DNA of 41,965 nt, from NCBI GenBank assembly GCA_023511675.1, contig JAIMBC010000013.1, positions 1-41,965 of the forward strand, written 5' to 3'. The position numbers were made by a program, and so were the translations under genes. This stretch comes from Pirellulales bacterium (GTDB taxonomy: Bacteria > Planctomycetota > Planctomycetia > Pirellulales > JAIMBC01). Shown piece by piece: positions 1 through 41,965 of the stretch. The notes under the pieces are model-generated. The model made no database searches. It saw only the letters and a program-made list of their open reading frames with translations, and was not told the DNA's origin. Numbering within the stretch: position 1 is the first letter of the stretch; the number at the start of each line of letters is the position of its first letter.

Positions 1-810
1 GTACTGCACCCCCCCATCGTCCAACGTGCAGCGGCGGATGTAGCCCACCGCTCGCTCGATGATCTCCTTCGGTACGGGGATGCCCGCATTGCGGCAGCCC
101 CGCAACCCTTGCACCTGCGTAATCGTCGTCGAGCCTTCGTCAAAACCGTGCCCGTCCCGCGCACTGACATACCCCCAACCCCCAGCGGCCGTCTGCGCCT
201 CGCCCGTAAATTGCACGGCACGCGTCAACACGTCCACGAGCGTCTCACGCCGCTCCTCATCCTCCTCTTCCCCCAGCACCTGCGAGAGGAACAGCATCGA
301 GTAGCCGTGACCATAAGTATAGTGGTCATCGCGCGTGGGGTCCCCAATCAGCCCGTTGGGACGGCTGCGGCTCACCAGGTAATCCACCGCCTTGCGCAGG
401 TTCAACGCATATTTCCCTTGCGTGGTGGTCGAGCCTTCGCACAACATGGCCATGCCCGCCAGGGCCGTCATTGCCGTGGGATAGCGGCCCTCGTTGGCGG
501 ACCAGTGTCCCAGCCGAGACTGCGTATTGGCCAGCCAGTCCAGACCGCGCGAGACGACTCGCTGTAGCTTCTCTTCTTGAAGAGGGGGCTGGCCTTCAAC
601 AGGTAGCGCAGCCCCCAGCAGCAGCGCCATCACATAGCATGCACAGCGGCTCGCCCTCCACGCGCGGAAGCGGGAGCAATGGCATGCCTTCGCCCGCACG
701 CCGGCGAGCAGGCCAGCCTGCCCCGCAGGACTCCAGGTCTCACGGCGGCCGCTCCGGCCGCCATTTGTACAAGCTGCCTGACCGGGGCAACGCAAGCTGC
801 TACGGAACAT
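1..810 (-). CDS. Prenyltransferase/squalene-oxidase-repeat secreted protein (partial)
   Basis: The frame is open from 810 down to the window edge, so 270 N-terminal residues are visible and the C-terminus is missing. The protein carries alpha/alpha-toroid repeats like those of prenyltransferases and squalene cyclases, seen in GLDWLANTQSRLGHW, AMTALAGMAML and the GGWGY-type segment. Planctomycetes have many secreted, non-enzymatic-looking members of this family, and the function is unknown. The ATG at 810 overlaps the stop of the upstream gene (800-802) and follows a GGTGGAG motif, which supports translational coupling. The hydrophobic stretch VMALLLGAALPVEG lies about 50 residues in, so a GTG or ATG further inside could be the true start of a signal peptide. 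It pairs with the PQQ-propeller gene in one minus-strand operon. Confidence 0.75.
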   Translation of the reverse strand, partial: MFRSSLRCPGQAACTNGGRSGRRETWSPAGQAGLLAGVRAKACHCSRFRAWRASRCACYVMALLLGAALPVEGQPPLQEEKLQRVVSRGLDWLANTQSRLGHWSANEGRYPTAMTALAGMAMLCEGSTTTQGKYALNLRKAVDYLVSRSRPNGLIGDPTRDDHYTYGHGYSMLFLSQVLGEEEDEERRETLVDVLTRAVQFTGEAQTAAGGWGYVSARDGHGFDEGSTTITQVQGLRGCRNAGIPVPKEIIERAVGYIRRCTLDDGGVQY

Positions 811-3800
811 CTCCACCATCCTCGCCTTCACTGGCGGCTGGAGCATCTTCCGATTCATCGGACGCCTCAGGGAATGCATGGTCATCATCCGCAGCGTCTG
901 CATCGTCTACATCTTCGTCGGCTGCACCTTCGTCGGCTGCATCCTCATCGGCTGCATCTTCGTCGTCCGCCTCGTCTGTATCTCCGTCCTCAGCGCCATC
1001 TTCGGCCATACCTTCATCGAGGTCGGCCTGCGGCTGGGCATCGGCATCTTCCTTTTGTGGCGGCTGGCGCTGTTGTTGCAAGCGGTCCTTTCCAGGCGCC
1101 TGTTCTTCTTCAGACACACCCTGCTGCGGCGATTCAGGCCAGGGCTGATCGGTAAACTTCAGCACAGCGGAGGCCCGGAGCGTGCGCACGGTAACAGAGC
1201 CGGAAGTTGGATCGCCCACGCATTCCACAGACTGCAACTGGCCGGCGGTTTGGTGCCGGTACACGAAACGGCCCGTACGCTTATCGAGACAGACGACGGT
1301 GCCGGAGGGCTGCTGGCGGCCGTTCACTTGCTCCCAGACACTCGTAGCGAACACAAGCACGGGCAGGCCGGCTGGCTGGGTGAGCAGCAGGCCCTGGTTC
1401 TTGATAGGGGTTACCCAGCTCGCGGCCCGGACAGTTTCGTTCGGCCGCCGCTCGAAGCCATAAATGCGCCCGTTGAGTAGCGGAATACCCCAGGCCTGAT
1501 AGGGAACGGGTTGGAAGGTCTTGTTGTTCTGGTTCTGGGGCGCGTGGTTCAGCAGCAGCAGATCATGGCTCGGGGTGCGCAGGACGAACACGTCGATCAG
1601 GTTTGGGCCGGCTTCGACCTCTGCGTCTACAAGCATCTGGCCCGTGGCGGCATCGACCAGCACAAACCGCCGGCCCTGTTCGAGCACGCCGACTGCCTCC
1701 TCCTCAACGGCCCAGATGCGGCTGTTCACGTGGAACTGCTTCTCCCAGCGGGTCTGATACGTCCAGGCATCCGTGCGGCGGAGCACCCAGCGGCCTTCAT
1801 TGGTCCAGGTGACCAGTTCGCGGCCCTGCACAATGGAGCGGCTTTCAGGGGGGGGCAAGGAGCGCCGTCCCACCTCGCGGCCGTCCAGCGCGTCCAGCAC
1901 AACCGTTTCGCCGCCGCTGGGAAGGGTCACGAACACCAGATCGCGGTCTCCCATGATCTCGCAGCCGGCGGGCAGGTCGCTGCGCTGCCAGAGCGTTTCA
2001 CCGCTCAGAGGATCGACGGCGATCACCTGCCGGGCACGCTGGTAACACACGTAATGGGGGGTAGCGGCTCCGGCGCTGCCCAGGGGGCGGCCAAGATTGT
2101 CTGTAATGACCATGCGGGGCAATCGGCCGGCCACATTGAGCATCCGCTGCTGGAAGCCAAACTGCCGCGCCGTCGCCAGCGTGTTGGGATCGGCCAGCGG
2201 TTGCCGCCAGATCACCCGCGGCCGCGGATCGCCGGGACTGCCCAGAGCGTCGATGGCGACCAGTTCCACCCCCAGGGAGACCAGCAGCAGGTGCCCCGCT
2301 CCTTGCAGTTGCGTGAGCTGGTTGCCGAGGAAGATCATGTCGCTGCGTTCGCGCAGGCCCAGACGCCAGCGCTCTCGGCCCTGGGAATCCCGCGCCACCA
2401 GCACGTGCTGATTGTGTTCCAGGTAGATCGTGGAGTTGGCGAGGAAGCTGCTGCGCCCAAAGCGCACCTCCACCGGGAAAAGCGGAAATGCCGAGCCTTG
2501 CTGTCCCGGTCCGTCTTGCTGCTCGACCGCGCCGCGCGGATAGGGGTCTTGGCCCGAGAGGATGGCGCGCATCCCCGCTGGGGCAGCAAGGCCGTCGAGA
2601 ATCTGCTGGCCGGTTTGGCCTGGCAGGCACTCGATCTCCGCCAGGGGACCGGCAAGCCGGCGATACCAGCGGGCCGCTTCTTCGTCTCGGCCGGCGGAGT
2701 GGAGCAGCATGGCCAGGCGGGCCGTGGCCGCGCGGGCGGCGGGTCGATCAGCCAGCAATTCCACCTGTTCCAGCCGGATCTCGGCCTCCAGCAGGCGGCC
2801 CTCCTCTGCCAACCGGGCGGCGAGCACCACGCGTGCCTCATCGGCGGCGGGATGGAAACCAAAGTGCCGCACGAAACGCGTCAGTTCTTCCGTGCCGGCA
2901 GCCGCCTGGGCTGCCGCTAACCGTTCGGCCACCGCCGCATCGATCTCTCGGCGCGCTGCTTCATCAGCGGCAGCACGCAGCTCGGCCAGGCGCGCCTGTA
3001 CCCAGCGGTCGCGCCGCACCGAATGGGCAGCGTCGATTCTCTCCAGCTCGGTTGCGGCCGCCAGCTCCAGCAGCTTCAAGTAAGTCTCAAACGCGGGCCA
3101 GTATTCTCCCTCCCGCTGCAAGCCCTGCCCCACTACCCGCAAGTACCGCGATTGCTCCTGCGGCTCCGTGGCCAGGCTGCCCAGCTCCTCCACCGCCTGC
3201 CGGTGCTGCTTAAAATCGCTGGCCAGGGCCTCCGTCAGGGCGTCTACCAGCAAGCCCCGCGTGTGGGGATCGGCGTTCAGGGCATAGCTGCGACGAAGAT
3301 GGTCGATCGCCTCCGCATGCCGGCCTTCGTCCAGCAACAGCTCTCCCTGGCGTGCCAGAGCGACGGGATCATCGGGGTGCTCTGCCAGGTCGGCAGCCAC
3401 TTGCCGGCGTAGATCCTCGATCTGGAAGAAGCACTCCAACTCCTGCGCTCCCTGCGAGATCACGGCTCCCTGATAGCAGATCAAGTTGCCTGGCACGCTG
3501 CCGGTGCGGCTCCGAGCGCGGGCCACGATCGACCCGTCACGCACGCGCACCGCCGCTACCTCTCCGGAGCTGAGCGGCAAGAAGTACAACTCGCCGTTAA
3601 AGAAGCCGCGGCCGCTGGGCGCGGCCCCCGAAGGCAAGGCCACCGCCTCGCCGGTCCAGGCCGGCTCTCCCGTTGCCAGACGCACGGCACGCAGAGATGT
3701 CCGGCCCACAATCAGCACCAAGCCGTCGTGTACGCAGCCGACGTACATGCCGTCGTCGCGTGGCCGCTTCCAGAGCAGACTGCCCTGAACCAGATCCAAA

Positions 3801-6046
3801 CAGTGCAACTCGTTGGACTCGGGCGGAGTCAACAGCACCCTGCCCTCTGCCAGCGTCACCGTGGAATCGACCCAGCGCTGATTGGCGGCCAGATCTTCCA
3901 GCACCATCCCGCTGGCACGCAGCTTCAAAGCCACGGCACCGCGGTAGTCCGCCGTCGCCTCCTGCGGATACTGGTAGCCCCATAACAGGCTCCGCGTCGT
4001 CAGATCCACGCCCACCACTGCTCCCACAGCCGTGGGGCAGACCAGCACCCCATCCGCATACGAAGGCGTGGCCCCCGTGTTGCGGCGCAGCGGATCCTCC
4101 AGAATCGAGCTGGCCAGCGAGGCAAGCTGCTGCGTCCACTCTACATTACCCGTCATCGCCTCAATGGCGGCCAGACGGACCTCCCCCTTCAACTCCGCCA
4201 ACACGTACACGCGGCCTGCCAATGGTAGCGGAGGACCAAGGAAAAACGCCCCCGCCAGCGGCAAGCCGCCCTCCGTCGGCTGGCTGCCCAGCTCCCACCG
4301 TAACTTGCCCTCGGTGGCCAGCTCATAGGCCGCCAAACGGTTATACGGCTTGGGTCCAGTAGGCTGCGTCAGCAACCGGCCGTTTGCCAGCACCATGCCC
4401 GCCTGCGCCGGGGTGACAAAACTCACCCCCAAGTCCTCCACACAGTACACATGCCGCCCGTCGCTCGACATCTGGCCGTATACCATGTCTCGCCACACAC
4501 GGTCCGCCAACCATTGCGAAAGCGGAGGATTGTTCTGCCACAGACCGCTCGGCGCAGCACTTTCGAGAAGCTGCCGCACCGATTCGTCCACCCCGCCGGC
4601 CCACACACGCTTGCCCGTGCGAAAATCCACGGCCTCCAGGCCCGTCAGGCCACGCATCAGCACCCAGCCCCCCACCGCCAGGGGCTGCAACGCCGGCACG
4701 CTTGCCGTACCCTGGTCAGCCTCTGCCTGGGCGAGCCGGGAGAGTTCCTCCTGGGCAAAGGGGTCGTTGATCACACGCACTGCCCAGCGGCGGTTCAGCA
4801 GGGGCATGCCCCCCCGGGTACGGGCATTGCGGGCGGGGCTTCCGCGGAACAGCACCCATTCCTCGCGGGCCGCATCCAGAGAAGGCAGGGCAGCCGTACC
4901 CGCCACGCGCTCCAACCATGCCACGGCTTGTGCTGCCGCGTCTCGGCTGCTGGCCTCGGGCAAGGCGGCCAGCGGCAGCCGCTTGCCGGCAACCGTTACT
5001 TTGCCTTCCGGCAGCCGCCGGCGCAGATCCAGCAGTACGGCCGCCGCGTTGGCAGTCACCCCGGCTCGCTGCCAGCACACGGCCAGCATGAAACTCAGGC
5101 CAGGATCCAGGCGCGCTGCCGCCGGAGACTCTTGCAGCCGCTTTAGGCAGAGCGCGGCCGCCAAGGGCTGATTGCGGTCCAGATTGGCCAGGGCCAACAA
5201 GTAGGTGGCCTCGTAGCCTGCCCGCGTGTGGAAGTACTGGCGCGAGACATCTGCCAGACCGGCCAAGTCGCCCGTGGCCGCGGCATGCTCCAGTGCCCGG
5301 CGCGCCACGGCGCCATACTCCAGTTCGTACGCCTCGCGGCCCGCCTCGGGCATGCTGCCGATCAGCCGCTGGGCCTCTGCCTTCAGGCTGCGATAGATGG
5401 GCTGGTCTTTCTCGGGTTGAAAGAAGTGGTCTTCCGACTCGGTAAGGATCTTGCCCAGGAACTTGACGGCTTCTGTATAGCGCTTGGCCTTTAGCAGCTC
5501 TTTCGCCTTGGTAAGAAGCTGCATGGTCTCTCGATCAGGAGGAAAGAACACGTTGTCTTCGAACGCCTCTCCCTCCGAGTTGGCAAGCGCAGGACGCAGC
5601 ACGGCCCGCCCCCCCCTCTGCCGCACCAGCACGCGCTGCAAGGCACGCATCCGACGCATCAACCGCTGCTGTTCTGCCTGCTGATCTTTTGCCTGTTGAT
5701 CTTGTGCTTGCTGCCCCCCGGGCTGCTGGCCTTCTCCCATCTGACCGTCAGCCTGCTTCGCACCGGCCTGCTGGACCTTTGGCTTTTGCTCCCCGGTATC
5801 GGGCTGGTCTGCGGCGGCCCGGTCTGCGGGCTGGTCAGTCTGGGGCTGTTGATCCTGCTCGGCGGCGCGTACGTCCTGGCCTTGTTGCTGGTTTTCGGCC
5901 GCGGCGTCTGCCTCTTGCATGGGGCGGGGCTCAGCCGCCCTCAGGGGGGCTGAAAGGCCTGTCAACGCCAGGAGGCCCAGGACGGCCGCTCCCGCCAACG
6001 GGCGACATCCGAGCAAACGACGTGGCAGCGTGCTTTGCCTTTCCAT
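800..6046 (-). CDS. Secreted TPR / PQQ-like beta-propeller protein, 1748 aa
   Basis: This is a very large envelope protein. The frame is open to 6220, but the ATG at 6046 is preferred: it follows AAAGG, begins a clear signal peptide (positively charged PRRLLGCRP, then AAVLGLLALTGLSAPLRA), and a promoter-like sequence at 6196-6224 lies inside the longer version. After the signal comes a Q/A/D-rich disordered stretch of about 110 residues. TPR-like helical repeats follow (LLKAKRYTEAVKFLGKIL). Two blocks of PQQ-type blades then appear (VDFRTGKRVW, IEAMTGNVEW, LDLVQGSLLW, VRLATGEPAW, VDPLSGETLW), separated by more TPR helices (LLDEGRHAEAIDHLRRSY). The last ~60 residues are almost all D, E and A. 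Blades probably act as scaffold or binding surface; I see no evidence for a bound quinone. The role is unknown. Confidence 0.85.
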   Translation of the reverse strand: MERQSTLPRRLLGCRPLAGAAVLGLLALTGLSAPLRAAEPRPMQEADAAAENQQQGQDVRAAEQDQQPQTDQPADRAAADQPDTGEQKPKVQQAGAKQADGQMGEGQQPGGQQAQDQQAKDQQAEQQRLMRRMRALQRVLVRQRGGRAVLRPALANSEGEAFEDNVFFPPDRETMQLLTKAKELLKAKRYTEAVKFLGKILTESEDHFFQPEKDQPIYRSLKAEAQRLIGSMPEAGREAYELEYGAVARRALEHAAATGDLAGLADVSRQYFHTRAGYEATYLLALANLDRNQPLAAALCLKRLQESPAAARLDPGLSFMLAVCWQRAGVTANAAAVLLDLRRRLPEGKVTVAGKRLPLAALPEASSRDAAAQAVAWLERVAGTAALPSLDAAREEWVLFRGSPARNARTRGGMPLLNRRWAVRVINDPFAQEELSRLAQAEADQGTASVPALQPLAVGGWVLMRGLTGLEAVDFRTGKRVWAGGVDESVRQLLESAAPSGLWQNNPPLSQWLADRVWRDMVYGQMSSDGRHVYCVEDLGVSFVTPAQAGMVLANGRLLTQPTGPKPYNRLAAYELATEGKLRWELGSQPTEGGLPLAGAFFLGPPLPLAGRVYVLAELKGEVRLAAIEAMTGNVEWTQQLASLASSILEDPLRRNTGATPSYADGVLVCPTAVGAVVGVDLTTRSLLWGYQYPQEATADYRGAVALKLRASGMVLEDLAANQRWVDSTVTLAEGRVLLTPPESNELHCLDLVQGSLLWKRPRDDGMYVGCVHDGLVLIVGRTSLRAVRLATGEPAWTGEAVALPSGAAPSGRGFFNGELYFLPLSSGEVAAVRVRDGSIVARARSRTGSVPGNLICYQGAVISQGAQELECFFQIEDLRRQVAADLAEHPDDPVALARQGELLLDEGRHAEAIDHLRRSYALNADPHTRGLLVDALTEALASDFKQHRQAVEELGSLATEPQEQSRYLRVVGQGLQREGEYWPAFETYLKLLELAAATELERIDAAHSVRRDRWVQARLAELRAAADEAARREIDAAVAERLAAAQAAAGTEELTRFVRHFGFHPAADEARVVLAARLAEEGRLLEAEIRLEQVELLADRPAARAATARLAMLLHSAGRDEEAARWYRRLAGPLAEIECLPGQTGQQILDGLAAPAGMRAILSGQDPYPRGAVEQQDGPGQQGSAFPLFPVEVRFGRSSFLANSTIYLEHNQHVLVARDSQGRERWRLGLRERSDMIFLGNQLTQLQGAGHLLLVSLGVELVAIDALGSPGDPRPRVIWRQPLADPNTLATARQFGFQQRMLNVAGRLPRMVITDNLGRPLGSAGAATPHYVCYQRARQVIAVDPLSGETLWQRSDLPAGCEIMGDRDLVFVTLPSGGETVVLDALDGREVGRRSLPPPESRSIVQGRELVTWTNEGRWVLRRTDAWTYQTRWEKQFHVNSRIWAVEEEAVGVLEQGRRFVLVDAATGQMLVDAEVEAGPNLIDVFVLRTPSHDLLLLNHAPQNQNNKTFQPVPYQAWGIPLLNGRIYGFERRPNETVRAASWVTPIKNQGLLLTQPAGLPVLVFATSVWEQVNGRQQPSGTVVCLDKRTGRFVYRHQTAGQLQSVECVGDPTSGSVTVRTLRASAVLKFTDQPWPESPQQGVSEEEQAPGKDRLQQQRQPPQKEDADAQPQADLDEGMAEDGAEDGDTDEADDEDAADEDAADEGAADEDVDDADAADDDHAFPEASDESEDAPAASEGEDGGDVP

Positions 6047-6195
6047 TCCAGCAACCTTTGCAGCAACGATTCCAACCTTGTTAGTGCCCGCTGCACCTAG
6101 AAAGTTTAACCCCGGAGGGAGCGACGCAGCCTCGGCTGCAACGGGCAGCGCGGCCACGCTTTGCGCCATTTCGCCGTAAACCACGCCAAAACACA

Positions 6196-6224
6196 ATCTT
6201 ACATCATATGGCCGTGCCAAACAA
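6196..6224 (-). promoter_or_regulatory. Candidate sigma70 promoter of the PQQ-propeller operon
   Basis: On the minus strand there is TTGTTT (6219-6224), a 17-nt spacer, and TAAGAT (6196-6201). It lies about 150 nt upstream of the chosen ATG at 6046 and would be inside the coding region if the longer start at 6220 were real. Confidence 0.35.
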
Positions 6225-6563
6225 TTGGGCGTCTTTCGGCTGCCCGAGGCGTCGCATGGCTGGGGTAAGGCGAAGCCGCGGCGCTTGGCCGTAGCTACAG
6301 CTTAAGCGCCCCCTCCAAATCGATCCGGCCGTCGCTGTGACCCAGGTTGCACGCCCCTGCTGCCCCCCGATGGGGTTCGGCCGAACGGGTCGAGACGGGC
6401 GGCAGGCCGCCGCGCTGCCCCGCCCCGCTCGGCCGCTCGCGGCCGTACCCAAAAAAGTTGGCACAATGGGTTGCGTTTTGTGCGCCGCGCAGTCTAATTT
6501 TCCCAGCATGTGGTCGGACCGTTCTGGCAACTTTCTTCACCTCGCAGGGAGAACTACTGAGCC
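6225..6563. other. Divergent intergenic region, PQQ operon / HU gene
   Basis: No gene is seen in this stretch. It separates two divergent transcription units and is GC-rich except for an AT-richer patch around 6450-6510 just ahead of the HU-like gene, where its promoter should lie. I cannot pick a convincing -35/-10 pair for that gene. Confidence 0.5.
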
Positions 6564-6896
6564 ATGGCGAAAGCCGCTGCACAAAAGAAGCCCCTCACCA
6601 AGAGTCAGATCTTCACCAACATTGCTGAGGCCACGGGGCTGACGCGCAAGCAGGTCGCAGGTGTTTTCGATGCCTTGACGGAAGAGATCCGCAAGGCCAT
6701 GAGCAGCCGCGGTCCGGGCGTGTTTCAGGTGCCGGGGCTGATCAAGGTGGTGAAGAAGTATGTGCCCGCGAGGAAGGCACAGAAAAACGTACCCAACCCC
6801 TTCAAGCCGGGCGAGTTCATGGACCGTCCCGCCAAGCCCGCCAGCTACACCGTGAAGGTGCGGGCACTCAAGGCGCTGAAGAGCATGGTCAAGTAG
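6564..6896 (+). CDS. HU/IHF-family DNA-binding protein
   Basis: A 110-aa basic protein of the HU/IHF nucleoid-protein family. The N-terminal helical part is clear (LTKSQIFTNIAEATGLTRKQV, then a helix FDALTEEIRKAM), followed by the beta saddle (GPGVFQVPGLIKVVKKYVPA). The arm region is diverged from enterobacterial HU: the usual GR-NP arm is replaced by KNVPNPFKPGEFMDRPAKP. It is somewhat longer than the ~90 residues of canonical HU, with a Lys/Ala-rich N-terminus. The ATG at 6564 follows GGGAG with good spacing. It should bind and bend DNA and compact the nucleoid. It stands alone and is followed by a strong terminator. Confidence 0.88.
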   Translation: MAKAAAQKKPLTKSQIFTNIAEATGLTRKQVAGVFDALTEEIRKAMSSRGPGVFQVPGLIKVVKKYVPARKAQKNVPNPFKPGEFMDRPAKPASYTVKVRALKALKSMVK

Positions 6897-6939
6897 CCTT
6901 TTTCCACACCTTAAGGCGCTCCACTTGCGACGCAGCAAG

Positions 6940-6977
6940 ACGGGCCGGGCAGGTGCGCAGCTTTCCCGGCCCGTTTT
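6940..6977 (+). terminator. Rho-independent terminator after the HU-like gene
   Basis: A perfect 10-bp GC-rich stem (ACGGGCCGGG at 6940-6949 pairing with CCCGGCCCGT at 6965-6974), a 15-nt loop and a short T run (6974-6977), about 45 nt after the stop codon. Confidence 0.75.
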
Positions 6978-7111
6978 GCCTGCCACGCACAAGCCCCCAT
7001 GCCTCCTGATGCGCATTGCGCCGGGAGCCTGGGGCGCACACAATTGCGTGAGTCCTCCGGTCCCAGGGAGCTGACGCCGCTGGCTGGTCTGGGCATGGTA
7101 GCTGGAGCACG

Positions 7112-8311
7112 CTAGGGGGAACATACAGTTCCGTCGGGCGAACCAGGCGAGTCGGCGCGTCCCGTCGGCGACGCGGCCGGCCGCGAGAGCGTAAGCTGGC
7201 TGCGGTGGCGCAGTGCCACAATCCCCCCGGGCAGGCTGTAGCGTCTGGGTGTGCGGGGGTCGAGAACCATCTGCACCAGTCGCTGCCAGTGTTTTGCGTT
7301 CATGGCTCCCTCGGGCCAGGCCAGGCTGCGCCAACCATGCGCCAGTGCCTCGCGTACCACGGCGGGCGGTTGCGTCGCCAGTACCTGGCCATCGAGCGAG
7401 AAACCTGACGGGCCTGCCGCAATAAGTGCTTGGTGGTAAAAGGCGGTTCCCAGATGGTGTGCAAGCTGAGAGAGCTGCTGGGCCTGCTCGCCCAGCCGGA
7501 GCAGGGCCTCGACGACACGTGGGTTGTACTCGGCCTGGAGCATGGGCAGCAGTTGACGGCGCAGCCGATTACGGGTGTAGCCGAGGTCGATGTTCGAGGC
7601 ATCCAGGCAATAGGCCTGGCCGCGTTGTGCGAGGTACTCCAGCACGTCGCTGCGGCGGAAGCCGAGCAGGGGTCGTACCAGAGTGACGTTGGAACCAAGG
7701 CTGCGTGAGGGGGGCATGCCGGCCAGCCCGTGGATGCCGGTGCCGCGCAGCAGCCGGTGCAGGATGGTTTCCGCTTGGTCGTCTGCCGTGTGTGCCACGG
7801 CGACAAAACGGAGGCCATGGGCCAGCGCCGTTTGGAGGAGGAAGCGGTAGCGCTCGCCGCGCAGGGCAGCCTCAGACAGTCGCCGCGAAGGCGAAGGAGA
7901 CGCGAGCGATTGGCTCCCGCGCTGGCCCGCGTGCCCAGCCGGTTGGGGGCTGGCGGAGACACCGGGCGAGGTGGGAGCGGGTTCGGCTTCGGCGGGCAAG
8001 GGTGCTGCGGCGGGCTGTGGGGTGCCCCCTTCCCACTGCCGCTGACCGAGGCAAAGCGGTAAGGCCAGTTGCTCGGCGAGTCGAACGACGAATTGCTGGT
8101 CCGCATCTGAGCCTGCTCCGCGCAGCCGATGGTTATAGTGGGCCAGGACGAGGCGGCCGGAGGACTGCGATCGGTCTTCGGCCCAGGCGGCCAGGGCACA
8201 AGCCAGGGCCACGCTGTCGGGACCACCGCTGACGGCGAGCAGCAGACCGGCTTGATGCCAATCGGCAAGGGGGCAGGTTTGGGCCAGGCGGGTTTCGAAG
8301 AGCAGGGGCAC
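7112..8311 (-). CDS. tilS: tRNA(Ile)-lysidine synthase
   Basis: TilS is a PP-loop ATPase that attaches lysine to C34 of tRNA-Ile(CAU), changing its codon specificity from AUG to AUA. The signature SGGPDS lies in LLLAVSGGPDSVAL, followed by LAHYNHRLRG and the HTADDQAET motif typical of the family. A Pro/Ala/Ser-rich insertion of about 50 residues (PQPAAAPLPAEAEPAPT onward) splits the catalytic domain; it looks disordered. The frame is open to an ATG at 8416, but the GTG at 8311 places the PP-loop about 28 residues from the N-terminus, as in other TilS proteins, giving 399 aa. The start is uncertain because neither option has a clear ribosome-binding site. The gene is convergent with the HU-like gene. 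Confidence 0.88.
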   Translation of the reverse strand: MPLLFETRLAQTCPLADWHQAGLLLAVSGGPDSVALACALAAWAEDRSQSSGRLVLAHYNHRLRGAGSDADQQFVVRLAEQLALPLCLGQRQWEGGTPQPAAAPLPAEAEPAPTSPGVSASPQPAGHAGQRGSQSLASPSPSRRLSEAALRGERYRFLLQTALAHGLRFVAVAHTADDQAETILHRLLRGTGIHGLAGMPPSRSLGSNVTLVRPLLGFRRSDVLEYLAQRGQAYCLDASNIDLGYTRNRLRRQLLPMLQAEYNPRVVEALLRLGEQAQQLSQLAHHLGTAFYHQALIAAGPSGFSLDGQVLATQPPAVVREALAHGWRSLAWPEGAMNAKHWQRLVQMVLDPRTPRRYSLPGGIVALRHRSQLTLSRPAASPTGRADSPGSPDGTVCSP

Positions 8312-8416
8312 GCAGAGAAAAGTGGTTGCAGGTTCAGGGATCTCTGTTAGTATGAATAAGCTGTAAGCGATAAGTCTACGGCGGCCTGCCGTGGGGCAGG
8401 CCTCGAGGAATAGCAC

Positions 8417-9003
8417 GACTCAAGAATTCCGTCGAATCGGATCGTCTGGCACCAGCCAGGCAATCAGAGGTCATGCGGCAATGCACGTGTTGGTCATCCT
8501 CTTGCAGCAACTACTCGGACTGTTAAAGGCCGCTCGCCAGGTCGCGCAGCCCGAGGTTGCCCACAGCGAGCCGCCTCACTCCCGCCGCGCTGCACCACCT
8601 AGCCCGGAACGGCCGCCATGCGGCCCCCTTTGTTCCGCGCCGCGCGGGGGGCGTCTGACGCGCTTCCTCACTCCACTGCGGGAGAAGGCCAGCCCCTGGC
8701 AGCGTGTGGCGCCGCGGCGCCGGTCATTTGTCTGCGGCGGGCAGAGATACTCTGCACAGCAGCGAGGAATGACCCATCCTCCGGCTGCCCGCAGCCCCAG
8801 CCCGCCCTTGGCAGGCGTGCCTGTGGAGCGTTAAGGGCCGACACCGGCAATCTGACGCGCTTGAGGGGTGCTAGCCCCGTTGGCTAGACCACAGCCGCCA
8901 GTGCTGTGGCAGAGCAGCCCCACGCACCGTCCAAGACCGCACCCGCCCCCCCGGGGACGGAGCATGCCGGCCAGCCTGCAGCGTGCCCGTCCCCTTTGCA
9001 GGT
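8417..9003. other. Long leader/intergenic region upstream of rny
   Basis: No gene is supported here; short frames in both strands lack ribosome-binding sites and family resemblance. The notable content is two adjacent hairpins at 8871-8909, described separately, and the sequence CTGACGCGCTT, which occurs at 8654 and 8852. The rest is GC-rich spacer between tilS and rny. Confidence 0.5.
8871..8909 (+). repeat. Two adjacent perfect hairpins in the rny leader
   Basis: The first hairpin is CTAGCC-(CCGTT)-GGCTAG at 8871-8887. The second is CCACAGC-(7 nt)-GCTGTGG at 8889-8909. They lie about 110 nt upstream of the rny start. There is no T run. They could be a dispersed repeat or structured leader RNA. 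Confidence 0.5.
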
Positions 9004-9017
9004 GGAAGGAGCGCACC

Positions 9018-10601
9018 GTGGCCTGGCTGCTGTTTGCCGCTGAGGGAACAACCCTGGTACTGGCTGTGATCATCACGGCCGTGCTCGCCTTTGCGCTGGC
9101 CTTCGTGCTGGTCAAGGTGCTCGATCACCTCCACCTGCGCGACGCCGACCGTGAGGCCCGCGAGCGTCTGGCGCAAGCCGACCGGGAGATCGAAAACCGC
9201 CGCAAGGAAGCCGAGTTGCAGATCAAAGAGGCGGCCATCCAGCAGCGTGCCCAAGGGGAGCGCGAGCTGGCCCAGCTTCGGCAGGAACTCCACGAACGCG
9301 AACGCATGGTTGATAAGCGGCAGGATGCCCTGGAGCAGCAGGCCGAGCAGCTTCGCAAGCAGGAGAAGATGGTCGAGCACAACCAGCGCAAGCTGGCGGA
9401 GCGGCTGGCGGAGACGAACCGTCGCAACGAGGAGCTGGCCCAGCTCATCGAGCAGCAGCGGCAGAACCTGCACCGCATCGCCGGGCTGAGCCGGGAAGAG
9501 GCCACGCGCTACTTGCTCGAGCAGCTCGAGCGCGAATTGCAGCAGGAAGCCGGCGAGATCGTGATCCGCCACGAACGCAAGCTGGCCGAAACCCTGGAAG
9601 AGCGTACCCGGGAGATGGTGATCACCGCCCTGCAGCGCTACGCGGCGGCCCACACGGCGGAAGCCACTACCAGCACGGTGGACATCCCCAACGACGACAT
9701 GAAGGGCCGCATCATCGGTCGCGAAGGCCGCAACATCCGTGCTTTCGAGAAGGCCACCGGCGTCGATGTGATCATCGATGATACGCCGGGAGTGGTGATC
9801 GTGAGCGGCTTCGACATGATCCGCCGCGAGGTAGCCCGCCTCTCCCTCCAGCGGCTGATCGCCGACGGCCGCATCCATCCGGCCCGGATTGAAGAAGTGG
9901 TGGCTGAAACCCAGGCCGAAATGGAAAAACACCTGCTGGAACTAGGCCGCCAAGCCGTTCAGGAAGCAGAAATCGGCAATCTGCACGAAAAGCTCATCCC
10001 CCTGCTGGGCCGGCTGCAGTTCCGCACCAGCTACAGCCAGAATGTGCTCCGCCACTCCATCGAGGTTGCCTTCCTCACCGGTATGCTCGCCGAGGAAGTG
10101 GGACTCGATGCCCGCCTGGCTCGCCGCTGCGGTCTGCTGCACGACATCGGTAAGGCCGCCGACCACGAGGCCGAAGGCGGCCACCCCAAAGTCGGGGCCG
10201 ACCTTCTCAAACGTTACGGCGAACGGCCCGAGGTCGTGCACGCCGCCCTGGGACACCACGACGACCTGCGCATCGAACAGCCCTACACCGTCCTGGTGGC
10301 CGCCGCCGATGCCGTCAGCGCCAGCCGCCCCGGCGCACGCCGCGAAACCCTGGAACGCTATATCAAACGCATGGAAGAACTTGAAGCCATCGCCAGCCGC
10401 TTCCCAGGCGTCGAACAAGCGTTTGCCATCCAGGCCGGCCGCGAACTACGCGTCCTCGTTTCTGCCAAAGATACCACCGACGCCACCGCCGCCAAGATCT
10501 GCCGAGACATCGCCAAAGCCCTCGAAGAACAACTCACCTACCCCGGCGAAATCAAGGTCACCGTGCTACGCGAGAGCCGCTTCACCGAGGTAGCACGCTA
10601 A
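9018..10601 (+). CDS. rny: Ribonuclease Y
   Basis: RNase Y is the membrane-anchored endoribonuclease that starts mRNA decay in many bacteria lacking RNase E. All family parts are present in order: an N-terminal transmembrane helix ([20 protein letters not shown]), a long charged coiled coil rich in E, R, Q and K (~residues 35-190), a KH domain containing the [15 protein letters not shown] loop, and an HD domain with [13 protein letters not shown] and LLHDIGKA supplying the metal-binding HD. The frame is open from 8868, but the GTG at 9018 follows GGAAGGAG with 6-nt spacing and gives 527 aa, close to the usual ~520. It is followed after 30 nt by ymdB, the common genomic partner, so the two are probably co-transcribed. 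Confidence 0.96.
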
Positions 10602-10631
10602 CCTCCCCACACCCTCCTGCGAGACCCCCGC

Positions 10632-11456
10632 GTGCGCTTCTTGTTGATCGGAGATATCGTCGGCAAGCCGGGGCGCACCATCGTGGCACAGGCCCTCCCC
10701 TGGCTCATCGAACAACACCGCCTCGACCTCGTCATCGCCAATGCCGAAAACGCCGCCGGCGGCTCCGGCATTACCCCGCGCATCTACAAAGAACTCATCT
10801 CCCACGGCATCGACTGCATCACCCTGGGCGACCACATCTACCGCCGCGCCGAGATCGCCGCCACCCTCCAATCCGAAACCAACATCCTCAAGCCCGCCAA
10901 CTACCCACCTCAGGCTCCCGGCCGCGGCTGGACCATCGTCACCGCACGCGATGGCACCCCCACCGCCGTTATCAGCCTGCTTGGACGCGTCTTCATGCGC
11001 CCCGTCGATTGCCCCTGGGCAGCCGCAGACCGCGTCCTTGCCGAGATCGGCGCTCGCGCCAAAGTCATCGTCCTCGACTTCCACGCCGAGGCCACCAGCG
11101 ATATGCAGCTTATGGGCCGCTATCTCGACGGCCGCGTCTCCGCCGTGCTGGGTACCCACACTCATGTACCCACTGCCGATGAAGAGATCTTTCCCGGCGG
11201 CACGGCCTTCCAGTGCGATGTGGGCATGACCGGCCCTTTCGAGAGCATCTTGGGACGGCGCATCGACCGCGTGCTGGAAGCCACACGCACGTTCTTCCCC
11301 GCACATTTCGAAGTCGCCAAGAACGACGTCCGCCTCTGCGGCACCATTGTCGACGTCGATCCCCACACAGGGCGGGCTACCGCCATCCGCCGCCTGTGCG
11401 TGCGCCAGGCAGAACTGCCTCCCCGTCCCACTCCCCAGCTCCTCGACGAAGACTGA
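10632..11456 (+). CDS. ymdB: YmdB-family metallophosphoesterase
   Basis: A 274-aa calcineurin-like phosphoesterase of the YmdB (TIGR00282) family, which hydrolyses cyclic nucleotides in vitro and affects RNase Y-linked regulation in Bacillus. Metal-binding motifs are visible: GDIVGKPGR at the N-terminus, NAENAAGG, TLGDHIYRR (where most homologues have GNH or GDH), DFHAEATSD, and GTHTHVPTAD. The start is GTG at 10632, beginning MRFLLIGDIVG exactly as in homologues; its ribosome-binding site is weak, consistent with coupling to rny 30 nt upstream. The length matches the family. Confidence 0.93.
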   Translation: MRFLLIGDIVGKPGRTIVAQALPWLIEQHRLDLVIANAENAAGGSGITPRIYKELISHGIDCITLGDHIYRRAEIAATLQSETNILKPANYPPQAPGRGWTIVTARDGTPTAVISLLGRVFMRPVDCPWAAADRVLAEIGARAKVIVLDFHAEATSDMQLMGRYLDGRVSAVLGTHTHVPTADEEIFPGGTAFQCDVGMTGPFESILGRRIDRVLEATRTFFPAHFEVAKNDVRLCGTIVDVDPHTGRATAIRRLCVRQAELPPRPTPQLLDED

Positions 11457-11496
11457 CCCCCACGCGGCCTGAGCAGGCCTGGGGTGCTCTTGCTTC

Positions 11497-11560
11497 TCAC
11501 AAATGCACTCGGTGAAAGCCCACGGAAATCACAAACGCATTCGGTCAAAAAGCCCACGGA
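11497..11560 (+). repeat. Two degenerate direct repeats of 30 and 32 nt
   Basis: Copy 1 at 11497-11526 and copy 2 at 11529-11560 share TCACAAAYGCAYTCGGTSAAA followed by GCCCACGGA; copy 2 has two extra A residues. Copy 2 runs into the palindrome at 11551-11576. The position beside a Y1-type transposase remnant suggests element ends or REP-like sequences. Confidence 0.6.
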
Positions 11561-11576
11561 TTGCAATCCGTGGGCT
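11551..11576 (-). terminator. Perfect 26-bp palindrome, probable terminator or element end
   Basis: A perfect inverted repeat of 13 + 13 nt with arms AGCCCACGGATTG and CAATCCGTGGGCT. Read on the minus strand it is followed by TTTTT, so it would terminate the transposase-like gene whose repaired frame stops 38 nt upstream at 11614. On the plus strand it is followed by only TTT and could also end ymdB transcription. It may instead be a terminal hairpin of an IS200-type element. Confidence 0.55.
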
Positions 11577-11613
11577 TTCCTCTCCGAGCGCCGCACCTAG
11601 GCGCCCTGGGCTT

Positions 11614-12182
11614 TCACTCCACCTTTTTCCAGCGACAAACCCAGGTGCCCTCTTTCTCGTGATCCAGGATGTACCGCTACACATTTGATGCCGCCGGTCG
11701 CGCACCGGCTCTTGCTTACCCCGCTTGCCCCACATCTTGCCCACCCAACCGTGGGCCCGAGCGATGAACCACGCATGTCTCTTGGCCAGCCCCGTCCAAG
11801 CTCCCGCCTCCCTCCGCGGCACCTTCGCCAGGAGATGCGCATGCTGACGGCTGACCGCCGCACACAGCACAAACGCCCCGAGATGCTGCAAGCGAGCAAC
11901 CAGCGCTCCGCCAATCACGGCACGCCACTCGGGCGGCCACGACACCGGTTCGTGCTTCAGCGACTTGCGGCTCCGGGCCTCCTGGTCTGCATACCTGCCG
12001 GCAGGCGGAGGGCTCTTGTAATCTCCCTCGACGAGTTCCCGATGATGCCGAGTCCGAAAACCGCGCGCATCTCCGTACAACCACGCCCCGTAGGCCGTCA
12101 GAATGATGTGAAACCACCACCACCCGGCTTCCTGCCAAGGCCGGTCGGGAAAACCCTCTCGCGGGCTTGCACCAGCGTCCAT
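11614..12182 (-). pseudogene. IS200/Y1 (REP-associated-like) transposase, frameshifted
   Basis: The N-terminal two thirds resembles the Y1/HUH transposase-like proteins common in planctomycetes: WWWFHIILTAYGAWLYGDA, GFRTRHHRELVEGDYKSPP, the HUH motif in RQHAHLLAKVP, and GKMWGKRGKQEPVRDRRHQ. After RDRRHQ the frame breaks: the expected continuation RYILDHEKEGTWV is encoded in another frame and ends at the TGA at 11614-11616. Restoring the frame needs one added base between about 11680 and 11687, and even then a TAG (11677-11679) replaces the expected codon before RYILDH. The uncorrected frame runs on to 11529 with unrelated sequence. The gene therefore carries two lesions near the presumed catalytic-Tyr helix and is decaying. 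Confidence 0.72.
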
Positions 12183-12391
12183 TGATTCACCCCCTTATCC
12201 AGCCACAAGGCATGGTACGGCGTCTGCCCAGATAACACCAATCATCACTCCAGCAACGCCGCCTATCTTACCGGCAATCTCAGCCGCAGCATTGAGGCGC
12301 CAGTCCCGTCACGAATGGTTGTGGTGCAAGATGACGCCGCGTTACCATTTACCTGGTCCGACTTTTCGTGCCCTTTTCCAGGAGTTCCGCG

Positions 12392-13744
12392 ATGACAGGG
12401 CCGATTACGCAAGAGGGTCTGGCTCGCCGCAGCGTGCTCAGGTCTGGTGGGGCCGCGCTGGCGGCGGGGCTGCTACCCCTGCGCACGTGGGGCCATGAGC
12501 TGCCGCGCCGGCCCAAGGTGGCGGCCCTGGTCACCACGTTCTACCACCGCAGCCATGCCCACGTGATCCTGGAAAACTTCCTGCTGCCCTACCTCTTCAA
12601 CGGCCAGCGGGTCGATCCGGGCTGCGACGTGGTCTCGCTGTACGTCGATCAGTTCCACAAGGAAGATCTCGCAAGAGACGCCGCCCGCCGCTTCCACATT
12701 CGCCTGTGCGGTACCATTGCAGAGGCGCTCACGCTGGGCAGCGATGCCCTGGCGGTCGACGCCGTGCTCTCCATCGCCGAACACGGCGATTATCCCACCA
12801 ACGAGCTGGGACAGATCGAGTACCCGCGCAAGCGCTTCTTCGACGAAATCGTGGCCGTGTTCCGCGCCAGCGGGCGCGCGGTACCCGTGTTCAACGACAA
12901 GCATCTCTCCTACCGCTGGGACTGGGCCCGCGAGATGTATGACACGGCGCGCGAGCTGGGGATCCCATTCATGGCCGGCAGCTCGGTGCCGCTGGCAGAG
13001 CGGCAGCCGCCGCTGGAGCTAGAAGCCGGCTGGCGTGTTGCCGAGGCGGTTTCGATCCACGGCGGGCCGCTGGAAATCTACGACTTTCACGCTTTGGAAG
13101 TGGCACAATCTCTGGTCGAGTCGCGTGCCGGCGGCGAGACGGGCGTGCGGCGCGTCTCCTGGTTTGAGGGAGACGCGCTGTGGCAGGCTCTTCAGGCCGG
13201 CACCCTGCCCGAGGCCCTCTTGCTCACGGCGTTTGCGCCGGAGTTGAGAGATGATCTGCCAACGCCTTCGCTCCGCGCGGTAGCCGAGATGCTCACCGAG
13301 AATGAAAGCGCGGATCAAGCACCGCACGCGATTCTGGTCGAGTACCTGGACGGCCTGAAGGTGACGGTGCTGGCGTGCGGCAAGCGATCGACGCGCTGGA
13401 ACTTTGCCTGCAAGCTGGCTGAGACGGGGCAAACGCTGGCCACGAGGTTTTATGTAGGGCCCTGGAAGAATCGCAACCTGTTCAAGGCGCTGGCGCACGC
13501 GATCCAGGCACACTTTCGCCAAGGCCGGACGCCCTATCCCGTGGAACGTACGCTGTTGACAACCGGAGTGCTGGCAGCAGCGATGGAGGCACGGCACTCG
13601 CGGCGGGTTGTGGAGACGCCCCACCTTGCCGTGGCCTATCCCCCGCAAGACTTCTCTGCATACCGGGAAATGGGGGCAAGCTGGAAGCTGCTCACGGAAG
13701 ACACGCCGGAGCCGCAGGGCATTCCCGATCGGCCCGTGCCGTGA
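12392..13744 (+). CDS. Tat-exported conserved hypothetical protein
   Basis: A 450-aa protein starting at the ATG at 12392, which has AGGAG 7 nt upstream; an in-frame GTG 24 nt earlier is less likely. The N-terminus has a twin-arginine signal (ARRSVLRSGGAALAAGLLPL). The mature part resembles a planctomycete family that I know only as hypothetical: VAALVTTFYHRSHAHVI, VVSLYVDQFHKEDLARD, LSIAEHGDYPTNELGQ, VPVFNDKHLSYRWDWA and PFMAGSSVPL. The repeated His/Asp-rich motifs could bind metal, but that is inference. Tat export implies folding or cofactor insertion before secretion. It stands alone, between the transposase remnant and an esterase gene. Confidence 0.8.
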   Translation: MTGPITQEGLARRSVLRSGGAALAAGLLPLRTWGHELPRRPKVAALVTTFYHRSHAHVILENFLLPYLFNGQRVDPGCDVVSLYVDQFHKEDLARDAARRFHIRLCGTIAEALTLGSDALAVDAVLSIAEHGDYPTNELGQIEYPRKRFFDEIVAVFRASGRAVPVFNDKHLSYRWDWAREMYDTARELGIPFMAGSSVPLAERQPPLELEAGWRVAEAVSIHGGPLEIYDFHALEVAQSLVESRAGGETGVRRVSWFEGDALWQALQAGTLPEALLLTAFAPELRDDLPTPSLRAVAEMLTENESADQAPHAILVEYLDGLKVTVLACGKRSTRWNFACKLAETGQTLATRFYVGPWKNRNLFKALAHAIQAHFRQGRTPYPVERTLLTTGVLAAAMEARHSRRVVETPHLAVAYPPQDFSAYREMGASWKLLTEDTPEPQGIPDRPVP

Positions 13745-13794
13745 CAGCGCCGCTGGCTTGCACGGCATAAGCCTACACCAGCAGCCGTTTCTCT

Positions 13795-13820
13795 CGTTCT
13801 CAGGCTCCGGGCTGAGAACG
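13795..13820 (+). repeat. Hairpin repeat downstream of the Tat protein gene
   Basis: A perfect 9-bp stem (CGTTCTCAG / CTGAGAACG) with an 8-nt loop, 50 nt after the stop codon. The continuation CACTGTCTACGAGGCTCCGC resembles dispersed repeats I recall in planctomycete genomes. There is no T run, so it is a poor intrinsic terminator. Confidence 0.5.
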
Positions 13821-13987
13821 CACTGTCTACGAGGCTCCGCCTCCATCGCCCCCGTTACCGGCAGATGTCCCCACGCCGCGTCGCCCATACCCCTACGGAG
13901 TCGGGCAGGATGCCCACCCCCTGTCGCGGGACTGTAGAATGGGCGGCAGCCAGTCTCGCCCTCGCCAGAAAGGAGCCAGACCAGCCC

Positions 13988-14914
13988 ATGATGCACCACG
14001 TCCTCTTCCTGTCCTGCCTCGCCATGGCGCAGAACTCGCTCCCGCCGGGAGACCACACCCGTTCGCTGGAGGTCGGCCAACGCACGCGCAGCTACCTGGT
14101 TCACATCCCCAAATCCTACGACGGTACCAAGCCCGTCCCCGTCCTGCTCGCCTTCCACGGCGGAGGCACCCATGCCCAGGCCATGGTGGAGTTTTCCGGC
14201 CTGAACGAGAAGGCCGAACAGGAAGGCTTTGTGGTCGTCTACCCTAACGGCACCGGCCGGCTGGAGAGAATCCTCACCTTCAACGCCGGCAACTGCTGCG
14301 GGTACGCTCTTCAGCAAAAGGTCGATGACGTGGCCTTCACCCGCGCGTTGCTTGACGACCTGGCACGGGTGGTGAACGTCGATGCTGCACGGATTTATGC
14401 CACAGGCATGTCCAATGGCGCCATGATCTGCTATCTGCTGGCCTCCGAGCTTTCAGACCGCATCGCCGCCATTGCCCCCGTGGGCGCCCCCATGGGCACG
14501 GAGACCTGCCATCCCCAGCGGCCCGTGCCGGTGATGCACTTCCATGGCACGGACGACCAGTACGCCCCTTTCCAGGGCGGCAAGGGCAAGGGACTGTCCG
14601 GCACAGATTTCTACTCGGTGGAACACACCATCCTCGCCTGGGTCAAGGCAAACGGCTGCCAGCAACAGCCCACAGTGGTCAAGCTGCCCACCAGGGTCGA
14701 GGACGGCACAACCGTCGAGGTCAAGACCTACGGCGGCGGCAAGCAGGGCTCCGAAGTGGTGCTGGTGGTGATCCACGGCGGCGGGCACACGTGGCCAGGC
14801 CGCGAGCCAAGGGCTCGCTTTCTCGGCAAGTCTACCCAGAACGTCTCTGCCAATGACCTGATGTGGGAGTTCTTCCAAAAGCACGCCCTGCGAGAACCTG
14901 CCCGCAGCCGGTAA
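13988..14914 (+). CDS. Secreted PHB-depolymerase-type esterase (LpqC-like)
   Basis: An alpha/beta-hydrolase of the polyhydroxybutyrate depolymerase/feruloyl esterase (LpqC) type, 308 aa from the ATG at 13988. AAAGGAG lies 12 nt upstream; a second ATG directly follows. The N-terminus MMHHVLFLSCLAMAQNS is a short, probably cleaved signal peptide. Visible motifs are the oxyanion region LLAFHGGGTHAQAM, the nucleophile elbow GMSNGA with Ser, the acid in HFHGTDDQYAPF, and the His in HGGGHTWPG. Cysteines in NCCGY and ETCHP could form disulfides. The substrate cannot be told from sequence; soluble ester or polyester hydrolysis outside the cytoplasm is the family role. Confidence 0.88.
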   Translation: MMHHVLFLSCLAMAQNSLPPGDHTRSLEVGQRTRSYLVHIPKSYDGTKPVPVLLAFHGGGTHAQAMVEFSGLNEKAEQEGFVVVYPNGTGRLERILTFNAGNCCGYALQQKVDDVAFTRALLDDLARVVNVDAARIYATGMSNGAMICYLLASELSDRIAAIAPVGAPMGTETCHPQRPVPVMHFHGTDDQYAPFQGGKGKGLSGTDFYSVEHTILAWVKANGCQQQPTVVKLPTRVEDGTTVEVKTYGGGKQGSEVVLVVIHGGGHTWPGREPRARFLGKSTQNVSANDLMWEFFQKHALREPARSR

Positions 14915-15063
14915 ACAGAGTTGCGCATTTCCCGCTATCACGCTGCGCACACTACCCAGAACCCCGGCATTTCCATCTTGCCCGTTGGGCATGGCCGCTG
15001 GTACACTCCGCCGCGGGCATGATACGCAGACCCTGCTAGGGCGCGACACGGAGGTCGCCTTCG

Positions 15064-16656
15064 TTGTTCAAATGGTCGATCCGAACGAAGCTGCTCATTG
15101 GTCTGGGCATGCTGCTGGTGATTGTGGCCACCTTGAGCTGGGGCGGCATTCACGGTCTGTATGCGTACCGCGGCCTGGTGCGTAGCCTCAGCCGGCGCGT
15201 CTCGGAATTGCCGTTGGCCGGAGAGTTCAGCCGCGCCGTCAGCGACCTGCGCGTGGCCCTCAGCCAGACCCGCACGCTTCGAGACCTAGCCGCCGCCGGC
15301 CAGCATGCCACGCCAGGCAGCATCCAGTTCGCCCGCGCCGCCTTCGACCATCACCTCGACGAGGTGGAAACCGCCCTGCAACGATACCGTGACAAGCTGG
15401 CCGAGAACCCCGACCGCACCGGCCGCATCAGCGATAGCCGCCGCGAACGCCAAACCGTCGAGCAGATCGAAGGGGTGCTCGCCCGCGTCCGCGCCCTCAG
15501 GAACGATGCCGCCTGGCTGCTCGATGCCGCCAAAGCCGCCCGGCTGGAGCGCGAGGTCGAGCAGCTCGAAGAGCTGGCACTGCAACTTCCCGGCTTCTTG
15601 CACGAGAACATCCGCGAGTTCACGGACCATGCACGCGTGCAATACCGCACGCTGATCGTCCTCTCCTGGATCACCAGCGTTACCGTGGGCGTGATGGTGC
15701 TGCTGTTGGTGAACCTGTTCTACCGTTGGATCTTCCATCCGCTGGGGGTGTTGATTGCCGGCTCGCGGCGTGTCGCGGCGGGAGACTTTCAGCACCGCAT
15801 CCGCCTGGCCACGGAGGACGAGATGGCCGAGCTGGCGGAGGCGATGAACAACATGACGCGGCGTTTTCAGGCCATCCGCGACGATCTGGACCGTCAGGTG
15901 CAGGAGCGGACGAAGCAGGTGGTGCGCAGCGAGCAACTGGCCAGCGTGGGGTTTCTGGCGGCGGGTGTGGCGCACGAGATCAACAATCCGCTGGCCTCGA
16001 TCGCCATGTGTGCCGAGTCGCTGGAGGGAAGGCTGGGAGACCTGTCGGGGGCCGACGCGCAGGTGGCGGAGGTGTTTCGGGATTATTTGCGCATGATCCA
16101 GGCCGAGGCCTTCCGCTGCAAGGAGATCACCGAGCGGCTGCTGGACTTCTCCCGGATCGGCGAGATGCGCCGGGCGCACACCGACCTGCGGGAACTGGTG
16201 CAATCGGTGCTGGAGATGCTGCGGCACCTGGGCAAGTACCAGGACAAGCTGCTGGAACTGCTGCCCGGCGGTGCGGTCTGGGTGTGGGTGAATCCGCAAG
16301 AGATCAAGCAGGTGGTGCTGAATCTGCTGGTCAACGCGCTGGACAGCGTGGATGCCGGCGGACGCGTGGCGGTTTCCATCGACCAGGCCGATGGCGAGGC
16401 GGTGCTGGCAGTGGCAGACAACGGTTGCGGCATGACGCCGGAGGTGCTCGAGCATCTGTTCGAGCCCTTCTTCACGCGCCGCCGCGGCGGACAGGGTACG
16501 GGCCTGGGACTGTCGATCTCCTACCGCATCGTTTCCAACCACGAGGGGACCATCGAGGCCCACAGCGACGGACCGGGGCGCGGCGCCCGCTTCACCGTCA
16601 GGCTGCCGCTCGCCCCACAGAGCAAGGAGGCCTACCATCGCAGCCAAGCCGCCTAA
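15064..16656 (+). CDS. HAMP-domain sensor histidine kinase (NtrB-like class)
   Basis: A 530-aa membrane sensor kinase. The TTG start at 15064 is preceded by GGAGG at 15050-15054. Parts in order: TM1 (LLIGLGMLLVIVATLSWGG), a periplasmic helical sensor region of about 165 residues, TM2 (WITSVTVGVMVLLLVNLFY), a HAMP domain, a HisKA domain with phospho-accepting His304 in VAHEINNPLASI, and an HATPase with the N-box NLLVNALDSV and G-boxes DNGCGMTP and GTGLGLSI. The H-box type HEINNPL and the following NtrC-type regulator mark it as an NtrB/AtoS-like pair. The periplasmic part is all-helical without a recognised ligand motif, so the signal is unknown. The gene overlaps the probable start of the regulator gene. 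Confidence 0.93.
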   Translation: MFKWSIRTKLLIGLGMLLVIVATLSWGGIHGLYAYRGLVRSLSRRVSELPLAGEFSRAVSDLRVALSQTRTLRDLAAAGQHATPGSIQFARAAFDHHLDEVETALQRYRDKLAENPDRTGRISDSRRERQTVEQIEGVLARVRALRNDAAWLLDAAKAARLEREVEQLEELALQLPGFLHENIREFTDHARVQYRTLIVLSWITSVTVGVMVLLLVNLFYRWIFHPLGVLIAGSRRVAAGDFQHRIRLATEDEMAELAEAMNNMTRRFQAIRDDLDRQVQERTKQVVRSEQLASVGFLAAGVAHEINNPLASIAMCAESLEGRLGDLSGADAQVAEVFRDYLRMIQAEAFRCKEITERLLDFSRIGEMRRAHTDLRELVQSVLEMLRHLGKYQDKLLELLPGGAVWVWVNPQEIKQVVLNLLVNALDSVDAGGRVAVSIDQADGEAVLAVADNGCGMTPEVLEHLFEPFFTRRRGGQGTGLGLSISYRIVSNHEGTIEAHSDGPGRGARFTVRLPLAPQSKEAYHRSQAA

Positions 16657-18010
16657 ACGCCTCAAGGTGCTGTTCGCCGACGACGAACGCTCCCTCCAGG
16701 AGCTGATGAAGCGCGAGCTGCCCCGCATGGGACACGAGGTCACCGTCTGCCCCGACGGCACCACCGCCGCGCAAGCCCTCGAGCGCGCACCCTATGATTG
16801 CCTGCTGGTCGACCTGGACATGCCCGGCCTGAACGGCATCGAGGTCATCGCCCGGGCACGCTCGCTCTCTCCGGACATCGAGGCCATTGTCATTACCGGC
16901 AAGTCGTCCCTGGAGACGGCCGTGGCCGCCCTGCGGCACGGCGCCTTCGACTACCTCACCAAGCCCTGCAAGCTGGCCGAACTCGAGGCACTGCTAGAAC
17001 GCGTGGCCGAGAAGCGGGCACTCACCTACAAGTACCGAGCCGCCAAGCGGCAACTCGAGCGGCTGGAAGGCGCGCCGCAGCTTGTGGGCAGCTCGCCCCA
17101 GATGGAGCAGGTGCGCAGCCTGATCGCACGCGTGGCACCCACCTCCTCCACGGTGCTGATCCTGGGAGAGACGGGCACCGGCAAGGAGCTGGTGGCCCGC
17201 GCGCTGCACGAGCAAAGCCTCCGCGCCGAACAGCCTTTTGTGGCCGTGAACTGCGGCGCCCTGCCCGAGACGCTCATCGAGAGCGAACTCTTCGGCCATC
17301 GCAAGGGTGCCTTCACCGGGGCCGAGTCGCACCGCGCCGGCTTGTTCGAGGTGGCCGGCGGCGGCACCATCTTCCTCGATGAGGTGGGAGAACTGCCCAA
17401 GGCCATGCAGGCCAAGCTGCTGCGCGTGCTGGAAAGCGGCGAGATCCGCCGCGTGGGCGAGAATGATACCCAGGTGGTGGACGTGCGGGTGATCTGCGCC
17501 ACCCACCGCGACCTGGAGCAGATGGTCCAGGCCGGAGAGTTTCGGGAAGATCTGCTATTCCGCATCAACACCTTCGAGATCCATCTGCCCCCGCTGCGAC
17601 AGCGGCCGGGCGACGTGCCGCTGTTGGCACGCCACCTGCTTGCGCGGTTTCGCCCGCAGTGGCAGCATGAAGCAGAGGCGTTTACCCCCGAAGCCCTGGC
17701 CATGCTGGAAGCCCACACCTGGCCCGGCAACGTCCGCGAGCTGGCCAACGTCATCGAACACGCGGCCATCCTCTGCGATCAGCCGCCCATTTCGCCGGCA
17801 CACTTGCCCCGGCGTTTCGGACAGCGCAAGCTCCGCCCCCCCCATTTTCGCACCACCGGCGTGACGCTGCGGGAGCTGGAACTGCAAGCCATCCAGGAGG
17901 CCCTCGACCGGCACGACGGCAACAAGCCGCGCGCCGCCGAAGAACTGGGCATCAGCCTGAAGACGCTCTACAACAAACTCAACCAGTTGGAACAGCAGAG
18001 CCAGAGCTGA
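16637..18010 (+). CDS. NtrC-family sigma54-dependent response regulator
   Basis: A three-domain regulator. The receiver domain has the acidic pair in FADDE and the phospho-Asp in VDLDMPG (codon at 16811). The AAA+ domain has Walker A GETGTGKE, the sigma54-contacting GAFTGA loop, Walker B TIFLDEVGE and the R-finger region FREDLLFRIN. The C-terminal Fis-type HTH is RAAEELGISLKTLYNKL. It should activate sigma54 promoters when phosphorylated by the kinase encoded just upstream. The start is odd: no ATG/GTG/TTG lies behind the strong AAGGAGG at 16624-16630, but an in-frame ATC sits 6 nt after it at 16637, which gives AAKPPKRLKVLFADDE. The nearest standard start, GTG at 16667, has no ribosome-binding site and trims the first beta-strand. 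The targets are unknown. Confidence 0.9.
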   Translation: MAAKPPKRLKVLFADDERSLQELMKRELPRMGHEVTVCPDGTTAAQALERAPYDCLLVDLDMPGLNGIEVIARARSLSPDIEAIVITGKSSLETAVAALRHGAFDYLTKPCKLAELEALLERVAEKRALTYKYRAAKRQLERLEGAPQLVGSSPQMEQVRSLIARVAPTSSTVLILGETGTGKELVARALHEQSLRAEQPFVAVNCGALPETLIESELFGHRKGAFTGAESHRAGLFEVAGGGTIFLDEVGELPKAMQAKLLRVLESGEIRRVGENDTQVVDVRVICATHRDLEQMVQAGEFREDLLFRINTFEIHLPPLRQRPGDVPLLARHLLARFRPQWQHEAEAFTPEALAMLEAHTWPGNVRELANVIEHAAILCDQPPISPAHLPRRFGQRKLRPPHFRTTGVTLRELELQAIQEALDRHDGNKPRAAEELGISLKTLYNKLNQLEQQSQS

Positions 18011-18205
18011 GGCCACGGCGCCCCATCGGCTGTCTGCGGACTTCCTCTGCTCCCCTCGGCCGTATACGTTCACCAGCACCATGAGAGTGTGATGAGCCTC
18101 CCACCGCCTCCCTGGCCCCCAGTTGTATAAAAGGGAAAAGGGAAGGCACAAGCGCGGGGCACCTTCCCACTTGACCAACGGGGGATGAGGAAGACGCAGC
18201 CACGG

Positions 18206-18235
18206 CGGTGCCGAGGCGGGCGGTGCCGAGGCGGG
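18206..18235 (+). repeat. Tandem duplication of a 15-nt unit
   Basis: CGGTGCCGAGGCGGG occurs twice back to back (18206-18220 and 18221-18235), directly before the first hairpin repeat. Confidence 0.7.
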
Positions 18236-18255
18236 CGAGACGCCCGCCCCCCCAG
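18229..18255 (+). repeat. Dispersed hairpin repeat, copy 1
   Basis: It contains GGCGGGCGAGACGCCCGCC, a perfect 8-bp inverted repeat with an AGA loop, followed by a C run and AGG. A second copy is at 18345-18373. Confidence 0.65.
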
Positions 18256-18344
18256 GAAAGCGTGTGCTTCCAGAAGGGAGCGCAGGACGAACTGCACAAC
18301 GAGTAGAAGGCGGGGGAGAACGTACGCGTCAGAAGGATCAGAAG

Positions 18345-18373
18345 GAGGCGGGCGAGACGCCCGCCCCCCAGGG
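18345..18373 (+). repeat. Dispersed hairpin repeat, copy 2
   Basis: The same hairpin core and flanks (GGA before, CCCCAGG after) as at 18229-18255, which shows a mobile or amplified short element rather than chance. Confidence 0.65.
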
Positions 18374-18456
18374 CCCCAGGGCGCCGCCGCCCACGCCTGT
18401 GCTACCCCACGCTACCCATAGGCAGTTTAGGGACGATAGAACGGGAACGTGGTGCC

Positions 18457-18486
18457 GGCATACGCTTGGCGATGGCGACGTATGCC
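18457..18486 (-). terminator. Hairpin at the end of the cyclophilin gene
   Basis: An 8-bp inverted repeat (GGCATACG / CGTATGCC) with a 14-nt loop begins at the stop codon of the minus-strand cyclophilin gene. No T run follows, so termination is only possible, not shown. Confidence 0.35.
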
Positions 18487-19796
18487 TATTGGGCTGGCTC
18501 CAGGGTCTCGGGCTGGCGGGGTTGCCTCATGTCGCGCAGCACGGTGGCCTTGACGATGCGGTCGGGTTCGGGCTGGCGGGGTTGTTCGGGATCGCGGCGG
18601 GTGATCTTGGCCAGCACGTCCATGCCTTCGATCACGCGGCCGAACACGGTGTGCCTGCCGTCCAGGTGCGGGGTGGGGCGGAAGGTGATAAAGAACTGGG
18701 AGCCGCCCGTATCTCTTCCGGCATGCGCCATGCTCAGACTGCCGCGGAAGTGGAGGCGGCGGTCTTCCCGGTAGCACTCGCAAGCGATGTGGTAGCCGGG
18801 GCCGCCGGTACCATCTCCCTGCGGGTCGCCGCCCTGGGCCATGAAGCCGGCCAGCACGCGGTGGAAGGGCGTGCCATCGTAGAAGCCTTTCTTCACCAGG
18901 CTGATGAAGTTGGCGACGGTGTTGGGCGCCTGGTTCTCGAACAGTTCCACTACGATTGTCCCCTTGGTGGTTTCGATTTGCACGCGCGGCAGGTCATCGG
19001 CCTCGGCCTCCTGGGCGCGCAGCTCCTGTTCGTGCGGCCAGGCTTCCTCGTACTTGGAAAGCTGGGAGGCCAGTTGGGCCCCCATTTGGTCGATGGCGTT
19101 CTGCTGGCGGGCCTCTTCAAAATACTGGCGGGCCAGGTCGAACTCGCAGAGGGCGAAGGCAGCGATGCCGGCAAGGTTGTACACCCTTGCGTTCTCGATC
19201 TTGCTGGCGATCAGTACCTTTGCCAGGCGCAGGGCGGCCTCGTACTCATCGCTTTCCACGTGGCGTGCCAGAATGGCGGCGACAAGTTCGGCCAGTTCGG
19301 GGTCTGCGTTGGGCGCCGCCACAAAGGCCGCCTCGGCCAGCGCGAACAGCTCGGGCTGCATGGCTTCGCCCTCGTGCACCTTTTCGGCATAGCGCTGGGC
19401 GATCTCCTGGCGCTGCTTCTCGTCTGTGGCAGCGCGGTATTCGACTTGCATCTCGCGCAGAGTGGCCAGCAGTTCCTTCCACTTGGTCAGGGCGGCCTGG
19501 AACCTGGCCTGTGCGTCCCCCTGGGGGCGGTCCACCTCCGCGGCGTTTGGTTCGGCGCCCTCCGCGGCCTCGACGTCGTTGCCAGACGCCTCCCCCGCTG
19601 GCTCACCTTGAGCGCTTACCGCCTGTTCGCCGGCGGGATCCGGCTTGCGGCGTGGGCTGGCATCATCGGCACGCTCAGGGTTAGAGGTGGGGGACTGAGC
19701 TGAGGCCGGCAGGCTCACGAGGTTGGCCGCGGCCAACGGCCACAGACCGCACGCCACGAGCAGGACCGCCCAGACAGAACGGTTACTTCGCACCAT
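18486..19796 (-). CDS. Secreted cyclophilin-type peptidyl-prolyl isomerase
   Basis: A 436-aa protein with a signal peptide ([26 protein letters not shown]), then a Pro/Glu/Ala-rich linker, a helical TPR-like region ([17 protein letters not shown]), and a C-terminal cyclophilin domain from about residue 265. The cyclophilin signatures are [13 protein letters not shown], the catalytic-Arg motif [33 protein letters not shown] and [17 protein letters not shown]. It should catalyse cis-trans isomerisation of prolyl bonds in exported proteins. The long N-terminal helical half is not part of the standard ~160-residue bacterial cyclophilin and may bind clients. It is divergently arranged with rsmD. 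Confidence 0.93.
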
Positions 19797-19919
19797 GGTA
19801 CAATGGACTCCTTCGCAGCACGCGAGGTTCGATCGATCGGGAACAGGCAGGCGGCGTGCTGCCGCCTGCCATCAGCAGTGTAGCAGCGCCCGCACGTTTG
19901 CAGCAGGCCGGATTTGCAA

Positions 19920-20573
19920 ATGCATTCTCGCAAACGTAGGACTCGTGGGGGGCGGGGCCGCGGCCGCGGGACGAGCACGAAGGTCGGCTCGGTCCGCATC
20001 GTGGGCGGGAGGTGGCGCGGCCGGCGTATTACCTTCCCCCTTGACCGGCGCACGCGACCCATGAAAGATCGGGTGCGCCAGGCCGTATTCAACCTGTTGG
20101 GAGAGGCTGTGGAGGGAGCGCACGCCATCGACCTGTTTGCGGGCACGGGGGTGCTGGGTCTAGAGGCACTCAGCCGCGGCGCCTGCCAGGCGACGTTCTT
20201 CGAGCAACACCATCCCACTGCCCGCCGGCTGGCGGAAACCGCGGCGCGGCTGGGGGCGAAGGACGTGGAGATCCACGCGGCAGATACGCTGGCGTTCTTG
20301 GCGCAACATGAAACGCGGCAGCACCTTGCGAGGTCGGGCCGGCCCTGGCTGGTGTTCTGTTCGCCGCCATACGAGCTGTACCACACCGCCTGGGAACGTC
20401 TGGGCCCCTTGCTCGAGCAACTGCTGCGCGGGGCACCGGCTGGCAGTTGCTTTGTGGTGGAGGCCGATAGCCGGTTCGACGTGGGGCGGCTGCCGGAACC
20501 GGATAGCTGGGATGTGCGGGAGTACCCCCCGGCGCGGGTGGCTGTACGTCGGGCGGCGCCAATCGCGGGTTAG
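19920..20573 (+). CDS. rsmD: 16S rRNA (guanine(966)-N2)-methyltransferase, RsmD family
   Basis: A 217-aa AdoMet-dependent Rossmann methyltransferase that should methylate N2 of G966 in 16S rRNA. The family N-terminus is clear (VRIVGGRWRGRRI, RTRPMKDRVRQAVFNLL), with AdoMet motif I in DLFAGTGVLGLEALSRGA. Motif IV reads SPPY instead of the usual DPPY/DPPF, so the first acidic residue is replaced by Ser. A basic tail precedes the domain (HSRKRRTRGGRGRGRG). ATG at 19920 is preferred over an in-frame TTG two codons earlier; no good ribosome-binding site is visible for either. It is single and divergent from the cyclophilin gene. Confidence 0.87.
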   Translation: MHSRKRRTRGGRGRGRGTSTKVGSVRIVGGRWRGRRITFPLDRRTRPMKDRVRQAVFNLLGEAVEGAHAIDLFAGTGVLGLEALSRGACQATFFEQHHPTARRLAETAARLGAKDVEIHAADTLAFLAQHETRQHLARSGRPWLVFCSPPYELYHTAWERLGPLLEQLLRGAPAGSCFVVEADSRFDVGRLPEPDSWDVREYPPARVAVRRAAPIAG

Positions 20574-20897
20574 AGCAGAGAGGGTTTTTTGGCTGGCCTA
20601 AAGGCAGTTGAAGAGGCTGCCAGGCTCAAGAGAAAACTGCACGGGTGCTTGACTTTTGCCCAGGCACGAGAATAATAAGTTGTTTTAGCAATCGCGGTAC
20701 CACCCCGCCCTGGTCGAAACACCGTTTTCCCACCTGCCCTCGACCGCGTGGTGCCGCTTACGGTTGTATGGTGTGTCTCCCGCCCCATTCCGATGCAGGG
20801 CTTGCCTGGGCAAGGCGAGTCCCGAGATAGGTTTTTAATAACCTTCCGGGTGGCGTGCGTGGAGAGCGGCCCTGGTGGGATTGGGAGTAGTTGTTCG
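20574..20897. other. Intergenic region upstream of the 71-aa gene
   Basis: I see no gene; a frame on the minus strand (20570-21061) lacks support. It contains one promoter-like sequence at 20649-20676. Confidence 0.45.
20649..20676 (+). promoter_or_regulatory. Candidate sigma70 promoter
   Basis: TTGACT (20649-20654), a 16-nt spacer and AATAAT (20671-20676), in a locally AT-rich patch. It would drive the 71-aa gene with a leader of roughly 215 nt. Confidence 0.4.
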
Positions 20898-21113
20898 ATG
20901 CGCAACGTGTTTGAGGCGATCTTGCAGTGTGGGCACGATGAAGACTTTGTGCCGCACGAAGACGACCAGTTCGTGCCCACGGATGCGCCAGCCGGATCTC
21001 CGGAGAAGATTGCCGTGCTGGCTCGCCGTGTGGAGTTGGGCGTGCCCCTGTGGCACCCCAAGGATCGCTGCGACTACAGCGGCCTCAAGGGCGCGATTCG
21101 CCCCCGCGAGTAG
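20898..21113 (+). CDS. Small conserved hypothetical protein, 71 aa
   Basis: An acidic small cytoplasmic protein, MRNVFEAILQCGHDEDF..., ending DYSGLKGAIRPRE. It resembles a short planctomycete family of unknown function recognised by EDFVPHE, EKIAVLARRVELG and PLWHPKDRCDYSG. It has no signal peptide or membrane segment. The start at 20898 follows GGGAG about 13 nt upstream; in-frame starts further up lack support. A strong terminator lies 48 nt after the stop, so it appears to be monocistronic. Confidence 0.7.
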   Translation: MRNVFEAILQCGHDEDFVPHEDDQFVPTDAPAGSPEKIAVLARRVELGVPLWHPKDRCDYSGLKGAIRPRE

Positions 21114-21161
21114 CCGCAAGATGGGTGCTCCGCCGGCTGCCTTGTTGCGCCGGCTGGTTCC

Positions 21162-21191
21162 AGGCCCGAGGGATCGGGCCTTTTTCTTTTT
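21162..21191 (+). terminator. Rho-independent terminator
   Basis: Perfect 8-bp stem AGGCCCGA / TCGGGCCT with loop GGGA, followed by TTTTCTTTTT. It ends the 71-aa gene and separates it from the operon starting at 21421. Confidence 0.85.
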
Positions 21192-21358
21192 CGGGATGCC
21201 ACTGCCTGGCCTGGCGTTTGGCCTGCCGCTGGGCGTGTGCTACTGGTTGCCGGCCAGGCTGCGGCAGGCATGGCTGAGGCAGGCCGGGCCGGGGCAGGTC
21301 CGCTGGGGGCTGGATCTGGCAACCGGTGCGCACAAAGGCTAAGGTGATGGTTGCGAAT

Positions 21359-21387
21359 AACCCTACAGACTTGGCTGTCTGAGGGTT
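21359..21387 (+). promoter_or_regulatory. Bulged hairpin in the leader of the selenoprotein operon
   Basis: AACCCT(A)CAGAC pairs with GTCTGAGGGTT around a 6-nt loop: 11 base pairs with one bulged A. It lies 33 nt upstream of the ATG at 21421 and has no T run. It may be a translational or transcriptional control element, or only a processed remnant; the sequence alone does not decide. Confidence 0.45.
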
Positions 21388-21408
21388 GGCATTCTGTCTT
21401 CCTCTGCT

Positions 21409-21412
21409 GGAG
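21409..21412 (+). promoter_or_regulatory. Ribosome-binding site of the HMA selenoprotein gene
   Basis: GGAG (within CTGGAG) ends 8 nt before the ATG at 21421, good spacing that fixes this start. Confidence 0.6.
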
Positions 21413-21420
21413 TCATCACA

Positions 21421-21795
21421 ATGCCGCGCTACTCTGCGCTGATCGCGGCGGCGGTGCTCTGTGGATGCACACGCTCGCCAGCCCCTGTCGATGCCGGCAC
21501 AGGGCCCAACGCTCCCCGCAAGCCGGCGGCATCGAGCGAACTGCCGGGCGGGTCAGGCCCCGCCCAGCCCACGTTGGTTCAAGTGGTGCTGGATGTGCCC
21601 GGTATGCACTGACCGGTGGGTTGAGCACCCAAGGTGCAGAATGCACTGGAACCGCTGCCGGGTGTAGCGGAGGTTGAGGTGAACGTGTCAAGTGGCGAGG
21701 CCAGGTTGCGGGTGAATGCCAGCGAGTTTGACCCCCAGCAGGCCATCGCCGCGCTGGCCGAAGCCGGCTATGAAGGTGCCCGTGTAAAGGAATAG
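21421..21795 (+). CDS. HMA-domain lipoprotein with two in-frame UGA (putative selenoprotein)
   Basis: Read with both TGA codons (21610-21612 and 21622-21624) as selenocysteine, the frame gives 124 aa ending at a TAG. The N-terminus is a lipoprotein signal (ALIAAAVLCGC, lipid on Cys16), then a Pro/Ala/Ser linker, then a heavy-metal-associated fold of the MerP/CopZ type: strand LVQVVLDVPGM, metal loop GMH-U-PVG-U, helix APKVQNALEPLPGV, strands AEVEVNVSSGEARLRV, helix FDPQQAIAALAEAGYEGA. The UGAs at residues 64 and 68 replace the metal-binding cysteines of the GMxC motif; spacing is UxxxU rather than CxxC. Codon use stays normal after the UGAs, and the next gene starts 9 nt downstream. TGA is an ordinary stop in neighbouring genes, so the code is not reassigned. 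The protein probably binds a soft metal or does redox chemistry at the envelope (inference). Confidence 0.85.
21629..21649 (+). promoter_or_regulatory. Candidate bacterial SECIS hairpin A
   Basis: CCA-(AG bulge)-GTGCA, loop GAA, TGCAC-TGG: eight base pairs with a 2-nt bulge and a loop that starts with G. The loop G (21639) is 26 nt after the first UGA and 14 nt after the second. It recalls the apical stem of the E. coli fdhF SECIS (GGU-U-GCA). Confidence 0.5.
21652..21670 (+). promoter_or_regulatory. Candidate bacterial SECIS hairpin B
   Basis: CCGCT pairs with AGCGG around a 9-nt loop that begins with G (21657). That G lies 32 nt after the second UGA, inside the usual spacing range for bacterial SECIS elements. 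Confidence 0.35.
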
Positions 21796-21804
21796 CCGCA
21801 CGCC

Positions 21805-22239
21805 ATGCTGTTGCCCAGGTATTCTCTCCGCCACGTGTTGGCGGCGACGGTGGTGCTGTCGCTGGTGTTCCTCGCGGCCGCACAGGCCGCACGAGGAGAG
21901 GCCTGGGCGACAGGCGTCACCGTGGCGGTGGCAACAGTGGTGCTGTCGCTAGGTGTGTATGTCCTGACCTTTCTGGCAATCTGGGTATTCGGTGTGCCGT
22001 ACCAGATGTGGTGGCAGCGGCGCAAGGGCATGAGTCCGTTCGAGGAATTGCCTGAGCCGCTGCTGGCCGGACGTGGGCAAGTGCGTCCCCTGTCCCCCCC
22101 CGGGGCAGCATCGGCTGCCAGTGCCGCGGGGCACACCGGCAGCAAGGCCGCCGTCCGGCCCAACAAGTTGCCAGCCGCACGGCCAGAGGCGGAGGGGGCG
22201 CACATCGGCAAGGAAGGCACTCAGGATACGCTCCCATGA
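21805..22239 (+). CDS. Small two-helix membrane protein
   Basis: A 144-aa protein with two N-terminal membrane helices (LAATVVLSLVFLAAAQA and VAVATVVLSLGVYVLTFLAIW) followed by the short motif VPYQMWWQRRKGMSPFEELP and a Pro/Ala-rich, probably disordered cytoplasmic tail. The ATG at 21805 lies 9 nt after the selenoprotein stop, with AAAGGA upstream inside that gene. Its last bases overlap the next start (ATGA at 22236-22239), so it is translationally coupled to it. I do not recognise a function; the context suggests a membrane partner of the ABC system. Confidence 0.75.
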   Translation: MLLPRYSLRHVLAATVVLSLVFLAAAQAARGEAWATGVTVAVATVVLSLGVYVLTFLAIWVFGVPYQMWWQRRKGMSPFEELPEPLLAGRGQVRPLSPPGAASAASAAGHTGSKAAVRPNKLPAARPEAEGAHIGKEGTQDTLP

Positions 22240-24623
22240 AAACGTGCATCCTGCCTGACGCCGCAGAGCGCCTTGTTGGCCGCATGGTTGTGCTGGCCGC
22301 GTGGCTTGCCGCCCTCTGCTGGGGAGCATGGCCGGTACGCAAGGCACAGGGTCAGAACGGTTATATTTCCTTCTCGTCGGGCAACGGCTTACAAATGCTC
22401 GTCGACATGAGCTGGACCGATGGCGCGGGCTATCGTCCCATCATGGTCGAGGTAACGGCCCCGGGGACGCCGGCCGCGGTCGACCGGCAGTTCTCCGTGC
22501 GGCTGATTGGGCGCTATCGGTACATGCCGGCTAGTCCCGCCATGGCGGTGACGGAGCATTTTGTCATCCCCGCGGGCAGCAATCAGGCCAGGGCCGTGCT
22601 CACCGTGCCGACTTACTTCATCTGGAATCAGCTCGATGTCGAGTTGTACGAGGATGGCGAGTATCTCGACAGGGTTTCGCAACGCGATGTGTTCTTCGGC
22701 ATGCAGAGTTTTGCCTGGGACCTGGGCCGGCCGCGGATATTGGTGGCCACCAGCAACTCTACCTGGGGGCCGCTGCCGAGCGTGCTGCTTCAGGGCCAGG
22801 CGGGCAACCAGAGCAGGCCCCCCATGCAGCCGCCCGCAGGGGGGGCGGTCTCCCCCAGACTGCTACTGCCGCCGGGGGGCGAGTCGGAGCAGATCATTCC
22901 CGGTCTGTGGCAGAGTTTGCAGTCTGCCCAAGCGGCGGTGGTGAGGCTGGAGAGCCTGCCGGAGCGATGGCAGCAATATTTGTCGTGCGATTTGGTGTGC
23001 ATCAGCCTGGACGATCTGTTGTTGCTGGCACGCTCTCACCCGCGGCGCTTGGAGGCGCTGTTGGGATGGGTGCATGCCGGGGGGACGATTGCCATCAGCG
23101 GGCTGACGGAAGGCTATTCGCGGCTGGCGGAGTTGGAGAGGGTACTGGGATTGCCCGCTGGGAGGGGCGGTGTGGAGGAATCGCGTGAGCGGGGCTGGCT
23201 GGCGGCGGACCCTGCTCTGCTGGCGCCGCTCGAAGAGGTGCTCAAGGCGATGGAGGCGCAGGGTATGCTGGGGCCGGACGGCAAGCCTGTGACGGACATG
23301 GGGGGGATGGGCGTGGGCAGCGGTTTGCCCTCGTCGGCCGGCTTTAGCAGCCAGCCGCCGATGGTGGGTGGCACGGGGGCCTTTGTGGGCGGTAGTATGT
23401 CCGGTCCGGCGGACGGACCGAGGTTGAGGCTACCGGAGGGCATGTCCGACCTTTCCTGGGTCAGGCGGCCGAAACCAGGAGAACGGCCCTTCATGCATCG
23501 GCGCTACGGGCTGGGAATCGTGGTGGGGCTGGCCAAGGAAGGGCCATTTAGCATTTCTCAGTTCGAGTGGCAGTGGCTATCCGACACACTGCAAACTCGC
23601 TTGAACTGGCCGATGCGTTATGGGTTGAACCTGCAAGGGGGCAATGCCGATTTCTGGCAGTTTTTGATACCTGGGGTGGGTCTGGTTCCGCGCTGGACGT
23701 TCTTGTTGCTGATCAGCGTGTTCGTGGTGGTGATTGGGCCGGTGAACTACTTCTGGCTGAAGCGGCAGCGGAAGTTGTATTTGCTTCCGGTACTGGTGCC
23801 GTCGGTGGCCTTGCTGGTGACGTTGGGCTTGTTTGTGTATTCGATGGTAGCAGATGGCCTGGGCGTGCGTGTGCGGGCGCGAAGCTTGACGGAGATTGAT
23901 CAGCGGGCGGGCCGCGTGACGACGTGGAGCCGGCTCTCGTACTATGCAGGGTTAGCGCCGTCTGGCGGATTGACATTTAGCGACGATGTGGCGTTGTTTC
24001 CCATCGAGCCGGAAGAGATGCCTGATAGCGGCGTGCGGCGGCAGCGCGAGCTGGAGTGGGCCGATGGCAAGCAATACCTGCGGCGAGGGTGGTTGGCCTC
24101 GCGTGTACCGACGCAGTACCTGAGCATGCGTACGCGAACCAGCAAGGCAGGGTTGCGCATCTTGGGGCCGTCTGGCAAGGGCCTGCGCGTGCGCAATGAG
24201 CTGGGAGCCAATGTGGAGCGATTGCTGGTGTGTGACGAGGGAGGCCTGGTTTATGCCGGTCAGCAGTTGGCTGAGGGAGCAGAGGCGGTGCTGGCGCCCG
24301 CCGATCTTCAGCAAGAGGCCGATGCCTTTCGTGCGGCGTGGAAGCGGTGTCCGCTAGAATATCCGACAGGCATCGATCCCAACTTCCGCGGCTTTGGCCC
24401 TCGGCGCTATTATACGGGCCGCTACGGGGGCATGGCCCTGCAGCAAGGCAACTTGCTGGAGACCGCACTGTTCCGCGTGCAACAGGGGTGCGCTGCCGGG
24501 GGGCAAGAATTGCTTACCGAGCCGCGCACCTATTTGGCGATCGCCGCCGGCCCCGCGGAAGTGGAGCTGGGGATGGACGTTGTGCCGGAGGCGAGCCTGT
24601 TCGTCATCCAGGGCAGGTGGTAG
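22236..24623 (+). CDS. Large membrane-anchored envelope protein, 795 aa
   Basis: The N-terminus has a signal sequence (MVVLAAWLAALCWGAWPV), then an extracytoplasmic region of about 440 residues starting with a beta-rich domain (YISFSSGNGLQMLVDMSW). A flexible Gly/Ser/Met linker occurs near residues 348-390. Two adjacent membrane helices follow (FLLLISVFVVVIGPVNYFW, then LPVLVPSVALLVTLGLFVYS; ~486-538), and a C-terminal domain of about 250 residues. I do not recognise a named family. The layout, a large exported domain plus membrane hairpin encoded directly before an ABC ATPase and permease, resembles auxiliary subunits of ABC-2 systems (GldG-like in arrangement, not shown by sequence). The start ATG overlaps the previous stop by 4 nt. 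Confidence 0.8.
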   Translation: MKTCILPDAAERLVGRMVVLAAWLAALCWGAWPVRKAQGQNGYISFSSGNGLQMLVDMSWTDGAGYRPIMVEVTAPGTPAAVDRQFSVRLIGRYRYMPASPAMAVTEHFVIPAGSNQARAVLTVPTYFIWNQLDVELYEDGEYLDRVSQRDVFFGMQSFAWDLGRPRILVATSNSTWGPLPSVLLQGQAGNQSRPPMQPPAGGAVSPRLLLPPGGESEQIIPGLWQSLQSAQAAVVRLESLPERWQQYLSCDLVCISLDDLLLLARSHPRRLEALLGWVHAGGTIAISGLTEGYSRLAELERVLGLPAGRGGVEESRERGWLAADPALLAPLEEVLKAMEAQGMLGPDGKPVTDMGGMGVGSGLPSSAGFSSQPPMVGGTGAFVGGSMSGPADGPRLRLPEGMSDLSWVRRPKPGERPFMHRRYGLGIVVGLAKEGPFSISQFEWQWLSDTLQTRLNWPMRYGLNLQGGNADFWQFLIPGVGLVPRWTFLLLISVFVVVIGPVNYFWLKRQRKLYLLPVLVPSVALLVTLGLFVYSMVADGLGVRVRARSLTEIDQRAGRVTTWSRLSYYAGLAPSGGLTFSDDVALFPIEPEEMPDSGVRRQRELEWADGKQYLRRGWLASRVPTQYLSMRTRTSKAGLRILGPSGKGLRVRNELGANVERLLVCDEGGLVYAGQQLAEGAEAVLAPADLQQEADAFRAAWKRCPLEYPTGIDPNFRGFGPRRYYTGRYGGMALQQGNLLETALFRVQQGCAAGGQELLTEPRTYLAIAAGPAEVELGMDVVPEASLFVIQGRW

Positions 24624-24627
24624 GCGC

Positions 24628-25578
24628 ATGAAACTAGGCAGCGGGCCTCTGATCGAACTGCGCCGCCTGCACCGCTATTTCGGCCAGACGCAGGCGGTGC
24701 AGGATGTCAGCTTCGAGGTGGCCGCCGGCCAGGTCATGGGCTATATCGGCCCCAACGGTGCCGGCAAGACCACCAGTATGCGCATCCTGGCCACGCTCGA
24801 TGTGCCCACCAAGGGCGATGCCTTCGTGGACGGCTTCTCCGTGGTCAACGATCCAGACCGGGCCCGCGCACGCCTGGGCTTCATGCCCGACTATTTCGGC
24901 ACGTACGCCAACGTCAACGTCTGGGAATACCTCGACTTTTTCGCCCGCGCCTACGGCCTGCGCGGCAAGACACGCCTGGCCGCACTCGACTATGTGATGC
25001 GATTCACCGGCCTGGATGAACTGGCAGAGAAGCCCATGCGCGGCCTGAGCAAGGGCATGAAACAGAGGCTCTGCCTGGGGCGCGCCATGATCCACGATCC
25101 GCCCGTGCTGGTGCTGGATGAGCCGGCGGCGGGACTCGATCCACGGGCACGGATTCAGTTGCGAGAGATGATTCGGCAGCTTGCGGCTCAGGGCAAGGCC
25201 GTGTTGATCAGCTCGCACATCCTGACCGAACTGGCCGAGATGTGCGATGTGGTGGCGATCATCGAGCGTGGTCGGCTGCTGGCGGTAGGCTCGGTGGAAG
25301 AGATGGTGCGCAGGCAGGTCAGGCAGCAGCGGCGCGTTTCGGTGCAGGTGCTGGGGGAGATAGCACCCGTGAACGCATGGCTGAGCAGCCGGCCGGAGAT
25401 ACGGCAGGTGCATGCCAACGGCAACACGGCCACGTTCGTGCATGATGGGACGGTGGAGGCGGAGGCGGATTTGCTGGCGGCCATGATTGATGCGGGGTTT
25501 CGCGTGGCGGCCTTTGGCAGCGTGGCCGCGACGCTGGAAGAGGTGTTCATGCAAGTAACAGAGGGACGGGTGCAATGA
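24628..25578 (+). CDS. ABC transporter ATP-binding protein
   Basis: A 316-aa ABC ATPase of the ABC-2/drug-and-polysaccharide exporter type. Walker A is GPNGAGKTTS, the signature is LSKGMKQRL (replacing LSGGQ, as is common in this subfamily), Walker B is VLVLDEPAAGLDP, and the switch His is in LISSHILTEL. The C-terminal ~90 residues form the usual accessory domain. The frame is open far upstream, but the ATG at 24628, 4 nt after the preceding stop, begins the domain correctly. It should energise the permease encoded next, with which it overlaps by 4 nt (25575-25578). Confidence 0.93.
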   Translation: MKLGSGPLIELRRLHRYFGQTQAVQDVSFEVAAGQVMGYIGPNGAGKTTSMRILATLDVPTKGDAFVDGFSVVNDPDRARARLGFMPDYFGTYANVNVWEYLDFFARAYGLRGKTRLAALDYVMRFTGLDELAEKPMRGLSKGMKQRLCLGRAMIHDPPVLVLDEPAAGLDPRARIQLREMIRQLAAQGKAVLISSHILTELAEMCDVVAIIERGRLLAVGSVEEMVRRQVRQQRRVSVQVLGEIAPVNAWLSSRPEIRQVHANGNTATFVHDGTVEAEADLLAAMIDAGFRVAAFGSVAATLEEVFMQVTEGRVQ

Positions 25579-27287
25579 GCGCGTGGGAGCCGGCTTCCGA
25601 GGCGCTAACGCGGCCAGAGGAGGTGGGTTTGTCGAAGGAGACGAGCAGTCCGTTTGCTGCGGGCAGGGCAGCAGCGGCGAGCTGGCTGGAGCGGCTCGAG
25701 GCATACCTGACAAGCTGGGGCGAGCGGCTCAACCCCATCCTGGTGAAGGAAGCGCGGCAGGCGTTGAAGAGCCGCCGCTTCATCTCCACCTTTGGCCTGG
25801 TGCTGTTGTTTGCCTGCGCCTGGTCATATCTGGGGGTGGCCTGGATGGGCGACCGCATCCACTTTGGTGCAGCCGGATCCGTGATGTTCTATGGCTATTA
25901 CTGGATCCTGGCGTTTCCCCTGTTGGTGGTGGTGCCGTTTGGGGCCTTTCAATCGCTGGCCGGCGAGCGGCACGACGGGAGCCACGAGCTGCTCTCCATC
26001 ACCACGCTCAAGCCGCACCAGCTTGTCACCGGCAAGCTGGCCAGCGCGCTGCTAGAGATGCTGGTCTACCTCTCCGCCGTAACGCCATGCCTGGGATTTA
26101 CCTATCTGCTGCGGGGCATCGACTTTCCCACCATCTTGCTGGTGCTGGTGTATACGATTCACGCCTCGCTGGGTCTTTCGTTGACCGGCTTGCTACTGGC
26201 CACAGTGAGCATCGAGCGGCACTGGCAGATGGTCCTTTCGGTGTTGCTGGTGATCGGACTGCTGGCGGCCTTTGCCGGCGCATTGAGTCTGACGGGCATG
26301 GTCGTCTTGGAGGTCGGGCTGCCCTGGCACGAGGAGGAATTCATTCCCGTCAACCTGGCCGTGCTCACGCTGTTCTGGGGTAGCTTTGCCCTCAGCTTCG
26401 CCGCCACGGCCGCACAGCTTACCTTTGCCGCCGATAACCGCTCCACCGCCCTCCGTGTGGCGATGCTGGCGAACCATGCCCTGTTTCTAGGCTGGATGGC
26501 CTATGCCTGGCACCTCAGTCCCGACCTGTTCCTCTTCATTCCCCTGTTGACCCTCGGCTACGGATACTGGGCCGCCCTGGGCATGTTCCTGGTGGCCGAG
26601 GGGCCAGACATGTCGCACCGCGTACGCCGCGGCTTGCCACAGACGCTCTTGGGCAGGGCTCTGTTCACGTGGCTGATGCCGGGACCTGGAACCGGCTACA
26701 TGTTTGTGCTGGCCAACCTGATGGTGCTTGGCGCGCTCAGCCTGCTAGGTGTCTTCGTCACGCGCAGCATCAGCACGCGGCCAACCATGGGGATGGTTGA
26801 CTGGCAAGACCTGGCGCACTTCGGCTGCCTCGGCTTCTTGTACCTTGCCATCTACCTGGGGCTCGGCCTGTGGTTGATAGGCCTGGCACGGCGCCGCTTT
26901 GCCGTGCCTCTGCCTGTGGGCGTACTGTTGCAAGCGGTGTTGCTGATTCTCGCGTGTCTTGTGCCCTTGGTTCCCTATTTGCTGTATGAAACAGGGCCGC
27001 TACGCTACTCGATGACGCAGTTGGCCAACCCCTTCTGGACACTGGCCGCCGTCCTGGATCGAGATATTCCGACCCACGATCTGATCTCGCTCTACATTGG
27101 CCTGACCCTGGCTGCCGCCTTGGTCTTCTTCTTGAATCTGCCGCGCGTGGCCTATGAAGTCATGCGCGTGCAGGTGGCCAAGCCGCGCCGCGTGGTGGAG
27201 GAAGAGGTGGCAGAACGCCCGCCGCCAGCGCTGCCCGCTGCTCCAAGCAGCCCGTGGGAGGGTGAAGGCGTTGCGAGGGTAGAGTAG
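25575..27287 (+). CDS. ABC-2-type permease
   Basis: A 570-aa polytopic membrane protein. The N-terminal ~55 residues are cytoplasmic, ending in NPILVKEARQALKSRRFI, a motif typical just before TM1 of ABC-2 permeases. About twelve hydrophobic helices follow (for example TFGLVLLFACAWSYLGVAW, ILAFPLLVVVPFGAF, ILLVLVYTIHASLGLSLTG). The GERHDGSHELLSITTLKPHQLVTGK segment after TM2 is the conserved cytoplasmic coupling region of this group. The C-terminus is a charged Pro-rich tail. With the preceding ATPase it should form an exporter; the substrate is not evident. It is the last gene of the tight 21421-27287 operon. Confidence 0.9.
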   Translation: MSAWEPASEALTRPEEVGLSKETSSPFAAGRAAAASWLERLEAYLTSWGERLNPILVKEARQALKSRRFISTFGLVLLFACAWSYLGVAWMGDRIHFGAAGSVMFYGYYWILAFPLLVVVPFGAFQSLAGERHDGSHELLSITTLKPHQLVTGKLASALLEMLVYLSAVTPCLGFTYLLRGIDFPTILLVLVYTIHASLGLSLTGLLLATVSIERHWQMVLSVLLVIGLLAAFAGALSLTGMVVLEVGLPWHEEEFIPVNLAVLTLFWGSFALSFAATAAQLTFAADNRSTALRVAMLANHALFLGWMAYAWHLSPDLFLFIPLLTLGYGYWAALGMFLVAEGPDMSHRVRRGLPQTLLGRALFTWLMPGPGTGYMFVLANLMVLGALSLLGVFVTRSISTRPTMGMVDWQDLAHFGCLGFLYLAIYLGLGLWLIGLARRRFAVPLPVGVLLQAVLLILACLVPLVPYLLYETGPLRYSMTQLANPFWTLAAVLDRDIPTHDLISLYIGLTLAAALVFFLNLPRVAYEVMRVQVAKPRRVVEEEVAERPPPALPAAPSSPWEGEGVARVE

Positions 27288-27370
27288 AGGGGACCTGGGA
27301 GAGGAGCGAACGCAGAGGAGAGAGGGGAGAGGAAAGAGAGGGGGAGGGGCGCTGGACGCGGCGAGAGAGG
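27288..27370 (+). repeat. Polypurine tract
   Basis: About 80 nt almost entirely of G and A (GGGAGAGGAAAGAGAGGGGG and similar), between the permease stop and the glycosyltransferase start. It contains many ribosome-binding-site-like GGAG words. Confidence 0.7.
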
Positions 27371-27400
27371 GTGCCCCTGCCCCTGCTTCCTGGTACTGCC

Positions 27401-28570
27401 ATGAGTGTCCCGCCTGCTCACCGCCCGCTGCGCATCGCCGTCTGCGTGGCATACTTCCACCCCATCGTGGGAGGGGCCGAGCGACAGATGTTCCAACTTG
27501 CTGAGCGCTGGGCACGCTGGGGCCATCAGCCGGTGGTGTTTACCCGCCGTCTACCAGGACAAGCCGCTCGGGAATCGCTCGCTGGCATCGAAATCCGCCG
27601 GTGCATCCGCACTCTCCCGCTGGGCCCGCTGTTCGGTGCCACGTTCATTGCCAGCCTGGCTGCGCAGCTTGTGGCGGCACGCCGGCGCTACGATGTGCTG
27701 CTGGCCGCCCAGCTTCCCTGGGAGGCCGTGGCCACAGGGCTGGTTAGCCGCCGCCTGGGGAAGCCGGCGGTGGCCGTGCCCGCCTCCACCGGACCCGGCG
27801 GAGACGTCGATCAAATCCTGAAAGCACGCGGCGCCTCGCTCTTGCGCCGCTGCGTCCTGGCCAACCAGCGATTTCTGGCCCTCTCGCAGCAAACACTAGA
27901 CGAACTGCGGCAGCTCGGCTGCCCCGATAAGCTGATGGCACGCATCACCAACGGCGTGGATCTGGAGCGGTTCCGTCCTACAGACGATGGCTCGCCCCAG
28001 CGCGAGCGCACGGTGTGTTTCGTGGCCCGGTTGGTACCCGCCAAGAACCCGCACGTGCTCTTGCGTGCCTGGGCGCGGGTGAATGCGGGGGGCGAGTATC
28101 GCTTGCTCATCGCCGGAGATGGGCCGCTGGGTGGCGAGTTGCGTTCCGCCGCCGAGGCGGCGGGCCTAAGGAACGTGGAGTTTCTTGGCCAGTGCGACGA
28201 CGTGCCCGCCGTGCACCGGCGCGCGAGCGTGTACGTGCTACCTTCTCCCAGCGAGGGTTGCTCCAATGCGTTGCTGGAGGCCATGGCCAGCGGACTGTGC
28301 CCCGTGGTGAGCCGGGTGCCGGGCAATGTCGATCTGGTGCGGCACGAACAGACGGGGTTGTTATTCCCTCACGATGACGAGCAGGCGCTCGCCGCCGCGC
28401 TGGCCCGCGTGTTGCAGGACGCTGCCTTGCGCCGCCGCCTGGCGGCGGCAGCGCGGGCCCACGTGGAGGCGCACCACGACCTGGACCGCATTGCGCGACG
28501 GTTTGTCGAAGAGTTTGAATGGCTGACTGCCGCTAAACCGCCGCGGCGAGACAGGGACGATCGGCCGTGA
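27401..28570 (+). CDS. GT4-family glycosyltransferase
   Basis: A 389-aa GT-B fold glycosyltransferase of family 4 (GPGTF group). The N-terminal acceptor domain has CVAYFHPIVGGAERQMFQLAERW; the C-terminal donor domain begins VCFVARLVPAKNPHVLLRAW and has LLIAGDGPLGGEL and the nucleotide-sugar loop PSPSEGCSNALLEAMASG with the EX7E-type glutamates. It should transfer a sugar from a nucleotide donor to a lipid or polysaccharide acceptor on the cytoplasmic face of the membrane. ATG at 27401 is chosen because MSVPPAHRPLRIAVCVAYF places strand one properly. It follows the ABC operon by about 110 nt and could be co-transcribed, but the purine-rich spacer leaves this open. Confidence 0.92.
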   Translation: MSVPPAHRPLRIAVCVAYFHPIVGGAERQMFQLAERWARWGHQPVVFTRRLPGQAARESLAGIEIRRCIRTLPLGPLFGATFIASLAAQLVAARRRYDVLLAAQLPWEAVATGLVSRRLGKPAVAVPASTGPGGDVDQILKARGASLLRRCVLANQRFLALSQQTLDELRQLGCPDKLMARITNGVDLERFRPTDDGSPQRERTVCFVARLVPAKNPHVLLRAWARVNAGGEYRLLIAGDGPLGGELRSAAEAAGLRNVEFLGQCDDVPAVHRRASVYVLPSPSEGCSNALLEAMASGLCPVVSRVPGNVDLVRHEQTGLLFPHDDEQALAAALARVLQDAALRRRLAAAARAHVEAHHDLDRIARRFVEEFEWLTAAKPPRRDRDDRP

Positions 28571-28814
28571 CAGCCCCCACGAATGCAAGATGCGATGAAG
28601 CCTCTCCCCGTCGGTACTCGCGACCGGATTCAGCCCCTCCGGCTGTGCGCAGCGACGCACGGCAGGTACGCGGCCAGCCCGATCGTAGTGACGGGGTTCA
28701 TCCGGTCCGGCTGCGGTAGGTACAGAACGCAAAAATGCGGCCGCTACCGGCATCCGGCCGCGAGGCGCGGCTGGGAGTGCTCCAGGTGGCACGCTCGCGG
28801 CCGCCGGATGCCGC
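28571..28814. other. Convergent intergenic region
   Basis: No gene is seen between the plus-strand glycosyltransferase and the minus-strand repeat protein. It is GC-rich with imperfect inverted repeats (GCGGCCG / CGGCCGC near 28735-28775) that could act as a terminator. Confidence 0.4.
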
Positions 28815-28856
28815 GTCAGGTTTGTCAGGTCAGGTTTGTCAGGTCAGGTTTGTCAG
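28815..28856 (+). repeat. Three perfect 14-nt tandem repeats
   Basis: GTCAGGTTTGTCAG is present three times without mismatch (28815-28828, 28829-28842, 28843-28856), ending 4 nt before the stop codon of the NxFGGYN repeat gene on the minus strand. Confidence 0.9.
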
Positions 28857-28859
28857 CTC

Positions 28860-29333
28860 CTACCAGCGAAATGGGCTGGAGCGTCCGAACCCGCCAAAGC
28901 CGCTGCCAAAGGCAGTGCGCGACGTCGTGGAGAAATTGTATCCGCCAAACACGTTGCGGGTGCTAAAGCCCGTGACGCCGCTGGAGAAGGAGTAGTTGTA
29001 CCCGCCAAACACGTTGCGGGTGCTGTAGCCCGTGATGCCATTGGAGAAGGAGTAATTGTACCCGCCGAACATGTTGCGGGTGCTAAAGCCTGTGACGCCA
29101 TTGGAGAAGGAGTAGTTGTACCCGCCGAACACGTTGCGGGTGCTGTAACCTGTGATCGTGCTGGAGCTAAAGTTGTATCCCCCGAAGATGTTCGGGGTGC
29201 TGCAGCCGCCGCTGCTAAAGTTGTACCCTCCGAAGATATTAGGCGTGGACACATCCAGAATCTGGGCCTGGGCGGCGGAACTCCACGCGGCTCCCCCCAG
29301 CATCGTCAGCAACGCAACCATTCGCTTGACCAT
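28860..29333 (-). CDS. Small secreted protein built of NxFGGYN repeats
   Basis: A 157-aa protein from the ATG at 29333, where a signal peptide begins (MVALLTMLGGAAWSSAAQAQ). Almost all of the mature part is six tandem repeats of about 16-20 residues with core STxNxFGGYN(F/Y)S and spacers such as FSNGVTGF. The last four alternate between endings VTGF and ITGY, so two-unit duplication is likely. A Gly/Phe-rich tail ends in FRW. At the DNA level the middle units are near-identical 60-mers, which suggests recent amplification. The longer frame to 29534 is rejected because the best promoter (29490-29519) lies within it. The regular aromatic/Gly repeats suggest a beta-solenoid or flower-like fold; function unknown. 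Confidence 0.78.
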   Translation of the reverse strand: MVKRMVALLTMLGGAAWSSAAQAQILDVSTPNIFGGYNFSSGGCSTPNIFGGYNFSSSTITGYSTRNVFGGYNYSFSNGVTGFSTRNMFGGYNYSFSNGITGYSTRNVFGGYNYSFSSGVTGFSTRNVFGGYNFSTTSRTAFGSGFGGFGRSSPFRW

Positions 29334-29489
29334 GGCAGTACCTCTGAAGACGGCGCGGCGGCGAGTCGCCGCGCCGTCCAGTATGTGAATTGGCGGCCGA
29401 AGGGACACGCCAATCTCGCCCAATTTGGCCGTCTGAAACGTACTTTCCAACACCCTCTCTGCCTGTTCGTAGCCGCTTGGCACACCTGG

Positions 29490-29519
29490 AATGTAGCCGG
29501 ATCCCGCAGGGGCTGTCAA
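29490..29519 (-). promoter_or_regulatory. Sigma70-type promoter of the NxFGGYN repeat gene
   Basis: Consensus TTGACA (29514-29519 on the minus strand), 18-nt spacer, TACATT (29490-29495). It lies about 150 nt upstream of the ATG at 29333. Confidence 0.5.
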
Positions 29520-29795
29520 TCGTTTAGAAGGCACTCTGGCGCGTGGGTGGGTTGCGAACGCGTCTAGCGGTATCTTACGATCCCATTTGGGGGCAAGTGC
29601 CTAGGCGTGGCGAGATCCTCCCTACGGCACCGGCCAACCCCCGGCCGCCTTAGCGACTGTTGTCCGATGCGTGCCGCACACACGCCGGATGGTGCCGGGC
29701 CGCATGACGCCGCGTCTCAGCCGTTTGACGAAAACCCGCCACGCGCGTACGTTGGCCAGCTCGCGGCTGGAAGCCATCTCTACTGGCCTTGGCCC
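29520..29795. other. Intergenic region, hisC end / repeat-gene promoter
   Basis: No gene is seen. Together with the 29334-29489 leader it separates hisC from the repeat-protein gene, both on the minus strand. I see no clear terminator for hisC. Confidence 0.4.
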
Positions 29796-30845
29796 TTACA
29801 GCAGATCGCGTAGCAGCCCCAGGCAGGTATCGACCTGGGAGTCGGTCCCGACCGAAATGCGCAATCCGTCTCCCCAACCGGGATAGTTCATGTACCGCAC
29901 CAGCACGCCCTGGGCCTTGAGCCCTTCGTAGAGCGGCTGGACGGGCCGCGTGGCGTGCGTGGCCCATACGAAATTGGCCTGGCTCTCCGCCACCTCAAAG
30001 CCCAGGCGGCGCAGTTCGGCGGCCATGCGCTCGCGGGTGGCGATGATCGCCGCGCGCGTCCGTGCCAGCCAGGCCTGATCGTCCAGCGCTGCGGTGGCGG
30101 CAGCGATGCTCAGGGCATCGCAATTGTACGAGTCTTTCACCTTGATCAGTTCATGCACCAGGTCCGGCCGGGCGATCAAGTAGCCGAAGCGCAAGCCCGC
30201 CAGAGCATAAGACTTGCTCAGCGAGCGCGTAACGACCACATTGTCGCACTCCCGTACCAGCTCCAGGCAGTTGCTCGAGGCAAAGTCCACATAGGCTTCA
30301 TCCAGCACCAGCGGACAGGGCAGGGCGCGGGCCAGTTCGAGCACCGACTCGGGCGGCAGGACCGTGCCGGAGGGGCTGTTGGGATTGGGCAGGAACACCA
30401 GCTTCAATCGCTCTGCGGCCGCGGCGAACGCCGGCGGCAACGACCAGTCTGCGGCAAACCACACCTCTTCGGCGGCGGCACCCTGAATCTCCGCCAGCGT
30501 GTGGTACAGGATGTAGCTTGGGTACGGCAGCCGCAGGCGGTCCCCCTCCGCCAGCAACGCGCGCGTGACGATGGTCAACAGTTCGTCGCTGCCGTTGCCG
30601 CAGAGAATCCAGTCGGGATGGAGACCCAACAGATCGGCGGCCCGCTGTCGGAAGGCGGTGGCCAGCGGGTCCGGGTAGCGCTGTAAGCCACGCTCCAGCA
30701 CCGCTTGCACAGCCCGCGCCACCGCTGCCGACGGCGGATACGGGTTCTCGTTGGTGTTCAGCTTGATGAACTTTCCACCTTGCGGCTGCTCTCCCGGCAC
30801 GTAGCCCTCCATGCGCAGAATGTGCGGACGCACAAAGCGGCTCAT
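29796..30845 (-). CDS. hisC: Histidinol-phosphate aminotransferase
   Basis: A 349-aa fold-type I PLP aminotransferase that converts imidazole-acetol phosphate and glutamate to histidinol phosphate in histidine synthesis. Visible motifs: the N-terminal substrate region KLNTNENPYPPS, GNGSDELL, the PNPNSPSGT loop, the Asp that contacts the PLP pyridine N in LVLDEAYVDF, the PLP Lys in RSLSKSYALAGLRFGY, and the Arg in LRISVGT. The length matches the family. The start ATG overlaps the hisD stop by 4 nt (30842-30845), so the two are translationally coupled; other his genes are not in the window. Confidence 0.95.
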   Translation of the reverse strand: MSRFVRPHILRMEGYVPGEQPQGGKFIKLNTNENPYPPSAAVARAVQAVLERGLQRYPDPLATAFRQRAADLLGLHPDWILCGNGSDELLTIVTRALLAEGDRLRLPYPSYILYHTLAEIQGAAAEEVWFAADWSLPPAFAAAAERLKLVFLPNPNSPSGTVLPPESVLELARALPCPLVLDEAYVDFASSNCLELVRECDNVVVTRSLSKSYALAGLRFGYLIARPDLVHELIKVKDSYNCDALSIAAATAALDDQAWLARTRAAIIATRERMAAELRRLGFEVAESQANFVWATHATRPVQPLYEGLKAQGVLVRYMNYPGWGDGLRISVGTDSQVDTCLGLLRDLL

Positions 30846-32209
30846 GGCCCCCCTCGCTCCATCAGACGCACGTCGATGCTCGCCCGATGCGCCGTCAGCC
30901 CCTCCACCGTCGCCAGCACGCGCACGTCATCCGCCACATCCCGCAGCGCCTCCGAGGTGTAGTGGATTACGCTCGTGTGCCGCAAGAAATCGTTGGCCGA
31001 GAGACCGCCGGCAAAGCGGGCTGTGCCGCTGGTGGGCAGCACGTGCGATGAGCCGGCGGCATAGTCTCCCAGGGCAACAGGACTGTAAGGCCCAAGGAAT
31101 ATAGCGCCTGCATGCGAAACCTGCTCCAGCAGGGCCTGTGGCTCTTGAACATACAGGTGCAGGTGCTCCGGCGCCAGCTCATCCGCAGCCCGGGCCGCGG
31201 CAGGTGCATCATCTACCAGGACCAAGGCCCCAAAGCTTTGCAGAGATTCGATGGTCTGGCTGGCGCGTGCAAGCTGTGCCGCCTGGCGTTCCAGCTCGGC
31301 AAGAACGGCGTCTAGCAGTTCTGGAAGCCAGGTGATCAGCACGCTGGCCCCCGGAGCGTGTTCGGCCTGGGCCAGCATGTCCGCGGCCACATAGTCGGGC
31401 CGGGCCGATTGGTCGGCAATCACCACGATCTCGCTGGGGCCGGCGAGCATGTCGATGCCCACCTCTCCGAAGACATACTTCTTTGCCAGGGCCACAAACA
31501 GGTTCCCGGGACCCACAATCTTGTCGACCCGCGGAAGACCTTCCACCCCGTACGCCAGCGCCGCCACCCCCTGCGCCCCGCCGACCCGGTACACCTCCCT
31601 CAGCCCCAGCTCGTAACAGGTGGCCAGCAGGTCCGGGTTATTGGCACCATAGGGCGTGGGCGGGGCCACCACGGCCAGTTCCTGCACTCCGGCAGCCTGG
31701 GCGGGCACGGCCGTCATCAGTACCGTGGAAGGATAGGCCGCAGCACCGCCCGGCACGCAGATCCCTACCCGTTGCAACGGCAAGTAACGCTCCCGCAGCA
31801 AGACCCCCCCTGGTCTTGCCACGGTAACGTCCCGGTGCAGTACGGCCGTCTGGAACTCGACAATGTTGGCACGCACACGGCGCACCGCAGCCAGCAGCCC
31901 AGGAGCCGCACGGGCATGCGCCGCCCGCAACTCTTCTTCCGCCACCCGTACGCTTTCCCCCGTGAGTGGCACGCCGTCGATCTTCTGCGTGTATTCCAGC
32001 ACCGCGGCCAAACCACGCTGCCGCACGTCTGAGCAGATTCGCGCCACCACCTCTGGCGGCGACAGCGGTTCTCCGAACACCTCGATGGTCTTGCGCCGAC
32101 TGGCTTCGCTAACCACCTCGCCCTGAGGCGAAAGCCGCCGCCGCACCAAGGCCAGCCTATTGCTCAGGTCTTGCCCGCGGGCATCGATACGTGAAATGGC
32201 TAGTGACAT
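30842..32209 (-). CDS. hisD: Histidinol dehydrogenase
   Basis: A 455-aa zinc- and NAD-dependent enzyme that oxidises L-histidinol to L-histidine in two steps. Family signatures: VGICVPGGAAAYPSTVLMTAVPAQ, GGAQGVAALAYG, KIVGPGNLFVALAKK, GIDMLAGPSE, AQAEHAPGAS with Gln/His zinc and catalytic ligands, ELAPEHLHLYV and GTARFAGGLSANDFL. The frame stays open for 165 more codons to 32704, but the ATG at 32209 gives the usual family length, and the extension has no family resemblance. It heads the hisD-hisC unit. Confidence 0.95.
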   Translation of the reverse strand: MSLAISRIDARGQDLSNRLALVRRRLSPQGEVVSEASRRKTIEVFGEPLSPPEVVARICSDVRQRGLAAVLEYTQKIDGVPLTGESVRVAEEELRAAHARAAPGLLAAVRRVRANIVEFQTAVLHRDVTVARPGGVLLRERYLPLQRVGICVPGGAAAYPSTVLMTAVPAQAAGVQELAVVAPPTPYGANNPDLLATCYELGLREVYRVGGAQGVAALAYGVEGLPRVDKIVGPGNLFVALAKKYVFGEVGIDMLAGPSEIVVIADQSARPDYVAADMLAQAEHAPGASVLITWLPELLDAVLAELERQAAQLARASQTIESLQSFGALVLVDDAPAAARAADELAPEHLHLYVQEPQALLEQVSHAGAIFLGPYSPVALGDYAAGSSHVLPTSGTARFAGGLSANDFLRHTSVIHYTSEALRDVADDVRVLATVEGLTAHRASIDVRLMERGGP

Positions 32210-32852
32210 GGGTTCGTGATCAGAGTGACGATTCGCCAGGCAACCTGGCGGAGCCGGTACTTGGAGCCTATCCCAGCATCGGTTCGCCTGGCTGGGCCAG
32301 TGCCTGGTCTTGCAGGGCCGAGCGGCTGACCGCCACGAGCCTTGGGGCGGGCTCTCAACACGCGCCAGCAACGGTGCCAACCACAGATTGTGACTGCACT
32401 GCCGTCCAGCGTGAAGGGCCGCCGCAAAAGAGCGTGTGTTGTGCCGCCTGCCCCCGCCCGGAGGGTCTACCCGTAATAAGGTCGACCTGGGCGTGGGGTT
32501 CCCCAACCGCAATCTTGTGAGTTGCGGCGTCGCTGGCTCAGGCAGGCAAGGGCGGTGGCGCCAAAAACGCTTATCCCGCTTGACTTTGCGTTGCAAAGCC
32601 CGAGTCGGCACGGCACGGCATTTGGCGTGACGTGAGCGACTTGAGCGGCCGCTGGCAGCCGCCAGGGCATTCTCGTTGCCAACCACCCGTGCGTGATTAT
32701 ACACAGGTTGGGAAAATCTCTATCCCACGTATACAATTTGTTGCATTTGTTGGTACCCTTTGGTAGCTTACAGGGCCATCCAGGCAAAACGCGCTGAATG
32801 CGAGGTGTGAGAAGGCTGCGCTGAAGAATCCGAGGAGTGGGAGGTCCTAGAG
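32210..32852. other. Divergent regulatory region, hisD / secreted giant 1
   Basis: No supported gene. The frame of hisD runs open through it by chance or ancestry. The AT-richest part (32690-32770) carries back-to-back promoter-like elements: TATAAT on the minus strand at 32696-32701 without a clear -35, and a plus-strand pair described separately. I looked for a T-box or attenuator before hisD and saw none. Confidence 0.45.
32708..32737 (+). promoter_or_regulatory. Candidate promoter of secreted giant 1
   Basis: TTGGGA (32708-32713), 18-nt spacer, TACAAT (32732-32737), about 115 nt before the ATG at 32853, in the AT-richest patch of the region. Confidence 0.35.
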
Positions 32853-35594
32853 ATGCAAGCTGCTGTGACATCTCATAAGAGCCATCGGGACTTGGGGGGC
32901 TCTCGGCGATCGAGGCGGCGGTCGCGGAAGTCCTGGCCGTCGCGCAAGTCGTGGCGGAGGCGCCCTCGAGTGCGGCCGTTCGAGCAGTTCGAGGACCGCA
33001 CCCTGCTTGCCGCGGGAGACGTCGCCGTTTTCATCAACCTGTTTACCGACAACGGGGGCGTACCCGGCAGCCCTATTACCAATGACACCGTGCTGGTCGG
33101 CCAGACGTTTTTCGTGGAGGTCACATTCCAGGATACGCGGCCTGAGGTGCAAGGCGAGCTGCGTGGGATTGTATCGTTTGCCATCAACGTGGGCTGGCAC
33201 GCAGCAAGCCTGGAAGAGGTGGACGATCCGTTCGATCCCACGGACCTCAACAGCCCGCTTTTGCCCGTGGAGTTCGACCTGTTCCGCCAGGGAACCCTGG
33301 ATAACCCCGCCGGCGAAATCATCGGCCTGGGTGGAGGCGGGCTCTTTCTCTCGGGGGGCCAACCGACAAACGGCCTGGGCGTCGGCACACCCGCACGGTT
33401 CAGCCTGATGAAATTCCAGGCAGAAGCCCCCAGTGGTGGGCCTCAGCCGTTCACCATTGTGTTCAACGAAGACCTGGGCGGGGCCCTCGCCGATGGCGTT
33501 AGCCTGACGACGGCAGACATTACGATCCAGCCAAAATCCATTCGTGTGCGAGAGGCAGCCGGCATCCTCGTCACGCCCACCAGCGGCCTGGTCACCACCG
33601 AGGCCGGCGGGCAGGCCACCTTTACCGTGGTGCTCACCAGCGAGCCCACGGCCGACGTGACGATCGACGTGGCCAGCGGCAACCCGGCCGAGGGGACCGT
33701 CTCCACCAGCACGCTGGTCTTCACCAGCGCCAACTGGAACGTGCCGCAGACCGTGACCGTGACGGGCGTGGACGACTTCGTGGACGACGGCGACCAGGCC
33801 TACTTCGTGCTGCTGGGGCCGGTGACCAGCGATGACCCGCTCTACGCGGCCATCGACCCGGACGACGTGGCGCTGACCAACCTGGACGACGACACGGCGG
33901 GCATCCTCGTCACGCCCACCAGCGGCCTGGTCACGACCGAGGCGGGCGGGCAGGCCACGTTTACCGTGGTGCTCACCAGCGAGCCCACGGCCGACGTGAC
34001 GATTGACGTGGCCAGCGGCAACCCGGCCGAGGGCACCGTCTCCACCAGCACGCTGGTCTTCACCAGCGCCAACTGGAACGTGCCGCAGACCGTGACGGTC
34101 ACGGGCGTGGACGACTTCGTGGACGACGGCGACCAGGCTTACTTCATCGTGCTGGGACCGGTTACCAGCGACGACCCGCTCTACGCCGGCATCGACCCGG
34201 ACGACGTGGCGGTGACCAACCTGGACGACGACACGGCCGGCATCCTGGTAACTCCTACCTCTGGCCTGATCACCACCGAGGCGGGCGGCACGGCCACGTT
34301 CACCGTGGTGCTCACCAGCGAGCCGCTGGCCGACGTGACCATCGACGTGGCCAGCAGCAACCCCGCCGAGGGCACCGTCTCCACCAGCACCCTGGTCTTC
34401 ACCAGCGCCAACTGGAACGTGCCGCAGACCGTGACGGTCACGGGCGTGGACGATTCGGTCAACGACGGCGACGTGGACTACACGATTGTCCTGTTGCCAG
34501 CAGTCAGCGGCGACCCGCTATATGCCGGGCTGGATCCCGACGATGTCTCGGTGACGAACCTGGACGACGACGCATCCGAGATCACCGTCACGGACAACTC
34601 GGGTGCTGCCAATGATCAGTCCATTCAATTCACCACGAACCTTAGCGCCTACCGAGCCGGGCGGGCCGACAGTCCACTGGTGCGGCCCAACTACCCGGAC
34701 AACCGGCACTTCTTCACGGTCACCAACACTGGGTTGTTGTCCGTCACACTCTTTGAAATCGTCATCAATGCCCCTGATGTTTCGGTCAACGTAGTGCTGA
34801 CCAGCGATCCTGGGGACGACATCGTGCTGGGACCGGGTGCCAGCCAGACGTTCGTGCTCACGTATGCGCCCACGCTGCCCAGCCTGTTGAACCCAACGCG
34901 ACAGAACTTCGACCTTGCCAACGGGGTCGTGCTGCTGAACGATTCGGCCAACTTGCCGCAGCTCAGCATTCGGCTGCGCGGCCAATCGACGTATAACAGC
35001 GACATTACGTACGACGGCCGCGTTAACCTGGCCGAGCTAGGGGTGTTGAATGCGAACTTCGGGCGCAAGGCGGGGGACGCCAACTGGGATCCCACGGCGG
35101 ACATCAATGGAGACGGCCGAGTGAACCTGGGCGACCTGGGCATGTACAATGCCGAGTTTGGCCGTGGGGTTGGTTCGAGCCAGTCCAGTGGTTCGGGAGG
35201 CGGCTCGGGGGGTGCGGGTGGCGCATCGGGCGGCTCGAGTGGTAGCGCGGGCAGTGCGGCTGCGGCCTCCAGCGGGTCAGCAGGGGGGTCTGGCAGCGGG
35301 GGAGAGCGATCGTCGAGCGGAGGATCGGCCGTTGCAGTGTCCGCTGGCGGCGGGGGGAGCAGTGTGGGGAGTTCTGATCAACGCGCGGCCGGCAGTCAGG
35401 CGGCCGGTGGGCGGATGGCGGGGAGTTCAGCTCAGGCGGCGCGCGATCTGGTGCTGGCCTTGGATCCCCTCACGCCGCAAGCCCTGAGCCTGGAAAGTGT
35501 TGTGTTCGAGCTGGCAGCCGAGCAGGCTCGTGCCAAGAAGAAGGGGCCAGCGCGAGGCGGGGGCTGGCTGGCCGGCCCGGTGGCCGTGGAGTGA
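32853..35594 (+). CDS. Secreted protein: cohesin-like domain, three long repeats, dockerin
   Basis: A 913-aa extracellular protein. The Arg/Ser/Lys-rich N-terminus followed by FEQFEDRTLLAAGD is the planctomycete extracellular-protein signature. Residues ~53-230 look like a cohesin-type beta-sandwich (VAVFINLFTDNGG, GQTFFVEVTFQDTRP, SFAINVGWHAASLEE). Three almost identical 113-aa repeats follow (residues 237-575; ILVTPTSGL, FTVVLTSEP, NWNVPQTVTVTG). A further beta domain precedes a dockerin-like pair of Ca2+ loops (ITYDGRVNLAELGVLNANFG and DINGDGRVNLGDLGMYNAEFG, ~716-771). A Gly/Ser-rich stretch and a Lys-containing tail end it. ATG at 32853 follows GGGAGG. The first dockerin loop lacks some canonical ligands. 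Confidence 0.88.
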   Translation: MQAAVTSHKSHRDLGGSRRSRRRSRKSWPSRKSWRRRPRVRPFEQFEDRTLLAAGDVAVFINLFTDNGGVPGSPITNDTVLVGQTFFVEVTFQDTRPEVQGELRGIVSFAINVGWHAASLEEVDDPFDPTDLNSPLLPVEFDLFRQGTLDNPAGEIIGLGGGGLFLSGGQPTNGLGVGTPARFSLMKFQAEAPSGGPQPFTIVFNEDLGGALADGVSLTTADITIQPKSIRVREAAGILVTPTSGLVTTEAGGQATFTVVLTSEPTADVTIDVASGNPAEGTVSTSTLVFTSANWNVPQTVTVTGVDDFVDDGDQAYFVLLGPVTSDDPLYAAIDPDDVALTNLDDDTAGILVTPTSGLVTTEAGGQATFTVVLTSEPTADVTIDVASGNPAEGTVSTSTLVFTSANWNVPQTVTVTGVDDFVDDGDQAYFIVLGPVTSDDPLYAGIDPDDVAVTNLDDDTAGILVTPTSGLITTEAGGTATFTVVLTSEPLADVTIDVASSNPAEGTVSTSTLVFTSANWNVPQTVTVTGVDDSVNDGDVDYTIVLLPAVSGDPLYAGLDPDDVSVTNLDDDASEITVTDNSGAANDQSIQFTTNLSAYRAGRADSPLVRPNYPDNRHFFTVTNTGLLSVTLFEIVINAPDVSVNVVLTSDPGDDIVLGPGASQTFVLTYAPTLPSLLNPTRQNFDLANGVVLLNDSANLPQLSIRLRGQSTYNSDITYDGRVNLAELGVLNANFGRKAGDANWDPTADINGDGRVNLGDLGMYNAEFGRGVGSSQSSGSGGGSGGAGGASGGSSGSAGSAAAASSGSAGGSGSGGERSSSGGSAVAVSAGGGGSSVGSSDQRAAGSQAAGGRMAGSSAQAARDLVLALDPLTPQALSLESVVFELAAEQARAKKKGPARGGGWLAGPVAVE
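33561..34577 (+). repeat. Three tandem 339-bp coding repeats
   Basis: Units begin at 33561, 33900 and 34239, each exactly 339 bp (113 codons). Units 1 and 2 are close to identical also at synonymous sites; unit 3 is more diverged (VDDSVNDGDVDYTIVLLPAVSG in place of the others' segment, shown here in part). Confidence 0.9.
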
Positions 35595-35737
35595 GCGCCA
35601 CGTGCCCGGCCGCGCGTTTTAGTTGCTGCCATCCCACAGTCTGATTAGTTTAGGGGAACAGGGAGGTTCTGCGCAGTTGCTGCCCCCGGGCGAGGTGTGC
35701 CGGGCGGTCTTGGAATCGACATTGAAGAGGCTGAAGA

Positions 35738-38700
35738 ATGCCTTCCGGGAAACTGCTTCGGCGGAAGAAGCCGGGGAAGAGAGGCTGGCGTGGTAACGTC
35801 GGAAAATCGAAGCGGGCCTGGGCGCGGCCCTTCTGCGCGCTGGAGCGGCTCGAGGATCGCTCCCTGTTGGCCGCCGGGGATCTGGCAGTTTTCATCAACC
35901 TGTTTACTGACAACGCAGGAGTACCCGGCAGCCCGATCAGCAGCCAGCAGGTGACCGTTGGCCAGACGTTTTTTGTGGAGATCTCGGTGCAGGACACGCG
36001 TCCTGCTGCCGAGGGAGAGCTGCGCGGTCTGGTGAGCTTCGCCATCGACGTGGGCTGGGATGCGGCCAGTCTGGAAGAGATCGACGATCCGTTCAATCCC
36101 ACCGACCTGGCCAGTCCCTTGTTGCCGGCTAGCTTCACCCTGTTTCGCTCCGGAACGCTGAACAATCTGGCGGGAACGATTACCGGTCTGGGTGGCGGCC
36201 GGGCGCCGACCAACCCGCCTTCGAACGGAATCGGTGCGGGTGTGCCCGAGCGGTTTAGCCTGTTGCGCTTTCTGGCCCAGGAGGTGACGGCGGGGCCACA
36301 GCCCTTTGTGGTGAGCTTTAACGAAGAGCTGGGCGGGGCACTAGCCGACGGCTCCTTCGTGCTCACCGCCGCGGATATTGCCATCCAGGCCGCCTCGATC
36401 GAGGTGCTGCCGCTGCCGACCTTGAGCATCGATGGGCCCGCCGAGGTGGTCGAGGGGGACTCCGGCACCACGGAGCTGGTGTTCACGGTCACGCTGTCTC
36501 GCGCCACCGATCAGACGGTGACCGTCTATGCACGCACCAACGCCCTGACGGCCACGGCGGGGGCCGATTTCACCTCTGTCGACGCGCTGGAGATCACGTT
36601 CGAGCCTGGCGGTCCGCTCTCGCGGCAGGTAACCGTTTCGGTCACGGGCGACACGATCTACGAGCTGGACGAGACGCTTGAGTTGGAGCTGTTCGGGCCG
36701 GTCCATGCCGAGCTGGGTGCCTCCACGGCCATCGGCACCATTCTCAACGACGACGGGCCGCCCGCTGCCGTGTTTAACGAGCCTATCGTACTGGAAGGCA
36801 ACCCGGGCCAAACCGTTAACGCCGTGTTCGTGCTCACATTGAGCGAACCGGCTGAGCGCGAGGTGGTCGTCAACTTCTCTACCCGCGACAACACGGCCCA
36901 GGCCCCGGATGATTATCTGAGCCACTCCGGCCAACTCGTGTTCACCCCCGGCGAGACAGAGAAACGTGTTACGGTCCAGGTGACGGGAGACAACGTGGTC
37001 GAACTGGACGAGACGTTTTTCCTCGACCTGACCGGCGACTACACCGTGACGCTGGTGGGCACGATTCTCAACGACGACACGGGGCCTCCCACCGTCTCCA
37101 TCTCCGACGCCGATCCCGTCAACGAGGCCGACGCCGCCACGGTCAAGGCCGTGTTCAGGGTGAGCCTCTCCGCGCCCAGCAACGCCGTGGTCACGGTGCA
37201 GTTCCAGACGCAGAGCCATACGGCGGGATCGTTCAGCGACTTTTCGCCTGCCAGCGGCGTGGTAATGTTCCAGCCGGGACAGGTCCAGCAAACCATCAGC
37301 GTCACAATTCTCGACGACGGGCTCGATGAGGACGACGAGACGTTCTTCGTCTCGCTGAGCAGCCCCACCAACGCGGTTCTGGGACGAAGCCAGGCCACGG
37401 GGGTTGTTGTCGACGACGATCCCCCCCCCACCATCACCGTGAACGCACCCACGGTCTTCGAGCCAGATTCCGGCGTGGCGATGCTGATCTTTTCGATCGG
37501 CCTAAGTGCACCTAGTAGCCGTACCGTGCGGGTCGACGTGCAGACCGCCGATGGCACGGCCACCGCCGGCAGCGATTACGATGCCGTGCCCAGCACGCAG
37601 CTTGTCTTCAACCCAGGCGAAGTGGGCAAGCAGGTGGTCGTGCTGGTGCGGCCGGATAACCTGGACGAGGATGACGAAACCGTGCTGCTGGTCCTTTCCA
37701 ACCCGCAGAACGCCATCCTGCCTCCAGAGACGATGGGGGTGGGCATCATCTTCGACAACGATCCCACGCCCACGGCCACGATCTCCGGCGCTACGGTGGT
37801 GGAGGGGGACGCGGGGACGGTCGAGGCCGTGTTCACTGTTACTCTCAGCCAGGCTGCCGGGCGGACGTTGATCTACGACGTGCGGACCATCGACGACTCG
37901 GCGGTTTCGCCCGACGACTATCTGCGGGTAAGCGGCCCCCTGGTGATTCCCGCCGGCCGGACGACGGCGCAGTTTGCCATTTTTGTTTTTGGCGATTTGC
38001 TCCGCGAAGGCACGGAGCAATTCTTCGTCGAGCTGACCGACCCGCGCGGGGAGCAAGGACCGCAGACGGCCGTGGGAGTGATCCTGGACGACGATGACCC
38101 GTTTCTCACCATCGACGATGTGACGCAGCTTGAAGGGGACTCGGGCCAGACGCCATTCGTCTTCACGCTCACGCTGCGCAAGGCCCCCGTGGGAGAGACA
38201 TTGGTCACGGTGCTCGCATCGACTGCTGACGTGACCGCGCGGGCCGGGGAGGATTACGAGGGCTTCAGCCTGCTGGTGGTAGAGTTTCTGGCGGACAGCT
38301 CGTCCGGTTTCGCCCTGGGCGAGACGGTGACCGTGCCCCTGACCGTGCTGGTGAACGGCGACACCTTGTTCGAGCCGGACGAGACATTCGAGGTGCGGCT
38401 CTCGGACGCGAGCCTGGGGGTGCTGATCCAGCACGGCGTGGGGCTGGGTACCATTCTCAACGACGACGCGCCCCCGCTCGATTTTGGAGACGCGCCGGAC
38501 AGTTATGGCACCCTGCTGGCCAGCAACGGCGCGCGGCACGAGGTGCGGCCCGGCGAGGAACTATTCCTCGGCGCGCTCATCGACGTGGAGTCCGATGGCC
38601 AGCCCACGCCGGATGCTCGCGGGGACGATGCCAATGGGGCGGCGGACGAAGATGGCGTGGTGCTCCTCTCCCCCCGCATCTTTCCGGGCGCCACCATCAG

Positions 38701-40363
38701 CTTGCAGGTGACCGCCTCGGGCCCCGGCAAGCTGGATGCCTGGCTGGACGCCGATCAGAACGGCACGTTCGACGGCGACGAGAAGTTTCTGGACAGCGTC
38801 AGCCTGGTGGCGGGCATCAATGTGCTGCAAGTCGCGGTACCCGCCAGCGTGCTGCCGGGTGCCACGTTCGCTCGCTTTCGCTTTTCCAGCGCCGGCGGAC
38901 TGGGCCCCACGGGCCTGGCTGCCGACGGCGAGGTCGAAGACTACCAGGTCGAGATTTCCGGGCTGGATTTTGGGGACGCCCCCGCGAGTTACGGCACTCT
39001 GCTGGCCGACAATGGCCCGCGGCACGCGCTCTCTCCCTTGTTTCTCGGCACGGCGATCGACGCGGAGGGAGATGGCCTGCCCGGCACGGACGCGTTGGGA
39101 GACGACCAGAGCGGCAGCGATGACGAGGATGGCGTGCGGTTGCCCAGCGTGCTGGAGCGCGGGCGGCAGGCAGTCATCGTGGTCACGGCCAGCGCCGCGG
39201 GGATGCTGGATGCGTGGATCGACTACGATGGCAACGGCCGCTTCGAGGCTGAAGAGCATATCTTTGGCGGGGTGTCGCAAGCCGTGGCGGCGGGCGACAA
39301 CAGCCTCGGTTTCACCGTGCCTGTCGGTGCCGTGGAGGGGGGAACGTATGCCCGCTTCCGCCTCTCTTCGGCGGGCGGGCTTGCCCCCACCGGACTGGCC
39401 CCCGACGGCGAGGTGGAGGACTACCGGGTCGAGATCCTCACGCCGCCGCTGCTTACCGATGCGCGCGCGGACCATTATTGCCTGGAGGACGGCCAGACTG
39501 AGTTGGTCGTACCCGCCCCAGGCGTGCTGGGCAACGATAGCGGGGCGGGACTCACGGCCATGCTGCTGGTGCAGGCACAATTTGGCGTGGTGGTGCTCAA
39601 CAGCGACGGCTCGTTCACCTACACGCCCGGCAGCGAGTTCGAGCGTCGGGGGATCGATCGCTTTACGTATGCTGCTGTGGGACAGGGCGGCCAGGATAGC
39701 GCGCTGGCGGTGATCGAGAGCCAGCTTCACCACTTTGTTACCAAGCTCTACCGAGACGTGCTCGGCCGGGAGGGAGAGGAAGAGGGCATCGCCTACTGGT
39801 TCAACAAGCTGCTCCATGGGGCCTCGCGCGCTGAAGTGGCCCGCGGCTTTTTGAACTCGGACGAGTACCAGCAGAATCTCATTCGCGGCTTTTACCGGGC
39901 GCTCTTGGGCCGCGAGCCGGGAGAGCACGAGGTGCAGTTCTGGCTCCATGAGCTGCGCAAGCACGGTTCGGAGGCGCGGGTGCTGGCCGGCATTGCCGGC
40001 TCGCTGGAGTACAGCGCCCGCCATCCCGGCGGGAATGCCGAGTTTCTCGCGGCACTGTTCCGCGACCTGCTGGGGCGAGAGATCGAGCCTCAGGCGCTGC
40101 GCTACTGGCTGAGCAGATTGGCCGCAACCGGCAGCCGCGCTCAGGTGGCGCTGGAGATCATTCAAAGCGAAGAGTTCTTGCGGCTGTTGATCAACGAGCC
40201 CAGCGAGCGATTCGCGGGGAACGTGGGCTGGTACCAGGCCTATCTCAAGCGCGCCGCGGAGGCCGCGGGCCTGAGCTTCTGGCTGTTCATTTTGCAGCAC
40301 TCGCGCACCTGGCGCGACGTGCAGGTGGGCATCCTCGCCAGCGCCGAGTACTACCAGTGCTAG
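35738..40363 (+). CDS. Secreted giant: cohesin-like, Calx-beta, GEVED, DUF4214-like repeats
   Basis: A 1541-aa extracellular protein and paralogue of its upstream neighbour in the first ~225 residues. It starts with a basic stretch and LERLEDRSLLAAGD, then the shared cohesin-like domain (AVFINLFTDNAGVPGSPIS). Six Calx-beta-type repeats follow (~228-914), each with an EGD/EPD start, TATAGxDF-like middle and GTILNDD-like end, likely Ca2+-binding. Two GEVED-type domains start at DFGDAPDSYGTLL (~915) and DFGDAPASYGTLL (~1077), each ending GEVEDY. A tandem-cadherin-like module (~1241, NDSGAGLTAMLL, NSDGSFTYTPGS) precedes three to four DUF4214-like helical repeats from ~1331 (FVTKLYRDVLGREGEEEGIAYW, in part). 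ATG at 35738 follows AGAGG. Confidence 0.88.
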   Translation: MPSGKLLRRKKPGKRGWRGNVGKSKRAWARPFCALERLEDRSLLAAGDLAVFINLFTDNAGVPGSPISSQQVTVGQTFFVEISVQDTRPAAEGELRGLVSFAIDVGWDAASLEEIDDPFNPTDLASPLLPASFTLFRSGTLNNLAGTITGLGGGRAPTNPPSNGIGAGVPERFSLLRFLAQEVTAGPQPFVVSFNEELGGALADGSFVLTAADIAIQAASIEVLPLPTLSIDGPAEVVEGDSGTTELVFTVTLSRATDQTVTVYARTNALTATAGADFTSVDALEITFEPGGPLSRQVTVSVTGDTIYELDETLELELFGPVHAELGASTAIGTILNDDGPPAAVFNEPIVLEGNPGQTVNAVFVLTLSEPAEREVVVNFSTRDNTAQAPDDYLSHSGQLVFTPGETEKRVTVQVTGDNVVELDETFFLDLTGDYTVTLVGTILNDDTGPPTVSISDADPVNEADAATVKAVFRVSLSAPSNAVVTVQFQTQSHTAGSFSDFSPASGVVMFQPGQVQQTISVTILDDGLDEDDETFFVSLSSPTNAVLGRSQATGVVVDDDPPPTITVNAPTVFEPDSGVAMLIFSIGLSAPSSRTVRVDVQTADGTATAGSDYDAVPSTQLVFNPGEVGKQVVVLVRPDNLDEDDETVLLVLSNPQNAILPPETMGVGIIFDNDPTPTATISGATVVEGDAGTVEAVFTVTLSQAAGRTLIYDVRTIDDSAVSPDDYLRVSGPLVIPAGRTTAQFAIFVFGDLLREGTEQFFVELTDPRGEQGPQTAVGVILDDDDPFLTIDDVTQLEGDSGQTPFVFTLTLRKAPVGETLVTVLASTADVTARAGEDYEGFSLLVVEFLADSSSGFALGETVTVPLTVLVNGDTLFEPDETFEVRLSDASLGVLIQHGVGLGTILNDDAPPLDFGDAPDSYGTLLASNGARHEVRPGEELFLGALIDVESDGQPTPDARGDDANGAADEDGVVLLSPRIFPGATISLQVTASGPGKLDAWLDADQNGTFDGDEKFLDSVSLVAGINVLQVAVPASVLPGATFARFRFSSAGGLGPTGLAADGEVEDYQVEISGLDFGDAPASYGTLLADNGPRHALSPLFLGTAIDAEGDGLPGTDALGDDQSGSDDEDGVRLPSVLERGRQAVIVVTASAAGMLDAWIDYDGNGRFEAEEHIFGGVSQAVAAGDNSLGFTVPVGAVEGGTYARFRLSSAGGLAPTGLAPDGEVEDYRVEILTPPLLTDARADHYCLEDGQTELVVPAPGVLGNDSGAGLTAMLLVQAQFGVVVLNSDGSFTYTPGSEFERRGIDRFTYAAVGQGGQDSALAVIESQLHHFVTKLYRDVLGREGEEEGIAYWFNKLLHGASRAEVARGFLNSDEYQQNLIRGFYRALLGREPGEHEVQFWLHELRKHGSEARVLAGIAGSLEYSARHPGGNAEFLAALFRDLLGREIEPQALRYWLSRLAATGSRAQVALEIIQSEEFLRLLINEPSERFAGNVGWYQAYLKRAAEAAGLSFWLFILQHSRTWRDVQVGILASAEYYQC

Positions 40364-40487
40364 CCGGCCCATGTTTGAGCGTCCGCTCCGTTGTTGCTCG
40401 GTAACCGTACACCACAACCATTCTTGACGGGCCTGGTAGCTTGCGCGCGGAGCGGGGAAATTCGAGTGCACGCAAGCGAGGTGGAGG

Positions 40488-40688
40488 ATGCCAGGGCCGA
40501 TTGATGAAGAGAAGTGGCGGTTGTGGGCGGAGCGGGTATGGCGGTTCGAGCAGAGCGGCTTGACTGGGGCCGAGTGGTGCCGCCGGGAAGGGCTGCCGTT
40601 GGAGCAGTACTACCTGTGGTGGCGGAAGCTGCCGGCCCACGGGGGTTGTGTACGCCGGGCTTGCAGGGGCTGCCTCGAACGGCATTAA
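40488..40688 (+). pseudogene. IS66-type TnpA-like fragment
   Basis: About 50 N-terminal residues resemble the small accessory TnpA protein of IS66-family elements: EKWRLWAERVWRFEQSGLT, GAEWCRREGLP, YYLWWRKL. The match stops near 40640 and the frame ends after 66 codons, so the rest of the element (TnpB, TnpC, inverted repeats) is absent. The start has a good ribosome-binding site (GTGGAGG just before ATG). Read as a remnant of an insertion. Confidence 0.6.
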
Positions 40689-41553
40689 CGGACGATACCG
40701 CCTGCGTTCGCTGACCGGTCCTCCATCCGTGCCTGGAAGGACGTGCTCGGTCGCGTTCGAATCCCCGGGAGGGACGCGCTCCGTCGCGTCCGGGCGCTTT
40801 GGAGGGACGCGCTCCGTCGCGTCCAGACATGCGCACACGGTGCGCGACGATCACGGCCACGACGGAGCGTGGCCCTGCAGCGGGGAGCGTGCCCCTGCAT
40901 GCGTCGCCTGGAGGGACGCGCTCCGTGGCGTGCGGAAGAGCGTAAACGTGGGGCGCCAGTCACTGCGAGCGCCGTATGTTTTGTGCTCGCCTTCGCGGCG
41001 CATGCGCAGGCGGGAGAGTCCCTTGACGGAGCCGCAGGGGGAGGTCAGAGGTCAGCGCGGCCTGCTTGTCGCCCCTGCTCTGCACAGGGGAGAGAGGGGG
41101 TAGGGCTGAAGAGATGCGGGCGCCTTGACACCGGGCATCTCAAGAGCCAGTTGGCGGCGCCAGGAGTGTCGGATCACCTCGGCCAGACACGGCGGCGAAC
41201 AGAGTCCGCCGCCTGCGACTGCCGCGTGTGTCCAACCCACCGAGGCGACGGCTGACTTCGTACCGTGGCGGAAGCGTGCGCCAGCATCAGGTGTACCTGC
41301 CGCGCAGCGCTTGGTGCCTGGGATGGCATGCGAAGGCACCTTGCCTCAGCAGGAGGCGCCCTGTTACAGGTGACGGTGCAAGGCGCTGGATGCAGCGATA
41401 CGCATGGAACGCCAAGGCGCCAGGACGCAAAGACTCGCAGACGTCCATGTGACGGGCAAAATCTCCTTGCATCTTGGCATCCTGCTAAGGTGTTTGCCGT
41501 TGAACGTCCAGGCTAAACGTCGCCACGGCACGATTGTTCGCTTGAGCGCCCTG
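40689..41553. other. Degraded accessory region with dispersed repeats
   Basis: No gene is supported. Frames here are translations of short hairpin repeats (40736-40935). Around 41405-41430 there is a CGCCAAGGCGCCAGGACGCA-type repeat, and a diverged inverted copy near 41455-41485 (TTGCATCTTGGCATCCT on the plus strand). Confidence 0.5.
40736..40935 (+). repeat. Four copies of a GGAGGGACGCG hairpin repeat
   Basis: Copies at 40736-40759 (degenerate), 40767-40794, 40801-40824 and 40910-40935. The core GGACGCG-CTCCGT-CGCGTCC forms a 7-bp hairpin. Between copies 3 and 4 a second pair, GGAGCGTGSCCCTGC, occurs twice (40864-40898). Similar repeats are familiar from planctomycete genomes (recall). Confidence 0.75.
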
Positions 41554-41886
41554 CTATGTGCCCTTTCGATTCCTGAGTCTTTCATATTCTTCTTTGGCAT
41601 CTTCATCAACTGCTACCTTCACAAACTGTGCCCAATGGGTGTTTGAGCCCCGCTTCTTGACACCGGACACCCAATACTCTTCTCCCGTCTCTTCATCAAA
41701 GTAATTCCGGCTAATGCCGCGCCCCTTCGATCGCCTTAGCTTACGGCCCCCATAGTAGACAGTTAGACCGCTCTTAGAGAATTCAACCCAGTCAATGCGA
41801 GCAGATGCACCATCAAGATCGCCATCTTTGTTCTCGATGTACATCACTCGTCGCTTTGCGCCTTTCGTCAACTGATTCTTTTTCAT
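41554..41886 (-). CDS. Conserved small protein of unknown function, lower GC
   Basis: A 110-aa protein from the ATG at 41886 (MKKNQLTKGAKRRVMYIENK); a longer frame to 41952 is less likely. It resembles a widely scattered small family recognised by RRVMYIENKDGDLDG, ARIDWVEFSKSGLTVYYGGR, ISRNYFDEETGEEYWVSG and KKRGSNTHWA, whose role is unknown. The sequence is basic, soluble and without signal peptide. Base composition is clearly lower in GC than the rest of the window, with many A/T third positions, and it sits at the edge of a repeat-rich degraded region. Both suggest horizontal acquisition. Confidence 0.8.
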   Translation of the reverse strand: MKKNQLTKGAKRRVMYIENKDGDLDGASARIDWVEFSKSGLTVYYGGRKLRRSKGRGISRNYFDEETGEEYWVSGVKKRGSNTHWAQFVKVAVDEDAKEEYERLRNRKGT

Positions 41887-41965
41887 GGCATCCAACTTGT
41901 TTCTGGATTCAACTGCCGAACACCCGTCGGCCGCCGGGTTGCAGACTAACACATCTTGAAGGTAT

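Follow-up and report, generated by a model that had tools for sequence, protein, structure and literature searches.

The window, i.e. the whole 41,965-nucleotide stretch of DNA analyzed, carries on its forward strand an open reading frame (21421–21795) interrupted only by TGA codons at positions 21610 and 21622; with these read as selenocysteine (Sec, U), the loop in which they lie is GMH-U-PVG-U. The frame, on the (+) strand, reads MPRYSALIAAAVLCGC...VPGMH-TGA-PVG-TGA-APKVQNAL...VKE-TAG. As claimed in an earlier note on this DNA, a 63-codon frame closes at the first TGA (21421–21612), a second in-frame TGA follows four codons on (21622–21624), and read-through ends at TAG (21793–21795), 9 nt short of the next ATG (21805). 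The following features were recognized:

21421–21795, (+) strand: gene for a putative double-Sec HMA lipoprotein, 124 aa plus TAG
21421–21468, (+) strand: signal peptide with a lipobox-like end (...AAAVLC-GC16), G15 and C16 being at least 90% conserved in a 31-member alignment
21469–21585, (+) strand: low-complexity Pro/Ala/Gly-rich tether, of low model confidence (pLDDT about 50–69)
21586–21774, (+) strand: HMA domain, residues 56–118 (PF00403, 43.6 bits; modelled MerP fold)
21610–21612, (+) strand: UGA1, predicted Sec64, first metal-ligand position (sequence; invariant Cys/Sec column)
21622–21624, (+) strand: UGA2, predicted Sec68, second metal-ligand position (sequence; invariant Cys/Sec column)
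21632–21648, (+) strand: hairpin H1, AGGUGC-AGAAU-GCACUG, loop 25 nt past UGA1 and 13 nt past UGA2
21653–21669, (+) strand: hairpin H2, CGCUGC-CGGGU-GUAGCG, loop 34 nt past UGA2 and 46 nt past UGA1
21793–21795, (+) strand: TAG, true stop of the read-through frame

At the sequence level the N-terminus has the features of a bacterial lipoprotein, i.e. a hydrophobic leader with a lipobox Cys at its end, and Cys16 is the residue predicted to be lipidated. The read-through protein matched the Pfam HMA model over 62 of 62 positions (43.6 bits; gathering cut-off 24.8), and no Pfam match was obtained with the 63-aa truncated product alone. AlphaFold2, supplied with the family alignment, returned an HMA fold (beta-alpha-beta-beta-alpha with a short last strand; pLDDT about 88–97 in this block), whose closest solved structure is MerP (1osd; TM-score of 0.90 over the target). 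The Pfam match and the confident model agree with the proposal that read-through restores the HMA fold.

In the 31-member alignment, residues 64 and 68 form invariant Cys/Sec columns, which places a TGA at both expected metal-binding Cys sites, as the earlier note had it. The GMxCxxC motif named there was recovered in part: the metal-ligand sites are present, but the classical spacing is not, since the window protein has UxxxU and the Cys homologues share CxxxC. Among the 124 codons, TGAs at residues 64 and 68 represent one of 7,626 possible pairs; a chance double nonsense is indeed unlikely, and the pair is found again in homologues from many genera.

A class-wide search covered 398 genomes, and its best-ranked matches were genes with two in-frame TGAs, all from other genera. 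Overall, at least 15 divergent homologues from several families, most of them in other planctomycetes, carry the TGA pair. The U...U motifs include MHUPVGU, MHUPAGU, MTUPVGU, MTUPKGU, MSUPISU, MDUAAGU and MVUGNSU, and almost all of these proteins have a lipoprotein leader. Single-Sec members always retain the first Sec (UPVGC, UPTGC, UVVGC, UAQGC, UAFGC, UPGSC), with one residue less between the ligands in the UxxC forms, and Cys-only members carry CPFGC, CEFAC, CEVMC or CEKSC. Thus, homologues with Cys aligned at both TGAs, for which the earlier note had proposed a search, do exist, alongside many with TGA at both.

An exact-pattern scan of GTDB genomes yielded 25 matches, seven of which are true relatives: three from Fuerstiella, one from Gemmataceae, one from a Planctomycetia MAG and two from MAGs labelled Actinomycetota. 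Most of the 25 were rejected as chance, their translations giving unrelated frames. The two MAGs labelled Actinomycetota (L045 and L047) carry UPMGU/UPVGU HMA genes with a degraded H2; their label may reflect mislabelled binning or transfer. With a covariance model of the region, additional UxxxU members were recovered from other classes within the phylum. Also in other planctomycete classes, two multi-Sec frames on (-) strands (L111 and L114) join UxxU HMA-like domain(s) to a thioredoxin-like domain; L114 has both UPMU and UMAU within one frame, and L111 has UMAU plus a predicted Sec in the thioredoxin part.

Among the relatives returned, the genome of the window is the sole member of its family, so that no close orthologue is available here. 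Downstream of UGA1, three Fuerstiella genomes show a dN/dS of 0.11–0.20, and their synonymous differences per site amount to 0–0.07 in the hairpin codons versus 0.39–0.61 beyond them. In the Fuerstiella gene (L072–L074), two UGAs appear to encode Sec and a last UGA is the real stop, past which the sequence is unconserved.

The machinery for Sec incorporation, which the earlier note had suggested looking for, is present in the genome of the window: SelA (549.9 bits; cut-off 267.9), an adjoining full-length SelB (378.9 bits; cut-off 242.25), SelD (275 bits; cut-off 125) and tRNA-Sec (66.4 bits; gathering cut-off 47; TCA anticodon by ARAGORN). SelD is part of an oxidoreductase fusion, and the protein so assigned also matches the model "fusion_not_SelD", below the cut-off of that model. 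In 30 planctomycete genomes, full-strength SelA was detected in 18 of 20 with a Sec form versus one of 10 with Cys forms only (Fisher p=3.5e-5). SelA was not detected in G225 and G331 (92% and 69% complete, respectively), relatives with TGA at both positions, perhaps because their assemblies are incomplete.

Hairpins H1 and H2 sit at fixed distances from the TGAs; the H2 loop is CGGGU in the window and CGUGG in the relatives. Pairing was compared with a null in which the protein was held constant and synonymous codons were drawn at random. In 25 Sec members the excess was z=6.0 for H1 and z=10.8 for H2, compared with 0.5 and -0.3, respectively, in 11 Cys homologues. In the 16 U...U members, 85.4% of cells are paired (81% for H1) versus 75.5% after shuffling and 24–54% when the positions are slid. 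Their covariation score of 0.306 versus 0.141 was reached by none of 500 shuffles, a count that is not a probability since the members are related; the slid control and the Cys-homologue control agree with this outcome, and four of the six H2 pairs have changed on both sides. The genes therefore carry conserved, covarying stem-loops after the UGAs, resembling the SECIS of bacterial selenoproteins. The folding energy of the window region is 3.45 sd lower than that of its shuffles, with H2 in the minimum-energy fold and an alternative stem in place of H1, and Rfam gave no match in the hairpin-bearing stretch. H2 is also kept in several single-UGA members (UxxC, UxxxC), some of which (G117, G248b, G178, G102) have both hairpins.

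Bacterial SECIS loops lie 16–37 nt from the UGA, and the distances from UGA2 to H1 (13 nt) and from UGA1 to H2 (46 nt) fall outside this range. Sec-type SelD genes (L092–L099; genomes G302, G248, G246, G225, G250, G374 and G099) likewise have two tandem hairpins with GGU loops after their UGA; in the second, an AGGU(U/C) loop lies some 31 nt past that codon. Tandem hairpins are possibly a planctomycete SECIS type common to SelD and the HMA gene. Based on the hairpin statistics, the fold of the window region and the SelD arrangement, H2 is likely the SelB site, and H1 may either contribute to the signal or serve as a conserved spacer.

No metal gene was found beside the copy in the window, and the neighbors of most relatives are also unrelated; the two genes that follow (21805–24623, encoding a membrane-like protein of 144 aa and a protein of 795 aa) gave no Pfam or NCBIfam match. 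A scan of neighbors for a common partner identified CusB/CusA-type pairs as the only recurring metal-linked ones, directly downstream of the HMA gene in five related loci (L067, L069, L079, L080 and L085). In L067 the CusB-like representative is an HlyD_D23 protein that contains a heavy-metal-binding domain, and the other is an RND pump of the AcrB/CusA type. In L069 (2641–3495), the CusB/CusA-type genes are immediately preceded by two HMA genes in tandem, one of the U...U form and one with Cys (CVAC). Elsewhere the HMA domain is fused to a MerT-like membrane part: L108 (910–2055, (-) strand), L113 (934–1683, (+) strand) and L107 ((-) strand). These fusions carry UPVGU, UPLGU or UPQSC and score below the NF033556 and NF045683 cut-offs; in L108 and L113, from other classes, it is a UxxxU domain that lies behind the MerT-like part.

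Taken together, the Sec machinery, the Cys equivalents, the conserved TGA pairs and the covarying SECIS-like hairpins support the putative double-Sec protein proposed in the earlier note. The gene very probably encodes a double selenoprotein and is neither a pseudogene nor the product of a code change, with Sec insertion itself predicted from sequence. A history of two nonsense changes (or sequencing errors) in a former Cys HMA gene could be envisaged, as TGA is one change from TGC or TGT and the assembly is fragmented (422 contigs). However, both TGAs reappear at these positions in independent genomes from many genera, the codons downstream of them are under purifying selection, and the RNA structure is limited to Sec members; the probability of such a history is practically negligible, and both the pseudogene and the sequencing error were rejected. 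Decoding of TGA as Cys or Trp under an altered code would restore the frame, but TGA ends the next gene of the window (21805–22239), in agreement with its description as a normal stop nearby, and closes the Fuerstiella homologues. Since tRNA-Sec, SelA and SelB are encoded in the genome and the hairpins fit site-specific recoding, a code change was rejected as highly improbable.

Two further alternatives accept a double selenoprotein. The Sec pair might serve as a redox center (diselenide/selenol) whose substrates would be thiols, peroxides or metal(loid)s: a diselenide could arise within UxxxU, Sec is found in the active sites of oxidoreductases (PMC1794560), and the planctomycete frames L111 and L114 combine Sec-HMA with thioredoxin-like domains. 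The HMA/MerP fold, which has its ligands at the metal positions, the CusB/CusA neighbors in five loci and the MerT fusions nevertheless point to metals, and we regard a redox center as rather unlikely. It is similarly doubtful that each UGA has a hairpin of its own (H1 for UGA1, H2 for UGA2) rather than sharing a single SelB hairpin. Two UGAs are accompanied by two hairpins, and the respective distances of 25 and 34 nt are both within the SECIS range; however, single-UGA members keep H2 or even both hairpins, and the SelD genes have two in tandem for a single UGA.

For the double selenoprotein with a shared signal, the following sequence of events can be proposed: (i) SelB and Sec-tRNA-Sec would decode two in-frame UGAs 12 nt apart, (ii) a conserved tandem-hairpin SECIS, located downstream within the coding sequence, would direct the decoding of both, (iii) the product would be a lipid-anchored, envelope-facing HMA protein with the metal loop GMH-Sec-P-V-G-Sec, (iv) its two selenolates would bind soft metal ions (Cu+, Ag+, Hg2+), and (v) like MerP or CusF, the protein would buffer the bound metal or pass it to a partner that acts in efflux or detoxification. 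The Sec pair may act as a diselenolate metal site or as a redox center. Compared with thiols, selenols are more acidic and selenolates softer, which would favor Cu+, Ag+ and Hg2+ and leave the site deprotonated. A metal-carrying role for the HMA lipoprotein appears moderately probable. The MerP-like fold, the CusB/CusA-type RND genes beside five relatives and the MerT fusions elsewhere suggest that it is most likely a membrane-anchored binder or chaperone of soft metals (Cu+/Hg2+/Ag+), both the metal and the partner being presumptive. Only tentatively can this be extended to a phylum-wide set of planctomycete seleno-metallochaperones with a UxxxU diselenolate site, some of them chaperones of Cus-type RND pumps, in which one tandem-hairpin SECIS decodes both UGAs with the same layout as in SelD, and H1 is a folded spacer setting the reach of SelB.

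Gene callers that treat UGA as a stop would truncate or miss the window gene and its relatives. Most known selenoproteins are redox enzymes, and to our knowledge few proteins have two Sec at a metal site. The series C...C, U...C, U...U, with hairpins limited to Sec members, constitutes a natural experiment on selenium in metal binding. The two hairpins in tandem could characterize a SECIS type of planctomycetes and explain how two nearby UGAs are decoded on one mRNA. The UxxxU HMA family is spread across the phylum, and the two conserved hairpins in its mRNA probably signal selenium insertion to the ribosome.

The known double-Sec proteins of HMA type belong to the UxxU family NF041115 and possibly also to NF045683 (PMC13188914, PMC9312934). 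NF041115 (UxxU_metal_bind, metal-binding (seleno)protein), whose UxxU members are described as "putative mercuric reductase" (PMC9312934, PMC13188914), shares with the window protein the HMA-type domain, Sec at both metal-ligand positions and the status of predicted selenoprotein. The window protein differs in its UxxxU motif, one residue longer, and adds a lipoprotein leader and the tandem-hairpin recoding signal; its score of 32 bits falls short of the cut-off (95), as do the scores of six relatives from the phylum, scanned singly. NF045683 (MerT/CopZ fusion-like heavy metal transport selenoprotein) has a comparable Sec-containing HMA/CopZ-like part, and in the planctomycete relatives L108 and L113 a UxxxU HMA domain is likewise joined to a MerT-like part. 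The window protein (19.4; cut-off 375) is set apart from NF045683 by score and by lacking the MerT part. The terms "UxxxU" and "lipoprotein" are absent from the text of the 2026 review, and "UxxxU" is absent from the literature searched, the coverage of which was incomplete. The window protein is accordingly classified as a UxxxU variant below the NF041115 and NF045683 cut-offs, its overlap with Haft and Tolstoy 2025 being judged by the table of the review.

MerP (TIGR02052; PDB 1osd, 1afi) is the best structural match and has the same periplasmic HMA fold, but it is soluble and carries CxxC, whereas the window protein is predicted to be lipid-anchored, has UxxxU, scores 27.3 bits (cut-off 92.55) and has no mer genes beside it. 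The likeness to CusF, the periplasmic chaperone of CusCBA, is a functional analogy only, i.e. a proposed small periplasmic metal donor, and rests on the CusB/CusA-type genes adjoining five relatives; CusF itself has an OB fold with Met/His/Trp ligands. The planctomycete HMA lipoproteins of the Cys form (CPFGC, CEFAC, CEVMC) resemble the window protein in layout, leader and spacing (CxxxC in their case); they have Cys in place of Sec, hairpins not above the null and, usually, a genome without SelA.

Follow-up and report, generated by a model that had tools for sequence, protein, structure and literature searches.

A candidate bacterial SECIS with a putative foldable spacer hairpin in a predicted double-selenocysteine metal-binding protein gene

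Introduction

The published model of the bacterial SECIS (bSECIS), whose experimental type is the Escherichia coli fdhF element, sets the distance from the UGA to the apical loop at 16 to 37 nt and takes as its defining loop feature an early G followed by G or U, with a looser version that accepts G in either of the first two loop positions (PMC13188914). The lower stem of a SECIS unwinds in the mRNA tunnel (PMC4513850). A single mRNA with two SECIS elements for more than one UGA, which are read as selenocysteine (Sec), is found in animal selenoprotein P (PMC8659212); those elements, however, are located in the 3' UTR and act through SBP2/eEFSec, and their structure is unrelated to that of the hairpins described below. 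A literature search whose coverage left out most subscription journals, so that a negative outcome carries little weight, turned up no description of a further hairpin standing between a UGA and its bSECIS, nor of a tandem or two-hairpin bacterial SECIS.

On the protein side, a double-Sec protein with a heavy-metal-associated (HMA) type of domain is already known: the NCBIfam family NF041115 (UxxU_metal_bind, metal-binding (seleno)protein) is listed with the motif UxxU and two Sec residues in a 2026 review (PMC13188914), which makes no mention of UxxxU. The same domain superfamily includes NF045683 (MerT/CopZ fusion-like heavy metal transport selenoprotein), MerP (TIGR02052) and CopZ, families that bind mercury or copper via a Cys pair.

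Here we describe a locus in a window of 41,965 nt (the whole stretch of DNA that was analysed) in which a candidate new SECIS variant accompanies an otherwise known kind of selenoprotein. Unlike the bSECIS consensus, its signature hairpin lies 46 nt from the first UGA, and a conserved second hairpin stands in between.

Results

The predicted double selenoprotein ORF (positions 21421 to 21795, + strand), part of an assembly of 5.88 Mb with planctomycetes as its closest relatives, encodes 124 amino acids with two in-frame TGA codons read through and ends at a TAG stop codon (21793 to 21795). The Sec-read product, MPRYSALIAAAVLCGC...VVLDVPGMHUPVGUAPKVQNALEPLPGVAEVEVN..., begins with a putative lipoprotein signal peptide (MPRYSALIAAAVLCGC; 21421 to 21468, +), recognised by inspection of the sequence, with a lipobox that ends at C16. 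Residues 56 to 118 (21586 to 21774, +) form an HMA domain, and the product matched Pfam HMA (PF00403) with 43.6 bits, exceeding the gathering cut-off of 24.8. UGA1 (Sec64; 21610 to 21612, +) and UGA2 (Sec68; 21622 to 21624, +) fall in the metal site of this domain, GMH-U-PVG-U, where U64xxxU68, with three residues between the two Sec, replaces the Cys pair. Relatives align either TGA or Cys at each of these positions, and their coding is conserved downstream. The predicted product is a lipoprotein-like, metal-binding HMA protein that would, upon read-through, have selenocysteine in place of both metal-site cysteines (UxxxU). Its family relationships, which include CopZ- and MerP-like matches below their cut-offs, lead us to expect a protein outside the cytoplasm whose two selenolates would hold a soft metal ion. 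The domain fusion in one relative (L118, described below) makes a function in thiol/selenol redox chemistry possible as well.

The product shares with NF041115 a domain of the HMA type whose metal site holds two Sec. Membership in that family was tested and rejected: the product scored 32 bits where the cut-off is 95, and the motif is UxxxU, not UxxU. Scores against NF045683, MerP and CopZ (19 of 375, 27 of 92.6 and 44 of 85 bits, respectively) were far under the cut-offs, and the product is also unlike NF045683 in having no MerT part.

The genome plausibly decodes Sec, as it encodes tRNA-Sec (66.4 bits; called as tRNA-SeC with anticodon TCA by ARAGORN) together with SelA (551 bits), SelB (379 bits) and SelD (277 bits), all three above their curated cut-offs. 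Two C-terminal SelB winged-helix matches were seen in its SelB, one over the cut-off and one just under. A stable inverted repeat (21358 to 21389, AACCCTACAGAC...GTCTGAGGGTT, about -17 kcal/mol) precedes the selenoprotein start codon by about 30 nt and is possibly a terminator of the upstream gene or a leader element.

Homologues were gathered by a class-wide protein search, by a degenerate DNA-motif scan of genome contigs, and by profile searches in two other orders, in the organism's own order and in the phylum. The DNA-pattern scan gave 69 loci, many of them chance matches without an HMA domain, which were dropped. The resulting set held 37 distinct UxxxU, 35 UxxxC, 9 UxxC, 4 UxxU, 28 CxxxC and 46 CxxC domains, mostly from metagenome-assembled sequences; within the class-wide search, homologues carried two, one or zero TGA codons at matching places. 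They came mostly from planctomycetes, with two from Kofleriaceae (Myxococcota), a near-identical pair from Armatimonadaceae (L089 and L135) and one contig labelled Actinomycetota. SelB exceeded its cut-off in 29 of the 30 genomes that had a UGA-bearing homologue, compared with 3 of the 20 that had Cys homologues only (Fisher P = 2e-9). No CxxxU was seen among the 159 domains, though UxxxC was common, and on this basis the first Sec seems to have been retained longer than the second.

A sequence-only reading of the locus had placed two bSECIS-like hairpins downstream of the UGAs. Both of them were confirmed, and their coordinates and spacings proved correct. Hairpin A (GGUGCA-GAA-UGCACU; -5.5 kcal/mol by itself) had been drawn from 21629 to 21649; its core spans 21633 to 21647 (+), and the rest consists of weak flanks. 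Its GAA loop opens with G21639, which does lie 26 nt after UGA1, as had been proposed, and the loop is 14 nt from UGA2, below the 16- to 37-nt range. Hairpin B (CCGCUGC-CGGGU-GUAGCGG; 21652 to 21670, +; -9.8 kcal/mol by itself) had been assigned a 9-nt loop, which describes the form with its two inner pairs open; the closed form has 7 bp and the apical loop CGGGU (21659 to 21663, +), which carries the G[G/U] signature and begins at a distance of 34 nt from UGA2 and 46 nt from UGA1.

We compared both hairpins with the bSECIS model by using an apical loop of 3 to 9 nt, an upper stem of 4 to 16 bp and an energy of -7.5 kcal/mol or lower. Hairpin B is like the bSECIS consensus in the sizes of its stem and loop, in its early loop G, in its energy and in its distance from UGA2, whereas its distance from UGA1 is outside the published range unless A is looped out. 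Hairpin A is in range of UGA1; its energy in the window misses the limit, although many relatives pass it, and its GAA loop lacks the conserved G[G/U]. An Rfam scan of the window returned no match, a result that is uninformative for elements as short and diverse as bSECIS.

The case for either hairpin from the window by itself was weak. Folding was only mildly better than that of shuffled sequences (z = -1.71), and a conservative codon-resampling null gave P values of about 0.03 for B and about 0.16 for A. The minimum-energy fold of the ribosome-free window is a longer hairpin (21613 to 21649) with UGA2 buried in its 5' arm, which must open once a ribosome reaches UGA1. Its apical part is hairpin A' (GCACC-CAA-GGUGC; 21625 to 21637, +), an alternative that competes with the weak A in the window and would loop out a similar length. 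Hairpin A forms with a probability of 0.35 to 0.43 if folding begins at or just after UGA2, and this rises to 0.75 to 0.81 after removal of the RNA before 21634; in some truncations of the window, hairpin B meets a competing alternative fold.

Judged from the relatives, both hairpins are far beyond chance. In a gap-free alignment of 42 two-hairpin genes, 90% of the cells in hairpin B were paired and five of its seven pairs had changed on both sides (57 such cells in the covariation test), giving a covariation score of 0.515 against 0.182 +/- 0.021 for shuffled alignments, a score that none of 500 shuffles reached; sliding the pairing partners of B abolished the signal. Hairpin A scored 0.239 against 0.155 +/- 0.016 (again 0 of 500), its signal being weaker than that of B owing to a register that shifts from gene to gene. 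A model of A in one fixed register was rejected on the same grounds, its covariation being real yet below that of B, and RNAalifold recovered only B from the alignment.

Folding energies were compared with a codon null whose pool was made from Cys genes plus downstream codons; this replaced a first codon-resampling null that was too conservative, its pool having included the hairpin genes themselves. In a set selected by B, which leaves A unselected, the A region had a mean energy of -11.9, whereas its codon-resampled counterparts averaged -6.0 (z = -15.7); for the B region the two means were -8.4 and -4.1 (z = -14.5, a value inflated by that same selection). Cys homologues were near their own codon null. 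Since the set had been chosen by B, the fair test for B was a comparison of Sec and Cys genes matched for the residues [LV]P[GW][VAI], in which 47 of 52 Sec genes versus 3 of 37 Cys genes had a B stem of 5 bp or more (P = 8e-16). Neither hairpin is usual in Cys homologues.

Hairpin B keeps a single fixed register, and 46 of 47 genes have CCGGG[UGCA]G or CCGUGGG as the context of its loop. The loop is partly fixed by the code for Pro-Gly or Pro-Trp, in which only the Pro wobble position is free, and the Pro codon at this place is CCG in 40 of 41 two-hairpin genes versus 17 of 56 Cys genes. Hairpin A varies in register and loop (AAAAA, AAAG, AAGAG and GCGAA occur among relatives), yet an energy filter found it as a stable hairpin in 46 of 48 two-hairpin genes, and a larger-loop version was seen by eye in L204 and L073. 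The resemblance first noted between the arm of A and the apical stem of E. coli fdhF does not carry over to the family, where register and loop vary; GGUC-type loops do occur, though in relatives that have just one hairpin (L082, L089 and L241).

These data bear on whether the UGAs are recoded at all. The modest z score of the window would fit a pseudogene or a sequencing artefact with hairpins that arose by chance, but the identical two TGAs recur in many genera of at least two phyla, the frame is conserved after them, UGA-bearing homologues co-occur with SelB, and the hairpins covary. We therefore give an absence of recoding practically no credence, and the bSECIS-like recoding of two UGAs put forward in the sequence-only reading is well supported by the homologues.

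The relatives differ in the number of UGAs, in the number of hairpins and in the distances between them. In two-hairpin genes, the A loop lies mostly 23 to 27 nt after UGA1 (20 to 22 nt in UxxC genes) and the B loop lies 46 to 47 nt after UGA1 and 34 to 35 nt after UGA2, or 43 to 44 nt after the sole UGA of UxxC genes. Single-hairpin relatives have ordinary bSECIS elements: the loop is mostly 18 to 26 nt after UGA1 in UxxxC genes, 35 and 23 nt from the two UGAs in UxxxU genes, and 32 and 23 nt from them in UxxU genes, in the last two cases within the published range of both UGAs. In two-hairpin genes, the loop signature G[G/U] was found on B in 46 of 47 cases and on A in 5 of 46, compared with 25 of 26 for the hairpin of single-hairpin UxxxC genes (P = 2e-13 against the A loops). 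Counted by hand with the closing pair opened, about 10 to 12 of the 46 A loops fit G[G/U], and about 29 have G in the first two positions.

One CxxxC gene (L233, around 1530, - strand) has an intact 8-bp hairpin with the loop GGUCU, identical to that of its UxxxC relatives L241 and L247; it is probably a leftover SECIS after a change from Sec to Cys. In three other relatives (L249, L252 and L235), HMA domains occur in tandem, and every copy has its own UxxxC and its own signature hairpin.

In the planctomycete relative L118 (5673 to 7452, +), several layouts occur together within a single ORF. Six TGAs lie in frame ahead of the point where this ORF probably ends, forming a UxxxU pair, a UxxU pair and two neighbouring Sec codons (UU, in GAETUUPTTRF), and the architecture of the product is HMA-HMA-thioredoxin-PDZ-(UU domain). 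Each TGA group has its own downstream hairpin or hairpins. The UxxU and UU pairs have single hairpins with the loops GGA and GUG, respectively, and at the UxxxU pair, GUG is on B and UAA is on A. The UxxU domain also shows a hairpin over its second UGA that is similar to the one at 21613 to 21649 in the window.

One of the two layouts raised in the sequence-only reading has one hairpin per UGA; A would then be the SECIS for UGA1 (loop at 24 to 27 nt) and B the SECIS for UGA2 (34 to 35 nt). Both distances are inside the published 16 to 37 nt (PMC13188914), and four UxxxC relatives (L034, L035, L171 and L175) have a single hairpin at the A position that serves UGA1, B being gone. Against this, about 18 single-UGA genes (all 9 UxxC genes and about 9 UxxxC genes) retain both hairpins with the stem of B intact; on a tree built from few columns, in which many forks are rough, the two-hairpin UxxxC genes need seven label changes, at least five of them forced by supported branches. 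The G[G/U] loop, moreover, is on B, as it is in L118. For these reasons an arrangement of one hairpin per UGA looks quite unlikely, and the outcome of the single-UGA and loop tests led us to stop preferring A as the SECIS for UGA1. The UGA1-only genes could nonetheless be recent conversions still bearing old hairpins.

Discussion

The distances from the UGAs to the hairpin bases, considered together with the position of the ribosome, led us to propose that A is a spacer that holds B within reach. Single-hairpin genes place the base of their signature hairpin 9 to 30 nt from each UGA. In two-hairpin genes, the base of B is 36 to 43 nt from UGA1 along the linear RNA and 11 to 26 nt from it with A looped out, and it is 27 to 31 nt from UGA2. 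Hairpin A itself starts 10 to 22 nt after UGA1 and 0 to 10 nt after UGA2. We put at about 60% the probability that B is one SECIS for both UGAs and that A is a spacer hairpin, folded at UGA1 and melted at UGA2; the spacer role that we infer for A draws on these distances and on the loop pattern. The idea, also raised in the sequence-only reading, that one hairpin serves both UGAs is thereby favoured, with B, rather than A, as that hairpin.

Under this proposal, SelB would recognise B through its G[G/U] apical loop, and B would direct Sec insertion at both UGAs. With UGA1 in the decoding site, A, starting where it does relative to the footprint of the ribosome, should lie just outside the ribosome and remain folded. 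Folded A would remove 13 to 26 nt from the path, so that the B loop would effectively be about 18 to 33 nt from UGA1 instead of 46 nt. A further step of 12 nt would bring the ribosome to UGA2 and the 5' arm of A into the mRNA channel, where it would melt; A starts so close to UGA2 that it would have to be open while this codon is decoded, and the B loop would then be 34 to 35 nt of linear RNA from UGA2. Whether ribosome movement itself holds the SECIS in range of two UGAs 12 nt apart, which would make this a SECIS with a built-in foldable spacer, is a question on which we are evenly divided. Two single-hairpin UxxxU genes (L086 and L137) fit the spacer reading less well.

The main rival to A as a spacer is a composite element: stacked end on end, the two hairpins would make up one extended structure, which SelB or the ribosome would require as a whole; A and B might, for example, bind SelB together. 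The two hairpins are just a few nucleotides apart, and by eye no two-hairpin gene shows B without A. Register, loop and length, however, vary in A and not in B, and a ribosome at UGA2 should cover the 5' arm of A, so that a fixed composite could serve UGA1 only. We consider a composite unlikely.

Structured RNA just 3' of a UGA can influence the competition between insertion and release. Hairpin A might accordingly act in pausing or anti-termination by slowing ribosomes when they reach the UGAs, which would leave B alone as a SECIS at unusually long range, and L204, which combines B with merely a large-loop A, could be read in this way. Single-hairpin genes of the same family nevertheless manage without A, and in all of them the signature hairpin is closer to UGA1 than B is, which makes a pausing role very improbable.

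Whichever way the two hairpins work, the HMA selenoprotein family offers several natural solutions to the two-UGA problem side by side: one hairpin in range of both UGAs, two hairpins, or one UGA lost and the hairpins kept. Exchanging elements among members of the family thus offers a test of the rule that relates hairpin, loop and distance. If B is indeed the SECIS for both UGAs and A its spacer, RNA path length, not nucleotide count, would set the permitted distance between a UGA and its SECIS. The search for selenoprotein genes would then change as well, because two-hairpin genes with UGA1 only have their signature loop outside the 16- to 37-nt window.
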